Below, one piece after another: positions 1 through 64,000 of a DNA stretch of 64,000 nucleotides. Location of the stretch: positions 1 to 64,000 of the forward strand of contig PHFB01000003.1 of assembly GCA_002841355.1 (NCBI GenBank), read 5' to 3'. This DNA comes from Actinobacteria bacterium HGW-Actinobacteria-1. Lineage in GTDB: Bacteria; Actinomycetota; Coriobacteriia; Anaerosomatales; Anaerosomataceae. How positions within the stretch are numbered: position 1 is the stretch's first letter; each line of letters begins with the position of its first letter. The translations under genes were made by a program, and so were the position numbers. The notes beneath the pieces are model-generated. The model made no database searches, was not told where the DNA came from, and worked only from the letters and a program-made list of their open reading frames with translations.

Positions 1-57
1 TAGCTCGTCGGGCTCATAACCCGAAGGTCACAGGTTCAAATCCTGTCCCCGCGACCA
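1..57 (+). tRNA. initiator tRNA-fMet (CAU), 3' part only
   Basis: The window opens inside a tRNA. The anticodon loop CTCATAA sits on a stem of three G-C pairs (GGG/CCC), the hallmark of bacterial initiator tRNA. It is followed by the T arm (GGTTCAAATCC), the 3' acceptor strand CCCCGCG, the discriminator A and an encoded CCA ending at 57. The 5' acceptor strand and most of the D arm lie left of the window. A terminator follows at once, and a decayed copy lies at 7817-7884. Confidence 0.93.
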
Positions 58-67
58 ACATACTCGC

Positions 68-107
68 AGGTCCTGAGCCTAAAGCGCTCGGGGCCTGTTT
101 TGTTGTT
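68..107 (+). terminator. rho-independent terminator of tRNA-fMet
   Basis: An 11-bp stem (68-78 with 86-96, two G-U pairs) and a short loop are followed by GTTTTGTTGTT. It sits 10 nt after the tRNA CCA end and is convergent with the gene ending at 126. A diverged copy of this hairpin follows the tRNA pseudogene near 7.9 kb. Confidence 0.8.
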
Positions 108-125
108 GCGGTCGAGTTGCGGCAG

Positions 126-1529
126 CTACACGCATGCGCCTTCGGTCGCGTCATGCTCTCCACTAGTGGGTTCCGCCGTCTCGCCGGCCGCCGCGCTGAG
201 CCTTTCCCGCAGGTTGGGGCTCGGCGTGAACACGAACGCGAGGCCACGTGTTTCCTGGCAGAGGAAGCCCAACTCGACAAGCTCCAGGAGATCGGCTCTG
301 GCTGTTGAATATGCCGTTCTGTGGTCGAGTCGATGCTCACGAAGCGTGAACTCCGCATCGGGACGCCTGAGCGCGTGACTCAGCAAGTCGCGCTGCCGGT
401 AGTTGAGGCGCTCCGAGGTGTGCAGCATGCGCCCCAGAGTCTCGTCCTCCACTTTGGTCGACCGGATACGTCCGCACAGGTCGTTGATGGCTGCAACCGT
501 TAGCTGAAGGTGTATCAGGATCTCGGCCGTTGCATCGATGCCACCCGCCGCGTACCGCCCGGATTCGATTCGACTGTACCGAACCGCGTCCGCATCCATC
601 TCGCCGAGAGCCCACCGGCGGGTCATCACGCTGGTAGGCAGGTAGCCCAGAACCGGGAAATCATGCTTTGCTGAGAGCAATCGGAGCATATGTCGAGCGA
701 CTGTCCCATTGAAGTCGGGTACTGGACGCCAGTACCCGACGGCTGCCATCAGCATGTAGCCGCGGACCGCGATCGACTCTCGGGGGTCGCCGGTCTCCCC
801 GTTCGCGTAGTCGCAGATCTGGCGGAGGGCTTCACTGGCGCTCTCGTCGGTCTGCATAGGATCCGAATCCAGGCGCGAGGGGCGATGCGCCTTGACCAGT
901 CCTTGAAACACCGGGGGAACACCGCGTAGTTCAGTGCGGATCCGCGGTGTCTCGGCTAGGTTCACGCCGTGCGTCGTGCGCTCGAACAGGTGCCGGACGA
1001 GTTCAGGAGAGAAGTCCTCGTCGACGAGCGCCGGCAACTCCCCGAGCATCTCGTACGTGTTCTTCACGATTCGCTCTTCAGGCGTTGTCGGAGTGCGTCC
1101 CTGATGAAGCATACGCTCAAACTCGCGGCTGCTTCCCTCGATTCCATCCACCTGACACGTGGCGATGGCTTCCTGGACCTGGGCATTGACCAGGAACCGC
1201 TGGCCGCTGCGACGCTGGACCATCTGATGAAGGCGCGAATCGGAGCGGCAGTGATGCTCGATCGCTCGAAGACAGTGCCTACCCTCGACGGTGATCGTGT
1301 ACCACACCTGCTCGCCGCTTGCGACGGCGATTGGGATCGTGGTTGCCGCGAGCTTCCGCACTGTCGAGAGCACGTCCCACAGTTGTGCCGTTGTCAGCAT
1401 CTCGGGGCCTGGGTAGCCCTCAAGCTCATCCCGCGCGACGTAGTCGCGGATTGCGTCGCGCGCGGCTCTGGCGAAAGCAGGGTCCTGCAGCACGCGCATC
1501 ACAGTGTCGAACGGTTGCTCTTTGTTCAC
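126..1529 (-). CDS. Fic-like protein with degenerate active site and C-terminal winged helix
   Basis: This is a 467-aa protein if it starts at the GTG at 1529, which has a G-rich Shine-Dalgarno about 6 nt upstream; an upstream ATG at 1757 is open but lacks support. An IEGSS stretch near residue 140 resembles the inhibitory helix of Fic proteins. The Fic core near residue 270 reads PDFNGTVAR where active enzymes have HPFxDGNGRxxR, so the catalytic His and the second Gly are missing. The last 90 residues look like a winged helix-turn-helix of the type found at the end of many Fic proteins. Family membership is judged by eye. I infer a regulator or pseudo-enzyme rather than an active AMP transferase. 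It is divergent from the formate dehydrogenase operon and could regulate it. Confidence 0.6.
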   Translation of the reverse strand: MNKEQPFDTVMRVLQDPAFARAARDAIRDYVARDELEGYPGPEMLTTAQLWDVLSTVRKLAATTIPIAVASGEQVWYTITVEGRHCLRAIEHHCRSDSRLHQMVQRRSGQRFLVNAQVQEAIATCQVDGIEGSSREFERMLHQGRTPTTPEERIVKNTYEMLGELPALVDEDFSPELVRHLFERTTHGVNLAETPRIRTELRGVPPVFQGLVKAHRPSRLDSDPMQTDESASEALRQICDYANGETGDPRESIAVRGYMLMAAVGYWRPVPDFNGTVARHMLRLLSAKHDFPVLGYLPTSVMTRRWALGEMDADAVRYSRIESGRYAAGGIDATAEILIHLQLTVAAINDLCGRIRSTKVEDETLGRMLHTSERLNYRQRDLLSHALRRPDAEFTLREHRLDHRTAYSTARADLLELVELGFLCQETRGLAFVFTPSPNLRERLSAAAGETAEPTSGEHDATEGACV

Positions 1530-1659
1530 CGGAATCCCCCCATCAAATGCCCCCTGGCTGGCCAGTATCTCACGTAATCCCAGACCTATCGATTTTCGCC
1601 AGATTGACAGCCCGGACGCGAAGCGCGATACAGGTAGGGTGAGCCAGGGATGGATTGTT

Positions 1660-1683
1660 CGGACACGTATATGAGTTTGTCCG
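1660..1683. promoter_or_regulatory. inverted repeat in the divergent fic/fdnG intergenic region
   Basis: CGGACA at 1660-1665 and TGTCCG at 1678-1683 form perfect 6-bp arms with a 12-nt spacer. This spacing would suit a dimeric regulator. The 300-bp region between the Fic-like gene (start 1529) and fdnG (start 1831) must hold both promoters. I see no confident -35/-10 pair, so the operator role is inference. Confidence 0.35.
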
Positions 1684-1830
1684 CAATTCGATGGGGGCTC
1701 CAAACCACACGCTGGTCCGACGGGACCGTCTGATGCATTTGTGGGTTGTATCCGCATGTCTTCGATGCAGGTACGGCGATCTTGTGCTGCTCAGCGAGTG
1801 GTCCGGTGCGTGACGAAGAGAGGAGTTCGG

Positions 1831-4800
1831 ATGGGTAGCATTACTCGGCGCAGCTTCCTGAAGCTGACGGGTGTCGCACTCGCATCGAGTGTGATGTACG
1901 AGTTCGTCGGGCAATCGCCGGCGATGGCTGCGGAGGCTGGCCAGGCGTACAAGCTGGTCGACACGCAGGAGACGACGACCATTTGCTGCTACTGCTCTGG
2001 TGGCTGCGGAACGATCGTCTCCACTCGCGACGGTCAGCTGATCAACATCGAAGGTGACCCGGATCACGTCATCAATCGCGGGGGGCTGTGTTCGAAGGGA
2101 TCGTCGCAGTTCGGGGTCAACTCGGTCTACGACGACAAGACAGGCGAGCGCATCATCAATCCGAACCGTCTCCAGAAGCCGCGGGTACGTCGTGCCGGCA
2201 AGTCCGAGTGGGAGGAAATCTCCTGGGAGCAGGCAATCGACGAAATCGCTGCCAAGGTCAAGAAGACACGCGACGACAACTACCAGACCACCGACGACAA
2301 TGGCGTGACCGTCAATCGTTGTGAGGCGATCGCCAGTCTTGGTGCGGCGGCGCTCGACAATGAAGAGGCGTACATCGTCCAGAAACTGGCCCGCGGTCTC
2401 GGCATCACGTACGTCGAGCACCAGGCTCGTATATGACACAGCTCCACGGTGGCCGGTCTTGGCCCCTCATTTGGTCGCGGTGCAATGACGAACCATTTCT
2501 GCGACTTCAAGAATGCTGATGTCATCATGGCGATCGGCTCGAACAACGCCGAGAACCACCCCGTCACCATGGCGTGGGTGCAGGAAGCCAGGGCGAAGGG
2601 CGGCAAGTACATAGTCGTCGACCCCCGGTTCACGCGCTCTGCGGCACTGGCGGACATCTACGCTCCGCTGCGCTCCGGTACGGACATCGCCTTCTTCGGC
2701 GGACTGTACAAGTACATCATGGACAACGATCTGTGGCAGAAGGAGTACGTCACCAACTACACCAATGCCTCGTTCCTGGTGAACCCCGATTTCGCGTTCG
2801 ACGGTGCCACCGGGCTGTTCTCGGGTTGGGATGACGAGAAGAAGTACGGCACGGCGGACACCTGGAAGTACCAGATAGAGAAGGAAGAGCCTTGGGACAC
2901 CGCCAAGACCTACGCGTGGACCCAGGCGCCGAACGTTCCTGAGTTCACCCTTCCCGTCAACAAGATCGCCAAGAAGGACCCGACGCTGCAGGACCCGAAC
3001 TGCGTTTGGCAGCTCATGAAGAAGCACTACGAGCGCTACACGCCTGAGCTCGTTTCCAGCATCACAGGCTGCCCCGAAGACAAGCTGCTGGAGGTCTACG
3101 AGGTCTACGCTTCGACTGGCGCTCCCGAGAAGTCAGGGACCATCCTGTATGCGATGGGCCAGACGCAGCACACGTACGGCTCTCAGAACGTGCGCGCGAT
3201 GGCCGTTCTGCAGCTGCTTCTCGGCAACGTCGGTATCGCCGGCGGTGGCATCAACGCCTTGCGCGGCGAGGCAAACGTACAGGGTTCGACCGACATGGCG
3301 GTCCTGTCACACATCATCCCGGGCTACATGGCCAATCCGACTGCGGCGAAGCACCCCACGCTCAAGGCGTGGTTGGAGGCAGAAACGCTTGCAGCGGGCT
3401 ACTGGGCCAACAAGCCGAAGTTCATGATCAGTCTGCTCAAGGAGATCTACGGGCCGTACGCGACGCCGGAGAACGACTTCGCCTACGACATGCTTCCCAA
3501 GCTCAATGCCGTGAACCATACGGCCATCGGAGTCTTCGAGTCGATCGCCGAAGGTCCCATCAAGGGCATGATGTGCTGGGGCATGAATCCGGCCGTATCT
3601 CAGTCGAACTCGACCTTCGTGCGCGAGATGCTCGGCAAGCTCGACTGGTTGGTCGCCGTGGACCTCTGGGAGACCGAGACCATGGGCTTCTGGAAGGCGC
3701 CCGGCGCCGATTCCGCGAGCATCAAGACGGAAGTCTACAGCCTCCCTGCAGCCTGCCACTACGAGAAGCAGGGCACGGTATCGAACTCCGGTCGCTGGAT
3801 CCAGTGGCGCTACAAGGCCGTTGACGCACCCGGAGATGCGCTCGATGACTTCGAGATCATGCATGAGTTGTTCCTCAAGCTGAAAGAGAAGTATGAGGCT
3901 GAGGGCGGCGCCAATCCCGAGCAGCTGACGAAGCTTCACTGGCCGTACGAGACGGATGGTCGCGCAGACATCACCAAGGTCGCTCAGGCGGTCAATGGCT
4001 ACACCGTCGAAGACGGCAAGCTCGTAAAGAACTTCACACTGCTCAAGGCAGACGGCTCAACCGCCTCCGGTTGCTGGATCTACTCCGGCTATTACAACAA
4101 CAACGACGCGCCGAGCGATCCCACCAAGCAGCCCGCTGGCTCGCGCCTCAAGGACGATCCCAGCGGACTCGGCCTGTACCCCGGCTGGGCGTTCTCGTGG
4201 CCGGTCAACCGTCGTGTCGTGTACAACCGCGCCTCGGCGGATGTGAACGGCAAGCCCTGGAACCCGGATCGCATGCTTGTCGAGTGGGATGGTTCGAAGT
4301 GGATACGCAACGACGTGCCCGACTTCGGCTTCCAGGTCGTTGCGCCAGACGGCACGATCACGCCGACACCGCCCGGAAAGACCGCGTTCATCATGAACGC
4401 GGAGGGCACCTCTCGGCTCTTCGCCGTTGGTACCGGCATGAAGGACGGTCCGTTCCCGGAGCACTACGAGCCATTCGAGAGTCCCGCAAAGAACCTGATG
4501 AACGGCGGGCAGACCAATCCCGCGCTCACCTTCGGAAAGGCCGCATCGGTGAAGCCGAGCGACCCGACAGAGTTCCCGATCGTGTGTACGACATACCGCA
4601 TGACCGAGCACTGGCAGACCGGCGGTATGACCCGCAACATTCCGTGGTTGGCCGAGGCCATGCCGAACATGTTCGTCGAGATGTCCGAGGAGCTTGCAGC
4701 CGAGAAGGGCATCGCGAACAAGGACAAGGTGCGCGTCTTCAATAACCGCGCATCGATCGAGATGTTCGCTATGGTCACGCCGAGGTTCAAGCCGTTCACA

Positions 4801-4965
4801 ATCGATGGCAAGACCGTCCACCAGGTCGGCATGCCGTGGCACTGGGGCTACGCCTCCGGCAACGCGACGGGTTCGGTCGCGAACGACATCACCCCGAACG
4901 TGGGCGACGCCAACACGTCGATTCCCGAGTACAAGGCATTCCTCGTCAACGTCGAGAAGGCATAA
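1831..4965 (+). CDS. fdnG: formate dehydrogenase-N type catalytic subunit, selenoprotein (UGA read as Sec)
   Basis: This is a 1044-aa molybdopterin/tungstopterin formate dehydrogenase alpha subunit that oxidises formate to CO2. ATG 1831 follows a GAGAGGAG ribosome site. A twin-arginine signal (TRRSFLK) and hydrophobic stretch send the folded enzyme across the membrane. The [4Fe-4S] cysteines are in CCYCSGGC and GLCSKG. Codon 202 is TGA (2434-2436); the reading frame stays open on both sides and reads R-I-U-H, matching the R-V-U-H active site of E. coli FdnG, so TGA encodes selenocysteine. Gene callers will split this gene in two (a stop at 2436 and a false start near 2449). The size is close to E. 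coli FdnG (1015 aa). It heads fdnG-fdnH-fdnI-fdhE. Selenocysteine insertion genes (selA, selB, selC) are not in the window. Confidence 0.95.
2434..2470 (+). promoter_or_regulatory. Sec codon and bacterial SECIS hairpin in fdnG
   Basis: The UGA at 2434-2436 is followed after exactly 18 nt by GGTCT (2455-2459). That is the same spacing and the same apical-loop motif as in the E. coli fdhF SECIS bound by SelB. A GGCC/GGCC stem (2451-2454 with 2461-2464) closes the loop, with weaker pairing outside it. The element lies within the coding sequence, as bacterial SECIS elements do. Confidence 0.85.
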
Positions 4966-4979
4966 GGAGGGTATGACTC

Positions 4980-5792
4980 ATGGCCGAAAACGCGATTCTC
5001 TACGATGCATCGAAGTGCAGCGCTTGTAAGGGCTGTCAGGTTCAGTGCAAGCAATGGAACATGATGCCCTCCACGCTCGAGAAGGACGGCAACGAGTTCA
5101 CAGGTACGTATCAGAGCATGTCCGATCTGAACGGTGACACCCGGCTCCTTATCGAATTCCGGGAAGAGGACACTCCCAAGGGCATCGAGTGGGCGTTCTC
5201 TCGTCGCGCATGCTTCCACTGTTCGGAACCTGCGTGCATGGATGTTTGCCCGGTGGGTGCGATCAGCAAGCTCGACGATGGCACGATCAAGCTGGACAGC
5301 TCCGTGTGCGTTGGATGCAAGTACTGCACTGCGGCGTGCCCGTTCGAGATTCCCAAGTTCCGAGAGAACTTCGGCGTGTCGAACAAGTGCACTCTGTGCG
5401 ACGACCGTGTCGCCCAGGGTCGCGAGCCGGCGTGCGTGCAGACCTGCCCGGCAGCGGCGATTGTCTACGGTCCCCGCGACGAGATGGTTGCGGCTGGCCA
5501 GGCCCGTGTCGAGGAACTCAAAGCCGAGGGATACGACAAGGCAGAGCTCTACGGTGTCACTGAGATGGGTGGTATGCACTCGCTCTTCATCGCGAAGTAC
5601 GGCTTCGAGGCTCACGGCCTTGTCCGCGACCCGAAGAAGCTCGAAATCACAAGCCTCATGGCCATCTTGAAGCCGCTCACGGGAATCGGCGTTGCCGCGG
5701 TCTTCGGCGGTCTCGGCCTATCGTTCCTCACAAGCATGGGCTACGAGCGCGAAGGATTGCCGAGCAAGTCGAAGAAGGGGGAGGCGGAATAA
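4980..5792 (+). CDS. fdnH: formate dehydrogenase iron-sulfur subunit
   Basis: This 270-aa electron-transfer subunit carries four ferredoxin-type cysteine clusters: CSACKGCQVQC, CFHCSEPACMDVC, CVGCKYCTAAC and CTLCDDRV with a later CVQTC. They can hold four [4Fe-4S] centres linking FdnG to the haem subunit. A single hydrophobic helix near residues 230-250 would anchor it in the membrane, as in E. coli FdnH. The start at 4980 lies 14 nt after fdnG and follows an AAGGAGG site at about 4963. An out-of-frame ATG at 4973 sits between them. Confidence 0.93.
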   Translation: MAENAILYDASKCSACKGCQVQCKQWNMMPSTLEKDGNEFTGTYQSMSDLNGDTRLLIEFREEDTPKGIEWAFSRRACFHCSEPACMDVCPVGAISKLDDGTIKLDSSVCVGCKYCTAACPFEIPKFRENFGVSNKCTLCDDRVAQGREPACVQTCPAAAIVYGPRDEMVAAGQARVEELKAEGYDKAELYGVTEMGGMHSLFIAKYGFEAHGLVRDPKKLEITSLMAILKPLTGIGVAAVFGGLGLSFLTSMGYEREGLPSKSKKGEAE

Positions 5793-6463
5793 TGACACGC
5801 TACATCCAGCGGCACAGCCTCTTGAAGCGAGTGATCCACGGGATTCACACCGTGGCGTGCCTGTTCCTCATCGCGAGTGGTGTGGTCATCTTCGTTCCGG
5901 CCGTTGGTCGGGCGGTTGGGCCTGAGTTCGTGCAGTTCGTCCGTATCACCCACAGGTTCTTCGCCGTCATCTTCATCGGCGGTCCGCTTGTGGGTTTGGT
6001 TGCAGCGCCGAAGGGCTTCGTGCACATCGTGCAGAACCTGACCGCGAAGTGGGATGCGGACGACAAGAAGTTCATGGCGCTGTTCGCAAAGTACCTGTTT
6101 GCGCCCAAGAGCACCCATATGCCCAAACAGCATGCCGTCAAGTCCGGTCAGCGTCTCGCAGACGCCGCACTCATCCTCGCGGCTGTGCTGATCTCGATCA
6201 CCGGTGTCGTGCTGTGGGCGGGCGCGTATGTGTCGCCGCAGGTGTTCAGGATCGCACTGCTTCTCCATGACGTCGCGTTCGTACTCGTGTCGGTCATCAT
6301 GGTGGCGCACGTGTACCTCGGTGCTGGTATCTTCCAGCCGTACCGCGGACTTGCCCGGCTCATGTTCGGCAACGGTCGCGTGACCGAGGCCGAGGCCCGC
6401 TACCACTGGGGTCACTGGGCGGAAGAGGAACTTGCTAGCGGCAAGAACGTCATCGAGGAGTAG
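5792..6463 (+). CDS. fdnI: formate dehydrogenase cytochrome b subunit
   Basis: This 223-aa integral membrane protein has about four transmembrane helices. Histidines in GIHTV, ITHRF, LLHDV and MVAHVY are placed to bind two b haems. It takes electrons from FdnH and passes them to the quinone pool or another membrane carrier. Its ATG overlaps the fdnH stop in TAATG, implying translational coupling. The context makes this the gamma subunit of an FDH-N type complex facing the outside. Confidence 0.9.
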   Translation: MTRYIQRHSLLKRVIHGIHTVACLFLIASGVVIFVPAVGRAVGPEFVQFVRITHRFFAVIFIGGPLVGLVAAPKGFVHIVQNLTAKWDADDKKFMALFAKYLFAPKSTHMPKQHAVKSGQRLADAALILAAVLISITGVVLWAGAYVSPQVFRIALLLHDVAFVLVSVIMVAHVYLGAGIFQPYRGLARLMFGNGRVTEAEARYHWGHWAEEELASGKNVIEE

Positions 6464-6498
6464 CTCGCATTCGTTCGGGTTCTCGACCAGCACTGAGA

Positions 6499-6535
6499 GT
6501 CCGGGGACTGGATCTTGTGGGTCCGGTCCCCGGAC
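6499..6535 (+). promoter_or_regulatory. strong hairpin between fdnI and fdhE
   Basis: A 16-bp stem (6499-6514 with 6520-6535, two G-U pairs) has a 5-nt loop. No U tract follows, so it is more likely an mRNA-stability or processing hairpin, or a partial terminator that lowers fdhE expression, than a full terminator. Confidence 0.55.
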
Positions 6536-6601
6536 ATCAGCGCCGGGAACACGCAGAAACCTGCTAATCGCGCACAGAGCAACAAAGAAGGAGTGAACTG
6601 C

Positions 6602-7507
6602 TTGAATATGGATCTCGTGAGCCAGGCGGCCGCGGCGTATCTTGATACCGTTGCAGGCTCGGACGCCGTACGGTTGCGTTTCCTGGAAGGGCTTTGGGAT
6701 ATTCAGTCTGCGATCGAGTCGGTCGACAGGCCGTACTCCGCACCAGACCGTGGGGCAGCCCGGGAAGCGCTCCTGAGCGGACAGACGCTCTTTGGAGTGA
6801 GCGCCCCCGTCGTGCCGGTAGCTGACTATACCAAGGCCGTCGCGCAGATAGCTCGATATGCAAGTGAGATGGCTGGACTTCCCGCCGAGCAAGCAGAGGC
6901 GCTTCGGGATACCGACTTCGCCGCCGTGCTGAACGAGAATCGCCTGACCGGGGCCGTCCGTTCAGTTGACGCGCTCATTGCAGACGTAGTGGCCGAGCTC
7001 GACGCCAAGCAAAGCGGACCGCTGACTCCCGCGAGTGTTGCTTTCGTGCTTGTCTCGGCGCTCGTGCCGTTTCTGACCGGACCAGCCGATGCCGCACTCA
7101 AGGCGTTGGGGGAGTTCGATCGAAGCATGTGGGCCGAGGGGCGCTGCCCCGTTTGTGGAGCCGCTGCTTCGATGGGACGGATGGGTGAGAGCACAACCCT
7201 CAAGGGTGCCGAGCGCGTCTTGTGGTGCGATCACTGTCATAGCGAGTGGGGCTACGACCGCATTCGGTGCACTCGCTGCGGAACGCGTAATCCCGACAAG
7301 CTCCACTACTCGCATCTCGAGGGCGATCCTGCCCATCGACTGCATCTGTGTGACGAGTGTCACGGCTACACGCGCTTCGTGTTCGTTGATGATCTCTCGG
7401 CGCCGCTCTCTATGGTCGTCGAAGACGCAATCAGCGCAAGGCTCGATGCCATTGCCATCGAGAACGGCTTCACCGCGAACGGTGACGGCGGCCAAGGCAA
7501 ATGCTAG
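6602..7507 (+). CDS. fdhE: formate dehydrogenase accessory protein FdhE
   Basis: This 301-aa cytoplasmic maturation factor for respiratory formate dehydrogenases has four CxxC pairs near residues 180-260: CPVCG, CDHCHS, CTRCG and CDECHG. These match the rubredoxin-like metal-binding part of FdhE. AAGGAG (6588-6593) sits 8 nt before TTG 6602, so TTG is preferred; ATG 6608 is the alternative. It is the last gene of the formate dehydrogenase operon, 138 nt after fdnI. Confidence 0.9.
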   Translation: MNMDLVSQAAAAYLDTVAGSDAVRLRFLEGLWDIQSAIESVDRPYSAPDRGAAREALLSGQTLFGVSAPVVPVADYTKAVAQIARYASEMAGLPAEQAEALRDTDFAAVLNENRLTGAVRSVDALIADVVAELDAKQSGPLTPASVAFVLVSALVPFLTGPADAALKALGEFDRSMWAEGRCPVCGAAASMGRMGESTTLKGAERVLWCDHCHSEWGYDRIRCTRCGTRNPDKLHYSHLEGDPAHRLHLCDECHGYTRFVFVDDLSAPLSMVVEDAISARLDAIAIENGFTANGDGGQGKC

Positions 7508-7816
7508 TGGTTGTCGCCTAACTGACTTCACATGGCCCGTCTCGAGCGCTACGGGGGTTCGTCGCCCTCGTCCATGATGCCTCCACGCGCGGCCCTTTGG
7601 CACGTCATAGAGTCTCTTTGAACCTGGCTCATTGCCGGTGAGCCGGTACACCTCCTTGGGGGACTTACGGCGTCACCCTTACCCGGGGGCTGCGGTGAGG
7701 ACATGCGGGGATCGGGCCCAACAGCCCGGTCCCCGTGGTTGTCCCCGATCACGGTGAGCCGATGCTGCGGCCGCGACTGATTCCTTCTGCGAGACGTTGA
7801 ATTGGGAGCCAAACGA
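7508..7816. other. gene-free stretch after fdhE, possible structured RNA
   Basis: No convincing open frame is seen in these 309 bp. The part from 7640 to 7705 is rich in complementary short blocks (GGTG/CACC around 7638-7652 and TCACC/GGTGA around 7672-7698), so it may fold. It did not match any riboswitch, SRP, tmRNA or tRNA-Sec pattern I could recall. The segment ends in the terminator-like hairpin at 7707-7734. Confidence 0.4.
7707..7734 (+). terminator. hairpin at the end of the formate dehydrogenase operon
   Basis: An 11-bp stem (7707-7717 with 7724-7734, one G-U pair) closes a CCAACA loop. It is followed by the only mildly U-rich GTGGTTGT. Its position 200 nt after fdhE fits a transcription end for the operon. 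Confidence 0.5.
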
Positions 7817-7884
7817 CGCGGGATAGAACGCCACGCAAGCTCATGACCCGAAGGTCGCGGGCTCAAATCCTGTCCCCGCGACCA
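7817..7884 (+). pseudogene. decayed initiator tRNA-fMet copy
   Basis: The segment starts CGCGGGAT and ends CCCCGCGACCA, the two acceptor strands of tRNA-fMet. It is 68 nt long instead of the usual 77. The missing 9 nt fall exactly where the intact gene reads GCTC-GTCGG-GCTC, leaving one GCTC. This looks like a deletion between short direct repeats that removes most of the 5' anticodon stem. Further changes include CTCATGA for CTCATAA and G for A in the T stem. It should not fold as a functional tRNA. Its 3' flank also resembles that of the intact copy at 1-57. Confidence 0.8.
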
Positions 7885-7896
7885 AAGAACTAGCAT

Positions 7897-7929
7897 GTCC
7901 TGAGCTAGAGCGCTCGGGGCCTGTTCTGT
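7897..7929 (+). terminator. decayed copy of the tRNA-fMet terminator
   Basis: GTCCTGAGC (7897-7905) pairs with GCTCGGGGC (7912-7920) and is followed by CTGTTCTGTT. The sequence matches the terminator at 68-107, showing that the duplication included the tRNA and its terminator. Confidence 0.6.
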
Positions 7930-7960
7930 TTGTCGGCACAGGAGCCATTGCAGCATCCTG

Positions 7961-8003
7961 CAAAGAGAAGGGCCGGACCTTCTCGGCCCGGCCCTTCTCT
8001 TTG
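7961..8003. terminator. terminator of the large surface-protein gene
   Basis: Perfect 16-bp arms (7961-7976 with 7988-8003) carry AAAGAGAAG/CTTCTCTTT ends, so each strand gets a pyrimidine-rich 3' side. It lies just beyond the stop of the minus-strand gene at 8024 and could act in both directions. Confidence 0.75.
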
Positions 8004-8023
8004 CGCATCGATAGCGCGAACGC

Positions 8024-11000
8024 TCACTGGAGGATCTGCGCCACCTGCGCTCGCACGGTCGAACTCACAGCGCTCGTGCTGCCGAAGAAGCGGACCTCGT
8101 GTATCGAGTCCTTGTTGTCGGTCAGCACCATAGCGATGCCCGAGTACAGCACGTCGGGCTTGGTGAGCATCAGAACCGAGCCGGTCTTGCCTTGGAGCAC
8201 GCCGCCGACGAGCCCGTCGGGGAAGAGGGTGCCGGTCGTGATGGCCAGGCCGTCCCACGACATGCCGGCCTCCGTCACGCCGTACGTGGCGATGATCTTG
8301 GCGGTCTCGTAGCGGTCGGCGCCGCCGAGTCGGGTGCCGGTACATGGCACGCTCGTCGTCACCGCCTGCATGGCGGGTGCGGAGACCGCGTTCGTGCTGC
8401 CGAGGACGAGCACATCAGTGACACCGTCTGCCTGCATCGCGGCTATCAGGTTCGGCTCGCCGGGGTGGAGCGGATTCGTCAGGTAGATCGGCCAGCCCTT
8501 ACCGGCAGCGAGTGGGGCCGCGGCTATCTGGTCGGGGAAGTTCGAGCCTGTCGCGAGAAACGCCGTGCCGTCATAGCTGCCGTCCTGCTCGTCGACGCAC
8601 CGCGCGGCGATCAGCCGCGAGGTCTCGTACCGGTCCGCGCCCCCGATTCGCTCAACGTTTGCATCGCCGAGCAGTTCCTTGAGCGCATCTTCGACTTCGG
8701 CATCCACTGCTGCGGCCTTTCCGAGGATGATCGCGCGCGTCGCGCCGAGTCGGTCTATCTCGGTCGCGACCGCCGCAGGAAGCGCATCGGTGGCGGTGAG
8801 CAGGAGCGGTGCGTCCAAGACGCCCGCGAGCGCAGAACCGCCGAGAGCGTCGGGCCAGTTGTAGCCGGTCGCCACAATCACAGTGGAGGCGCCGTCCGGG
8901 AAGGCCTTCTGAGAGGCCGCTACCGCGGTGCCGATGCGCGTGGCGCCTTCGATCGGAGTGAACGTGACATCTTCTGGCGGGGTCACGACCGGCAGTACCT
9001 GCGGGTCGAGCGTGTAGTTCTCGCCCCCGGCTACCGTGAAGGTTTGCGCCTCCTCGGCACTCGCCGAATCGAGATACCACGCCTCGCCGAGGTCGCCGTG
9101 GTCATCGGCGAACTGCACCCTGTACTCGCCAGGGAACAGGCCGCAGTACGCGCCGTCGAACAGCGCGCTCCCGTCGCGCTCTGTCAGATGGCGATGCACC
9201 GGCACCCAGCCTGCGGCGCCGCCGTTGTACCACAGCGTGACCGCGATGTCCTCGATGCCGTTACCCTCGGCGTCCTGGACCGACGCGGCGAGCGTGGCTG
9301 GAGCCGGCATCACTGCGTCAATGCCACCGGTCGTCTGGCCGGTCACGACGTTGACCGGAGTGCCCATAGCGAGCGCAGGCGAGATCTCGCCGTATCCCTC
9401 AGGGACGCCATCGTAGACGACGTCCTTGTACCGTTCGCTTTCGTCGTAGAAGACGACGTAGTGGGAACCGGTCCCAAGACCCGTCACGCTATACGTGCCG
9501 TCAGCATCGGTGTAGTCGGAGCCGAGTGTGACCGTCTCGCCGGTAGGCGTCTGATCGTACGCGTACACCAGTATGCCCGCGAGTGGCGTCGTACCATCGG
9601 GCCCGTATGCCGTGCCCGCGATGGAGCCGCCACCCTGAACCAGCTGGGCATCGATATCCATGATCTGGCCGCCGTAGGTGCCGGTAACACGGGTAGCCGT
9701 GTCGAACGTGGACTTGTCGTCCCAGTACTCGGCAATGTAGCTGGTGTCGTTGTACGCGTTGTAGTCCCAGGCGCTGAACTGGACGACGTAGTCGCCGGGA
9801 TACACGCCCCGGACGGCCCATGATCCAGCTTCCATCCAGTCGTCGCTGACGTAGTTGCCTGCGCTATCGAAGACGGTGACGTTCACCCCGTTGAGAATGG
9901 CGCCGCCGTCGCCCGTGACCGTTCCCCCAAGTGTTGCGCCGATCTCGAGGTCAGCGTCGATGTTGCCGGTGTCTCCGGCAAGGGTCACCGACACGAGCGT
10001 CGCATCTTCCTCGAGGCGGGCGTTGCTGTAGTACTCCTCCAGGAACGCGGTCTCGTTCGCGTAGTTGTACCAGCCTGCGCGGAACTCGACGACGTAGTCG
10101 CCGGCGCCTAGCCCGGTGATCTGGTAATGCCCGTCTGCGTCGGTGCTCGCGTAGCCGTAGCCGCCGCTTTCGCTATAGGCCGAGACGTCGATCTCTGCGA
10201 GCGGGCCGCCGTCGCCCGTGACGATGCCGCTGATGCTCCCGGCGACCACGAGTTCCGCATTGATGCCCGGGGTGTCGGCGCCATAGTCGACCGCTACCGG
10301 GGTTGCGTCCTCATACTGGTCGACACCCTCGTAATACTGATACAGGAACGAGGGCGGCCCACTGGGGTTCACGAGCCAGGGGTCGAAGCTCACGATGTAG
10401 TCGCCTGCTGGCAGCCCCGTGATCGTGTAGCTGCCATCCGGGTTCGTGTAGGCGCCGTTGCTCCAGCTGCCGTCGACCAGGGATGCCTGCACCTCCAGGT
10501 GGTCGACCGGGCCGCCGTCTCCCGTGACTGTGCCGCTGATGGTGCCCGCGGTCTCCAGGTTGGCGTTGATATCGGGCGTCGTCGTATCGGCATCCACGCC
10601 CACAGTCGTGCGCGCTTCACCGTAGTGAGCGTTGTCGTAGTACTCGAGCAGGTACGACGTGTCATGGCTGTAGTTGTACTGCCCGGGATCGAACTCGATC
10701 TCGTAATCGCCCGGCGGGAGCCACGTGATGGTGTAATTGCCGCCGGCGTCGGTCTGCGCATTCGCTATGACCCAGTAGCCCTGACGGGCCGAGACCCAGA
10801 CGTTTGCGAGCGGGTTCCCGCCGCCGGTCACAGTGCCGCTGACCGAGCCCGCGGACACGAGGTCGGCGTCGATCCCCGGGACGTCAACGCCGACAGAAAC
10901 GCTGATCGGCGTGGCATCGTCGAGCGTGGGCGCATTGTCCCAATACTGCTCGATGAACATCGTGTCGTGGTCGAAGTTGTAGCCGTTTGGATCGAAGCCC

Positions 11001-11863
11001 ACGCGGTAGTCGCCAGGGCTGAAGCCATCGAGTGTATAGGTGCCTTCTGCCGAGGAGAGCGCGTTCGTGACCCAGTAGCCGTCTGAATCGTAAAGGTTGA
11101 CCCAAACATCCGGCAGGGGCTCGCCACCACCGGTGACGGTCCCGCTGATGCTGCCGCTGACTTCCATGCCGGCGTCGATGCCGGTCGCGTTCACCCCAAG
11201 GCTCACGGTCACCAGCGTCGCATCATCCCATACGTGGACGTTCTCGTAGTACTCGGTCACCAGGTTCGTGCCGTTCTCGTCGTTGTACCAGTAGGAGTCG
11301 AATTCGACGACGTAGTCACCGGGCGCGAGGCCGGGGATGATGTAGTTGCCGTCCGAGTCGGTGTCGCGCCCTGCCATGAGCTCGCCGTCGAGATAGACGT
11401 TGACGGTGAGACCTTGCACCGGTGCGCCGCCAAACGACACGCTTCCCGAGATGTAGCTTGCCGGCTCAAGGACCGTGTCGACCGTGGTGGTCACCTCCGA
11501 ATCCACGACGACCGGGGTCGCGGCGTCGAAGTCCATTCCGTCGCCGTAGTACCGGCTGACGTAGGAGGCTGTCGGGTGCGCATCGTTGTACTCAGCGGCA
11601 AAGTAGAAGACCTTGTAGGTACCGGGGGTCAAGTTGATCGACCAGTACCCGCTCGCGTTGGTGAAGGCCTGGCCGACCCAGTAGCCGCTGTTGTCGAAGA
11701 CATCCACGTTGATGTTCGCGAGCGGAGCACTGTTCCCCATCACCGTACCGTCGAGGGTGCCGTCCGGAACGCTCGCCCACGCGTTCGCCACACCGGCAAG
11801 CAGCATCACCACCGCCGCCAGTACCACGAACGCGAATCCGAGGCGTAATCTCTGAGCGCTCAC
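8024..11863 (-). CDS. secreted repeat protein with cell-wall-binding type 2 repeats
   Basis: This 1279-aa protein starts at GTG 11863 behind an AGGGAGGA site. Residues 1-30 form a Sec signal peptide. Residues about 35-970 hold nine beta-rich repeats of roughly 100 aa, most opening with GTVTGxGGPL-like sequence and containing a GDYxVxF strand; these resemble carboxypeptidase regulatory-like/SdrD B-type domains. Residues about 975-1279 hold three type-2 cell-wall-binding repeats (R-x-GGADRYET, ATGxxFPD, VLGSTxAVS), known in clostridia and actinobacteria to attach proteins to anionic wall polymers. The likely role is a surface stalk, adhesin or S-layer-associated protein; the ligand is unknown. 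The next gene upstream starts 13 bp away on the same strand and probably shares the transcript. Confidence 0.85.
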   Translation of the reverse strand: MSAQRLRLGFAFVVLAAVVMLLAGVANAWASVPDGTLDGTVMGNSAPLANINVDVFDNSGYWVGQAFTNASGYWSINLTPGTYKVFYFAAEYNDAHPTASYVSRYYGDGMDFDAATPVVVDSEVTTTVDTVLEPASYISGSVSFGGAPVQGLTVNVYLDGELMAGRDTDSDGNYIIPGLAPGDYVVEFDSYWYNDENGTNLVTEYYENVHVWDDATLVTVSLGVNATGIDAGMEVSGSISGTVTGGGEPLPDVWVNLYDSDGYWVTNALSSAEGTYTLDGFSPGDYRVGFDPNGYNFDHDTMFIEQYWDNAPTLDDATPISVSVGVDVPGIDADLVSAGSVSGTVTGGGNPLANVWVSARQGYWVIANAQTDAGGNYTITWLPPGDYEIEFDPGQYNYSHDTSYLLEYYDNAHYGEARTTVGVDADTTTPDINANLETAGTISGTVTGDGGPVDHLEVQASLVDGSWSNGAYTNPDGSYTITGLPAGDYIVSFDPWLVNPSGPPSFLYQYYEGVDQYEDATPVAVDYGADTPGINAELVVAGSISGIVTGDGGPLAEIDVSAYSESGGYGYASTDADGHYQITGLGAGDYVVEFRAGWYNYANETAFLEEYYSNARLEEDATLVSVTLAGDTGNIDADLEIGATLGGTVTGDGGAILNGVNVTVFDSAGNYVSDDWMEAGSWAVRGVYPGDYVVQFSAWDYNAYNDTSYIAEYWDDKSTFDTATRVTGTYGGQIMDIDAQLVQGGGSIAGTAYGPDGTTPLAGILVYAYDQTPTGETVTLGSDYTDADGTYSVTGLGTGSHYVVFYDESERYKDVVYDGVPEGYGEISPALAMGTPVNVVTGQTTGGIDAVMPAPATLAASVQDAEGNGIEDIAVTLWYNGGAAGWVPVHRHLTERDGSALFDGAYCGLFPGEYRVQFADDHGDLGEAWYLDSASAEEAQTFTVAGGENYTLDPQVLPVVTPPEDVTFTPIEGATRIGTAVAASQKAFPDGASTVIVATGYNWPDALGGSALAGVLDAPLLLTATDALPAAVATEIDRLGATRAIILGKAAAVDAEVEDALKELLGDANVERIGGADRYETSRLIAARCVDEQDGSYDGTAFLATGSNFPDQIAAAPLAAGKGWPIYLTNPLHPGEPNLIAAMQADGVTDVLVLGSTNAVSAPAMQAVTTSVPCTGTRLGGADRYETAKIIATYGVTEAGMSWDGLAITTGTLFPDGLVGGVLQGKTGSVLMLTKPDVLYSGIAMVLTDNKDSIHEVRFFGSTSAVSSTVRAQVAQILQ

Positions 11864-11876
11864 GATCGTCCTCCCT

Positions 11877-12476
11877 CTACTGCGGTGAACCCATGATCTG
11901 CACGTTGACGACTCTTATGCGTGCCGGTGTCCCGTTCGTCGCCGGCTCGACTCTGACGTTCGCCTGAATGGAGGCACCTTGCTCAGGCACCGTCTGGGCA
12001 TTTGGACCGGGGCCGGTACGAGCCGGGTCAAAGAAGAGCTGCACGCTTGTGCCCGCGGGTAAGGTGTACGTGCTGAGAGAGCCATCCTCAGCGGTGAGGG
12101 CGATCCTGAACACGTCGACGCGCACCTCGGCAGTGCGGGTTGGATCCCCACTCGCGGTCACCCTGCCGATCAGGAAACCCTGTGCGGGCGAGTCGAGCGA
12201 CGCAAGTGTTGCGTCGTCAAGAGCGGCACCCCCGGTGGTCGCGCTACCAGAGCTGACGTCCGGCGTTTGTGAGGCGTCGGAACTCGCTGAGACGTCGATG
12301 CCGAAGCTCGCGAGGCCGTCGGAGTCGGTCGCCGCCGATGAGTTGGGCGGCGTAGCGCTGTCTTGGTTGGGCACCCGACTCGCGGCGTGCGGGAACACGT
12401 ACGAGCCGAGGAGGAACGACGCTGCGGCGATCGCGACCACCGAGCCGATCAACAGGACGGACTTGCGACTGGCCAC
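11877..12476 (-). CDS. membrane-anchored hypothetical protein
   Basis: I do not recognise the family of this 199-aa protein. It starts at GTG 12476 after a G-rich ribosome site. Residues 7-30 form a signal-anchor helix, residues 35-95 are a Ser/Thr/Ala/Asp-rich low-complexity linker, and residues 95-199 look like a small beta-rich outer domain with alternating V/R strands. It is the first gene of a two-gene operon with the large wall-binding repeat protein. It may help export or anchor that protein, but only the context supports this. Confidence 0.6.
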   Translation of the reverse strand: MASRKSVLLIGSVVAIAAASFLLGSYVFPHAASRVPNQDSATPPNSSAATDSDGLASFGIDVSASSDASQTPDVSSGSATTGGAALDDATLASLDSPAQGFLIGRVTASGDPTRTAEVRVDVFRIALTAEDGSLSTYTLPAGTSVQLFFDPARTGPGPNAQTVPEQGASIQANVRVEPATNGTPARIRVVNVQIMGSPQ

Positions 12477-12565
12477 GCGACCCCCCGCTTGAGCACGTGG
12501 GCCGCGGTTTCCCCAAAAGCCGCGTGCCCCGCTAATCGTTCATCATAAGTTTAACCAACGGGTCA

Positions 12566-12576
12566 ATGACTGTCAT
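12566..12576. promoter_or_regulatory. possible TetR operator
   Basis: ATGAC-T-GTCAT is a perfect 11-bp palindrome. It lies 19 bp before the TetR-family start at 12596, in the region shared with the divergent gene starting at 12476. TetR proteins often repress their own gene and a divergent neighbour from such a site. Short palindromes also arise by chance. Confidence 0.4.
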
Positions 12577-12595
12577 CACTTGAAGCGGTTATGCT

Positions 12596-13237
12596 GTGGC
12601 GGGATATGCCGAAGGCCGAGAGGACGGTGCGCTGGACGTGGTACAACGGCTCGACCCGGAACAGAGCAAGGCGGCGATACTCGAGGCAGCCCGGACGCTG
12701 TTCGCGCAGCGAGGCTTCTCGGCTGTGAGCGTTCGTGATGTCGCCGAAGCCGCGGGTGTGACCCACGGGCTCGTGCACCATCACTTCGGATCGAAGAACG
12801 ACCTCGCTATCGAGGTCGTGCGCCGCGAAACGCTGACAGCAGGGCAGGGCATGATGCTCGCGGCAACCGCGGACGACTGGAAGACGGTAGGGCTGCCGCG
12901 CGCGATTCGGTATTACCTGACCGAGGGTCGCACCAGCGTGCTGCTCATCATGCGGGCCGAGATCGACGGGCTTATGCCCGAGTCCATGCTTGCCGAAGAC
13001 GAGCCCCGCTCGCTCGGTGTGCTTGCCGCGACCATCGGTCAGATGCAGGCCGAGGGGGATGCTCGGGAGAGGACTGATCCCGCTATCGTTGCAGCCTACA
13101 TCGGCGCCGCAGTCTTCACGTTCGCGACGATGGCCCCGTGGCTCCTGAGTGCCGTCGGACTGAAGCCTGAGGAGTACGAGGCTCGCCTCGATGAAATCGT
13201 GGAACTCTCGTCGAGGCTGATTCGCGTTTCAGGCTGA
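12596..13237 (+). CDS. TetR/AcrR family transcriptional regulator
   Basis: This is a protein of about 213 aa. The N-terminal helix-turn-helix reads FSAVSVRDVAEAAGVTHGLV followed by HHHFGSKNDL, the classic TetR pattern; the rest is a helical ligand-binding domain. The start is unsure: GTG 12596 gives the longest frame, while GTG 12638 would shorten the tail before the HTH. It is divergent from the surface-protein operon and upstream of the TPR/NHL/cytochrome genes, so it could regulate either. The ligand is unknown. Confidence 0.85.
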   Translation: MAGYAEGREDGALDVVQRLDPEQSKAAILEAARTLFAQRGFSAVSVRDVAEAAGVTHGLVHHHFGSKNDLAIEVVRRETLTAGQGMMLAATADDWKTVGLPRAIRYYLTEGRTSVLLIMRAEIDGLMPESMLAEDEPRSLGVLAATIGQMQAEGDARERTDPAIVAAYIGAAVFTFATMAPWLLSAVGLKPEEYEARLDEIVELSSRLIRVSG

Positions 13238-13422
13238 GGCCGAGGTGCGGTGTTCGGATGAAGATAGGCCCTGATGGGGGTCCGCATCTCTCACGGGTCA
13301 CTATTATCGAGCTTACAGAGTCATGAAGATTCGTGAAGAACTGTTCTTTGTGCTGTACACTGTTTTCGCCGCGCACACTGGCGCGGAGCCCCGACACCCC
13401 ACGATCAATCAGGAGGGCGTGC

Positions 13423-14202
13423 ATGAGCGACGTCAAACCCTCGGCGAAGCCCAAGCGCAACGCATCGCAGCCCGGGCCAATGGCAGCCGCCAACGAGGCA
13501 TTCCGGGACCCAATGGTTCGAAGGATGACGTACGTCGCAATCGGACTCGTGGTTCTGTTCGCGGCGACGCTGGTCGGCGGTTGGGCGACCGGCGTGTTCT
13601 CCAGAACGAACGGGGCCCGTACGGCCGGCGAGCGTCAGCTGATGCTTGCCGCCGAGGCTGTCAGCAAGCCGGGCGCCTCGGGGGAGGCGTGGGCAGACTA
13701 CGTGGATGCTCTCGTCGTAACAGGTGATCTTCGGCAGGCACAGGTCGCGCTCGACCGAGCTCGAGCCAGCGCCACCACGACCATTGCACCAGACCTCGAC
13801 TTGTCCGGAGCCAGGTTGGCTCGCGCGAAGAAGCGCTACGAAGAGGCCGTCGAACTTGCCGACAAGGCGATGCAGGGGTACGAGGCGAAGCTGGCTGCGC
13901 GCATCGCTGCCAGCGCCGAGGGAAGTCAGACGCCATCCATCGGCGATGAGTACTACAACGCGGTCCTGTTGAAGGCGCGCTCGTGTGCCGAATTGGGTCG
14001 CTGGGAGGAAGCGGTGGAGGCATTCGATGTCTACATCATCCAATTCCCATCGGCCGCAGACATCCTCGTCGACCGCGGCAACGCGAAGATCGGCATGAAA
14101 GACAACGCGGGCGCCGAGAAGGACTTCCGAGAAGCGCTTCGATACGTCCCATACGATGAAGACGCCAAGGCCGGGCTGAAGAGAATCGGAGTTGCACAAT
14201 GA
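13423..14202 (+). CDS. membrane-anchored TPR protein
   Basis: This 259-aa protein starts at ATG 13423 with an AGGAGGG site; the frame is open further upstream without support. The N-terminal 40 residues are basic and polar, then one transmembrane helix (about 48-70). The remainder is helical with tetratricopeptide-like pairs (for example LKARSCAELGRWEEAVEAF and a final ADILVDRGNAKIGMKDNAGA). Such proteins act as scaffolds. Its stop overlaps the next start by 4 nt, so it is made together with the NHL-repeat protein. Confidence 0.75.
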   Translation: MSDVKPSAKPKRNASQPGPMAAANEAFRDPMVRRMTYVAIGLVVLFAATLVGGWATGVFSRTNGARTAGERQLMLAAEAVSKPGASGEAWADYVDALVVTGDLRQAQVALDRARASATTTIAPDLDLSGARLARAKKRYEEAVELADKAMQGYEAKLAARIAASAEGSQTPSIGDEYYNAVLLKARSCAELGRWEEAVEAFDVYIIQFPSAADILVDRGNAKIGMKDNAGAEKDFREALRYVPYDEDAKAGLKRIGVAQ

Positions 14203-15503
14203 GCGATAGTCCACGCCTTGAATCTGCGGATACCGGACGCGCTGCGGTCCGCTCGCAACGGGGACGACGAGTCCTGATGCTGGTGCTCGCGATCCTGATA
14301 GCGTTGCTGGGGCTCTCGTCGTACCTCCTCTACAGCCTGTTTGCTGTGCCCGGCGGTACTGGAAGCACGGCCAAGACGGTGGACACGGGCGGTCTGACGT
14401 GGGTGCGTTCGATCTACGGGAAGTCGAACACGCCGGAAGGCCTGTTCGGACAGACGGTGGCCGCAGTCCCAGGGACCGATGGGACCATCTGGGTCACGGA
14501 CGCGATCACGCGCTCGCTCATGCGTTTCTCCCCGGACGGCACGTACGGTGGCGAGCTGAACTCGATCGATGCTTCGGGGCCGCTTCAGGCTCCATCCCGC
14601 ATAGCGATCGGACCTGACGGATTGATCTACGTGTGCGAGACCGCGCTCGACACCGTTCGCGTGCTTCGTCCCGACGGTACCGATGAGGGCGCAATCAACA
14701 TCCCGCAGCCCGTTTCGGTCGCTGTGAGCGAGAATCGCATCGCGATTGGCTCCGTCTACGGTTTTGCGATCTTCGACTCAGTGGGCAAGCCCATCAAAGT
14801 CGTGGGTACGCGTGGTAAGGGCGAAGACCAGTTCGACTACGTGCACGGCATCGCGCTCGACGCCGAGGACAACGTGTACGTGACCGACTCGTATAACAAT
14901 CGCCTGAGCGCGTACGACCGCAACGGCAAGCGCCTCTGGATCATTCGCACGGGAGCTCCGGCAAATAGCGCCGTTATGGACAACGGCATGCTGGCGCCAG
15001 AAAAGGAGACGACCGGGGCAGTCGTTACTGGAGACGATGCGCTGCAGCTGCCGCTCGGGTTGACCATCGACGGTGCCGGGCGCGTTGTCGTCATCGACAT
15101 GTACGAGTGCGCACTGGCTGTGTTCGACGCGAAGACGGGCAAGTTCATCGGCAAGTACGGTGAGTCAGGTGCCGATGACGGTCAGTTCTTCTACCCGGTG
15201 AGCGTCGGCTACGATCGGGGACGCGACTGGTTCACCGTAGCGGATGCCTTCAATCGCCGAATCGAGATCGTACGCATACCTGGATCTGCGGGCGGCGCGG
15301 ATGTCGGTGCGGTCATCAACCGGAGCCTCGCGGGGCCGCTGCGAGCGTGTCTGTTCCCGCTCGTGCTGCTCGCGCTTGCGATCATCGCGTGGGTCATCGC
15401 GCATTTCACCCGACGCAGAAGAGCGCAGTCACGGGCTTCCGACTTGGCAGCTTCCGCCACGTCCGACACGGCCGAATCCGACGTCTTTGACGAGACAGAG
15501 TAG
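14199..15503 (+). CDS. membrane-anchored NHL-repeat (beta-propeller) protein
   Basis: This 434-aa protein has a transmembrane helix near 25-48. It then has about six NHL-type blades with GPDGLIYV, DAEDNVYVTDSYNNRL and TIDGAGRVVVIDM patterns (residues 65-365). A second transmembrane helix near 385-408 is followed by a basic, acidic-ended tail. The propeller would face outside. It is translationally coupled to the TPR gene (ATGA overlap) and precedes multihaem cytochromes. I infer an assembly, scaffold or interaction role in that electron-transfer module; no enzyme activity can be assigned. Confidence 0.75.
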   Translation: MSDSPRLESADTGRAAVRSQRGRRVLMLVLAILIALLGLSSYLLYSLFAVPGGTGSTAKTVDTGGLTWVRSIYGKSNTPEGLFGQTVAAVPGTDGTIWVTDAITRSLMRFSPDGTYGGELNSIDASGPLQAPSRIAIGPDGLIYVCETALDTVRVLRPDGTDEGAINIPQPVSVAVSENRIAIGSVYGFAIFDSVGKPIKVVGTRGKGEDQFDYVHGIALDAEDNVYVTDSYNNRLSAYDRNGKRLWIIRTGAPANSAVMDNGMLAPEKETTGAVVTGDDALQLPLGLTIDGAGRVVVIDMYECALAVFDAKTGKFIGKYGESGADDGQFFYPVSVGYDRGRDWFTVADAFNRRIEIVRIPGSAGGADVGAVINRSLAGPLRACLFPLVLLALAIIAWVIAHFTRRRRAQSRASDLAASATSDTAESDVFDETE

Positions 15504-15581
15504 CCTCTGCCCCCCGGGTATGCACTCAGGCTTAAGAAGAATGAAGGATATCGGCACCTATCTGTCGAATTACGAGTAGTT

Positions 15582-15635
15582 AACGCCTGATAAGGTATTT
15601 TAGGCGTTGCTACTGCTCAATTGGCGCACTATACT
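15582..15635 (+). promoter_or_regulatory. promoter and overlapping inverted repeat before the cytochrome genes
   Basis: A -35-like TTGCTA (15607-15612) and -10-like TATACT (15630-15635) are spaced by 17 nt. Inverted arms AACGCCT (15582-15588) and AGGCGTT (15602-15608) abut and overlap the -35 box. The repeat may be an operator or the transcription end of the TPR/NHL operon. Confidence 0.5.
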
Positions 15636-15670
15636 TACGAATGCTTATGAATACTTAGCATAGGGGGTTC

Positions 15671-15694
15671 CTCCGTGTTCGCACGGGGTTTTCT
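15671..15694 (+). terminator. leader hairpin with U tract (possible attenuator)
   Basis: A 7-bp stem capped by a UUCG tetraloop (15671-15677 with 15682-15688) runs straight into TTTTCT. It lies between the predicted promoter and the cytochrome start at 15781, so it could stop or slow transcription in the leader. Confidence 0.5.
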
Positions 15695-15780
15695 GGGGGC
15701 TCGAAATTACCTTGTGGAGGGGAGGTGTTTCTGTGAAGCAAGATTCGTTTCAGACTCAATCATCAATGAGGGGAACCAAC

Positions 15781-17220
15781 ATGAAGAAGACGACTCTCGT
15801 CGTCGTTCTCGCGCTCGTCCTGACCTTCGCCTTCGTGGCGAGTGCGCACGCGACTACGGGCAAGTTCTACAAGGGTGGCGTCGACTACTACACGTGGCTT
15901 AATCCCACGGGTAGCCCGACCCCCGGTTCGGCCTGGGTTGCCTCGGGCCTCAGCACCGTCGGCTCCAACACCGTTTCTCCCGGTGTGCACTCGAATTATC
16001 TGGCGACGACCGCCAAGTGCGGCATCTGCCACTCGGTTCACCGCGCCGCAGGTGACGGTGTGAAGCTGCTCCCGACTGCCGACGCCACCTGTGCTGGTTG
16101 CCACACTGGCAGCACGGCCGTGACGGCCAAGGTCATCACCTGGGGTACGCTCAACATGGGCTGGAGACTCGGTGATTCCGAGGCCAGCGCGTTTGCAGAG
16201 GGCGGCGCCGGTCCGCACAACGACACGCTGTACACCCTGTGGGACGACGGTGAGTGGGACGGCATCAGCGTTCCGCCGGCACCGAGCTACTCGGTGGATC
16301 CGTTCGCACGCTACGGCTGCGCAACTCGTCGTTGCCACGCCACCAACCCGCACGGCGCCAACAGCTCGCAGTACTCGATCTTCGCCGCCAAGCTGCTCTT
16401 CAACAACAGCCCGGCTGACGACGATGCCGAGTACCCCGACCTGGTTGTCGCGAACGGTAACGGCACCTACGGCGGCGACGATGCTGTCTACGACGCCCTT
16501 GGCGCCACCGACGCTTCGGTTCAGCGTTTCGCTGACAACAACGCTGGTGTCATCACGCTCTCCGGCAGCGACATTCTCATCAATGGCGCTCTCCCGGATG
16601 CCAACGAGACGCATGCGCTTGTCTCTGGTCTGACCTGCGGTCGTCCCTCCAACCCGGCGACGGGCGAGGACGAGTGCCACGCTGAGGCCTCGTACGCGAT
16701 TGTGGACAAGGCCATCAAGGAGAACCGTAACCACGCAACGCTGATCACCGGCAACGACGGTAGCCTGCCCGCCTATCCCAACACCACGCAGGATCCGATC
16801 AACGGAAGCAACAACTTCTTCCGCACGGACAACACTGGTATAGAGGCTCCTGGCTTCGGCGGTAACGACAACCGCGACTCGAAGACCGGTCACGTTGCAG
16901 GTACGTTCGCGGCAGTACCGGCTGACGGCTCGTATGCTCCGATCGCAGGCTGCACCAGCTGCCACGATCAGACCGACTCGGCCAACACCGTTGCGGGCGG
17001 ATTCACGTTCCCGCACGGTCAGACTCCGACCGGCGTCACGAACGCGACGGCCGCCGACGGATCCACCGGCACGATGGTGCGCTCGCGCATCTGGTCCGGC
17101 TGGAGCGGCGCTGTTGGTGCACAGAGAACGGTCACGACCAGCACCAGCAAGGCCTACGACGGTCAGTGCCTCAAGTGCCACCGCGACGGCGCTGGCGAGG
17201 GTATTGGTCTCACGAAGTAA
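15781..17220 (+). CDS. secreted multihaem c-type cytochrome with canonical and atypical haem sites
   Basis: This 479-aa protein starts at ATG 15781 behind AGGGGAACC, with a clear Sec signal peptide ending near AHA (residue 23). Four CxxCH haem sites are seen: CGICH, CAGCH, CTSCH and CLKCH. Two further sites have wide spacing: CATRRCH (CX4CH) and a Cys followed 12 residues later by CH (in CGRPSNPATGEDECH). Long Asp/Gly/Asn-rich stretches without membrane segments suggest an exported protein of the cell surface. It probably carries electrons outward. It is highly expressed if the strong promoter and terminator around it are real. Confidence 0.85.
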   Translation: MKKTTLVVVLALVLTFAFVASAHATTGKFYKGGVDYYTWLNPTGSPTPGSAWVASGLSTVGSNTVSPGVHSNYLATTAKCGICHSVHRAAGDGVKLLPTADATCAGCHTGSTAVTAKVITWGTLNMGWRLGDSEASAFAEGGAGPHNDTLYTLWDDGEWDGISVPPAPSYSVDPFARYGCATRRCHATNPHGANSSQYSIFAAKLLFNNSPADDDAEYPDLVVANGNGTYGGDDAVYDALGATDASVQRFADNNAGVITLSGSDILINGALPDANETHALVSGLTCGRPSNPATGEDECHAEASYAIVDKAIKENRNHATLITGNDGSLPAYPNTTQDPINGSNNFFRTDNTGIEAPGFGGNDNRDSKTGHVAGTFAAVPADGSYAPIAGCTSCHDQTDSANTVAGGFTFPHGQTPTGVTNATAADGSTGTMVRSRIWSGWSGAVGAQRTVTTSTSKAYDGQCLKCHRDGAGEGIGLTK

Positions 17221-17257
17221 CACTGCTTGCAACGAGGGTCATCTCGACCTCGGCTAC

Positions 17258-17289
17258 AAGGAGCCGGCTCCTCATGGAGCCGGCTCCTT
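17258..17289 (+). terminator. terminator after the first cytochrome gene
   Basis: Perfect 14-bp arms (17258-17271 with 17276-17289) carry AAGG...CCTT ends and a TCAT loop. It lies 37 nt after the stop at 17220 and separates this gene from the next two cytochromes. Confidence 0.8.
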
Positions 17290-17432
17290 CCATGTATCCC
17301 GACGCGCTCGCATCAGGTATGTTCAAGGTGCGAATTCTCGTCGCCGGATAGGCGTTGCTTAGGAAGGCTGTGGTATTCTGAAGCAGCACCGTGTGAACGC
17401 ACTTCTGACCCTGCGTCGCGAGGCAATTTCCC

Positions 17433-18389
17433 GTGCAAAACGATAGCTCTCCAGGCCTGCGCCGGAGGATCATCTGGTCGGTAGCCGCCCTGATCGCCAT
17501 CGTTGTGTTGGCGCTCGGTGTCTACAATGCCGTTGCCCTGCCGGGGTGCCGTTCATGCCATGACCGCGAGGACTTCCGCGCGGCGACGGCGTTAACGTCG
17601 CATGCTGATATCGATTGTCGTTCCTGCCACGTACCGGCGGGCTTCGCAGACCGGGCCGCGTACTCGCTGCGTCAGACATTCCACATGTTCGTGCCGCTCA
17701 CCGGTGGCGCTGAGCGCGACGCTGCGGCTGTTCCGGACTCACGGTGTCTGACGTGCCATGCAGACGTGACCGGTGAGGTGACGACCTCCGGTGGTCTCCG
17801 AATCGCCCATGCTACATGCGCGGACGCTAGCAAGTGCTCCGATTGCCACTCGGCCACGGCACATGGAACGGCAACATCGTGGGTGCGCGTCTACGACATG
17901 GATACATGCCTCTCGTGTCACGTCTCAACGGAGCAGACGAACTGCGATCTGTGCCACGAGAGCCGACTCGCGTCGGGTCGGATCAAGTCGGGTACCTTCG
18001 CCATCGTCCATGGTTCTGAGTGGCGCTCCACACACGGGCTCGGGAACACCGCCACGTGTGGCGTGTGCCACCAGGAGAGCGACTGCGTGGAGTGCCATGG
18101 GCCCGGTCTGCCGCACGGCGCGCACTTCATCGAGGTCCACTCGGAGTACTCGGCCAAGAAGGGCGCCAAGTGCTCTGGGTGCCACGACACGTCGTTCTGC
18201 GACGGTTGTCACGGAACCCCGATGCCTCACGCCGCGAGCTTCACACAGACTCACGCCGAGGATGCCGCCGCACGACCCGCTCTCTGCGAACGTTGCCACG
18301 CGGAGCCGGACTGCAAGACCTGCCATGAGAAGCACGTGCATCCAGGTGGAGCCATCGGCGGCAACGGCACGCAAGGGGGTGGGAGCTAG
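17433..18389 (+). CDS. membrane-anchored dodecahaem c-type cytochrome
   Basis: This 318-aa protein starts at GTG 17433 with a GAGG site. One N-terminal transmembrane helix (about residues 12-33) is followed by twelve CxxCH motifs (CRSCH twice, then CLTCH, CSDCH, CLSCH, CDLCH, CGVCH, CVECH, CSGCH, CDGCH, CERCH, CKTCH). The first sites sit close to the helix, as in the NapC/NrfH quinol-oxidising type, but the rest is unlike NrfH. Histidines between motifs can act as distal ligands. It probably moves electrons from the membrane across the wall. Its stop overlaps the next start. Confidence 0.85.
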   Translation: MQNDSSPGLRRRIIWSVAALIAIVVLALGVYNAVALPGCRSCHDREDFRAATALTSHADIDCRSCHVPAGFADRAAYSLRQTFHMFVPLTGGAERDAAAVPDSRCLTCHADVTGEVTTSGGLRIAHATCADASKCSDCHSATAHGTATSWVRVYDMDTCLSCHVSTEQTNCDLCHESRLASGRIKSGTFAIVHGSEWRSTHGLGNTATCGVCHQESDCVECHGPGLPHGAHFIEVHSEYSAKKGAKCSGCHDTSFCDGCHGTPMPHAASFTQTHAEDAAARPALCERCHAEPDCKTCHEKHVHPGGAIGGNGTQGGGS

Positions 18390-19657
18390 TGGAGACCGTA
18401 CCTGCTCGACTGGCTGATCTGCCTTCATACATCATCTACATCCTGTTCAACCCGGCCCTCAACCCGAAGGCCGCGCTCATCATCTACGCGGCGACTGGCG
18501 TATTGCTCCTGATCGTCCTCGCAATAGGCGTCGCACTCATCACCCGACTGCCGAAGGACCAGCGAGCCGCACTTGAGGATTCGCATGCTGACAGCGCTGA
18601 ACCCGGCGAACCTGATGTCGGCGAGGTCGCCGAACAGCACCCGGAGGAAGCCGCTCCGGTCACGCCTCCGCCGACACGCAGGCCGAAGACACCTGCACCG
18701 CCCCTGAGCAAGCGCGCGCGCATCATCGTGGGGGTCGTGGTGGTCGTGGCCTTGGTCGCGATCTGGGGTATCGCGGGTTACACGACGTCGGATTCTGATG
18801 TGTGCAAGGGTTGCCACTGGCCCGCAGCGCAGCACGCGCAAGCAGTTGAGGGTGGCGATCCGCATGTGAGCGTCGCGTGCGTTTCATGCCACGAGTCCGG
18901 CGGTGTTGTCGGACGCTACTTCACGGCTGTCCCCGCCCGGGTGCTTCACTTCGCCATGAGCCAATCGGCAGAGGCACAGCCGAGAGAGTATGGGCGCGTC
19001 AGCGTCTCGGCCTGTTCGTCCTGCCACGAGCCTGCGCTCACGGGCGTGGTGGCCAATGAGGAGCGCGGTCTTCGCGTCTCGCATAGCGAGCCGCTCGCTG
19101 CATCCGCGGTATGTCTCGATTGCCACACGCTGAGCGCCGGCGTTGTCGGGACGCACAACGCGGGGATGGGTCCGTGCCTGCGCTGCCACGATTCGAAGCA
19201 GGCCTCGGCCACGTGCGAGACCTGTCACGACGAGAAGGCCGCGTCCGCCGCTCGGGCTCGGACAGCGTCGTTCTCAAACGCCCAGATCAAGGACGTTTCG
19301 TGCGGCGGTTGTCACAACGAGAAGAAGGAATGCGACGGGTGTCACGGCCTGCGCATGCCGCACACCACCGAGTTCAAGATGTACGCCCACGCTCGGGCCG
19401 GCGCAGTCGACTTCTGGTACAACGGGGGCAAGACATGCGCCCGGTGTCACACGGCAACGCGACGTCCGTGCCAGAAGTGTCACGGCGCGGTCATGGGTCG
19501 CGCTCATGGCACGAACGCCTGGCTCGGCGCAACGCATCAGTCGGCCAAGGAATCGTCGTGCGACGGTTGTCACGGGCTGTACGCATACTCCGCGACGCGC
19601 GACTTCTGTGCGGACATCTGTCACACGCCCGCGGCGATCGAGGCGAGCCCGCGCTAG
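18389..19657 (+). CDS. membrane-anchored multihaem c-type cytochrome (11-12 haems)
   Basis: This 422-aa protein starts at GTG 18389 inside the previous stop (TAGTG). Two transmembrane helices (about 27-52 and 110-132) flank a charged and proline-rich cytoplasmic stretch. Eleven CxxCH sites then follow between residues 140 and 405, plus one CADICH near the end (CX3CH). Clusters such as CDGCHGLRMPH recur in the previous gene too, indicating common ancestry. The likely role is electron transfer between the membrane and surface cytochromes, together with its coupled neighbour. Confidence 0.85.
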   Translation: METVPARLADLPSYIIYILFNPALNPKAALIIYAATGVLLLIVLAIGVALITRLPKDQRAALEDSHADSAEPGEPDVGEVAEQHPEEAAPVTPPPTRRPKTPAPPLSKRARIIVGVVVVVALVAIWGIAGYTTSDSDVCKGCHWPAAQHAQAVEGGDPHVSVACVSCHESGGVVGRYFTAVPARVLHFAMSQSAEAQPREYGRVSVSACSSCHEPALTGVVANEERGLRVSHSEPLAASAVCLDCHTLSAGVVGTHNAGMGPCLRCHDSKQASATCETCHDEKAASAARARTASFSNAQIKDVSCGGCHNEKKECDGCHGLRMPHTTEFKMYAHARAGAVDFWYNGGKTCARCHTATRRPCQKCHGAVMGRAHGTNAWLGATHQSAKESSCDGCHGLYAYSATRDFCADICHTPAAIEASPR

Positions 19658-19864
19658 TTGTGGGGTCGCAGAATCGCGCACTTGGTTGCCATATCCTCCC
19701 TGTTTATCAGGTTGCTTAAACACTCGTTTGTCGCGTAACGTAACAAGTTGGTAGCATTCAACTGTGCGCCGAACATCGGTTAGCCGGGTCCGGTGTTGCA
19801 GTACAATCTAGATGACGAATGATTCTTGACCCTTTATGGAATGGCGCCTGAAGGGCGGTTCGGA

Positions 19865-21397
19865 ATGGTCGAAGCACCTGCGCTCGTGGTCACAGACGTG
19901 CAGAAGTCATACGGCGGAGTCGTCGTTCTGCACCCGACCTCCTTCTCGGTAGCCGCGGGACACGTCACCGCGCTCGCAGGCGAGAACGGCGCCGGCAAGT
20001 CGACCGTACTCAAGATCATCTCGGGTCAGGTCCGCCCCGATCAGGGCCTCGTATCCATCAATGGCGAGCCGCTTACGAGCAGCGACCCGAAGAGCGCGCG
20101 CCGCCTGGGCGTGGCCATCGTGCCGCAGGAACTCGCGCCGTACCCGGACCTCACCGTCTATGAGAACATCTTCGTGGGCCGCGAGATCCGTAGTCGCTTC
20201 GGCATGCTCGACCGATCTGCGATGGCGAAGCAAGCGCGCGAGATGCTCGATGTCTTCCAGTTGGACATCGATCCGCGCTGGCGCATGAGCCGTCTGTCCG
20301 TCGCGCTCACGCAGATCGTGGAGATCGCCAAGGCCACCACCTGGGGCGCCCGCGTGCTTCTTCTCGACGAGCCCACCTCGGCGATCCCAGACCACGAGGT
20401 CGGACGTCTCTACGACGTCATCCGTCAACTGCGCGAGCAGGGCGTCGCGATGATCTACACGACGCACCGGATGGCTGAGATCCAGGAGGTAGCTGACAGC
20501 GTTATCGTGCTCCGAGACGGCAAGCTTGTCTTCGAATCGGGCATCGAGGGCGCGAGCGAATCGACCATCGTCAAGGCCATGGTCGGTCGCGATATGGATG
20601 CACTCTTCCCGGACCAGGCGATGTCGACGGGTCCCGTGCGGTTGCAGGTGCAGGAGCTGCAAATCGGCAAGACGTGTCCGTGCGTGAGCTTCGAGGTCAA
20701 GCAGGGCGAGATCCTCGGTATCGGCGGGCTCGTGGGTGCAGGTCGTACCGAGATCATGGAGGCCATGTTCGGCGTCCGCCGGTCGAGCAGCGGCACTATC
20801 CTTCTTGACGGGCAGCCTGTTCGGCGTAATCACGCGGACAGCGCGATTCGCTCGGGAGTGTCGTTCGTACCGGAGGACCGCAAGGGTGCCGGACTTGTGC
20901 TCGAGCGCTCCGTTCTAGACAACGGCAGTCTGCCTCACCTGCGCACCTTCACGATCGCGGGTTGGATCCGGATGTTCGCGCGTCGCGCGGCCGTCGACAA
21001 GGCGACCAAGTCCGTGAATCTCAAGTCACGAGGACTTGGACAGTCCGTGGGCACCCTTTCTGGAGGAAACCAGCAGAAGGTGGTCGTGGCTCGGTGGCTC
21101 ACACGGGAAGGTCGTGTACTTCTACTGGATGAACCGACGCGTGGTGTCGATGTCGGCGCCCGCGGCGAGATCTACACGATCATTCGCGATCTGGCTGCAT
21201 CAGGGCTAGCGGTTGTCTTCATCAGTTCTGACATGACCGAGCTGATCGGTCTGTCCCATCGGGTGCTTGTTGCCCGTGCGGGCGAGATCGTCGGCGAGCT
21301 TGATCGAGCGGCGCTCGACAGACCGGATGCGCAGGAGCAGATCTTCAGACTTGCGAGTGGCCAGACGCATGACGAATCCAAGGCCGAGGCGTCCTGA
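19865..21397 (+). CDS. sugar ABC transporter ATP-binding protein (RbsA type, two ABC domains)
   Basis: This protein of about 510 aa has two tandem ATPase domains, as in RbsA/XylG. The first has a Walker A GENGAGKST and a Walker B LLLDEPTSAIP. The second has an atypical P-loop region (GGLVGAGRTE) as usual for this family, a signature LSGGNQQK and a Walker B LLLDEPTRGVD. The start is taken at ATG 19865 after AAGGGCGG; ATG 19841 and TTG 19826 are in frame. It powers uptake with the permease and lipoprotein that follow. A possible -10 box (TACAAT) lies near 19802. Confidence 0.88.
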   Translation: MVEAPALVVTDVQKSYGGVVVLHPTSFSVAAGHVTALAGENGAGKSTVLKIISGQVRPDQGLVSINGEPLTSSDPKSARRLGVAIVPQELAPYPDLTVYENIFVGREIRSRFGMLDRSAMAKQAREMLDVFQLDIDPRWRMSRLSVALTQIVEIAKATTWGARVLLLDEPTSAIPDHEVGRLYDVIRQLREQGVAMIYTTHRMAEIQEVADSVIVLRDGKLVFESGIEGASESTIVKAMVGRDMDALFPDQAMSTGPVRLQVQELQIGKTCPCVSFEVKQGEILGIGGLVGAGRTEIMEAMFGVRRSSSGTILLDGQPVRRNHADSAIRSGVSFVPEDRKGAGLVLERSVLDNGSLPHLRTFTIAGWIRMFARRAAVDKATKSVNLKSRGLGQSVGTLSGGNQQKVVVARWLTREGRVLLLDEPTRGVDVGARGEIYTIIRDLAASGLAVVFISSDMTELIGLSHRVLVARAGEIVGELDRAALDRPDAQEQIFRLASGQTHDESKAEAS

Positions 21398-21480
21398 GAA
21401 GCAAGGACCGCCAATGCGTTGGGCGGGCCTCGGTCCGCGGAATAATCGATAGCAGCAGTCTCGATGGTTGGGAGAGCAAG

Positions 21481-22485
21481 ATGGCTCAGGGTTCTGACGC
21501 GGCAGTGCTGAAAGCAGATAAGGGCGAGTCGCGCTTTGACCGCACAAGTATGATCAACCTGCTGCTCAGGAACTTGATGGTCCTGGTCGTCCTCGGGGTT
21601 GCGGTCTATTTCAGCATCGCCCGTCCGCAGTTTGCGACGCTGCCGAACATGCGAACGATCCTGATCGCCGCGGCGCCGTTCGCGCTCATCGCACTCGGGC
21701 AGACACTCGTCATCCTTACCGGCGGCATCGACCTCTCAGTCGGTAGCGTCGTCGCACTGAGCGCCATGACCGGCGCGGCGCTTTCCGTTGGGCATCCCGA
21801 GCGGATGTGGCTGGCGGCCGGTATCGCGGTGATCGTCGGTCTGCTGGCCGGCCTGGTGAACGGCCTCGTCGTCGCGTACGTAAACGTGCCACCGTTCGTA
21901 GCCACGCTCGGTATGTTGAGTGTGGCATCGGGTTTGGCGTATGCGATCGGCAAGGGCGCTCCCATTAACGGCCTGCCGCGCGAGTGGGCGACGATCGCTA
22001 GCACCAAGGTGCTTACGTTGCAGGCGCCGGTGCTCGTGATGATCGCGGGCTTCCTGATACTTGCCATCGTCATGACCAGGACCTCCTTTGGCATGCGCAT
22101 CTACGCTGTTGGCGGTAACAGGACTGCGGCCGAAGTAGCCGGCGTCAATGCCCGCCGCATTCTCACCAGCGTGTACGCGATCAGCGGTGCGCTTGCTGGC
22201 ATGTCGGGAGTCATCCTCTCGTCGCGAGTCATCTCGGCGGCGCCGTATCTGGGCAAGGGGTATGAACTGAACGCTATCGCTGCGGTTGTCATCGGCGGCG
22301 CCAGCCTCAACGGCGGGCGCGGAACGATTTGGGGGACGTTGCTCGGCCTTCTGCTTATCCAGACGCTGAACAACGGCCTCGATATCTTGGTGGTTCCCTC
22401 GTACTGGCAGACGGTCATCAGCGGCACGCTCATCGTGTCGGCGGTTGCCGTGGATATGCTGGCGACGAGGCGTTCCAACAAGTAG
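21481..22485 (+). CDS. sugar ABC transporter permease (RbsC type)
   Basis: This 334-aa protein of the BPD_transp_2 family has about eight to ten membrane helices. The typical QTLVILTGGIDLSVGSVVAL segment follows the second helix, and GxNxxAAxxAGI-like sequence (GGNRTAAEVAGVNARR) marks the coupling loop. It pairs with the upstream ATPase and the downstream binding lipoprotein. ATG 21481 follows GGGAGAG. Confidence 0.9.
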   Translation: MAQGSDAAVLKADKGESRFDRTSMINLLLRNLMVLVVLGVAVYFSIARPQFATLPNMRTILIAAAPFALIALGQTLVILTGGIDLSVGSVVALSAMTGAALSVGHPERMWLAAGIAVIVGLLAGLVNGLVVAYVNVPPFVATLGMLSVASGLAYAIGKGAPINGLPREWATIASTKVLTLQAPVLVMIAGFLILAIVMTRTSFGMRIYAVGGNRTAAEVAGVNARRILTSVYAISGALAGMSGVILSSRVISAAPYLGKGYELNAIAAVVIGGASLNGGRGTIWGTLLGLLLIQTLNNGLDILVVPSYWQTVISGTLIVSAVAVDMLATRRSNK

Positions 22486-22556
22486 TGGGTATCAATAGGT
22501 GGGTAATTCCAGTGCCGGTCTGCGGCTCTGGCGATTAGCAAAGGGAGGTAAGGTAC

Positions 22557-23606
22557 ATGGCGAGACGCAGGTCTGTACTTATGTTCGTGGCGGTTGCGTT
22601 GGTAGTCGCGTTCGCGTTCGGCTTGGCGGGTTGCGCTGCCAAGGACGACGGGGCCACGACTGACGGCGCAAAGAAGGTTCGTGTCGGTGTTACGGTCTAC
22701 AACATGTCGTCCTTCATCACGCAGGGCAAGGAAGGCATGGAGGCCTACGCGGCAGCGAACAACATCGAGCTCCTCTGGAACTCGGCGAACAACGACGTGG
22801 CCACTCAGGCCAGCCAGGTCGAGTCGCTGATCAACCAGAAGGTCGATGCGATCATCATCGTTCCGGTTCAGGCTGATTCGCTTCAGCCGCAGCTGGAAGC
22901 AGCCAAGGAAGCCGGTATCCCGGTTCTGGCTGTCAACACCACGCTCTCGAACGAGGCCCTCATCACCTCTGCGGTGCTCCCGGATGACGTTGCAGCCGGC
23001 GCACAGGAAATGCAGATGATGGCCGACAAGCTCGGCGGCAAGGGCAACATCGTTATCCTGCAGGGCCCGCTGGGCTCCTCGCCGGAGCTTGACCGCACCA
23101 AGGGTATCCAGTCGGTTCTGGCCAACTATCCGGACATCAAGGTCCTCGCGATGGACACCGCCAACTGGGCGCGTGACGAAGCCGTCAACAAGACCAAGAA
23201 CTGGATCTCCAGCTTCGGTGACGACATCAACGGTATCGTGGCCGAGAACGACGACATGGGCCTTGGCGCCGTCCAGGCGCTCAAGGAAGCCGGCAAGACC
23301 GTTCCGGTCGTCGGCATCGACGGTATCGAAGACGGTCTCCGCGCAGTTGAGAGCGGCGACTTCATCGGCTCCTCGCTGCAGCATGGTCGTGTCGAGCTGG
23401 CAGCCGGTCTTGCTGTCGCCCTCAAGGTCATCAATGGCGAGACCTATGAGAAGAACTACGTCTACACGATGCCTCCGATCACCCCGGAGAACGTCGACCA
23501 GTACGTCAAGAACGTCGTGACCGAGAAGGACGCTTTCCTCAAGACCCTTCCGGAACTCATCTCCAAGAACCTCGCATCAGGCGATATCGCGAACGAGAAG
23601 CTGTAA
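22557..23606 (+). CDS. sugar-binding lipoprotein of the ABC transporter (RbsB type)
   Basis: This 349-aa protein has a lipoprotein signal peptide with lipobox LAGC (Cys at residue 26) and a type-1 periplasmic-binding fold ([14 protein letters not shown]..., [21 protein letters not shown]). It captures the substrate outside the cell. By context the substrate is a tetritol or related C4 polyol/ketose. ATG 22557 has an AAGGGAGG site. Confidence 0.88.
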
Positions 23607-23616
23607 CTGCGTGATC

Positions 23617-23637
23617 GGCGGGGGGCCGCTTCTTCTT
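23617..23637 (+). terminator. weak hairpin between transporter and catabolic genes
   Basis: A short G-C stem (GCGG 23618-23621 with CCGC 23626-23629) is followed by TTCTTCTTT. It lies 11 nt after the binding-protein gene and may reduce read-through into the kinase gene, giving more transporter than enzyme. Confidence 0.4.
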
Positions 23638-23834
23638 TGCACGTAGTGCGGCTGTTCTTAGAGACGCACGTGGCTACCAATCTCCTCCTCGGCCGATGAT
23701 CGAGTCGATCGCCGGGGTGCGATGACGGTTCACGCGTACGACCCTGCCCGCTGGGGGCGCCAGGGCTGCTGGATGACCTCCCACACGTGCTGCGGACGTA
23801 GCTCATTCGGTCTCGACGGAGGGAGAGTCATCCT

Positions 23835-25568
23835 ATGACGCACCTGTACGATGATCCCGCGACGTTCATGGAGGACATGGTCGCTGGCTTCGCGAAACTG
23901 TATCCCCAGTACGTGACGCCCGTTTCCGGTGGCGTTGTTCGATCGGTTGAACCCAAAGACGGAAAAGTCGCGGTTGTTGTCGGGGGAGGCTCGGGACACT
24001 ATCCGGCCTTCTGTGGAGTCGTTGGTGAGGGATTCGCGGATGGCGCGGTCATCGGCAACATCTTCACGTCACCGTCAGCAGACGATGCATATAACGTCGC
24101 GAAGGCCGCCTCGGCCGGAGGCGGCGTCTTGTTTATCACCGGCAATTACGCAGGTGACGTGCTGAACTTCAACCAGGCAACCGCGCGTCTGCGCGATGAG
24201 GGCATGGACGTTCTCACGCTCTATGTCACCGATGACGTTGCGAGCGCGCCCCGCGTCGACGAAGCGAAGCGACGTGGCATCGCGGGCGACTTCACGGTGT
24301 TCAAGGTCGCGGGTGCCGCCGGCGACGCTGGCTACTCCCTTGCAGAGGTGGAGCGCGTTGCGCGTCACGCCAATGCACTGACGCGTACGCTTGGCGTCGC
24401 ATTCGCGGGCTGCACGCTGCCGGGAGCTCACAAGCCGCTTTTCACGGTGCCGGAAGGCAAGATGGGTCTCGGCCTTGGCATTCATGGCGAGCCCGGTATT
24501 AGGGATGAGGACCTGCCGACCGCAGCTGGCCTCGCGAAGATTCTCGTGGACGGCGCTGCAGAGGAATTGCCGACCGAGTACGGCAACAAGGTCGCCGTCA
24601 TACTGAACGGCCTCGGCGCCACCAAGTACGAGGAGCTCTTCGTGGTCTGGAAGTCCGTCGCGGCGCTGCTCGAAGAGCGCGGCTACGAGATCGTGGACCC
24701 GGAGGTGGGTGAGCTCGTCACCAGCCTCGACATGGCCGGCTGCTCGCTCACGCTCATGGCGCTCGATGAGGAGCTTGAAGGCTTCTGGCGCGCTCCCGCT
24801 GATACCCCCGCATTCAAGAAGGGGACCGTTGGAAGCGCACCCGGCGCATCTGCGCATCGCCGCGAGATCAAGGCAAGCGTTGCACCTGAAGAAGCAACGG
24901 GGCCGCTCGTGGCGAGCGACGCCGCACGCGCGTGCGGCGTTCGTGCGCTCGCTGCGCTGGAGAGCATTCGTTCGGCGATGGTTGCGGCGGAAGATGAGCT
25001 TGGGCGCATCGACGCTGTCGCTGGCGACGGCGACCACGGTCGCGGCATGGTGAAGGGGATCACGGCCGCTGCTGAGGCTGCCGCGGGTATCGACGCTCGC
25101 GAGGGCGGCGTCGGTTCGCTGCTCAAGGCGGCCGGCGACTCCTGGGCGTCAAAGGCAGGCGGCACCTCGGGCGTGCTCTGGGGTGCGGCTGTTGCCAAGG
25201 TCGGCGCCCGGCTCGGCGATGATGCCGAGACGATCTCGGCGCTCGACGTGGCCGAGGCGATGCGCGCGGGTCTGGACACGATCACCACGATGGGCGGCGC
25301 CAAGGTCGGCGACAAGACAATGCTGGACTCGATGGTTCCCTTCGTGGAGACGCTTGAGGCCGCGGTCGGCGCCGGCGATCCGCTCACGCTTGCATGGGAC
25401 AAGGCATCTGCCGCCGCGAAGAAGGCGGCCGATGAGACAGCACCGCTTCGGCCGATGATCGGTCGGGCGCGTCCGCTCGCGGACAAGAGCGTCGGAACGC
25501 CGGATGCCGGCGCGATCTCCTTCGCGATGGCCATGGCGGCTGTCGGCGACGTGCTTCGCGCGGGCTGA
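23835..25568 (+). CDS. derK: DAK-family kinase, probable D-erythrulose kinase
   Basis: This 577-aa protein fuses a DhaK-type domain (residues about 1-330) and a DhaL-type ATP-binding domain (about 360-577). DhaK hallmarks are [10 protein letters not shown] and IHGEPGI, whose His forms the hemiaminal with the ketose. DhaL hallmarks are GDGDHGRGM for Mg-ATP and GGTSG. The fusion is the ATP-dependent form, not the PTS form. Neighbours (RpiB-type isomerase, SDR, ABC transporter) match the Mycobacterium smegmatis D-threitol set, where DerK phosphorylates D-erythrulose to D-erythrulose 4-phosphate. Dihydroxyacetone or L-erythrulose are alternative substrates. Confidence 0.75.
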
Positions 25569-25600
25569 CAGCGCGACAGAACCGAATGATTGGAGAGCAG

Positions 25601-26089
25601 ATGGAGACGTCGAACACACAGGGTGCGGGCTGGCGGGTCGTTGTTGGATGCGACGATGCCGGGCTGGACTACAAAGAACAGATCAAGGCCGACTTCCTCG
25701 GCGATGAGCGCGTCGTCGAAGTGATCGACGTTGGCGTGCACAGGGATGAGCACACGCCGTATCCAAGCGTAGCGATCGCCCTTGCACGGATGATCGCCGA
25801 CGGGAAGGCGGACCGCGGGCTTCTCATCTGTGGCACCGGTCTCGGCATGGCGATAAGTGCGAACAAGGTACGTGGCATTCGTGCTGTCACCGCTCACGAC
25901 TGCTACTCGGTCGAGCGGTCCGTCCTGAGCAACAACGCACAGGTGCTCTGCATGGGCCAGCGGGTCGTCGGGCTGGAGCTTGCCCGTCGCCTGGCAAGTG
26001 AATGGCTCGGCTATCGGTTCGACACGAGCTCGGCCTCGGCGGCCAAGGTCGCGGTTATTGACGCCTATGAGACCCAGTCGGCGGAGTGA
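25601..26089 (+). CDS. RpiB/LacAB-family isomerase, probable D-erythrulose 4-phosphate isomerase
   Basis: This protein of about 162 aa has [13 protein letters not shown] (phosphate/substrate loop), [14 protein letters not shown] (catalytic Cys region) and RAVTAHD. ATG 25601 follows GGAGAG at a good distance; ATG 25586 is in frame. Family members interconvert ketose and aldose phosphates. In this setting it should convert D-erythrulose 4-phosphate to D-erythrose 4-phosphate (DerI in M. smegmatis). A general ribose 5-phosphate isomerase is possible but less likely inside this operon. Confidence 0.75.
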
Positions 26090-26109
26090 TCCGCTGAAAG
26101 GAGACAGTT

Positions 26110-26880
26110 GTGAGCGACGCACCGACCTCGATCGACCTGACCTTCTCTCTGAAAGACAAGATCGCCGTGGTGACCGGCGGCGCATCCGGCATCGGCAAAG
26201 CGATCGCGCAGGCGTACCACGACAAGGGCGCAAAGGTCGTGCTCGTGGACCTCAAGCTTGACGCTGCCAAGGCCGAGGCCGCGAACATCGGCCCGGACGT
26301 ACTCGCGTACGGTTGTGACGTCTCGGACTTCGCCTCCGTGCAGTCCGCCGTTGCGGCGATCGTCGCCGATACCGGCCGGATCGACATCCTCGTGAACAGC
26401 GCCGGCATCGTCGCACTCGCACCTGCCGAGGAGCTCACGCTCGACGCGTGGAACATGACGATCAACGTGAACCTGAGTGGCTCGTTCTTCATGGCGCAGA
26501 CGGTTGGCAAGGTCATGCTTGCCGCCGGCTACGGGCGCATCATCAACCTCGCATCGCAGGCAGGCTCGGTCGCACTCGACCAGCACGTCGCCTACTGCAC
26601 CTCGAAGTTCGGCGTTATCGGGCTGACCAAGGTGCTCGCATCCGAGTGGGCGGGACGCGGCGTGAACTGCAACTGCATCTCGCCGACGGTCGTGCTTACA
26701 GACCTGGGCAAGAAGGCATGGGAAGGCCCCAAGGGCGAGGCACTCAAGAAGCTCATCCCGACGGGTCGTTTCGCCATTCCCGAGGAGATCGCCGCAGCGG
26801 CCGTCTTCCTCGCATCGGGCGGCGCCGACATGATCAACGGCGCGGACCTGCTGATCGATGGCGGCTACACCATCCGGTAG
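26110..26880 (+). CDS. dthD: short-chain dehydrogenase, probable D-threitol dehydrogenase
   Basis: This 256-aa classical SDR starts at GTG 26110 with AAAGGAGA. The Rossmann motif is TGGASGIG, NSAG follows the third strand, and the catalytic Ser/Tyr/Lys appear as LASQAGS and YCTSK. The D in VLVDLK after strand 2 favours NAD over NADP. With the kinase and isomerase it completes polyol to ketose to aldose phosphate, as DthD does for D-threitol. The assignment rests on context and family resemblance, since SDR substrates are hard to read from sequence. Confidence 0.7.
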   Translation: MSDAPTSIDLTFSLKDKIAVVTGGASGIGKAIAQAYHDKGAKVVLVDLKLDAAKAEAANIGPDVLAYGCDVSDFASVQSAVAAIVADTGRIDILVNSAGIVALAPAEELTLDAWNMTINVNLSGSFFMAQTVGKVMLAAGYGRIINLASQAGSVALDQHVAYCTSKFGVIGLTKVLASEWAGRGVNCNCISPTVVLTDLGKKAWEGPKGEALKKLIPTGRFAIPEEIAAAAVFLASGGADMINGADLLIDGGYTIR

Positions 26881-26894
26881 ACGTGCTGTACACG

Positions 26895-26933
26895 ACAACG
26901 GGCCCGGGAGCACATCGCTCCCGGGCCCGTTGT
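26895..26933. terminator. bidirectional terminator between dthD and kbl
   Basis: Perfect 17-bp arms (26895-26911 with 26917-26933) with ACAAC/GTTGT ends and a 5-nt loop lie between two convergent genes. Either strand gives a strong GC hairpin with a modest U-containing tail. Confidence 0.85.
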
Positions 26934-26953
26934 GGTTGCGGCGGTCTGACGGG

Positions 26954-28155
<1,202 letters not shown>

Positions 28156-28156
<1 letters not shown>

Positions 28157-29184
28157 CACAGACCTCCCAGGTCTAAGACGACCTTGCCGCTCTGACCGCT
28201 GATCATCGCCTCGAAGCCGGCTTCATACTCAAGGAACGGCAGCTCGTGTGTGATCACCGGCGCGATGTCGAGGCCGCTTTGCAGCATGGTCTGCATCTTG
28301 TACCAGGTCTCCCATATCTCGCGCCCGTAGATGCCCTTGATGGTGAGCCCGCGGAAGACGACCTCGTCCCAGTCGATCGCGACAGGTCCCGGCGCGATGC
28401 CGAGGAGCGCGATGCGCCCGCCGTTGTGCATGGACTCCAGCATGGACTCGAAGGCGGTGCCGTTGCCGCTCATCTCAAGACCGACATCGAAGCCGATCAT
28501 GCCGAGGTCGTGCATAACGTCCGCGATCGTCTCCCGGCGCACGTTCACGGCTCGCGTGGCGCCCATCTTGGCGGCGAGGTCGAGGCGGTAGTCGTTTACG
28601 TCGGTGATGACGACGTTGCGCGCGCCAACGTGCTTGGCGATGGCGACGGCCATGATGCCGATAGGGCCGGCACCCGTGATGAGCACGTCTTCACCGACGA
28701 GGTCGAACGAGAGCGTCGCGTGCGTCGCGTTGCCGAACGGGTCGAAGATCGCGGCGATGCGCGACGGGATGCTGTCGGCGACGTGCCACGCGTTCGTTGC
28801 GGGGATGGCGAGGTACTCGGCGAAACAGCCGTCGCGGTTCACGCCGACGCCGACCGTGCAGGTGCACAGGTGTCGTCGTCCTGCGCGGCAGCTGCGACAG
28901 ACGCCGCACACGATGTGCCCTTCGCCCGAGACGCGCTGCCCGACCTCGAAACCGGTGACGCCGTCGCCGACCTCGGCCACATGGCCCACGAACTCATGCC
29001 CCAGGACCTGCGGCGGGTCGATGGTCCTCTGCGCCCACGCGTTCCACTCGTAGATGTGGACGTCGGTGCCGCAGATGGCGACCTTCTCGATCCTGATGAG
29101 CAGCTCGCCTGGTCCGATCGTGGGGACCGGAACCTCTACGAGCGATACGCCGGGGGCGGCCGAGGTCTTCGCGATCGCCTTCAT
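28156..29184 (-). CDS. tdh: L-threonine 3-dehydrogenase
   Basis: This 342-aa zinc alcohol-dehydrogenase-family enzyme oxidises L-threonine to 2-amino-3-oxobutanoate with NAD. It matches E. coli Tdh (341 aa) closely in [10 protein letters not shown] (catalytic zinc), GHEFVGHV, the structural-zinc cysteines of [28 protein letters not shown] and GAGPIGIMA. The start is set at the ATG beginning MKAIAK because this matches E. coli; the frame is open 18 codons further upstream (29238). It is the first gene of the tdh-kbl pair. Confidence 0.93.
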
Positions 29185-29292
29185 CGTACGTTCCATCGCA
29201 GCGCGCCAATCTGCCGAGGTGTGTGCTGTCTGCACCACGATACCCCACGATGGCGCCCGTTGGGTCGAGCGCCTGAGTGGCAGAACGCTGTC

Positions 29293-30600
29293 CTAGATCT
29301 TGGGGAAGTCGTTGGCGTTCACATCGGATGTGGGCACGCCCGCTCCTCCGGATGCACCGAAGGTGTACGTGAAGATCGTGTACTGTGAGCTGCTGCTGGT
29401 GTACTTGCTGTCGGTTTCGAAGCGGCCATAGCCGACTCTGTCGGTGAACTGCTTGCGGAAGCTGCACCAATTGGCACCGTATGCATACAGCACCGAGTAT
29501 GTCCCGCTCTTGATGCCCTTGACCGTGGTCGAGCTCTTGGATTTCACGTAGACGCTCAGGAGTGCGGGTTTGCCCTCGCCGGGAGCAGTCAGAACAACGA
29601 GGTAGTCGTCGGCGAAGTTGTTGATGATCTTCATCTGGTTGGAGCCGCCGGTCAGCTTGTTGACGAACACCTTGCCATTTCCGGGGCGCTCTATCTTGTA
29701 GACGGCGAGGTCGGCGGTGACGCCGTTGACTGCGATCTCGCGGTCGCCTGCACCATCGATGCTGATGTCGAATGACTCCTCAGTCGTCGACCCGCCTTCA
29801 ACGAAGACACTCCGATCCGCGAGTGATGCACCGTCGAGCGTCACGCTCAAGTTGTAGTCGCCGCCGGTCTCGCCGGCGTTTGTCACGCTCACTCGCACTG
29901 TTGCGTTGGAGCTCTTGGCGATGTCCAGCGGGTTCGGGGTGACGTTCACGGACTCGACCGTGAAGTCCGACAGCGTCTTGACCCAGAGCTCTCCGGCAAG
30001 GCCGTCCCAATCCGCCAACACCAGGTCATATGTGCCGGGAGGGAGGTCGGGTATGGAGATCTCAACGCGCTGGTTCTCGCCAGCTGCCAGTTTGACTGTC
30101 TTCGTTTGGACGGGCTGTTCGTCGATGAGGACAGTGAGGTCGCAATCGCCGCCGAGCAGTCCCTTGTTGGCAAGATCCACGGAGACCACGGCATCCTCGC
30201 CGCTTGTGATCGACTCGGGCACGTCGAATGCGCTTGCCACGAAATCGGGCCTCGGGAAGAACACGACCACGAGCGCGATGACCACGAGCACCCCGACCGC
30301 CGCCAGAATCCACTTCAAGGGTGACCTCTTGGGGCGGCTTGCCACGGGAGGCTGGACCGGGATGGGTGCCGCGATGGGAGGCGCCACGGGCGGCTGCACC
30401 GGGATGGGCGCCACGATGGGAGGCGCCACGGGCTGCTGCACCGGGATGGGTGCCGCCACCGGTGGTTCCACAGGAATCGGCGTCTCGTACACGTTCACGA
30501 TCTCGCTGGCGGGATGGCCACAGTAGCCGCCCCCTTCAGGTGTGAGCCAGACGTTCTGTCCGCACTGGCGACAGAAGCCGGCTCTGGCCGTGTCAGGCAT
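29293..30600 (-). CDS. zinc-ribbon, proline-repeat, CARDB-like membrane protein
   Basis: This 435-aa protein is of unknown function. An N-terminal zinc ribbon (CRQCG ... CGH) is followed by a proline-rich segment (residues about 42-88) built from 14-residue PIPVQPPVAPPI-type units, then a transmembrane helix (about 97-113). The outer part has two CARDB-like beta domains (about 120-215 and 220-310), which are adhesion/linker modules, and a C-terminal domain rich in Tyr, Ser and Gly. The topology would put the zinc ribbon inside and the beta domains outside. It stands alone between tdh and the UbiB gene. Confidence 0.65.
   Translation of the reverse strand: MPDTARAGFCRQCGQNVWLTPEGGGYCGHPASEIVNVYETPIPVEPPVAAPIPVQQPVAPPIVAPIPVQPPVAPPIAAPIPVQPPVASRPKRSPLKWILAAVGVLVVIALVVVFFPRPDFVASAFDVPESITSGEDAVVSVDLANKGLLGGDCDLTVLIDEQPVQTKTVKLAAGENQRVEISIPDLPPGTYDLVLADWDGLAGELWVKTLSDFTVESVNVTPNPLDIAKSSNATVRVSVTNAGETGGDYNLSVTLDGASLADRSVFVEGGSTTEESFDISIDGAGDREIAVNGVTADLAVYKIERPGNGKVFVNKLTGGSNQMKIINNFADDYLVVLTAPGEGKPALLSVYVKSKSSTTVKGIKSGTYSVLYAYGANWCSFRKQFTDRVGYGRFETDSKYTSSSSQYTIFTYTFGASGGAGVPTSDVNANDFPKI
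30341..30466. repeat. three 42-bp tandem repeats
   Basis: Units begin with GCCACGGG at 30341, 30383 and 30425 and are 42 bp long; the third is diverged at its end. They encode the 14-aa proline-rich units of the overlapping minus-strand gene, so the length stays in frame. Copy number may vary between strains. Confidence 0.8.
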
Positions 30601-30759
30601 GATTCCCCCCTTGCGTACGTGCGCCCTCCCTGTGGGGCCTCACTTCTGGCGCTACCCACTTCTCGGGGACGCAAAACACTCCGCGCTACGCGCAGACCGG
30701 GACACCTGCCCCGATCTCCCACACAGCGCCCCACGTGTCACCGCCGCCACCACTCATGC

Positions 30760-32454
30760 CTACCGTCGCCCGGGGTGTCCTCTGCGACCGCTCAGCAGCG
30801 CCCACGCGAGCGGTACTGCCGAGGCTCCCATCATGCCGGTTCCGAGCCCCGGATCGGTGCTGTAGAGGATGGCGCCGGCGATCAGCAGCGCCGAGAACAC
30901 AAGTGCTCCGGTGATCCTGCTGACCGAGCGCTCGAGCCGCCGTATGCGCAGCTCGAGCATCGGCGTCTGCACATTGAGCTCGCCGCGCTCGATGGTCGTG
31001 AGCACGCGGTCGGCGCGTGCCGGCAGGCCGATGAGCGTCTGGACGATCTTGGTACCCTCGGCAAGGATCGTGTCCCATGTCGAGCCGCCTTCGTCGGAGA
31101 CGAGCTTTGTCGCGTACGGCGCCATCGAGCCCCACAGGTTGAACTCGGGATCGAGCCCGCTACACATGCCGGACAGCACGGCGATCGAGCGTCCGAGCAG
31201 CAGCAGGTTCTCGGGCAGCTGGAAGGGGAGGTTGAGCATCAGTTCGCGGAACTGCAGGCCGAAGCGCATCATCTCGGCGTGATCGATCTCGCGCAGCTCG
31301 CCCATGCTCATGCCGCCGAAGCGCTCGAACACCTGGATGCTCGCCATCTCGATGAGCTTGAGATCCGCGCTCGGCAGGAGCACGCCGAGTGTCTTGAACG
31401 CTTTCACCAGGCGAGCACCGTCTTGCAGACCGACCGCGATGACCGCTTCGCGCAGGCCGGAGCGCAGGTTCTCGGGCACGCGACCCACCATGCCGAAGTC
31501 GACGAACGTGAGCTGCCAGTTGCGGTGACCTTCGGCGTCGGTGCCCTCAAGCGGCGTGACGAACAGGTTGCCGGGATGCGGGTCGGCGTGGAAGAAGCCG
31601 TCCTCGAAGATCTGCTGCATGTATGTGTCCACGAGCACCTTCGCCACCTGCGAGCGGTCGATCCCGGCCGCCGAGATGGCCTCGTAGTCGCCAAGCTTGA
31701 TCGCCGAGACGTCCTCGAGCGTGAGCACGCGACGTGTGGTGAGCTCCCATGCGACGCGCGGCACGTGCACGCGCGGGTCGTCCGCGAAGTTCTCGGCGAA
31801 CGCCTCGGCGTTACTGGCCTCGGCAAGGTAGTCGACCTCGGCGCGCGTTGTGGTGGCGAACTCCTCGAGGAGCGCGCTCACGTCCACGCGGTCGGCGATC
31901 GGCCGGTAGCGCTGGAGCCAGCGACCCACGCGGCGCAATGCGGACAGGTCGACCTCGATGACCTGCTCGATGTGGGGACGCTGCACCTTCACGACGACCT
32001 CGGCGAAGCCCATCTCGGCGGCGTCGCTCTCGCGCAGGCATGCGCGGTGCGCCTGCCCGAGTGAAGCGGCGGCCAGCGGGTTCTCGTCGAAGGATGCGTA
32101 GTGCTCCGAGAGCGGCGAGCCCAGCTCCGCCTCGGCAAGCGCGCGGATTGCCTCGAAGCTCTCGGCGGGGACCTCGTCTTGCAGGCCAGCGAGCTCGTCG
32201 GTGATCTCCGGCGGCAGAACGTCCAGCCGTGCCGAGAGGAACTGCCCCACCTTGATCATGAGGCCGCCCATCCTGATGGCGAGCGCCCGGAAGCGCACCG
32301 CCGTCTGGCGGCTGCGCTCCGAGCGGTTTCGGCGTGCCACGCCACCCAGGCCGATGCGACGGGCGACGATCTCCCAGAATATGAAGCCGAGCGTCACCCG
32401 GCCGAAGAAGAACACGATGCGCCAATAGCGAGCGCGCAGTTGCGACGCTTTCAT
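30760..32454 (-). CDS. UbiB/ABC1-family atypical kinase
   Basis: This 564-aa protein of the AarF/UbiB family has the family signature KVGQFLSARLDVLP (KxGQ motif), the Ala-rich loop AAASLGQAHRA, HADPHPGNLF (catalytic loop) and VDFGMVGRV (metal-binding DFG). Two hydrophobic segments near the C-terminus anchor it in the membrane. The family supports isoprenoid-quinone or lipid metabolism through an ATPase activity. ATG 32454 follows GGAGGA. The PadR gene is 50 bp upstream on the same strand. Confidence 0.88.
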   Translation of the reverse strand: MKASQLRARYWRIVFFFGRVTLGFIFWEIVARRIGLGGVARRNRSERSRQTAVRFRALAIRMGGLMIKVGQFLSARLDVLPPEITDELAGLQDEVPAESFEAIRALAEAELGSPLSEHYASFDENPLAAASLGQAHRACLRESDAAEMGFAEVVVKVQRPHIEQVIEVDLSALRRVGRWLQRYRPIADRVDVSALLEEFATTTRAEVDYLAEASNAEAFAENFADDPRVHVPRVAWELTTRRVLTLEDVSAIKLGDYEAISAAGIDRSQVAKVLVDTYMQQIFEDGFFHADPHPGNLFVTPLEGTDAEGHRNWQLTFVDFGMVGRVPENLRSGLREAVIAVGLQDGARLVKAFKTLGVLLPSADLKLIEMASIQVFERFGGMSMGELREIDHAEMMRFGLQFRELMLNLPFQLPENLLLLGRSIAVLSGMCSGLDPEFNLWGSMAPYATKLVSDEGGSTWDTILAEGTKIVQTLIGLPARADRVLTTIERGELNVQTPMLELRIRRLERSVSRITGALVFSALLIAGAILYSTDPGLGTGMMGASAVPLAWALLSGRRGHPGRR

Positions 32455-32504
32455 GGGTCCTCCGCTTGCCTGTTCAGTGCGGCCTGGAGCGGCTGTGGGC
32501 GGGA

Positions 32505-33077
32505 CTAGTCCTCGGCGAGTATGGTGTAGAGCTTCTTGCGAGCGTCGTTCAGGATCTCCAACGCGGCAGTACGCTGCTCGGTGGTGCCGTTCTTGCCGAT
32601 CTGGAAGACGACGTGCAGCAACTTGCCCGCCGACTGGCGGTAGTCGCCGAAGCCTGAGTCGTCCTGCGCTGCATCTTCCCAGGGAGCGGGCTGATCGGCG
32701 GTCTTGGCGACTTCGGCCAGGCCGGCCTCGGTGAGACTGAAGACCTTCTTACCCGCAGTCTCCTCGGCGGAGACGAGGCCCTCGTCCGCGAGCATCTGAA
32801 GCGCGGGGTAGACGGAACCCGGGCTTGGGCTCCAGGCGCCGCCGCTTCTGGCGGAGAGCTCCTGGATCATCTGGTAGCCGTGCATGGGGGACTCGGCGAG
32901 CAGGCGCAGAATGGCCGAGCGGATATCGCCGCGACGGGCGCGCATGCCACCGAAGCCGCCGAAGCCGGGGTGTCCGGGCATGCCGAACGGGCCGCGTATG
33001 CCGTCCTTGCCGAACGGTCCGTGGTGGAAGTGAGCGCCACGGCCATACGAGTCGTCGGTGCTGTGTGAGTGATGCAT
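32505..33077 (-). CDS. PadR-family transcriptional regulator
   Basis: This 190-aa protein starts at ATG 33077 with GAAAGGAAC. The first 45 residues are rich in His, Gly and Phe (MHHSHS..., HFHHGPFG), which could bind metal or be a flexible tail. A PadR winged helix follows (DIRSAILRLLAESPMHGYQMI, SPGSVYPALQMLADEGLV). The C-terminal helices differ from the usual Vir domain. It lies just downstream of the ABC-2 exporter genes and behind a cluster of palindromes, and probably controls itself and the exporter. Confidence 0.88.
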   Translation of the reverse strand: MHHSHSTDDSYGRGAHFHHGPFGKDGIRGPFGMPGHPGFGGFGGMRARRGDIRSAILRLLAESPMHGYQMIQELSARSGGAWSPSPGSVYPALQMLADEGLVSAEETAGKKVFSLTEAGLAEVAKTADQPAPWEDAAQDDSGFGDYRQSAGKLLHVVFQIGKNGTTEQRTAALEILNDARKKLYTILAED

Positions 33078-33090
33078 CTGCGTTCCTTTC

Positions 33091-33137
33091 GTTACGGGGT
33101 AACGCGATATATCGCTACCTGTCGCAATAGGTAGCGA
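33091..33137. promoter_or_regulatory. nested palindromes upstream of padR
   Basis: Three symmetrical blocks occur in 47 bp: GTTAC-GGG-GTAAC (33091-33103), GCGATATATCGC (33104-33115), and inverted arms TCGCTACCT/AGGTAGCGA (33112-33120 and 33129-33137) with an 8-nt spacer. They sit 13-60 bp before the padR start, where an autoregulatory operator is expected. Confidence 0.6.
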
Positions 33138-33168
33138 GGAGCGTGCCAGATCGATGTGTTTCTTCTTG

Positions 33169-33966
33169 TTAGACGCTGAGGTCGCGCGCCGAGTAGAAGC
33201 GATACGTCCCGAGCACGGCCAGGGCGACGATTCCCACTGACAGCGCGACATACACCGGGTCGAGCCGGCCATCGGCCATGAGAACCGCGGCGTCGTAGTA
33301 CTTGAACGGTGAGAGGTACTTCAGGAACTGGAGATTCTCGCTCATGTTCACGAGGTATGAGACGAGGAACGCGGTGAACATGATGGACATCGCGATAGAA
33401 GGAGCGGCCTTCGGCTTTCGGATGACGCCGGCGACTGCCGTGCCGATCGTGAAGAAGATGAGCTGCATCAGGAAGAGGCCCATCATGAGAATCCGTATGT
33501 CGGCGCCCACGGATTCGCCCTGACCGAAGAGATTCACGAAGTAGAAGGACGACAGCAGCGTCGCGAGGTTGAAGATGACCAACATCGTGAGCCCGGCGAG
33601 CAGCTTCGAGGTCAGCGCGTGGTTCCGGGACACGGGTTTCGCGTACAGGAACTCGGACGTCCTGTCGCGCTCCTCTTTGGAGACCAGGTGCGAGCCGAGC
33701 AATGCCGCGTGTATCGCGGCCATCAGGCCGATGTAGAGGAAGAGCACGCCGTAGAAGCCGCTCGCCTTCGTCAGGTCGAAGCCTGTCATACCGAAGACGG
33801 TCAGCACTGCCTTCGGCATGCCGGCCATCATCTCTTGGACAGATACGCCAGCGGCCTGGTACGCGTCGTACTTCGCCATGCCGGAAGCAACAAGGCCAAC
33901 CATGCCGATGCACCACCAGATCAAGCCGGTGCGGTGCGCTTTCATTTCGCGAAGATAGATGTTCAT
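33169..33966 (-). CDS. ABC-2 type transporter permease
   Basis: This 265-aa protein has about six membrane helices. It is related in sequence to the preceding permease: both contain a SKE(E/V) segment before the third helix, a KP(V/M)(S/T)R loop and an SPFK(Y/F)YD motif near the end. It probably forms a heterodimeric export channel with it. ATG 33966 is preferred over GTG 33975 because of the AGGTGGAG site. It is the third gene of the exporter operon. Confidence 0.85.
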   Translation of the reverse strand: MNIYLREMKAHRTGLIWWCIGMVGLVASGMAKYDAYQAAGVSVQEMMAGMPKAVLTVFGMTGFDLTKASGFYGVLFLYIGLMAAIHAALLGSHLVSKEERDRTSEFLYAKPVSRNHALTSKLLAGLTMLVIFNLATLLSSFYFVNLFGQGESVGADIRILMMGLFLMQLIFFTIGTAVAGVIRKPKAAPSIAMSIMFTAFLVSYLVNMSENLQFLKYLSPFKYYDAAVLMADGRLDPVYVALSVGIVALAVLGTYRFYSARDLSV

Positions 33967-33975
33967 ACGCTCCAC

Positions 33976-34776
33976 CTATGCCGAGGCGCGGACGTCCTTC
34001 TTGATGTAGATTACGTAGCTTGCCGCGATGGCGACGATAATGATCGCGGCTTCGAGAGCGATGAACTTACCCTCGAGTCCTACGTTCTTGATGATGTAGG
34101 CCGTGTCGTAGAACTTGAACGGCGACATATAGCGGACCTTGTCGTTGCCCAGTACGTCGCCTAGTGTGCCGACGATGTAGAGCGTGAAGACGGCGGGCAT
34201 CGACACGGCGATCACGGACTTTATCTTCGGGATGAGTACGGCGAAGAGCGCTCCGAGCGCCAGGAAGACCAGCTGCACGAGAAACATCGTGGATGCCAGC
34301 AGCAGGAGCGTTCCGATCGCGAACGTCTCGGTCGCGACCATGAGCGCCGCCAGGTACGAGACTCCGCAGAAGACCACGTTCGTGATCACGATGATGGTGA
34401 ACGCGGCAGCAAGCTTCGCCGAGACCACCCGACCGCGGGTCATCGGCTTGGAGAGCAGGAAGTCCGCGGTCTTGCCGGCGACCTCCTTCGAGATGATCCC
34501 GGTTCCGAGGTTCATCGCTTGAATCGCACCGGCGAGGATCGCGAAGTTGAGCAGGTAGCCGTAGAAGCCGTAGATCGTGAAGAAGTCGGAGAGCGAGATG
34601 TTGAGCGCGGTCCTCAGGGCCTCAGGGAACTGCCCGAGCACCTGTTTGGTGGCAGCAACATCACTGGTGAATGCTGGATACAGCGCCATGAAGACGATGA
34701 GGATTGCCGAGAGCGAGGCGCACCAGATGATCGTCGACTTCCGATAAGCGCTTAGCTCTCGGAGGAAGACGTTCAC
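33976..34776 (-). CDS. ABC-2 type transporter permease
   Basis: This 266-aa protein with six predicted membrane helices (family ABC2_membrane_2) starts at GTG 34776, overlapping the ATPase stop in GTGA. KPMTRGRVVSAK and MSPFKFYDTAY match the paralogous permease downstream, so the pair arose by duplication. The substrate is unknown; it may be a toxic compound or lipid sensed by the divergent TetR-kinase. Confidence 0.87.
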   Translation of the reverse strand: MNVFLRELSAYRKSTIIWCASLSAILIVFMALYPAFTSDVAATKQVLGQFPEALRTALNISLSDFFTIYGFYGYLLNFAILAGAIQAMNLGTGIISKEVAGKTADFLLSKPMTRGRVVSAKLAAAFTIIVITNVVFCGVSYLAALMVATETFAIGTLLLLASTMFLVQLVFLALGALFAVLIPKIKSVIAVSMPAVFTLYIVGTLGDVLGNDKVRYMSPFKFYDTAYIIKNVGLEGKFIALEAAIIIVAIAASYVIYIKKDVRASA

Positions 34777-35672
34777 TGCTCGTCCTCCTTCTTGTAGTAG
34801 TGCATGAAGATCTCCTCGAGGTCCGGCTCCTCGACCAGGAAGTCGACGAGGTCCTGCTCGGCGAGCATCTTCGTTATCTCGTTTACGCGGCCACGGTACA
34901 GGAAGCTCACGGAGTGGTTCGTTATTGCGAGGTCGCTCACGCCATCTACGGCGAAGGCAGACGCGACGGGCGTCTCGACCAGCTCGAGCTTGAAGCGCTT
35001 TGTGCTGTTCTCGAGCAACGTCTTGATTTGCTCCACCTTGATGATCGAGCCATCCTTGATGATGGCCACCCGGTCGCAGAGCTTCTGCACCTCGGAGAGG
35101 ATGTGTGACGAGAACAAGATCGTGGCACCCTTGGCGTTCTCCTCCTTGAGCAGGTGGAAGAACTGCTGCTGGATGAGCGGGTCGAGCCCGCCGGTCGGTT
35201 CGTCCAGGATGATGAGCTTCGGTTCGTGCGCGAGCCCCTGGATGATGCCGACCTTCTTCTTGTTGCCGTACGACAGGTCGTCGATCTTCTTCTTGAGATC
35301 CAGGTCGAACAGCTCGGCGAGGCTCTTGATACGTGCCTCGATGGCCGTGCGGTCCTTCCTGTAGAAGCTTGCCGAGTATCTCAGCAGGTCGATCACGCGC
35401 ATGTCGTCGTAGTAGAAGACTTCCGAGGGAAGATAGCCGACTTCCTGGCGGATCTCCGGCCCGGACGCGGTGACATCTTTCCCGAAGATGGTCGCTGAGC
35501 CGCTCGTTGGGTGGATCAGGCCAAGCAGCGTCCGGATGGTCGTGGACTTCCCGGCGCCGTTGGGTCCGATGAAGCCGTAGATCTCGCCTTCGGCTACGGT
35601 CATATCGACATCGATGATGCCCCTGGACTTGCCGTAGTACTTGGTCAGCTTCGTGGTCTCGATCACGTTCAT
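34773..35672 (-). CDS. ABC exporter ATP-binding protein
   Basis: This 299-aa ATPase has Walker A GPNGAGKST, a signature variant LSYGNKKKVG (in place of LSGGQ), Walker B LIILDEPTGGLDP and the H-loop LFSSHILSE. It has a C-terminal domain of about 80 aa, as in drug/Na+ exporter (CcmA/DrrA-type) ATPases. ATG 35672 has GGAG upstream; the frame runs open to 35858 without support. It is the first gene of the exporter operon, divergent from the TetR-histidine kinase gene. Confidence 0.9.
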   Translation of the reverse strand: MNVIETTKLTKYYGKSRGIIDVDMTVAEGEIYGFIGPNGAGKSTTIRTLLGLIHPTSGSATIFGKDVTASGPEIRQEVGYLPSEVFYYDDMRVIDLLRYSASFYRKDRTAIEARIKSLAELFDLDLKKKIDDLSYGNKKKVGIIQGLAHEPKLIILDEPTGGLDPLIQQQFFHLLKEENAKGATILFSSHILSEVQKLCDRVAIIKDGSIIKVEQIKTLLENSTKRFKLELVETPVASAFAVDGVSDLAITNHSVSFLYRGRVNEITKMLAEQDLVDFLVEEPDLEEIFMHYYKKEDEQ

Positions 35673-35826
35673 ATGTGCTCCATTGATCTCGCCCCGCACA
35701 CACCGGTCATGACTAGTATGTTCCAAACTGCGACAGGATGGGACACCCCGCGGCTGGGAAGTGGCGGACGCTCGCGCGGTGTCTCGCGCTCGCGGTGCGT
35801 CAAGACCGTCGCCTGTTCGATTGCGG

Positions 35827-35881
35827 TTGACTCCCATCCTCGTTCGCCGTAGCCTCAAGCCTGACTGAACGGCCAGTCAGG
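35827..35881 (+). promoter_or_regulatory. promoter with palindromic operator at the predicted transcription start
   Basis: TTGACT (35827-35832), a 17-nt spacer and TAGCCT (35850-35855) form a good sigma-70 type promoter. The predicted start near 35861 falls in a perfect palindrome: CCTGACTG (35860-35867), 6-nt spacer, CAGTCAGG (35874-35881). This looks like a TetR-type operator. Its right end merges with the GGGAGG ribosome site of the gene starting at 35893. Confidence 0.75.
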
Positions 35882-35892
35882 GAGGCACACAC

Positions 35893-37182
35893 ATGACCGC
35901 GGCACCCGCGACCAGCAGCAAGGATCGTATACTCCGCTCGGCGCTGGAGCTCTTCTCGGAGAAGGGGTTCAGCAGCACTTCAGTGCAGGAGATCGCTACG
36001 AAGGCGCACGTGAGCAAGGCGCTCGTGCACTACATCTTCACCACCAAAGAGGCGATTCTTATGGAGCTGCTGGCGGACTTCAAAGAGGATCTTGCCGGCG
36101 CGTTCACCCGCATCTACACCAAGGCAGATTGCGATCGGTACTACGGCTGTTGGGACACCGATGAGATCCAGCAGGGCCTTGACTTCTTCATCGAGAATCG
36201 CCAGCTGTGGATCGTGCTGGTGCTTGAGTCGCTGAAGTCGACCTCGGGCAAGGAGAATCTCATCGACGTATGGGGCGAGCTGAACGTCCGTACGCGGAAG
36301 AAGATGCTCACGGACCGTGGCTTCACCTTGGAGGGCGAACTCACAAAGGACATCGTCGATTTCTTCTTCATCTTCGTGCCCACGATGATGTTCGCTGTCT
36401 TCAAAGACGAATGGACCGCGCTGCAGGGCGGCAGTAGTGAGGAGGAGATCGCCGAGAGCTTCACCGACATCCTGAATACGCTGTATGCGGCGTTCCTGCG
36501 CGAAAACACGCGGGCGGAGTTGCTCAAACACATGATCGCTGCGCAGGAAGAGGAACGGAAGCGGGTGGCTCGTGAGCTCCACGATGAAACGAGTCAGGCG
36601 CTCACCGCACTGATGCTCGCACTCGACACCGCTGTTCTCGCGCTAGACGCCGGTCACGATGACGTACCGGAGCGCCTAGCCGGCGCGCGGGCAATCGCGG
36701 ACAACCTGCTTGAGGATGTGCAGCGCCTTGTCACCGACCTGCGGCCGAGCATGCTCGACGACCTCGGCCTGGTCGCCGCCATCGCCTGGTACGGCGAGCA
36801 GCGCTTGGAGCCTGTGGGCGTTGAGCTGCGGCTCGAAGGAGATGGCCTCGAGTGCCGGCTCCCGGCACCCGTCGAGACCGCGCTCTTCCGCATAGTCCAG
36901 GAGGCGCTCACCAACGTCGTGAGGTACGCCGAGGCGCGCACGGTCGTCGTGAGGCTCGACATCGGTCAGAAAGAGCTGGTGCTGAAGATCAGCGACGACG
37001 GGCGTGGCATCGATCCCAAGCGACTAGAGAGCAAGTCGTTCCGGAGCGCATCGCTCGGCCTGCGCGGCATGCAGGAGCGCGTGGGCATCTTGGACGGAGA
37101 GTTTGCGTTGGAGACAGGCGTGGGCGAGGGCGTTACTATCACAGCGCGAATCCCGGTGTCGTGGATCGTGGTGCCCGAATGA
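35893..37182 (+). CDS. TetR DNA-binding regulator fused to a histidine kinase
   Basis: This 429-aa protein has an unusual order of domains. Residues 8-56 are a TetR helix-turn-helix (SSTSVQEIATKAHVSKALVH followed by YIFTTKEAIL). Residues 60-205 are a helical TetR-like ligand domain. The dimerisation/phosphoacceptor domain is of the HisKA_3 type (ERKRVARELHDETSQ, His230), as in NarX/DesK kinases. A GHKL ATPase domain follows, with Asn341 in EALTNVVRYAEA and a DDGRGID G-box. No membrane helix is evident, so it should be a soluble kinase that can sit on DNA. The frame is continuous, so this is not a two-gene artefact. The next gene, a NarL-type regulator, overlaps by 4 nt and is the obvious phosphorylation partner. 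Confidence 0.9.
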   Translation: MTAAPATSSKDRILRSALELFSEKGFSSTSVQEIATKAHVSKALVHYIFTTKEAILMELLADFKEDLAGAFTRIYTKADCDRYYGCWDTDEIQQGLDFFIENRQLWIVLVLESLKSTSGKENLIDVWGELNVRTRKKMLTDRGFTLEGELTKDIVDFFFIFVPTMMFAVFKDEWTALQGGSSEEEIAESFTDILNTLYAAFLRENTRAELLKHMIAAQEEERKRVARELHDETSQALTALMLALDTAVLALDAGHDDVPERLAGARAIADNLLEDVQRLVTDLRPSMLDDLGLVAAIAWYGEQRLEPVGVELRLEGDGLECRLPAPVETALFRIVQEALTNVVRYAEARTVVVRLDIGQKELVLKISDDGRGIDPKRLESKSFRSASLGLRGMQERVGILDGEFALETGVGEGVTITARIPVSWIVVPE

Positions 37183-37832
37183 ACACGATACGCGTCGCTC
37201 TGGTCGACGATCATGCGATTCTTCGCGAGGGACTTCGCGCGCTGCTGACATACTACGATGACATCGAGGTCGTTGGTGAAGCAGCAGACGGTGACCAGGC
37301 GATCGCGCTTGTACGGGACACGTGCCCCCATATCGTGATCATGGATATCGCTATGCCGCGTATGAGCGGCATAGAGGCCACCGGCAAGGTTCTGGAGTGC
37401 TTCCCCGACGTGCGCGTCCTTGTTCTCACACAGCATGACAACTGGCGCTATGTGGTTGAACTCATGCATGCGGGCGCGTCCGGCTACGTTATGAAGCGTT
37501 CGGTGGGCTCTGAGCTGATTACGGCGCTGCGCGCGGTCGCCGCAGGCGAGACGTTCATCGACCCGGTGATGGCCTCTTCGGTCGTGCGCGAACTGAGCGC
37601 GCACGACGGCGACGCCGACGGAGGCCCGTCGGCGCTCACAGCCCGCGAGCGGCAGATCCTTGCGCTCATCGGCGACGGCAAGTCGGGCCCGCAGATCGCA
37701 GCCAAGCTTTTCCTGAGCCTGAAGACGGTCTCGTGGCACCGGACCAACATCATGACGAAGCTCGATCTGCATTCCACTGCCGCGCTTGTGCGCTACGCAC
37801 TGGAGAAGGGTCTCACTCCCGAGCCTGAATGA
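37179..37832 (+). CDS. NarL/FixJ-family response regulator
   Basis: This 217-aa protein has a receiver domain with acidic pair D10/D11, phosphoacceptor Asp56 (VIMDIAMP) and a conserved Lys in MKRS. It also has a LuxR-type helix-turn-helix (LTARERQILALIGDGKS and LSLKTVSWHRTNIMTKL). The ATG lies within the kinase stop (ATGA), so both are made together. It is presumed to be phosphorylated by the TetR-kinase fusion; target promoters may include the divergent ABC exporter. Confidence 0.93.
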   Translation: MNTIRVALVDDHAILREGLRALLTYYDDIEVVGEAADGDQAIALVRDTCPHIVIMDIAMPRMSGIEATGKVLECFPDVRVLVLTQHDNWRYVVELMHAGASGYVMKRSVGSELITALRAVAAGETFIDPVMASSVVRELSAHDGDADGGPSALTARERQILALIGDGKSGPQIAAKLFLSLKTVSWHRTNIMTKLDLHSTAALVRYALEKGLTPEPE

Positions 37833-37862
37833 CACCGCTGCACGCAGACACCGCGTAGGTCT

Positions 37863-37887
37863 GGGCTCCGGCTTTGCGCCGGGGCCC
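37863..37887 (+). terminator. hairpin after the response-regulator gene
   Basis: A 10-bp GC-rich stem (37863-37872 with 37878-37887, one G-U pair) has a TTTGC loop. The tail TTCGCATTC is not a clean U run, so termination may be partial. Confidence 0.5.
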
Positions 37888-38031
37888 TTCGCATTCCCCG
37901 GGTCTTCGCCCTGGATGACCAGCGCGTTCGGTGGGTCAAAAGACAGACTTAACGCCTGTTCGCCTGGGGTGTCGGTCGTTCCATGCTTGACGGTGGGTGG
38001 ACCGATTCTCGTATGCGGATTGGAGTGGAAC

Positions 38032-39309
38032 ATGAGTCAACTGAGATTGAATCGCGGTTCGTCAATCGTCGGGGTCGGATGCACGGAGTTCGGCAACATG
38101 CTGGAGACCCCCGGCATCAAAGGCCTCTGCACGGAGGAGCTGGCAGTGAAGGCCGCCTTCGAGGCACTCGACGATTCCGGTCTCGAGCCCAAAGACATCG
38201 ACGCCTTCTTCATCGGCGGCGTGCAGATGTCTACGGCGCACATGTTCGCGCATTACTCGCGTATGTGTGACTGGCTTGGTTTACAGCGCAAGCCGGGGCT
38301 TCACTTCGAGACGGCATGCTCAACGACCAACACGGGCGCCGGCCTCGCGGCTATGGCGATCGGGTCGGGTCGTTGGGACAACATCCTCGTGGTGGGCGTG
38401 GACTCGATCCTGTCACACCCTGTCGACAATCCACCGGAGCGCGTTCCCCAAGATGCTGGCGAGCTCTGGACGACGACCGACTACGGCGCAGACCAGGAGT
38501 ACGCAGTGCCGCACGGCTGGGATATCGCACCCGGATACGGCGCGTTCCCGACCCTCGCGTACGCCCAGCGATACGGCCTCACACTGGCACAGATGGACGA
38601 GATCATGTTCAACATGCACATGACGGTCCGCCGCCAGGCCGTGCTCGAGCCCAAGGCGTTCATCAAGCAGGACCTCCCGACACTTGCGGCGAGCGTAGGT
38701 ATCCCGGATCCGTGGGAGTTCTGGAACTCGCAGTACAACCCGTACGCTGCATGGCCCACGCGAGCCCTGTCCTGCCTCAACCCGTGCGACGGCGCCTCGG
38801 CATATGTCGTGACTCCCGCCGACAAGGCCAAGCAATACACGGACACGCCGATCGACATCCTTGGCTTCGATTGGGCGGCATACAACGGTCTGGCCGACAA
38901 AGACCCGCTCAATTGGGACGTCGATCGACTGCCCTTCGAGGGCGCATACAAGATGGCCGGCATCGCCCCTGCGGACATCGACTATCTGAGCGTGCATGAC
39001 TGCATGCAGATCTACCAGTTGGTTCTGGCCGAGGTGGCTGGCTATCTGGAGAAGGGTCAGGGCTACAAGGCCTTCCTCGAGCGCCGGACCGGCTCGGACG
39101 GCGACAAACCGATCTGCACGCATGGCGGCAAGCACGGCAAGGGTCACGCATTCGGAGCGTCCGGCGGTTCGGACATCTACGAAGCCGTCAAGCAGATGAA
39201 GGGCGCGGCTGGAGCCCGGCAGATCGCGAAGCAGCCGGCAATCTCGGTCGTTCACAACGCCGGTTACTGCATGCACACCGCGGTGACGGTGCTGGGGCGG
39301 CGTGATTAG
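38032..39309 (+). CDS. thiolase-like acyl-CoA acyltransferase (SCP2-thiolase type)
   Basis: This 425-aa protein starts at ATG 38032 (GGAGTGGAAC upstream). It has the nucleophile Cys in ETACSTTNTG, a SVHDCMQIYQL segment and GGKHGKGHAFGASGG, which correspond to the catalytic Cys, the HDC/HEA region and the GHPxGATG loop of SCP2-type thiolases. It should make or split a 3-ketoacyl-CoA. A DUF35 gene follows; in archaea and bacteria such proteins form complexes with thiolases of this type. With Pta and AckA downstream, thiolytic release of acetyl-CoA for ATP production is a reasonable inference. Confidence 0.82.
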   Translation: MSQLRLNRGSSIVGVGCTEFGNMLETPGIKGLCTEELAVKAAFEALDDSGLEPKDIDAFFIGGVQMSTAHMFAHYSRMCDWLGLQRKPGLHFETACSTTNTGAGLAAMAIGSGRWDNILVVGVDSILSHPVDNPPERVPQDAGELWTTTDYGADQEYAVPHGWDIAPGYGAFPTLAYAQRYGLTLAQMDEIMFNMHMTVRRQAVLEPKAFIKQDLPTLAASVGIPDPWEFWNSQYNPYAAWPTRALSCLNPCDGASAYVVTPADKAKQYTDTPIDILGFDWAAYNGLADKDPLNWDVDRLPFEGAYKMAGIAPADIDYLSVHDCMQIYQLVLAEVAGYLEKGQGYKAFLERRTGSDGDKPICTHGGKHGKGHAFGASGGSDIYEAVKQMKGAAGARQIAKQPAISVVHNAGYCMHTAVTVLGRRD

Positions 39310-39386
39310 CAATGTGCAGGGGCTATCAAGCGTTCTGTGATGCTGGGCGCGCCATTGATGGCGCTTCTCGAAAGGGAGGATTCCGT

Positions 39387-39785
39387 ATGTCTGGTGAATC
39401 GATCGTACGCACGTTCTACGCGGCGCTTGGCGAGGGCAAGATCCTCGGAACCAAGTGCGGCGAATGCGGTTCGTACAGCTTCCCGCCTAAGACCGCATGC
39501 ACCGAGTGCGGCAGCCGCGACATCGAGGTCGTTGAGATGAGTGGCGATGGCGAGTTGCAGTTCTACTCGAGTGGCGGTCTGCCGCCGCTGCGCTTTGCGG
39601 ACTATGCGCCCTACGCGTACGGCCTGGTCAAGCTCAAGGAAGGCCCCATGTGGCTGACGATGATCAAGGGCGTGGAGGTCGTTGACCACGACAAGATGGA
39701 AGCCTTCTTCACCACGCTGCCGGTCGCGGTCAAGGCCAAGATCGCCGAGGTTGCTGGCACCAACATCGTGACGTTCGAGGTGTAG
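39387..39785 (+). CDS. DUF35 zinc-ribbon/OB-fold protein, thiolase partner
   Basis: This 132-aa protein starts at ATG 39387 behind a strong AAAGGGAGGA. An N-terminal rubredoxin-like zinc ribbon has CGEC and CTEC; an OB-fold follows (residues 55-132). DUF35 proteins bridge and channel acyl-CoA between thiolase-fold enzymes and partners such as HMG-CoA synthase. It is adjacent to the thiolase gene in the same operon. Confidence 0.88.
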   Translation: MSGESIVRTFYAALGEGKILGTKCGECGSYSFPPKTACTECGSRDIEVVEMSGDGELQFYSSGGLPPLRFADYAPYAYGLVKLKEGPMWLTMIKGVEVVDHDKMEAFFTTLPVAVKAKIAEVAGTNIVTFEV

Positions 39786-39878
39786 ACAGACTTGACCGAG
39801 GGTGGCGTTCGGGACTCCGGGCGCCACCCTCCGACTATCGCAGCGCCCGCGTCAGAAGCGCGAGGCAAGGAGGTGACC

Positions 39879-40871
39879 ATGAGCGTCATGACCGAAATGA
39901 TTGCTGCGGCGCAACGAGAACCGTTACGCGTGGTACTGCCCGAAGGTGGCGAAGACGACATCGTCAGGGCTGCCGCTCTCGCCGCTGAGCGCGGCATTGC
40001 TAGACCGATACTAATCGGTAGGCCTGTGGTGGTGGAGGCCCACGCGGTTGAGCTGGGCATCACGCTCGACGGAATCGAGATCGTGGATCCGGACGATCTC
40101 CCCAAGATCGCCGAGTATGCGCACGAGTACGCGTCAGAGCGGGGCTACCCGGAGGCTGTTGCTGCGAAGATTCTCGCACAGCCGCTGAGCTACGCCGCGA
40201 TGATGGTGCATTCGGGTGATGCCGATGGCATGGTCGCCGGTCTCGCGCACGCCACCGAGGACGTGATCATGGCAAGCGAGCTCGTGATCGGACTCGAGCC
40301 GGGTGTCTCAACGCCGTCGAGTTGCTTCCTCATGGACATCCCCGGTTTCGAGGGGAGCGAAGGGAGCCTTCTGCTCTTCGCAGACCCCGCCGTGAACCCG
40401 GAGCCCAACGCCGCACAACTGGCCGATATCGCGGTCGCAACTGCGGGCACGGCGCGTGTTCTGCTGCGCTGGGAGCCGAGGGTCGCTCTGTTGTCGTTCT
40501 CAACGTGTGGCAGCGCCGAGCACCCGCTTGTCGACAAGGTCACCAGGGCGCTTGAAATCGTGCGCGACAGGGAGCCTGAGCTCAAGATCGATGGCGAACT
40601 GCAATTGGATGCCGCCATTGTTCCCGATGTCGCTGCCCGCAAAGTACGCGGCGGAAGCGATGTCGCCGGCGTCGCCAACGTGCTGATCTTCCCTGGCCTC
40701 GAGGCCGCGAACATCGGCTCGAAGCTTGTCGAGCGCCTCGCGGGCGCGAAAGCGATCGGGCCACTGCTGCAGGGCTTCGCTCGGCCAGTGAGCGATCTCT
40801 CGCGCGGTGCGGCTGTCGAGGACATCATAGGTTCTATCGCGATGGTCGTGGTGCGGGGGCAGCAGGCATGA
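39879..40871 (+). CDS. pta: phosphate acetyltransferase
   Basis: This 330-aa protein of the short Pta form (about 325-335 aa) starts at ATG 39879 after an ideal AAGGAGGTGACC. It converts acetyl-CoA and phosphate to acetyl phosphate. PTA family blocks seen include MVHSGDADGMVAG, SSCFLMDIP and FSTCGSAEHPLVDKV. Its stop overlaps ackA (ATGA), forming the standard Pta-AckA route to acetate and ATP. Confidence 0.93.
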   Translation: MSVMTEMIAAAQREPLRVVLPEGGEDDIVRAAALAAERGIARPILIGRPVVVEAHAVELGITLDGIEIVDPDDLPKIAEYAHEYASERGYPEAVAAKILAQPLSYAAMMVHSGDADGMVAGLAHATEDVIMASELVIGLEPGVSTPSSCFLMDIPGFEGSEGSLLLFADPAVNPEPNAAQLADIAVATAGTARVLLRWEPRVALLSFSTCGSAEHPLVDKVTRALEIVRDREPELKIDGELQLDAAIVPDVAARKVRGGSDVAGVANVLIFPGLEAANIGSKLVERLAGAKAIGPLLQGFARPVSDLSRGAAVEDIIGSIAMVVVRGQQA

Positions 40872-42088
40872 TCGTACTCGTCATCAATGCCGGCAGCTCT
40901 TCGCTCAAGTACCAGCTTTGCGACACCGCAACCGCGCAGGTGCTCGCCAAGGGGTCGGCCGCACGCATAGCTGAGAGCGGGGCGTCGTTCTCACACGTTG
41001 CGGGCGAGCGAGCGTTCACGTTGCTCGATCCCATACCCTCGCATCGCGATGCGATGGCGCTGATGATCGAGGCCCTGCTGGACCCCGAACATGGCGCACT
41101 CACGGGCGTCGAGCAGGTCGATGCAGTCGGTCACAGGGCGGTGCACGGCGCCGATGTCTTTGTAGAGCCGGCACATATCACCCCCGAGGTGATCGACAAG
41201 CTCGAGGCCTGTGTTCCGCTTGCTCCACTTCACAACCCCGCGAATATCCTTGGCATCCGGGAAGCGCAGCGCGTGCTTCCTGGTGTGCCGCACGTGGCGG
41301 TTTTCGACACGGCATTCCACGCGACGATCCCGCGGCATGCCTACCTCTATGCGTTGCCGTTGGAGCTCAGCGCATCGAACCGCATCCGCAAGTACGGCTA
41401 CCATGGGACCTCCTGTCGGTACGTGGTCGAGCGCGCCGCGGAGATGCTCGGCAAGCCCGTCGAGTCGCTGAAGATGATCGTGTGTCACCTGGGCAACGGC
41501 GCAAGCATCACTGCCGTCGACGGCGGCCGGTCGGTCGAGACCAGCCTTGGCTTCGGCACGATGAGCGGCCTCATGATGGGGACGCGTGCGGGCGATCTCG
41601 ATCCGGCGATCATCTTCCACCTCCATCGCGAGTTGGGCATGAGCCTCGAGTCGATCGAGAGCATGCTCTATCACGAGAGCGGGCTGCTCGGCGTTTCGGG
41701 TCGGAGCCGGGACATGGGCGCGATCCTGCAGGGTGTCGAGGCGGGGGATGAGCGATGCCAGCTTGCGCTCGAGATGTTCGTACACCGTCTGAGGAGCTAC
41801 ATCGGTGCGTATATCGCCGTACTCGGTGGCGCCGACACACTCGTATTCACGGCAGGGATCGGCGAGAACTCCGAGACCGTGCGTCGACTTGCGTGCGCGA
41901 ATCTCGAGGCGCTCGGAATCCGGCTCGACGAGGGGGCCAACGCCGCGATTCATGGCACCGGGGGGCGCATCAGCGCCGAAGACTCACCGATGACCGTGCT
42001 GGTCGTGCCTACGGATGAGGAGCGCTCCATAGCGCTTCAGACAGAGGCTGTAGTCCAAGGAACCACCATGCTGACCATTGCACCGTAG
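40868..42088 (+). CDS. ackA: acetate kinase
   Basis: This 406-aa protein of the ASKHA fold has VINAGSSSLKYQL at the N-terminus, GHRAVHG, FDTAFHATIP, KYGYHGTSCRYV, HLGNGASITAVDGG with SLGFGTMSGLMMGTRAGDLDP, and FTAGIGENS at the C-terminus. It makes ATP from acetyl phosphate. It is translationally coupled to pta and followed 16 nt later by an acyl-carrier-like gene. Confidence 0.95.
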   Translation: MIVLVINAGSSSLKYQLCDTATAQVLAKGSAARIAESGASFSHVAGERAFTLLDPIPSHRDAMALMIEALLDPEHGALTGVEQVDAVGHRAVHGADVFVEPAHITPEVIDKLEACVPLAPLHNPANILGIREAQRVLPGVPHVAVFDTAFHATIPRHAYLYALPLELSASNRIRKYGYHGTSCRYVVERAAEMLGKPVESLKMIVCHLGNGASITAVDGGRSVETSLGFGTMSGLMMGTRAGDLDPAIIFHLHRELGMSLESIESMLYHESGLLGVSGRSRDMGAILQGVEAGDERCQLALEMFVHRLRSYIGAYIAVLGGADTLVFTAGIGENSETVRRLACANLEALGIRLDEGANAAIHGTGGRISAEDSPMTVLVVPTDEERSIALQTEAVVQGTTMLTIAP

Positions 42089-42104
42089 GCGAGAGGAGCC
42101 GGAC

Positions 42105-42356
42105 GTGAGCGAGAACGCAAACACCGTCGATCGCGTGAAGGACGTTGTTGGAATCGTATTCAAGACCGAGGCGCAGGCCTTGGCCGAGGACACGAGGTTC
42201 GTGGAGGATCTGCGTTCCAAGTCGATGAACACAATCGAGTTGGCGGCAATGCTCGAGAATGAATTCGGCGTTCCGGTCTCGTGCCACGTGCTGCGCAAGT
42301 ACAAGACTGTTGGCGAGACGGCGACGCTGATGGATGGTTTGCTCGGTAACGGATAG
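42105..42356 (+). CDS. acyl carrier protein-like protein
   Basis: This 83-aa protein starts at GTG 42105 with AGAGGAG. FVEDLRSKSMNTIELAAMLE is in the place of the DSL motif of acyl carrier proteins; the Ser in KSM would carry phosphopantetheine. The usual acidic residue before Ser is replaced by Lys, so it is a divergent ACP. A convergent AcpS gene lies 65 nt away. It follows pta-ackA closely and probably shares their transcript. Confidence 0.75.
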   Translation: MSENANTVDRVKDVVGIVFKTEAQALAEDTRFVEDLRSKSMNTIELAAMLENEFGVPVSCHVLRKYKTVGETATLMDGLLGNG

Positions 42357-42374
42357 CCGCAGGTGCGCTACGTG

Positions 42375-42410
42375 CGAGGCTCGCGAAGTGCGACTGCTTC
42401 GCGAGCCTCG
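42375..42410. terminator. bidirectional terminator between ACP-like gene and acpS
   Basis: Perfect 14-bp arms (42375-42388 with 42397-42410) have an 8-nt loop and TTCG after it. It sits between two convergent genes and serves both. Confidence 0.75.
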
Positions 42411-42421
42411 TTCGCGCGGGG

Positions 42422-42793
42422 CTAGGTGGCGACAGCGAACGCAATCGCGTACTCACCGTCGTATGAAACGCTGAGTGCGATGCTCGTCGCTCCGGCTGCG
42501 TCGGCGATTCGCTTCGCGTGACCGTGCAGCACAACGTACGGCTGGCCGCTGTCGCGCTCGAGGATCTCGATCTCGTGGAGTTCGATACCGCTGTCCCAAT
42601 CGGTGTCGAGCGTCTTGAAGACGGCCTCTTTCGCTGCGAAGCACTTCGCGTAGAAGCTGACCGGGAGGGCGTGACGCCCTGCAGCTTCCTGCTCTGCCGC
42701 GGTGAAGGTCTTATCCAGGAAGACATCGCCGCCCGTCTCAACGCCCTGTCCGATCCGCGAGATCTCGACGATGTCTGTTCCGACTCCGATCAA
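42422..42793 (-). CDS. acpS: holo-[acyl-carrier-protein] synthase
   Basis: This protein of about 123 aa matches the AcpS length. It has GVGTDIVEISRI at the N-terminus (Mg-binding Asp) and FAAKEAVFKTL (the catalytic Glu/Lys helix). The start is placed at TTG 42793 because AAGGAG lies 5 nt upstream and the conserved IGVGTD follows directly; no ATG fits. It transfers 4'-phosphopantetheine from CoA to ACP. The convergent ACP-like protein is a natural substrate, besides fatty-acid ACP. Confidence 0.9.
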   Translation of the reverse strand: MIGVGTDIVEISRIGQGVETGGDVFLDKTFTAAEQEAAGRHALPVSFYAKCFAAKEAVFKTLDTDWDSGIELHEIEILERDSGQPYVVLHGHAKRIADAAGATSIALSVSYDGEYAIAFAVAT

Positions 42794-42866
42794 GGCGTCT
42801 CCTTGGGTTCGCCACTGCTCTCGCCCATGATACAGCGTTGCAGTGCTCCCCCAACTGCCGGGTGTT

Positions 42867-43991
42867 CTACCGGGCGGCCGAGACTGCCTTCGGCTCAAGC
42901 TCGGGGAACGCGAGGAGCACCATCTCGACAAGCCGCTCGGCTGAGAACATCAGCGCGTCGGTCGCCGGGATCCCGAGTTCGGCTTCGTAGAGCACGATCG
43001 CCGCCTCGACCTCGGCCTCCGACATGCCCTCGTGGTTGATGGTGAGCCCAATCACCTTCGTATCCGAGAACGTCTCGATGAGGTTGATTTCGCTTGCGGG
43101 GTTCGGCGTCGGCATGGATGGGAAGTCGACGCGTGTGCGACGTGCCGGAGCGTGCTGCAGTATCACAGCGTCGGGCTGGCTGCCGCGCAGGATGAACCCC
43201 GAGGTAAGGTACGCGGGATGTCCGAGTGCGCCCTGTCCCTCGACGAGGATGACGTCGGGATGTTCTCCCTCGAAGGCGTCGATGACCGCCGCCTCCATCT
43301 CGCCGGCGCAGAACTGTGACGGCGTCGCATCGAGCGCTACGCCGTAGCGCGCGCCCTGGATGAGCGCGGTCTGGCCCGTACCGACGAGCACCGTTTTGAT
43401 GCCGCGTTCGTTGAGCGCGCTCGCGAGCACCGTTGCCGTGGTCCGCTTGCCGATGGCGCAGTCGGTTCCCAGCATCGCGATGCGCGGGCAGGTCACCCTG
43501 GCGATGTCGCCGGTGAACGTTCGCAGGTGCTTCTTGTCGCGCGGGCGACGCACGTCGTTGATGGTGATGTCGTGCGCGAGGCTTGCCGCAGCGAAGGTCG
43601 GATCGTCAGCAAGGAACTCGTGAAGGCCGCTAACGATGTGCATGCCATGCTCGATAGCGCTCAAGACCACGTGGCGCTCTGCGGTCGAAAGCAGCCCGCT
43701 TGTTGGCGCGATTCCGAAGATGAAGTAGTCGGGGACGCTCCCGGCGAGCCGGATGGCGTCGGCAAGATCGGTACACACCGGAATCCCGTTCGGGGCGCCG
43801 ACAAGGATGTCGCCGGTGTCGCGGCCCGACTGTGTGCTGTCGATGACCGAGACGATGTCGTACTTCTCGGAAGAGCGAACGAGGCCGTTGGCGGTCTTGC
43901 CGTCGATCTTGCCGAAGTTGGCTTCGCAGTAGACGACGGCGGTGCTGGAGCGGCGGGCAACGGACGGTTTGATGGGTACGCAGACAGACAT
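42867..43991 (-). CDS. DUF1611 family protein, DgcN-like
   Basis: This 374-aa protein starts at ATG 43991 with GAGGAG. The N-terminal half is Rossmann-like (residues 15-145). The C-terminal half has a P-loop (MLGTDCAIGKRTTA, near 170) and ILVEGQGALGHP. The family is DUF1611; one characterised member, DgcN, acetylates D-glutamate in D-amino-acid breakdown together with the racemase-like DgcA. No dgcA is visible here, so the substrate is left open. It could use acetyl-CoA, which fits its pta-ackA neighbourhood. Confidence 0.75.
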   Translation of the reverse strand: MSVCVPIKPSVARRSSTAVVYCEANFGKIDGKTANGLVRSSEKYDIVSVIDSTQSGRDTGDILVGAPNGIPVCTDLADAIRLAGSVPDYFIFGIAPTSGLLSTAERHVVLSAIEHGMHIVSGLHEFLADDPTFAAASLAHDITINDVRRPRDKKHLRTFTGDIARVTCPRIAMLGTDCAIGKRTTATVLASALNERGIKTVLVGTGQTALIQGARYGVALDATPSQFCAGEMEAAVIDAFEGEHPDVILVEGQGALGHPAYLTSGFILRGSQPDAVILQHAPARRTRVDFPSMPTPNPASEINLIETFSDTKVIGLTINHEGMSEAEVEAAIVLYEAELGIPATDALMFSAERLVEMVLLAFPELEPKAVSAAR

Positions 43992-44202
43992 GGCACTCCT
44001 CGAGGTTGGGGCTCAGAGGAGGCGACCGGATCGTGCCGGTCAAGTCCGTGAGACAGCGGGTGAATATCGACATCGAGGCCGACGTCGCGCCTCTAGTATA
44101 CCCCGGATCGCCCATCGCCCGCTTGCGGGGCGCCTTGTCGGCGCCTTGCAGGGGTACAAACCACCAAGCCGCACAGAGCGAATCGCCGAGACGGGACACT
44201 GC

Positions 44203-45222
44203 ATGCCATACGCCGCACGACGCATCTGGAACCCCGCCATGTACCAGGGTGGAAGAGTCTCGGATCGCTACTTTGAGGGATGGTACTACAAGCTGGTAGA
44301 TGCTGCGGGAAGCCGCTCGCTGTCGCTCATCCCGGGTATCTCGTTCTCGCCCGACCACGGCGCGCGGCATGCGTTCGTGCAGGTCGTGCCATCGGGCGGC
44401 ACCGCTCACTACTTCTCCTTCCCGGCCGAGGAGTTCATGGCGAAATCGAGCTCTCCGTTCGCCGTGCGTGTGGGTCCGAGCGTCTTCAGCCAAGACGGGA
44501 TCAAGCTCGACATCAACGACGGAGAGCGCTCCATTCGCGGCGAACTCAGCTTTCGCGGCTGGACGCCCTGGCCGGTCAGGCCGCTCTCGCCGGGAATCAT
44601 GGGCCCGTTCCGGTTCGTCCCCGGCATGGAGACGTACCACGGCGTGCTCTCTATGGACCACGAAGTCGCGGGATGGCTGTCGCTCGACGGCGAGACGATC
44701 TCCTTCGCCGGAGGCCGCGGCTACACCGAGAAGGATTGGGGGCGCAGCTTCCCGAGTTCATGGATCTGGGCGCAATCGAACACGTTCGAGACGACGGGGA
44801 CGTCGCTCATGCTCTCGGTTGCCAAGATCCCGTGGATGACGGGCTCGTTCGTGGGAAGCATCGCGGGGCTCTTACATGACGGCGAGTTGCACCGCTTCGC
44901 GACGTACACCGGCGCGAAGGTGCGATGCATCGAGACAGGCGAGAACGAAGCGCACGTCATTCTCGGCGATCGCCGAGAGGAGCTCGAGGTGCATCTCACT
45001 GGTTGCGCGACGCTCATCTTGAAGGCGCCGGTTCTCGGCGCGATGGAGGGCCATGATGCCGAGTCGCTCGGCGGGACGCTTGACGTGACACTTCGCTCGG
45101 TCCGCGGAGGAAGGGCCGCGGTTGTCTATCGAGGAGTCGGGCGGCAGGCGGGTATCGAGATAATGAACCACCACGACGAGCTTGGTCGTTCGCCGTGTGG
45201 TAACGGCTCCACGGTTGCGTGA
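44203..45222 (+). CDS. tocopherol cyclase-like protein
   Basis: This 339-aa protein has family features: SDRYFEGWYYKLV at the N-terminus and YTEKDWGRSFPSSWIWAQSN in the middle, typical of the tocopherol cyclase-like fold. The family includes plant VTE1, but many anaerobes have members without tocopherol, so the reaction is unknown; lipid or pigment binding is possible. ATG 44203 has a weak ribosome site. The ABC exporter ATPase starts 38 bp downstream on the same strand. Confidence 0.75.
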   Translation: MPYAARRIWNPAMYQGGRVSDRYFEGWYYKLVDAAGSRSLSLIPGISFSPDHGARHAFVQVVPSGGTAHYFSFPAEEFMAKSSSPFAVRVGPSVFSQDGIKLDINDGERSIRGELSFRGWTPWPVRPLSPGIMGPFRFVPGMETYHGVLSMDHEVAGWLSLDGETISFAGGRGYTEKDWGRSFPSSWIWAQSNTFETTGTSLMLSVAKIPWMTGSFVGSIAGLLHDGELHRFATYTGAKVRCIETGENEAHVILGDRREELEVHLTGCATLILKAPVLGAMEGHDAESLGGTLDVTLRSVRGGRAAVVYRGVGRQAGIEIMNHHDELGRSPCGNGSTVA

Positions 45223-45259
45223 CAATGGGTGGAACCAGCAGATGACGCTTGGAGGACTC

Positions 45260-46198
45260 ATGACGGAGACGGTGGTTCGCTGCGAGCAGCTGACCAGGCG
45301 CTACGGGAAGAGCCGCGGAGTCGAGGACCTCACCTTTGAGGTGCGTCCGGGGCAGGTCTTCGGTTTCCTCGGTCCTAACGGCGCCGGGAAGACGACGACC
45401 ATCCGTTGTCTGCTCGGCCTGCTTCCGGCCACGAGCGGGAAGTCATTCCTGTTCGATCGTGAGGTGAAGCTCAACGACGCGAGCGACCGCGGTCGCATCG
45501 GCTACGTGCCCGGCGATGTGGCGCTCTATCCCGCCGAGACCGGTCAGTGGATGATCGACTACGTGAGCAGCCTTCGCGGTACGCGTCCGAAGAGCGAGGC
45601 CGAGCTCATCGAGCGCCTCAGCTTCGATCCTACGCGCAAAGTGAAGGAGCTCTCGAAGGGCAATCGACAGAAGCTCGCCCTCATCGTCGCTCTCATGCAC
45701 GACCCCGAGCTGCTGATGCTCGACGAGCCCACATCAGGTCTCGACCCCATCATCCAGCAGGTCATCTTCGACATCATCGCCGAGCGCATCGCTCGCGACG
45801 GCACGACGGTGTTCCTCTCAAGCCACATCCTCTCCGAGGTCGAGCGCGTGTGCGACCGCGTGGGCGTCATCCGCGAAGGTCGCCTTGTTGCCGAGGAGTC
45901 CACCGCCGAGATCATCGCCAAGGCCATTCGCACGGTGCGCGTCACGTATGACGAGCCGGTGCGCGCCGAGGCATACGCCGCGATTCCAGGCGTCGAGAGC
46001 GTGACGCAGGTCGACGAGCGCACTGTGGCGGCGAAGGTGCTCTCGAACCTGGATGGTGCCGTCCACGCGCTGCTCGACCACCCGATTCACGACCTTCAGG
46101 TGACACACGCATCGCTCGAAGAGATCTTCTTCCAGTACTACGCGGCCAACGGCGAGGCTCCTCCCGCGCCTTCGACAGACGAAGGAGGTGCGTCATGA
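45260..46198 (+). CDS. ABC exporter ATP-binding protein
   Basis: This 312-aa protein starts at ATG 45260 after TTGGAGG. It has Walker A GPNGAGKTTT, a signature variant ELSKGNRQKLA, Walker B LLMLDEPTSGLDP and the H-loop LSSHILSE, plus a C-terminal domain of about 90 aa. It belongs to the same broad class as the ATPase at 34773-35672, including the GN(R/K)(Q/K)K signature. It is coupled to the permease by an ATGA overlap. Confidence 0.9.
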   Translation: MTETVVRCEQLTRRYGKSRGVEDLTFEVRPGQVFGFLGPNGAGKTTTIRCLLGLLPATSGKSFLFDREVKLNDASDRGRIGYVPGDVALYPAETGQWMIDYVSSLRGTRPKSEAELIERLSFDPTRKVKELSKGNRQKLALIVALMHDPELLMLDEPTSGLDPIIQQVIFDIIAERIARDGTTVFLSSHILSEVERVCDRVGVIREGRLVAEESTAEIIAKAIRTVRVTYDEPVRAEAYAAIPGVESVTQVDERTVAAKVLSNLDGAVHALLDHPIHDLQVTHASLEEIFFQYYAANGEAPPAPSTDEGGAS

Positions 46199-47001
46199 GT
46201 TGGTCGATCGTGATGGCAACGCTCAGGCAGCGGCGCACGTCGCTTCTGTGGTACGCGACCGGGCTGGCGACCTACAGCTGGTTCATCGTCTGGTACTTCC
46301 CGCAGTTCGCGGGGAACCAGGAGCTCATGGCGCAGATCGAGAAGATGTTCAGCCAGGAGATGCTGGCCGCGTTCGGGGCATCGGGAATGAACTTCGGTTC
46401 GCTCGGCGGGTTCCTGGGTGTGGAGTACCTCAACATCTTCTGGGTGCTCATCGTCGGGTTCGCGGTCATCATCCTGGCAGGCAAGGTGATCGCGGGTGAC
46501 ATCGAATCGGGCACGATGGAAGTCACCCTCACGCAGCCGGTCTCCCGCTTCACGGTTGCGCTCTCCCGCTATGTTGCGCTCGTCGTCTACGCGGTCTTGA
46601 TCAACCTGGCGACCGTTCTCCCGATCAGCGTGGCCGGCGCGCTCTACGACGTGAAGGTCCCCGCCGATGCGATGCTGCTGCTCTTCGGGGTAGGCATGCT
46701 CGTTACGCTCGCTATCGGCGGCTTCGCGTACGCGCTGTCGGCGTTCTCGCATAGCAGCGGTCGCGTCTCGGCGGTGTGCGGTGGGCTACTGGGCGCTATG
46801 TGGCTCCTCGACTTCATCTCCAACGTGAACAAGAACACCGAGTTCATGGGCAAGCTGTCGCTCTTCCACTACTGGAAGCCGGCCACGATCATCGATACGG
46901 TGACGGCGCCGGCATCGACGTGGTGGGTGTTCGGGATCGCCGCGGTCGTGTTCCCTGCGATCGCTATCTGGCAGTTCATGCGACGGGACGTAGCCGCGTA
47001 A
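46195..47001 (+). CDS. ABC-2 type transporter permease
   Basis: This 268-aa protein has about six transmembrane helices. VIAGDIESGTMEVTLTQPVSR is the conserved cytoplasmic loop of ABC-2 permeases. It is coupled to the upstream ATPase; a single permease gene implies a homodimer. It shares the loop pattern with the two permeases near 34 kb. The substrate is unknown. Confidence 0.88.
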   Translation: MSWSIVMATLRQRRTSLLWYATGLATYSWFIVWYFPQFAGNQELMAQIEKMFSQEMLAAFGASGMNFGSLGGFLGVEYLNIFWVLIVGFAVIILAGKVIAGDIESGTMEVTLTQPVSRFTVALSRYVALVVYAVLINLATVLPISVAGALYDVKVPADAMLLLFGVGMLVTLAIGGFAYALSAFSHSSGRVSAVCGGLLGAMWLLDFISNVNKNTEFMGKLSLFHYWKPATIIDTVTAPASTWWVFGIAAVVFPAIAIWQFMRRDVAA

Positions 47002-47025
47002 TCGACATCAGGCCGGAGGGCCGAC

Positions 47026-47670
47026 ATGCTGGGCTTGCTCATCGCGGCTGCGCTCGCGTCCGGTGCGACCGCGTACGCCATCGGCTATGCATTCATCGCG
47101 CCGACCGACTCGTTCTTCAAGAGCAAGACGGGCGCGATCGTGCTGGTGGGCCTGGGTTTGACATTCCTGTTCCTGCCGCCGCAGCTCATGAGTATGGGCT
47201 CGGTCGCGGGTATGGGTGGAGCGGCTGCCTCGTCGATCGTCGACATGTTCACGTGGCCTGCCGGACTCCATCGTGAGCTCTACCGCTTCGTCTGGATCGT
47301 GCTCATGATCGCGGGTCTGGCCACCGGCATGCGCATCTGGGATTACCGCAAGCCCGGCTGGCGTCCGGGTTCGCTCGACGAGAGCTCGGCCGGACGCGCC
47401 CAGGGGCTTCTGCCGCTCGCGGACTCGCTCCAAGAGGCGCTCGAAGTCCTAGGGCGTGCACGTCTCACTGCTCGCGATGTCGAACACATCGCGCCACAAC
47501 TGAAGCTCGTGGGGCGCCGCTTCGGCTACCAGCTGCCCGAGCAGAACAGCGCGGCATACAACCTCATCGTGCGTCATGTGCCGCCATCGGTGGCGGCGGC
47601 TGTGACGGGGCACATACTCGAGGGCGCCGCGCGCCTTGATACACCGATCAGGAAGCAGGATCAGTCATGA
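47026..47670 (+). CDS. membrane protein of unknown function
   Basis: I do not recognise this 214-aa protein. It has three or four hydrophobic helices in the first 105 residues (residues 1-25, 36-58 and 85-103 are clearest). A soluble helical tail of about 105 residues follows, with [19 protein letters not shown]. It starts 24 nt after the ABC permease and overlaps the transketolase start by 4 nt, so it belongs to the same operon and may be an exporter accessory protein. Confidence 0.65.
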
Positions 47671-49661
47671 GCGATCGAATCGATGATCTGGCAATCAACA
47701 CGCTCCGGTTCCTCTCGGTAGACATGGTCCAGCAAGCGAACTCAGGCCATCCGGGAATGCCGATGGGCGCTGCGGCGACCGCGTACACGCTCTGGACGCG
47801 CTTCCTGCACTTCGACCCGTCCGATCCGACCTGGGCCGACAGGGACCGCTTCGTACTCTCAGGCGGGCATGGCTGCGCGCTGCTCTACTCCATGTTGCAT
47901 CTGACGGGGTACGATCTCTCGCTGGATGACCTGAAGGCGTTCCGTCAGTGGGGGAGCCGCACGCCGGGTCATCCCGAGTTCGGCCACACGCCCGGCGTCG
48001 AGGCGACGACGGGTCCGCTCGGCCAGGGAATCGCGAACGCGGTGGGTATGGCGATCGCCGAAGCGTCGCTTGCGGCGCGGTTCAACCGGCCGGGACACAC
48101 GATCGTCGACCACAACACCTACGTGATGTGCGGTGACGGCGACCTCATGGAGGGCGTGAGTGCCGAGGCGGCGTCGCTTGCGGGACATCTCGCGCTCGGC
48201 AAGCTTGTAGTGCTGTACGACGACAACCGGATCTCGATCGAGGGCAGCACCGACCTCGCGTTCACCGAGGACGTGTGTGCGCGCTTCTCGGCATTCGGCT
48301 GGCACGTCCAGCGCGTCGAGGACGGCAATGACATTGCCGCGATCACAGCGGCTGTCGAAGCTGCGCGAGCCGAGACCAGCAAGCCCTCGCTCATCGCGGT
48401 GCATACCCACATCGGCTTTGGGAGTCCGCACAAGCACGACACCGCGAGCGCGCACGGCGAGCCGCTCGGTGCGGACGAGGTGCGGCTCACCAAGGAGGCG
48501 CTCGGCTGGCCGACCGAACCGGCCTTCCATGTACCCGCCGAGTCACTCGCGCACTTCCGTGAAGCAGTCCCGCGCGGGCAGGAGCGGCACGCGGCGTGGA
48601 CGCAGGCGTTCGAGGCGTACCGGGCGGCGTTTCCCGCCGAGGCGGCGGAGTTCGAGCGCCGCATGGCCGGCGACCTCCCGGAGGGGTGGGACGCGGATCT
48701 GCCCATCTTCGAGTCCGGAGCGGCGGCGACACGCGAGACGGGTGGCGCCGTGCTCAACGCGATTGCCGCGCGCGTGCCCGAGCTCATGGGCGGCTCGGCA
48801 GACCTCGCGCCAAGCACCAAGACGCTTGTGGACGGCGGCGGTGACTTCCAGCCGGGGCACTACGACGGCCGCAACATACGCTTTGGCGTTAGGGAACACG
48901 CGATGGGCGCCGTAGTGAACGGCATGGCGTACCACGGCGGGTTCGTTCCGTACGGCTCCACGTTCCTGGTGTTCAGCGACTACATGCGCCCGCCGATCCG
49001 GCTTGCGGCGCTCGGCGGGCTGCACGTCATTCATGTGTTCACGCACGACAGCGTCGGCCTTGGCGAGGACGGCCCCACCCATCAGCCGGTCGAGCATCTT
49101 GCGGTGCTCCGGGCGATCCCCGGCGCCGTCGTGATGCGTCCCGCCGATGCGAATGAGACCGTCGCTGCATGGCGCTTCGCGATGACCTCGCGGCGACGGC
49201 CGGTGCTGCTCGCGCTCTCGCGCCAGAAGCTTCCGACGCTGCCACCGGCGGAGTACCCGCAGGTGGCAGAGGGTGTGGCGCGCGGCGGCTACATTCTTGC
49301 GGACACCGCTGGCACGCCTGTGGCGATCGTCGTGGCGACCGGTTCGGAAGTGCATCTCGCGCTCGAAGCACGCGATACGCTCGCCGCCTCGGGCATCGGC
49401 ATACGTGTCGTCAGCATGCCGTCCACCGAGCTCTTTGCCGAGCAGCCCGAGGAGTACCGCGACGGCGTCATCACGCCCGGTGTGCCGGTCGTCTCGGCCG
49501 AGGCAGGCATCACGCTCGGCTGGCGGACGTATCTCGGACACGGCGCGACCGCAGTGGGTATCGACCGCTTCGGTGCGTCAGCGCCGGGCGACACCGTGCT
49601 CGAGCAACTCGGTATCACGGCCGGTCACATCGCGGCAGCGGTCGAGGACGCTATCGGCTAG
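47667..49661 (+). CDS. tkt: transketolase
   Basis: This 664-aa full-length thiamine diphosphate enzyme has [12 protein letters not shown] at the N-terminus, [14 protein letters not shown], and the ThDP-binding [19 protein letters not shown] ending in DDN. The central pyrimidine-binding domain ([34 protein letters not shown]) and C-terminal domain are complete. It transfers C2 units between sugar phosphates and uses erythrose 4-phosphate, the expected product of the tetritol genes near 25 kb. It overlaps the upstream gene by 4 nt and the convergent downstream gene by 11 bp. Confidence 0.97.
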
Positions 49662-52149
49662 CAATCGTGAGCGCGTGCTTCACACGCGCAACCAGCACTT
49701 CTCTGCGCACAGGAATGCGCATGAAGTCGATGGCGCCCGCGTCAAGCGCGCGGACTTCGTCGGCCGGGTCCGTGCTGGCCGAGTAGATCATGAGCGGCAC
49801 GTCGTGCTTGCGTGCGGTCTCGTCGAGCAAGCCGAATCCGTCCATGAGCGGCATGCGCAGGTCCGAGAGCACCAGGTCGAAGCCGCCCCGCTCCATCAGC
49901 CGGATCGCCTCAAGGCCGTTGTTCGCGGTTGATATCGCATACCCGCTCGCCGCGAGCGTTGTCTCAAGCAGATTGCGGTTGTCTTCGGCATCATCGACGA
50001 GCAGGACGCTTGCGCCCGTACGCTGCGGTGTGGACGCGGCCGGCTTGCGGCTCTCGAGGAGTCCGCGATCATCCGCCATGCCTGCCGAGAACGCCGCTTC
50101 GACGCCGATCTTCCCCTCGAGGAGAAGATCGAGTGCACGGCTTCCCAGCAGCGGGGTGCCGACCTGCGCGAGGAGCGTGCGCAGCTCCGCGGGACTCGCG
50201 CCTGCCGCGATCGCTTCGCGGACCGCGTCGGAAGCGCACATGACCTCGAAGACGCCGACCCGTCCGGCAGATCCGCTGTCGCCGCACGCGTCGCAGCCGG
50301 TCGAGACGACGATGCTCGCGTCGGTCGGCACGCCGAACGGCTCCAGCATGCCGCTCTCCTCGGCGGAGAGAGCGCGCGCGGCCGAGCACTGCGGGCAGGG
50401 GAGCGGCGTGAGGCGCTCGGCGATGACGGCGACGAGGTTCTGCGCAAGCCATGCTCGCGTCGCCCCAAGCGCCTCGAGCGCGGGGAGCGCCGCAGTCGCC
50501 GAGGATGCGCTGATCGTCGCGATGACGAGGCCCTCCTCGGTGGCGAACCGCATCACGGCACGAAGTGTCTCGGGCGCACGCAGTTCACCCACGAACAGAA
50601 CGTCCGGTCGCTGCGCGAGGGTCGACGCTATGACGGCCGGATAGTCGGCACCAACGCGCTCATCGACGCTCTGCTGGCTCACGAAGGGGACGTGGTACTC
50701 GACGGGGCTCTCGGCGGACATGACGTTCCTGCCCGCGGGTCCGAGCATGGTGAGGATCGTGTACGCCGTCGTGGTCTTACCGCCGCGTGCGGGAGACGCG
50801 ACAACGACCAGACCGCGGCGCGCCGAAAGACACGTACTCAGCCCTTCGACCTGGAGATCAGTCATTCCGAGGGTTGTCGGTGACGCCGGCGCGACGTCGG
50901 CCCGCACGAGATGGAGCGTCATGGCCTCCCCGTGGGGTGCGGCGCGCGTGACGACCCTGATGGCGTAGGGAACGCCGTCAACGGTGGCGTCGATCGAGCC
51001 GCGCTGCGACCGGCGACGCTCGTTGATGTCGAGACCTGCGAGCGTCTTCACTCGCGAGACAAGCATCGTCGCGGTCTCGTGCGAAACCGAAAAGCCGGGT
51101 CGGACCGTCTCGTCGAAGCGGTAGCCTACAGAGACGCCGTCGATGTCGGGCTCGAACTCCACATCCGAGGCTCCGTCGGCCACCGCGACCGCGATCGCGT
51201 GGTCGACCACGTACGTGGGCGGGCGCATCGCCAGCTCGCGCGTTCCCGGTCGTCGTGCGACGCCGGTCACGCCCACCAGCTCGGGGCTGACAGTGAGCTT
51301 CAGCCCCCGCTCGGCTGTCTCCTCTTCGAAGACCGCGCGGATGGTCGATGGTGCTGCCACCAACAGCGTGTACGAGTCGTTGCCGGATGCTCGCTCGAGC
51401 GTCTCGATCAGCTCCCAGTTGAACGGGTTCGCCACCACGTACGCGTCGCCGATCGCCTGGTTGTTGATCGGCACCACCAGGTTGGTCCGGCAAAACGGGG
51501 TCGGCAGCACGCCAAGCCGTATCTCGCGAGGGGAGATCCGGTTCAGGTGGCCGACGCCGAAGTAGCGTGCGACGAGTTCCGCGATGCGCGACTCGGGCTT
51601 TTGAGTGGCGTCTGCGAGCGAGTACACGGTTGCCGGCACCATGCGACCGACCGCCGCCGCCGCACTCTCGCCAAGAGACTCGATGAGCGATTGTTTGAAC
51701 CGCTCGAAATCCTCGGCGCTCACACGCTCGGACCAGCCGGTGCGTCGTGCGCCGATGCTGGCGAAACGCCTCGCCGTGTCGACATGCTTCTGCACTGTCT
51801 TGACGAGACTGTCACCGGTGAAGGGCTTCGTCATGTAGTCGACGGCGCCCGCACCGAACGCCCTCTGGCGGTCGTGTTCGCTTGAAAGCGCTGTGAGAAA
51901 GACGATGGGGATCTGCTGGAGGTCAGAAAGCGACTGCATCTCCTCCGCGACCGCGTATCCATCCATCGCGGGCATCATCGCGTCGAGCAGCACGAGCGCG
52001 GGGTGATTCTTGAGCGCAAGCCGAATCGCATCGGGCCCGTTCTCGGCGGTAATGACCTCGAAGCCTGCGGTCACGAGCGTCAACCGCACGATCTCGAGGA
52101 TGTCGCGATCGTCGTCAACACTGAGGATCACAGCGCCAGTGGTCTCCAT
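49651..52149 (-). CDS. REC-GspE-REC protein with decayed ATPase motifs
   Basis: This 832-aa protein starts at ATG 52149 (TTGGAGG). The N-terminal receiver domain has acidic D12-D14 and phosphoacceptor Asp56 (LVLLDAMMP). Residues about 150-300 resemble the T2SSE N-domain, and 300-690 a GspE/PilB secretion ATPase. The ATPase signatures are worn: Walker A reads [10 protein letters not shown], Walker [10 protein letters not shown] (Asp lost), the Asp box ASDVEFEP, and the His box TISA where TLHT is expected. Zinc cysteines CPQC and CDAC remain. A second receiver domain (about 712-832, LVLSDLRMP) closes the protein. It is paralogous to the intact protein at 60760-63411 and probably regulatory or non-hydrolysing. 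Confidence 0.85.
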
Positions 52150-52232
52150 GCCGCCTCCAAGCCGAGTCGAAGGACACTCATGAGCATACCCATGCGGGAT
52201 CGCTTCGCTGCTGGAGGGGAGCTGCCCTGGTA

Positions 52233-53429
52233 TCAGAGCGGCAGGTCCCAGATTCGCCACTTCTTGTACTCGTGACCGCCCATGAACTCGGATGCCCGGA
52301 TGACGAGGTCGTTGTTCTCGAGCAGCAGAGAGGCGTCGCACTCCTTGTAGCCGCGCTTCTGCGAGTACGAAAGCACCTCGTCGAAAAGCAGCGCGTCGGT
52401 GCCGAGCCCGCGGTATCCCGGCAGCACGCCGAAGAACATCAGGCGCACCCGGGGAATCGGCTTCTTGGTCGTCAGGAGGCGTGCGATGCGCACGTAGTCG
52501 GAGTCGCCGTACCACTTCCAGCGCGGGCGCAACGCCACGTTGGGATCGGGGAAGCAGCCGAGCACCGCGATGGGCTCTCCGTCGTGATAGGCGAATCGGA
52601 TGAGCTCCGGATCGATGATCATCTTGAGCGCCTCGACGAGCGCATCGGCCTCCCAGTCGGTGATTGGGAGGAAGCCCCAGTTCTCGGCCCAGGCTTTGTT
52701 GTAGATGTCCACGATGAGCTCGACTTCAGCCTGCAGGTTCTTCATGACGACGCAGCGCGTCTCGATCGCGCCGCGCTTGCGCACGAGTGCAGAGATGCGG
52801 GTCAGGCGTTCGTTCGCCGGCTTGGTGAGGTCGATCAGGTACGCAACGTAGTCCTTGACCTTCACGAACCCGTAGCGCTCGATGAACTCCCCGTAGTACG
52901 GCGGGTTGTACGTATGCTCCACGTACACGTCCTGATCGAAGCCCTCGATCAGGCACGCCTGACGCTCGTGCGTCATGTTGGAGTACTCGCCCGGGCCGCG
53001 CAGTACCTCGGCGCCGTGTGCTTTGCACCAGTCGCGCGCGGCGTCGAGGAGCTTTTCGGCCACGGCGTAATCCTCGATGACTTCGAAGAAGCCGAAGAAG
53101 CCGAACTTGCCCTTCCAGTACTCGTCGATGCGCTCGTTCACCACTGCCGAGACGCGTCCGACGGGCTCGCCGTCGCGGTACGCCATGAAATGCGTCGCCT
53201 TTGCGGTGCGATGGTATGGATGTTCCGGTGTGAGCAGCCCCTGCATGCCGAGGATCTTGTTGCCGAGCAGGTCCGCGTCGAGCTGCGGGGTCCAGCGCTC
53301 GTCGCCGTGATAGAGCTTGAACGGGAAGTGCACGAACTCCTTGAGCCGGGGGTCGCCGAGCGGGATTTCGACGATGTCAGGGGCCGAGACTGTCGCTGCC
53401 GTTCGTGAGCTGCCCTCTGTATCGGTCAT
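52233..53429 (-). CDS. GNAT-type N-acyltransferase family protein
   Basis: This 398-aa protein starts at ATG 53429; the frame is open upstream to 53594. The C-terminal third has GNAT-like features, including FFGVLPGYRGLGTDALLFDEV (acyl-CoA loop) and a following YKECDASLLLENN segment. The N-terminal half (KLYHGDERWTPQL, GPGEYSNMTHERQ) is typical of a large uncharacterised subfamily often next to lipid genes. The start lies 128 bp from the divergent LpxL-like acyltransferase. Substrate unknown. Confidence 0.7.
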   Translation of the reverse strand: MTDTEGSSRTAATVSAPDIVEIPLGDPRLKEFVHFPFKLYHGDERWTPQLDADLLGNKILGMQGLLTPEHPYHRTAKATHFMAYRDGEPVGRVSAVVNERIDEYWKGKFGFFGFFEVIEDYAVAEKLLDAARDWCKAHGAEVLRGPGEYSNMTHERQACLIEGFDQDVYVEHTYNPPYYGEFIERYGFVKVKDYVAYLIDLTKPANERLTRISALVRKRGAIETRCVVMKNLQAEVELIVDIYNKAWAENWGFLPITDWEADALVEALKMIIDPELIRFAYHDGEPIAVLGCFPDPNVALRPRWKWYGDSDYVRIARLLTTKKPIPRVRLMFFGVLPGYRGLGTDALLFDEVLSYSQKRGYKECDASLLLENNDLVIRASEFMGGHEYKKWRIWDLPL

Positions 53430-53556
53430 AGTGCTCGCGTTCGCCTCCCGATGGTTGTGCTTCACCAAAACGAGCGTAGCAGAACCACCTGCGACCCGCA
53501 CGAGAGGACTGCTACACTTGAGCGGTTGCTGCGACCCGGAGGGAGGCCGTGCGCGC

Positions 53557-54447
53557 GTGGATTTCCAGTCCTTCTCCAACAGCAGGCTCGGCATCGGTCT
53601 TGCGCTCGCCGTGAGCCGTGCAATGCCGCCCGCGCTCGGCTACCGGATCGCGCGCTCGGGTGCGAGGCGTCTGGCGGCAGACACCGACTCGTACATGACG
53701 CGCTCCATCCGGACGAACCAGTGGATGGCGTCGGGACGCACGCTCGAGGGCGCGGCCCTCGATGAAGCGGTTCGCGCGACTCTGGAGATGAGCGGCCGCT
53801 TCCTCTACGACATCTACCATCTTCCGAGCAACCCGCAGGCCTTGCTGCGTCGCGTGGCCGTCACCGACGTATTCGAGCGGTTCCTTGCCGAAACGTCGAA
53901 GGGCCCACACGTCGTCGTTGGCGTGCATCTGGGCAACTTCGACCTTGTCGGGCAATCGCTCGGTATCTCGGGGTGGCGCGCACAAGTCCTCTCGGTCGCG
54001 GACCCCAATGGCGGCTACCAGTGGCAGAACGAGATGCGCGCGCGCAACGGCCTGGAGATGACACCGGTCACGATCGAGTCGCTCAAGCGCGCGGCGCGCC
54101 GTCTCGCCGACGGCGGTACTGTGCTCACCGGCATCGACCGCCCGCTGCCGGGGGCCGAGCTGCACCCGCGCTTCTTCGGGGCGCCTGCGGATGTTCCCGT
54201 TCTTCACGTGCGGCTCGCCATGCGCGCCCAGGCACCGGTGATCGTCATCTCGGCACTGCAACGCGAAGACGGGCTCTACGAGCTTCAAGCATCCAAGCCG
54301 ATGATGATGTCGGGTTCGGTCAAGAATCAGGATGATGTGGTGCGCAATGCCGAGACGGCGCTTGCCGTCGCCGAGGAGTTCATCTCCCGCGCGCCTCGCC
54401 AGTGGGCGATGCCACACGCGGTGTGGCCCGACATCCAGGCGCCGTAG
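53557..54447 (+). CDS. lysophospholipid acyltransferase (LpxL/PatA-like)
   Basis: This 296-aa protein starts at GTG 53557 with GGAGG about 10 nt upstream. VVGVHLGNFDLVGQ contains the HxxxxD-type catalytic motif (H-L-G-N-F-D), and GIDRPLPGAELHPRFFG is the second conserved block of the LpxL/HtrB/PatA family. The protein adds an acyl chain to a lipid or glycolipid at the inner membrane face. In actinobacteria such enzymes acylate phosphatidylinositol mannosides. The next gene, a CDP-alcohol transferase, supports phospholipid synthesis. Confidence 0.82.
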   Translation: MDFQSFSNSRLGIGLALAVSRAMPPALGYRIARSGARRLAADTDSYMTRSIRTNQWMASGRTLEGAALDEAVRATLEMSGRFLYDIYHLPSNPQALLRRVAVTDVFERFLAETSKGPHVVVGVHLGNFDLVGQSLGISGWRAQVLSVADPNGGYQWQNEMRARNGLEMTPVTIESLKRAARRLADGGTVLTGIDRPLPGAELHPRFFGAPADVPVLHVRLAMRAQAPVIVISALQREDGLYELQASKPMMMSGSVKNQDDVVRNAETALAVAEEFISRAPRQWAMPHAVWPDIQAP

Positions 54448-54479
54448 GCGGCGCAGAACAAGCGGAGGTACCTCGAACG

Positions 54480-55148
54480 ATGGCTGACATCAAGCAGCAC
54501 AAACGCGTGAACGACATGCTCCTGGGGCCGCTCGAGCGACCGGCGTTGCAGTGGCTCGCGAAGCGCATGCCCACCTGGGTGACGCCTGATGTGCTCACCG
54601 GCATCGGCGTTGTGGCGTCGATCATGATCTTCGCCGGCTACTGGCTCTCCAACATGAGTTCGTGGTGGCTCTGGTTCGTGAACCTCGGCTTCGTGCTGAA
54701 CTGGTTCGGCGATAGCCTGGATGGCACGCTCGCGCGATTCCGGAAGATCGAGCGTCCGAAGTTCGGCTTCTACATCGACCACACCGTCGATGCCGTCGCC
54801 GAGTTCCTTACGATCATCGGCATCGGCATGTCGCCGTACCTGCGTCTCGACATCGCCGCCTTCGCGCTTATCGGGTACCTTCTCATGTCGGTGCATGTGT
54901 ACGTACGCACGTGCGTAGATGGTGTGTTCAAGATCAGCTACGGGACGATGGGACCCACCGAGATGCGCGTGATCATCATGCTTGTGAATACCGCCATCTT
55001 CTTCGCGCCCAAGTTCTTCCTCACCGAGGTGATGAGCGGTATGAAGCCATTCGATTTCATCGGCATCGGGCTTGCCGTCGGTCTTGCAGCAGCGTTTCTC
55101 GTCGCATCGTCCAAGCAGGCGATCGTGCTTGCGAAGGAAGGCAAGTAG
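54480..55148 (+). CDS. CDP-alcohol phosphatidyltransferase family protein
   Basis: This 222-aa integral membrane protein with about six helices has the family motif, seen as DSLDGTLAR, then G and two spaced Asp residues in FGFYIDHTVD; all acidic metal ligands are present. It attaches an alcohol to a CDP-linked lipid donor or uses a CDP-alcohol. Which head group (inositol phosphate, glycerol phosphate or other) cannot be read. GGAGG lies about 12 nt before ATG 54480. It lies between the acyltransferase and patatin genes on the same strand. Confidence 0.85.
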   Translation: MADIKQHKRVNDMLLGPLERPALQWLAKRMPTWVTPDVLTGIGVVASIMIFAGYWLSNMSSWWLWFVNLGFVLNWFGDSLDGTLARFRKIERPKFGFYIDHTVDAVAEFLTIIGIGMSPYLRLDIAAFALIGYLLMSVHVYVRTCVDGVFKISYGTMGPTEMRVIIMLVNTAIFFAPKFFLTEVMSGMKPFDFIGIGLAVGLAAAFLVASSKQAIVLAKEGK

Positions 55149-55152
55149 CAGC

Positions 55153-56016
55153 ATGTGGCCGTTCGGTCCAAAACGACTCGGAGTTGCGCTGGGGAGCGGC
55201 AGCGCGCGCGGACTTGCGCACATCGGCGTGCTCAGGGTGCTCGCGGAGCGCGGGCTGGCACCCGATGTCGTGACAGGCACCAGCATGGGAGCCCTGGTCG
55301 GAGCGATGTATGCGGCGGGGCACACGCCCGATGAGATGGAGCAGATCGCGCGCGGTTTCGACGTCAAGTCGCTCGTCTCCCTCGCTGATGTGACGATTCG
55401 CAGCGGCGCGCTGCTCTCGGGCGAGAAGGTCGAGCTCTTCCTTGCCGAGCACCTGCCGGCGACGTTCGAGGAGTTGCAGATGCCGTTCGGCTGCGTATCG
55501 ACCGATCTCGCGCTTGGCACGCGCGTGGTGCATACGACCGGCGACCTGATCCACGCGGTGCGCTCAAGCCTGTCCATACCGCTCGTGTTCATGCCCGTGC
55601 GTCTGGATGATCAACTGCTTGTCGATGGATTCCTCACCGATCCCGTGCCGGTCTCGCTCGCCCATGAGCTGGGCGCAGAGATCGTAGTCGCAGTCGATGT
55701 ATGCGGAGACGGGCGTCTTGAACCGGGAAGCGGGACCGATAACGACGGCGGCATGCTCAGGGATCTTCGGGCCGCCCTTAAGGGTGAGGGCCCGCGTCGC
55801 CGAGGGCTCTCGGGCCTTGAGGTCGCGGCCGCCACGATCGAGGTTCTGGAGCGGCAGGCAGCGATGCCCGCACTTGCCGCTGCCGACGTAGTGATCTCGC
55901 CAGAAGTCCACGGTTTTGCCGGGTACGAGTTCCTCGCCGTTGAGCAGCTCGTCGAACTGGGTGAGCACGCCGGTCGTGTGGCGGTCGACGCCGTGCGCAG
56001 GCGCTCGCGTCGCTAG
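55153..56016 (+). CDS. patatin-like phospholipase (RssA/YchK type)
   Basis: This 287-aa protein has the oxyanion loop SGSARGLAHIG, nucleophile elbow GTSMG and catalytic Asp in VDGFL, the Ser-Asp dyad of patatins. It starts 4 nt after the CDP-alcohol transferase stop, so the genes form one operon for lipid synthesis and remodelling. It probably hydrolyses acyl chains from phospholipids in the cytoplasm. Confidence 0.88.
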   Translation: MWPFGPKRLGVALGSGSARGLAHIGVLRVLAERGLAPDVVTGTSMGALVGAMYAAGHTPDEMEQIARGFDVKSLVSLADVTIRSGALLSGEKVELFLAEHLPATFEELQMPFGCVSTDLALGTRVVHTTGDLIHAVRSSLSIPLVFMPVRLDDQLLVDGFLTDPVPVSLAHELGAEIVVAVDVCGDGRLEPGSGTDNDGGMLRDLRAALKGEGPRRRGLSGLEVAAATIEVLERQAAMPALAAADVVISPEVHGFAGYEFLAVEQLVELGEHAGRVAVDAVRRRSRR

Positions 56017-56157
56017 TCTCGGGATGCCTTTCGTCGCCGAATTCGCTCCCTCTATCGCCAACGCCCATGCTTGGCACTAGTATGAAAGTGCTAGGCGGGT
56101 GCTCCGCGCGGCTGTGAGTGGTCGCGTTCCAAGTGGTGCGGGCGACTCGGAGGGCAC

Positions 56158-59100
56158 ATGGGCGGCATTCTTGCGGCACAGCTAGACTACCTGCTCTTCT
56201 TGAGCGGGATCGGCTTCCTGGTCGCCGCGATGAACGCGAACAACCTCCGGCGCGGCGGAGACCACGTGCTCCCATGGGCATATCTCGCGGCCTCAGGCCT
56301 GCTCCTGACATTCGTTGACTGGGGCAGAAGCGTCGGCCTTGTCTACCTGCCGGCTGCCGTCGTTTCGACGACCACGCATCTGATCGCGGCAGCGGCATTT
56401 CTCTGCATGGTGGAGTTCTGGCGCGAGAGCGCGGAGCGTTTGGGTACCTGGCAGCAGCGCCCATGGATCCTTGGACCGCCCGTGATCCTCGTCGTCGCGG
56501 GATTGACGACCGGACAGGCGGGCATCGCGATTGTCGTCACCTACCTCCTGGGTGTCGTCGCAGCGGTCGCTGCCTCGTATGCACTCTTCGTCCACGCCGG
56601 ACGCAATAAGGACGTCGTCGGTCGACCGCTGATGTTCGCGGCAGCGGCACTCGGGCTCTACGCGGTCCTCGGCGTATTCGCGGAAGCGAAGCTCGGCATC
56701 TTCCCGATGAGTGTGCTCAACGAGGACGTCTTCCGCTCGATCGTCGGTATTCCGGTGCAGGCGGTGCAAGCCGCAGCCTCGCTCGTATTCGCCTGGCAAC
56801 TCGGGTCGTACTACCGGCAGCGCACGGCCGTCACCCTTGATGCCGAGTCGCGCTCGGAGTTCACACGACTTCGCTGGGTTACAACCGCCGTTCTCATCGT
56901 GACGCTCGTCGCAGGATGGGTTATCACCGAGCAGACCGGCGCTGCGCGTCAGAAGCAAGAGCTCAGCCATCTCCAGACGCAGGCGCGCCTCGCCGCGGCA
57001 TCGCTCGATGCGGACTCGATTCGCGCGCTGAGCGGCACCGCCGCCGACGTGAACACCCGCAACTACGCCAGCGTGCAGCGACAGCTGACCCTCATGCTTG
57101 ATGCAAGCACCGATGACACCTTCATGTACGTGGCCGAGTCGCGAAGCGGCGAGGTAGTCATCACGGTGGAAGGCACGCCATTCCGCTATGACGGCGAAGA
57201 GGACCCTCCGGGCACCGTTTACGAAGGTGCAAGTCCTGAACTCCGACGGGCAGCCGCGAATCCCACGGAGTTCGTGGAAGGGCCGCTGGTCGACGAGTAC
57301 GGGACCTGGTACTCGGGATACGCGCCCGTGAAGACGCCGTACGGCACACCGGTCGCGCTGCTCGGAATCGATCGTGCGGCCCGCAGCATCGACCAGGTTG
57401 TCGCTTCAGGCCGAGCGCTCGGCATCATGCTCAGCATCCTGACGAGCCTGCTGATTCTCGGCTCGTACATGGTCGCGCAGATGACGCGATCTTGGGCTGC
57501 GCGCGTCACCACGACCGAGCGGCAATTCCGCGCAGTGTTCGACAACGCTCCCGAGGGCATCTTCGTCATGCGCATGGCCGATAGGGTGATCGTCGAGGCC
57601 AACCCGTATATGTCGACATGGCTGCTCTACCCGGCCAACAGCATCATTGGGATGGACGTCACGCAGCTCGTCGTCGCCGGACTCGACGGCATCACCACCT
57701 GCCTGAACGATCTGGCAGAGGGAGCGCAGTCGGTCACGCATGAGTGCGTCTACCTTCGGGGTGATGGCTCCACCGTGATCGTCGAGGTTACAGCGGTACC
57801 GATGACGCACCGGGGTGAGGACTCTGTGCTCGTGTTCGCGCGTGACACCACGGTGCGCAAGCAAGCCGAGGAAGCTACCGACTACAGAGCCCGCTTCTAC
57901 GACCTCGTCAGTGACATCTCGACAGGGTTCATCAACATCGAGCCCGACCGCGTCGACGAGGGCGTCGATCGCGCGCTCAAGCTGGTCGGCTCGTTCGTGA
58001 ACGCAGACCGCGCGTACGTCTTCGAGTTCTCGGAAGGCGGCGACTTGATGTCGAATACCCATGAGTGGGTGCCGATCGCCGCCATGTCGCGCAAAGCAGT
58101 GTTCGATTCGACCGAAGTGACCAAGTACCCGTTCATCGTCGAGACGCTGGCGCGTCAGGACGAGGTGCTCATCGATAATGTCGATCACGACGAGCGGCTC
58201 AGTGAACGCGAGCGCTCGTCGCTTCACGAGGCGGGAGTGAAGTCGATCGTAGCGGTGCCGATGACGTGGCGCGGGCAGATGATCGGATTCCTCGGCTTTG
58301 ATTCCATCACGCGTACCTCGGCGTGGGGTCCGGAGGCCGTCAACCTGCTCCGCATGGCCGCGTATGCGATCGTTAACGCGCTCGAGCGCAAGCGCACGAA
58401 CATTGAGGTGCGCCGCTTGACCACGGCCCTCGAACAAAGCCCCGTGGGCGTCGCTATGACCGATGCTCAGGGCAACATCGAGTACGTGAACCAGCGATTC
58501 ATGCAGCTCACCGGATATTCATTGCGTGAGCTCAAAGGCAAGAACCCCCGCATCCTGAAATCGGGTCTCACTCCAGACGCCACCTATGGCGTGCTGTGGG
58601 CCACCATCACTGCGGGCAAGGAGTGGCAGGGCGAGTTCGTCAATTTGCGCAAAGACGGGACGACGTACTGGGCCTCGGCATCGATCAGCCCCATAAAGAA
58701 CTACGACGGCGTGACCACGCACTACGTGTGCGCGCAGGAGGACGTCACCGCCATCAAGGCCGCCGAGGAAGCACTCCAAAGCTCGATGCGCGCTGCCGAG
58801 GATGCGAACCGCGCCAAGAGCGAGTTCCTTGCGTCGATGAGTCACGAGATCAGGACGCCGATGAACGCCATCATCGGTATGGCCGAGCTGCTCGAAGAGA
58901 CCGAGCTGTCGAACCAGCAACGCCGGTACGTGGACATCTTCAAGTCCGCCGGAGAATCGCTGCTCGTGCTCATCAACGACGTACTCGACCTCTCCAAGAT
59001 CGAAGCGGGCAAGCTTGAGGTTGAATCCGTTCCGTTCGATCTTGCGGATGTGGTCGAGAAGACAGTGAGCGTGCTCGGCATTCGAGCTCGCGAGAAGGAT

Positions 59101-60438
59101 ATCGAGCTGCTTTCCCGCATAGCGCCAGGCACGCCAACCAAGATCAAAGGCGACCCAGACCGCCTACGGCAGGTGCTCACCAACCTTGTGGGCAACGCCA
59201 TCAAGTTCACCGATGTCGGACAGGTCCTTGTGACCGTCGAGAACACCGGCGATACCAACCGTGTACACGATGGCTTCAACCTGGCGGTCTCCGTCGCCGA
59301 CACCGGTATCGGCATCCCGCCGGATAAGCAGCAAGCCGTTTTCGAGAGCTTCACGCAGGCGGACTCGTCCACGACACGTCGTTTCGGCGGGACGGGCCTC
59401 GGGCTCACCATCTCCCGGCGTCTGGTCGAGTTGATGGGTGGTCGCATCGGCCTTACGAGCATCGAGGGCGAGGGCGCGACCTTCCACTTCACGATCCCGG
59501 TCAGCCGCGTGGACGCGTCACTTGTGCCGGAGGGACCGGAACTTGCGCGTCTTGATGGCCTGCGCGTACTGGTCGTGGATGACAACGCAACGAACCGCCT
59601 TATCGTGCGGGAGATGCTCGCGGGCTGGGGTTCGCTTGGAGGAGAGGCCGAGGATGGTCCACATGGTCTGGACGAGCTCACGCGTGCGGCCAAGGAGGGT
59701 CGGGCATACGACGTTGTCGTTCTCGACAACCGGATGCCTGGGATGGATGGACTGCAGCTGCTCTCACTGATCAGGCAGGACCCGGTGCTGAGGGACACGG
59801 GCATCGTGATGCTCTCCTCGGATGTGATCTCCCTCTCCGGGAAGCTGCGCGCCTTGGGCGTGACGGACTACCTGATGAAGCCCGTGAAGCGCGCCGACCT
59901 GCACGAAGCGATCGCGACGGCTGCTGCCGCGCGCGGCGCGGCCGTCGTGGCTGCGGCAACCGCGACTGCTCCGGCCGCTGTCGCTGGAGCGCCGGCGCCA
60001 GAGACTCCCGAAGCCGGGGAGTCTCGAGTCGAGAAAGCACCCCTGAACCTGCTCCTGGTCGAAGACTCCGAGGACAACAGGTTCCTCATGCTGGCGCATC
60101 TAGGCAAAACGCCCCATCAGGTGACCGTCGCCGAGAATGGCGTCGAGGCTGTCGCGGCGTTCGAAGCCGCCGAGACGCCCTTTGATCTCATCCTCATGGA
60201 CATGCAGATGCCGGTGATGGACGGGTACGAAGCTACCAGGCGCATACGCGAACTCGAATCGCCTGCAGGCAAGCACACGGCGATCGTCGCACTGACGGCG
60301 TTCGCACTGAAAGAAGAAGTGAAGAAGAGCCTGGATGCAGGGTGCGATGACCACCTTACAAAGCCGATAAAGAAGCAGGTGCTGCTCGAGGCGCTGGAAC
60401 GATACTCGACGGAGGTGGCCGAGCATGAGCGAGGATGA
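56158..60438 (+). CDS. hybrid sensor histidine kinase with two receiver domains
   Basis: This 1426-aa protein starts at ATG 56158 (GGAGGGCAC). Residues 1-225 form a multi-helix membrane sensor region. One helix near 240-260 precedes an outer sensor domain (about 265-415), then a helix near 422-442. Cytoplasmic domains follow: PAS (453-565), GAF (578-745), PAS (755-865), HisKA with His896 (MSHEIRTPMN), HATPase (about 1000-1115, GGTGLGLTIS), receiver 1 (about 1134-1260, Asp1190) and receiver 2 (1296-1420, Asp1348). It overlaps the Hpt gene by 14 nt. This is the first step of a His-Asp-His-Asp relay. Confidence 0.93.
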   Translation: MGGILAAQLDYLLFLSGIGFLVAAMNANNLRRGGDHVLPWAYLAASGLLLTFVDWGRSVGLVYLPAAVVSTTTHLIAAAAFLCMVEFWRESAERLGTWQQRPWILGPPVILVVAGLTTGQAGIAIVVTYLLGVVAAVAASYALFVHAGRNKDVVGRPLMFAAAALGLYAVLGVFAEAKLGIFPMSVLNEDVFRSIVGIPVQAVQAAASLVFAWQLGSYYRQRTAVTLDAESRSEFTRLRWVTTAVLIVTLVAGWVITEQTGAARQKQELSHLQTQARLAAASLDADSIRALSGTAADVNTRNYASVQRQLTLMLDASTDDTFMYVAESRSGEVVITVEGTPFRYDGEEDPPGTVYEGASPELRRAAANPTEFVEGPLVDEYGTWYSGYAPVKTPYGTPVALLGIDRAARSIDQVVASGRALGIMLSILTSLLILGSYMVAQMTRSWAARVTTTERQFRAVFDNAPEGIFVMRMADRVIVEANPYMSTWLLYPANSIIGMDVTQLVVAGLDGITTCLNDLAEGAQSVTHECVYLRGDGSTVIVEVTAVPMTHRGEDSVLVFARDTTVRKQAEEATDYRARFYDLVSDISTGFINIEPDRVDEGVDRALKLVGSFVNADRAYVFEFSEGGDLMSNTHEWVPIAAMSRKAVFDSTEVTKYPFIVETLARQDEVLIDNVDHDERLSERERSSLHEAGVKSIVAVPMTWRGQMIGFLGFDSITRTSAWGPEAVNLLRMAAYAIVNALERKRTNIEVRRLTTALEQSPVGVAMTDAQGNIEYVNQRFMQLTGYSLRELKGKNPRILKSGLTPDATYGVLWATITAGKEWQGEFVNLRKDGTTYWASASISPIKNYDGVTTHYVCAQEDVTAIKAAEEALQSSMRAAEDANRAKSEFLASMSHEIRTPMNAIIGMAELLEETELSNQQRRYVDIFKSAGESLLVLINDVLDLSKIEAGKLEVESVPFDLADVVEKTVSVLGIRAREKDIELLSRIAPGTPTKIKGDPDRLRQVLTNLVGNAIKFTDVGQVLVTVENTGDTNRVHDGFNLAVSVADTGIGIPPDKQQAVFESFTQADSSTTRRFGGTGLGLTISRRLVELMGGRIGLTSIEGEGATFHFTIPVSRVDASLVPEGPELARLDGLRVLVVDDNATNRLIVREMLAGWGSLGGEAEDGPHGLDELTRAAKEGRAYDVVVLDNRMPGMDGLQLLSLIRQDPVLRDTGIVMLSSDVISLSGKLRALGVTDYLMKPVKRADLHEAIATAAAARGAAVVAAATATAPAAVAGAPAPETPEAGESRVEKAPLNLLLVEDSEDNRFLMLAHLGKTPHQVTVAENGVEAVAAFEAAETPFDLILMDMQMPVMDGYEATRRIRELESPAGKHTAIVALTAFALKEEVKKSLDAGCDDHLTKPIKKQVLLEALERYSTEVAEHERG

Positions 60439-60760
60439 TGGCACAGTTCGCGACGAGGGACGACCGGTAGCGTACGTGGACAGCACCCTTGCGTCGCTCA
60501 TCCCTCGTTTCATGGATCGTCGGCGTGCGGATACGGATACCATCGAAACGCTCGTCTCTGAAGGCGATTTCGAGACCATCCAATCGATGGGGCACTCCAT
60601 CAAGGGCTCGGGAGGTGGCTACGGTTTCGACCCGATAACGGAGTTCGGATCCGAGATCGAGCTTGCAGCCAAAGAGGCGGATGGCCCTGCCGTTATCGTC
60701 GCCGCGCGCAAGATGCGCGCGTATATCGAGATCGTGGAAGTCGTGCTCGTCGACGAGTGA
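60425..60760 (+). CDS. Hpt phosphotransfer protein
   Basis: This 111-aa helical protein has the Hpt phosphoacceptor motif MGHSIKGSGGGYGF (His57, HxxKG). The start lies inside the kinase gene and its stop overlaps the next start, so all three are translationally linked. It should take the phosphoryl group from a receiver of the hybrid kinase and pass it to the receiver domains of the GspE-like protein. Confidence 0.9.
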   Translation: MSEDDGTVRDEGRPVAYVDSTLASLIPRFMDRRRADTDTIETLVSEGDFETIQSMGHSIKGSGGGYGFDPITEFGSEIELAAKEADGPAVIVAARKMRAYIEIVEVVLVDE

Positions 60761-63411
60761 TGGAGGGACCCGCGAAGGTGGTTGATGAGCCGGAGGTCAC
60801 GATCCTCAGTGTTGACGACGACCCTGACATCAGGGAACTCGTGGCGCTCATGCTCGGCGAGCGCGGCTACACGGTCATCCAGGCCGAGAACGCCTACGAG
60901 GCACTCGATCTGGTGCGTACCGAGACGCCGGACCTGATTCTGCTCGACGTAATGATGCCCGAGGTCGACGGCTACGGTTTCTGCGAGTCCCTGCAAGCAG
61001 CAGACCTTGCCGAGTCCACTCCGATCATATTCATGACGGCGCTTAGCGATGAACGCGATAAGGCGCGGGCATTCCAGTGCGGCGCTGTCGACTACATCGT
61101 GAAGCCGATTGTGCGCGACGAACTCGTCCGCAAGGTCGAGGAGCGCCTGGATGTCGCCCGGTCCTGGTGTGATATCGAGGAGGAGGCGTGCACTGTATCG
61201 GAGCGTGAGCCCGCCGATGATTTCGCCGCATTCCGACGCCGCCTTGCGCGAATCGCCGGTGGCGATGAAGCGAGTCTCTCGGCGATAGCGGCGATGCACC
61301 CGGATGACATCTACGCCTCGGCGCGAGCGATTGGACTGACACCCGAGGAGATGGCCGTCGCCGTCGCAGAGCAGCTCGACTTGGAATACCTGCCGGTGCT
61401 GGATGCCACGTCAGTCGTCGCCGGAACGCTTCCGGTCGCCTTCTGTCGCAAGAACCTGATCGTGCCAGTGGATCGTGACGGTGCGGTCGCATACGTGCTC
61501 GCGAACCCCTTCAACTGGGACCTGCTTGACGCCGTGATGAGGCACGCGAGCGTCGGAGATGGTGCGCGGGTCGCGGTGGCGCCGCCCGAGGCGATCAGAG
61601 CTCTCTTCCGCTATGGCGGACTTGACGCCCACAAGCAGGAGCTCGAGGCCGCCGAGGAGCCACGCCTCGAAAGCGTCGGCTTCATGGAAGAGAGCGAGCC
61701 GACCGCAAGCGACATCGAGTCGCGGCCGATCGTGTTCATCGCGAACAGCCTGATTCTTTCGGCGGTTCGCGAACATGCGAGCGACATCCACATCGAGCCC
61801 AAAGAGAGTTCGTGCCACATCCGCTTCCGCATCGATGGTGATATGCGCGACATGATGACGGTGAAGCGGCAAACCGCACACATGCTGATCTCGCGGTTCA
61901 AAGCCATCGGTGGTCTGGACATCGCCGAGCGGCGGCGTCCCCAGGACGGCATGGTCGAGACAACTGTGGTCGGGAAGCGCCTGAAGATGCGACTGGCTAC
62001 CACGTCCGGCCCGTACGGCGAGAGCATGGTAATCCGCATCCTGGACACCTCGACCAAGCCGAAGACGCTGGTTGAGCTTGGCATGACCGAGGAGCAGGCG
62101 GGCAGACTCTACGGCTACGCCGACCGCGCCCACGGCATGATCCTCGTCGTCGGTCCGACCGGTTCCGGCAAGACCACCACGCTCTACAGCGTGCTCACCA
62201 GCATCGACGCGGAGCGTCGCAGCCTCATGTCCGTCGAGGATCCGGTGGAGTATGTGATTGCCCGCGCAAACCAGCAGCAAGTGAACGAGAAGGCGGGCGT
62301 GACCTTCGAGAACCTGCTCAAGTCCTCCGTGCGGCAGGACCCGGACGTCTTGTACCTCGGCGAGATCCGCGATCAGTTCTCGGCGCGTACGGCGCTCGAC
62401 TTCGCCTCGACGGGTCACCTCACCGTGACGACGCTGCACACTTCGAACGCCACTACCGCGATCTTCCGCCTCGAGCGGCTTGGCATCGAGCGCGGCATGA
62501 TGGCCGATTCGGTGCTCTGCATCGTCGCGCAGCGGCTCCTGAAGCGGCTGTGCCCGGTCTGCCGGGAGGTTGCGCCGATCACCGCCGAGGAACGCGCGAT
62601 GCTGGAGCCGTTCACCGATGACATCCCCGAGGAGGTCGCGCACGCGGTCGGCTGCCCGGAATGCCACGAGGGGTTCAAAGGACGGATCGGCGTGCAGGAG
62701 ATCCTCGACTTCGACCGCGATGTGGCCGAGTGGATCCGCAGCGGCGTCGCAGTGGCGGAGATCAGGCAACGACTGCGCGATCGCGGCACGTACCTGCTGC
62801 TCGATAGTGCGATCGACAAGATACGGACGCTCGACTTCACCGTGCAGGACGTCTACGAGCGCGTTCTGGTGGAAGAAGAGCGTGCTCCCGAGGCGAAGGC
62901 GCCCGTGCATGAGGAGCTACTGCCCGGGACAGCGCCCGCGCGGCGACCGAGCTTTCCGCAGCCGTGGGGTGGCTCGGGCGGCAGCGAGTTGATCGGAACT
63001 GCAGCCTCTGGTGATGACGCGCTAGTCGGCGTTGCGGAAGCGCCGCACCGCCAGCGGGTGCTGATTGCCGACGACGATCCGCCCACCCGCGACCTGCTCG
63101 CAAGCGTACTTGCCGGCGCCGATTACGAGGTCTCGCTCGCACCCGACGGGCAGACCGCGCTCGACCGCATCGCCGAGCAGAGCTTCGACCTCATCATGGC
63201 GGACATCAACATGCCCGGCGTGAACGGGCTCGTGATGCTCGACCGCATGATGCAGGCAGGCGTAACGACGCCGATCATGATGCTCACGGGTGTGGAAGAC
63301 GGCGAAGCCGAGGCCACATGTCTGCGCATGGGTGCCGTCGACTATGTTCGCAAGCCGGTCCGGCGTGACGTGCTTCTGCTTCGCGTCCGGCGCGTGCTTG
63401 AGAGACGGTAG
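60760..63411 (+). CDS. secretion/pilus ATPase flanked by two receiver domains (REC-GspE-REC)
   Basis: This 883-aa protein starts at ATG 60760 (GTG 60757 is possible). Receiver 1 spans 13-130 with phosphoacceptor Asp63. A T2SSE N-domain lies near 150-290. The GspE/PilB ATPase core spans about 320-720 with all key motifs: Asp box ASDIHIEP, Walker A GPTGSGKTTT (465), Walker B VLYLGEIRD (530), His box TLHTSN, and zinc cysteines CPVC and CPEC. A linker (725-760) leads to receiver 2 (766-883, Asp815). Type II secretion and type IV pilus assembly ATPases drive pilus or pseudopilus extension. Here both ends are receivers and the upstream genes supply kinase and Hpt, so phosphorylation probably controls the motor. 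No other pilus gene is in the window. Confidence 0.92.
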   Translation: MEGPAKVVDEPEVTILSVDDDPDIRELVALMLGERGYTVIQAENAYEALDLVRTETPDLILLDVMMPEVDGYGFCESLQAADLAESTPIIFMTALSDERDKARAFQCGAVDYIVKPIVRDELVRKVEERLDVARSWCDIEEEACTVSEREPADDFAAFRRRLARIAGGDEASLSAIAAMHPDDIYASARAIGLTPEEMAVAVAEQLDLEYLPVLDATSVVAGTLPVAFCRKNLIVPVDRDGAVAYVLANPFNWDLLDAVMRHASVGDGARVAVAPPEAIRALFRYGGLDAHKQELEAAEEPRLESVGFMEESEPTASDIESRPIVFIANSLILSAVREHASDIHIEPKESSCHIRFRIDGDMRDMMTVKRQTAHMLISRFKAIGGLDIAERRRPQDGMVETTVVGKRLKMRLATTSGPYGESMVIRILDTSTKPKTLVELGMTEEQAGRLYGYADRAHGMILVVGPTGSGKTTTLYSVLTSIDAERRSLMSVEDPVEYVIARANQQQVNEKAGVTFENLLKSSVRQDPDVLYLGEIRDQFSARTALDFASTGHLTVTTLHTSNATTAIFRLERLGIERGMMADSVLCIVAQRLLKRLCPVCREVAPITAEERAMLEPFTDDIPEEVAHAVGCPECHEGFKGRIGVQEILDFDRDVAEWIRSGVAVAEIRQRLRDRGTYLLLDSAIDKIRTLDFTVQDVYERVLVEEERAPEAKAPVHEELLPGTAPARRPSFPQPWGGSGGSELIGTAASGDDALVGVAEAPHRQRVLIADDDPPTRDLLASVLAGADYEVSLAPDGQTALDRIAEQSFDLIMADINMPGVNGLVMLDRMMQAGVTTPIMMLTGVEDGEAEATCLRMGAVDYVRKPVRRDVLLLRVRRVLERR

Positions 63412-63496
63412 CGCGTCCGAGCGGTATCATGTCGTCGTCGCGTATCCGGCCGCATGAGGCCGACCTGCAAAAGAGCTCCAGCTGAGAGGAGTCCCC

Positions 63497-64000
63497 GTGC
63501 GACCGATCGCACCGAAGACCCGGAAGACGCTCGTGTTCGGTATCGTCCTGGCGGCGCTTGCCTGTGTGGCCGCCGTCCTGCTCACACCGCCCGATGAGAA
63601 GCTCGGAGCGATGGTCCGCTTCGTCATGTTCCATGGCGCTTCCACCTGGGTGAACATGGCGACTTTCACGCTGGCTGGAGGGTTCGGCGTCGCGTACTTG
63701 CTCGGCAAGACGGGTGCCCGCAGCTGGGGTGAGGCGCTGCGATGGATCTCGCTGCCGCTGTGGACCATCAACAGCATCCTCGGCCTGCTTTCCATGCAGC
63801 TCATCTGGGGCGGCATCCTGTGGACCGAGCCGCGCCTGGCGATGACGTTCGGCGTGCTCGCCGGCGCACTCGTGATCTTCGCCGTGCAGATGCTCTTCGC
63901 CGTGCCGAAGGTGACCGCCGCGCTTGATGCGGTCCTCGCCGGAACGCTCTGGGCGCTCGTGCTCATCCTCCCGAATCTCTTCCACCCGGACAGCCCCGTG
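63497..64000 (+). CDS. CcmC-like membrane protein (partial, runs off the window)
   Basis: GTG 63497 follows GAGAGGAG, and the frame stays open to the last base (168 codons). There are about five hydrophobic helices. MVRFVMFHGASTWVN and, further on, WGGILWTEPRLAM resemble the RxxYxHVPxAW and WGxxWxWDxRL segments of CcmC/CcsA haem-handling proteins, but the similarity is distant. The abundance of c-type cytochromes makes a cytochrome c assembly role plausible. Confidence 0.5.
   Translation, partial: MRPIAPKTRKTLVFGIVLAALACVAAVLLTPPDEKLGAMVRFVMFHGASTWVNMATFTLAGGFGVAYLLGKTGARSWGEALRWISLPLWTINSILGLLSMQLIWGGILWTEPRLAMTFGVLAGALVIFAVQMLFAVPKVTAALDAVLAGTLWALVLILPNLFHPDSPV

Follow-up and report, generated by a model that had tools for sequence, protein, structure and literature searches.

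Histidine kinases of the DesK, NarX and LiaS type share a HisKA_3 DHp domain with an HDxxxQ motif, a GHKL ATPase domain, and an operon with a NarL-type partner. Their input comes from membrane, GAF, HAMP or PAS modules. Hybrid two-component systems unite a kinase, a receiver and a DNA-binding domain within a single chain. One-component regulators are the supposed origin of two-component systems, and natural proteins that are both at once are, to our knowledge, seldom seen.

TetR/AcrR repressors consist of a helix-turn-helix (HTH) and a helical core. For instance, TTHB023/PfmR is reported to repress fatty-acid metabolism genes and to have an autoregulatory site (PMC7022988).

The locus described here borrows from each of these systems. 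It lies in the window, a stretch of 64,000 nucleotides from contig PHFB01000003.1 of Actinobacteria bacterium HGW-Actinobacteria-1, and it encodes a TetR-type regulator fused to a histidine kinase. The kinase part has the same domains, motif and operonic partner as DesK/NarX/LiaS-type kinases, but a TetR-type region takes the place of their usual input. Compared with TetR/AcrR repressors (PDB 3vpr; the PfmR/TTHB023 group of Thermus pTT27), the HTH is alike, the putative helical core is of similar length and in the same place, and there is likewise an autoregulatory-looking palindrome with TGAC half-sites. The fusion differs from them in being about 26% identical, in having a C-terminal domain without a Pfam match, and in carrying a kinase. 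As in hybrid systems, a sensor kinase and a DNA-binding domain occupy one chain, but the fusion has no receiver, its HTH is on the input side, and its response regulator is separate. Finally, a GAF-GAF-HisKA_3 kinase and its regulator in genome G008 belong to the same clade and regulator type, with an AcpS neighbour and a similar cassette, but that kinase has a GAF sensor rather than TetR, and its core is 51% identical. The fusion is a new kind of two-component sensor variant, found so far in one genome, and there is a good chance that it is bifunctional.

The fusion gene, its regulator and its promoter

35827..35855, + strand: weak promoter-like pair TTGACT-17 nt-TAGCCT, read from the sequence, directly upstream of the palindrome
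35860..35881, no strand: operator-like palindrome CCTGACTG-AACGGC-CAGTCAGG, 11 nt before the ATG and touching the Shine-Dalgarno GGGAGG
35893..37182, + strand: TetR-histidine kinase fusion, 429 aa (ORF, Pfam, NCBIfam, codon phase, PDB sequence matches to DesK 3gig/7ssj and TetR 3vpr)
35893..36510, + strand: TetR half, residues 1-206 (TetR_N; best solved relative 3vpr_A; tblastn to Thermus plasmid TetR)
36493..37179, + strand: HisKA_3/HATPase_c kinase half plus its native upstream helix (identity to the L009, L010 and L011 kinases; clade support 100/98)
37179..37832, + strand: cognate NarL-type response regulator, 217 aa, with receiver, GerE HTH and D56 (4-nt overlap; Pfam; identity to relatives' regulators)

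The fusion protein is laid out as TetR_N (residues 13-58), a predicted all-helical, TetR-type ligand-binding region (about 60-200), a linker helix (about 197-220), the HisKA_3 DHp domain (221-286, with His230) and HATPase_c (328-422). The initial annotation had proposed that one uninterrupted frame encodes the TetR HTH, the HisKA_3 domain and the GHKL ATPase domain, and the fusion is confirmed as a genuine single polypeptide. The frame begins with ATG and has no in-frame stop through its 429 codons, while the other two forward frames contain 15 and 10 stops. Third-position G+C lies between 0.68 and 0.87 in each 60-codon window, the join included. All three domains exceed their curated Pfam cut-offs, with E-values of 7.5e-14 (TetR_N, at 51.7 bits against a gathering cut-off of 24), 1.5e-13 (HisKA_3) and 7.1e-14 (HATPase_c). 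A Pfam scan finds no Response_reg domain in the fusion protein, and the domains listed for it include no membrane segment, in keeping with the soluble protein first proposed. Since the TetR part is fused in frame to a kinase, it is not a stand-alone one-component regulator.

Within the frame, an ATG at codon 214 is preceded by a Shine-Dalgarno-like GGCGGAG (36514-36534), and translation of a free kinase might begin there.

The partner gene is as it was first reported: a NarL-type regulator, with Response_reg and GerE domains by Pfam, whose ATG lies across the kinase stop, so that the two genes share 4 nt. The phospho-acceptor D56 is present, as are T84 and K106. The regulator is 58% identical to those adjoining the L009 and L010 kinases of Chloroflexota and 53% identical to the one adjoining the G008 kinase. 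For both genes, the coordinates and residues given earlier agree with the ORF and Pfam results.

The palindrome upstream of the fusion, also part of the initial annotation, is present and exact, with two 8-bp arms around a 6-bp spacer. It overlaps the presumed transcription start, just downstream of the -35/-10-like pair. This pair matches 8 of 12 consensus bases, which is below the threshold of the promoter scanner, and the scanner did not report it. The exact core of the palindrome occurs once in the 2.44-Mb genome, at the fusion promoter; there is no second exact copy in the genome, and so none near the cassette described below. Sites with two mismatches are not in excess (60 per strand, against 57 for a reversed control pattern). 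By chance alone, 222 of 5000 resampled intergenic regions contain an inverted repeat of this quality.

A TetR-family site of the form TGACYRnnyRGTCA has been described (PMC7022988). The palindrome has the same TGAC half-sites, set 4 bp further apart than those of the TTHB023/SbtR consensus of Thermus. These features are consistent with a candidate autorepressor operator. The TetR head is likely to bind 35860-35881, and it probably represses its own promoter there.

Relatives of the two halves

Similarity to the fusion's best relatives covers half its length only, in about 650 genomes of the phylum (including the 69 of the order), plasmids, phages and IMG/VR. No single match spans the two halves in its own genome, in 61 relatives, in 69 genomes of the order, or in 298 of the class and 396 of the phylum, the last two screens being strict enough (E 1e-45 and 1e-34) that distant or independent fusions could be missed. 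Nor was one found by a pattern scan of GTDB contigs, in IMG/VR, in 72,556 plasmids, or in 50,697 phage records; for other phyla, the coverage consists of that scan together with the collections of plasmids and phages. Independent TetR-kinase fusions in other lineages are possible. No description of a TetR-histidine kinase fusion was found in the literature, in which subscription journals were thinly covered. The architecture looks real, apparently unreported and very rare.

The kinase half is well conserved. His230 lies within ARELHDETSQ, at a position that is nearly invariant in an alignment of 64 related kinases, and N341, D368, G370, G372 and G389 are invariant among them; the N box and both G boxes fall in invariant or nearly invariant columns. 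The kinase catalytic residues are therefore kept across homologues; their loss had been named at the outset as grounds for doubting the fusion. Residues 218-419 align with structures of B. subtilis DesK by PDB sequence match. The nearest kinases are those of L009 and L010 in Chloroflexota, at 54-56% identity, followed by the G008 kinase (L011) at 51%. Together with the window kinase these form one clade, with support of 100/98.

The sensors of the clade mates are HAMP in the Chloroflexota kinases and GAF in the G008 kinase. Among the 64 related kinases, TetR_N is found in the fusion alone, and GAF models match 44-46. Because its closest relatives carry these ordinary modules, the fusion appears to have had its sensor swapped, with TetR in place of GAF or HAMP. 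The similarity to the nearest kinases begins at fusion residue 197-203, a position that corresponds to the helix preceding the DHp domain in the relatives themselves, and alignment to these kinases reveals no remnant of another sensor between the two halves. Thus, the join has the anatomy of a clean module swap.

The kinase-regulator pairs at L009 6001-7549 and L010 424-1778 in Chloroflexota are 54-58% identical to the window pair, compared with 51-53% for the pair of G008, a genome from the same family. That the Chloroflexota pairs are the closer ones suggests lateral transfer of the pair.

The TetR half is more divergent. By tblastn, residues 7-194 (91% of this half) align with TetR proteins of Thermus plasmids at about 26% identity. 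This alignment is consistent with the TetR-like ligand domain of the initial annotation, although the putative helical core has no match of its own among the Pfam TetR C-terminal models. An AlphaFold2 prediction from three sequences gives an all-helical model of low confidence (mean pLDDT 56), too weak to judge coupling between the halves. A search for a stand-alone parent of the TetR half gave nothing, either among 61 relatives (E<=1e-9) or among 198 genomes from the phylum (E<=1e-14).

The best TetR relative is a Thermus protein encoded on pTT27 (strain HB8), first in an operon that includes an acyl-CoA dehydrogenase and other fatty-acid genes. Its position and neighbourhood fit TTHB023/PfmR, which it presumably is. 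The ligand of the TetR half is perhaps an acyl-type metabolite, such as acyl-CoA or a related compound of the cassette; with no close stand-alone relative to compare, this is a guess.

The insertion and its metabolic cassette

35747..42864, no strand: 7.1-kb stretch missing from the sister species G003 (blastn, window against L061)
38032..39309, + strand: thiolase-family protein (Thiolase_C_1), in the presumed target operon (Pfam; same insertion)
39387..39785, + strand: ChsH2-like zinc-ribbon/OB-fold protein (Pfam)
39879..40871, + strand: phosphate acetyltransferase, Pta (Pfam PTA_PTB, NCBIfam)
40868..42088, + strand: acetate kinase family, AckA (Pfam; TIGR00016 above cut-off)
42105..42356, + strand: acyl carrier protein, ACP (Pfam PP-binding)
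42422..42793, - strand: holo-ACP synthase, AcpS (Pfam ACPS 1.8e-16)

The fusion and its regulator are part of a larger insertion. In G003, which belongs to the same genus, the flanks of the window are collinear at 78-84% identity, and window positions 35746 and 42865 are only 32 nt apart. The difference between the sister species is a clean presence or absence of 7.1 kb (window 35746 / 42865 against L061 8731 / 8763). No repeats were found at the ends of the insertion, and no integrase was seen there.

Given that the flanks are present in G003 and 35747-42864 is not, the fusion and its regulator travel with the thiolase, ChsH2-like, Pta, AckA, ACP and AcpS genes, and not with the neighbouring transporter. 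We infer that this acetate/acyl-CoA cassette was acquired recently, together with the regulatory pair. The insertion had been overlooked earlier, and it changes the likely target and ligand of the fusion. The metabolic cassette is probably its partner.

A similar cassette occurs in G008. There, a thiolase-ChsH2-Pta-ACP-AckA-thiolase-ChsH2 series runs into a contig end, and another contig starts inside the GAF kinase and continues with that kinase, its regulator and AcpS. The two contig ends would fit together, with the junction crossing the contig gap. Kinase, regulator and AcpS are neighbours both in G008 and in the window genome. In G434, thiolase, ChsH2, ACP, AckA and Pta are found on a 5.6-kb contig, in which no similarity to the fusion or its regulator was found.

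The thiolase/ChsH2-like/Pta/AckA/ACP module therefore recurs in three anaerobe-like actinobacterial genomes, in varying order (window 38032-42793; L081 166-6899; L110 818-4931), with AcpS nearby in two of the three. A route from thiolase through acetyl phosphate to ATP that has its own ACP is unusual.

Proposed working and alternatives

The fusion can be pictured as a soluble, dimeric sensor kinase in which a complete TetR-type regulator would replace the GAF or HAMP input. A small metabolite, most likely acyl-CoA or another acyl-type compound linked to the thiolase-Pta-AckA-ACP cassette, would bind the TetR core. The C-terminal dimerisation helices of the core would then move, and the shift would pass straight into the DHp helix. 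This would alter both the autophosphorylation of the kinase at His230 and the transfer of the phosphoryl group to Asp56 in the adjoining NarL-type regulator, which, once phosphorylated, would control the metabolic cassette. By the same switch, the TetR head would bind or leave 35860-35881, so that the kinase-regulator operon would be autoregulated. This reading, in which an acyl-type ligand acts through the TetR-driven kinase and the regulator on the cassette, with autoregulation by the TetR head at the palindrome, is held with slightly better than even confidence. In a bolder form of it, one ligand switch in the TetR core would set both operator occupancy and kinase activity, one binding event yielding direct repression together with signalling by phosphorylation, and the kinase might even stay on the DNA; this is a tentative proposal, and we lean somewhat against it.

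The initial annotation had suggested that one- and two-component logic would be joined in a single protein. A single polypeptide with a TetR HTH and a complete kinase is indeed encoded. With a single genome known to carry the fusion, the joining of the two logics is a plausible hypothesis rather than a principle.

If the proposal is true, a TetR core drives a DesK-type kinase, and repressors could be plugged into kinases via joined helices. TetR proteins of known ligand are plentiful, so such joining of repressors and kinases would be testable, and useful in biosensor design. The acquired acetate/acyl-CoA module offers a concrete test bed, as its relatives rely on GAF-type kinases from the clade of the fusion kinase. 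Even if only the sensor was swapped, the TetR region would be new as an input module of histidine kinases.

That last case is the most serious of the alternatives. The TetR part may be a module for sensing and dimerisation only, its HTH a passenger that binds no DNA, and the protein a kinase with an unusual sensor. A sensing role would suffice, given that GAF or HAMP occupies this position in the nearest kinases, and the significance of the palindrome is modest. However, TetR_N scores far above its cut-off, as a well conserved domain, and an operator-like palindrome whose exact core is unique in the genome lies over the presumed transcription start. A passenger HTH is held to be rather unlikely. 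Two proteins in practice, with the TetR half as repressor and Met214 as the start of a free kinase, would have little joint function. The GGCGGAG 6-13 nt upstream of codon 214 is what speaks for them, but purine-rich stretches like it are frequent by chance, the product would lose most of the helix that links sensor and DHp in relatives, and each TetR copy carries a kinase, as no stop follows the TetR half. This arrangement is very improbable. An artefact of assembly or sequencing could be suspected in a draft genome of 28 contigs whose fusion is in no second genome. Such a join, aligned helix to helix, could not be produced by a single indel, and it retains neither a leftover sensor nor a separate start region for the kinase, while the frame stays open at constant third-position G+C and the overlap with the regulator is intact. 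The codon phase and the anatomy of the junction led to the rejection of a frameshift or an assembly artefact as barely credible.

The preferred target, the cassette, also has a competitor in the ABC-2 transporter, which is divergently arranged (35678-33169). Such transporters are often controlled by a TetR or NarL-type regulator that adjoins them, and this operon, an ATPase and two permeases at 33169-35678, has a 214-bp intergenic region in common with the fusion gene. It is outside the insertion, though, and the G003 insertion point falls between transporter and fusion. Seven relatives keep the operon without the kinase-regulator pair, and a PadR gene is conserved on the other flank of the operon, both in the window and in G003. 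The transporter was rejected as target on this synteny, and its control by the fusion is judged improbable.

Several relatives have conserved the ABC-2 ATPase and its permeases. Beyond the operon, the PadR gene is accompanied by an ABC1-family kinase gene, in the same order as in G003.
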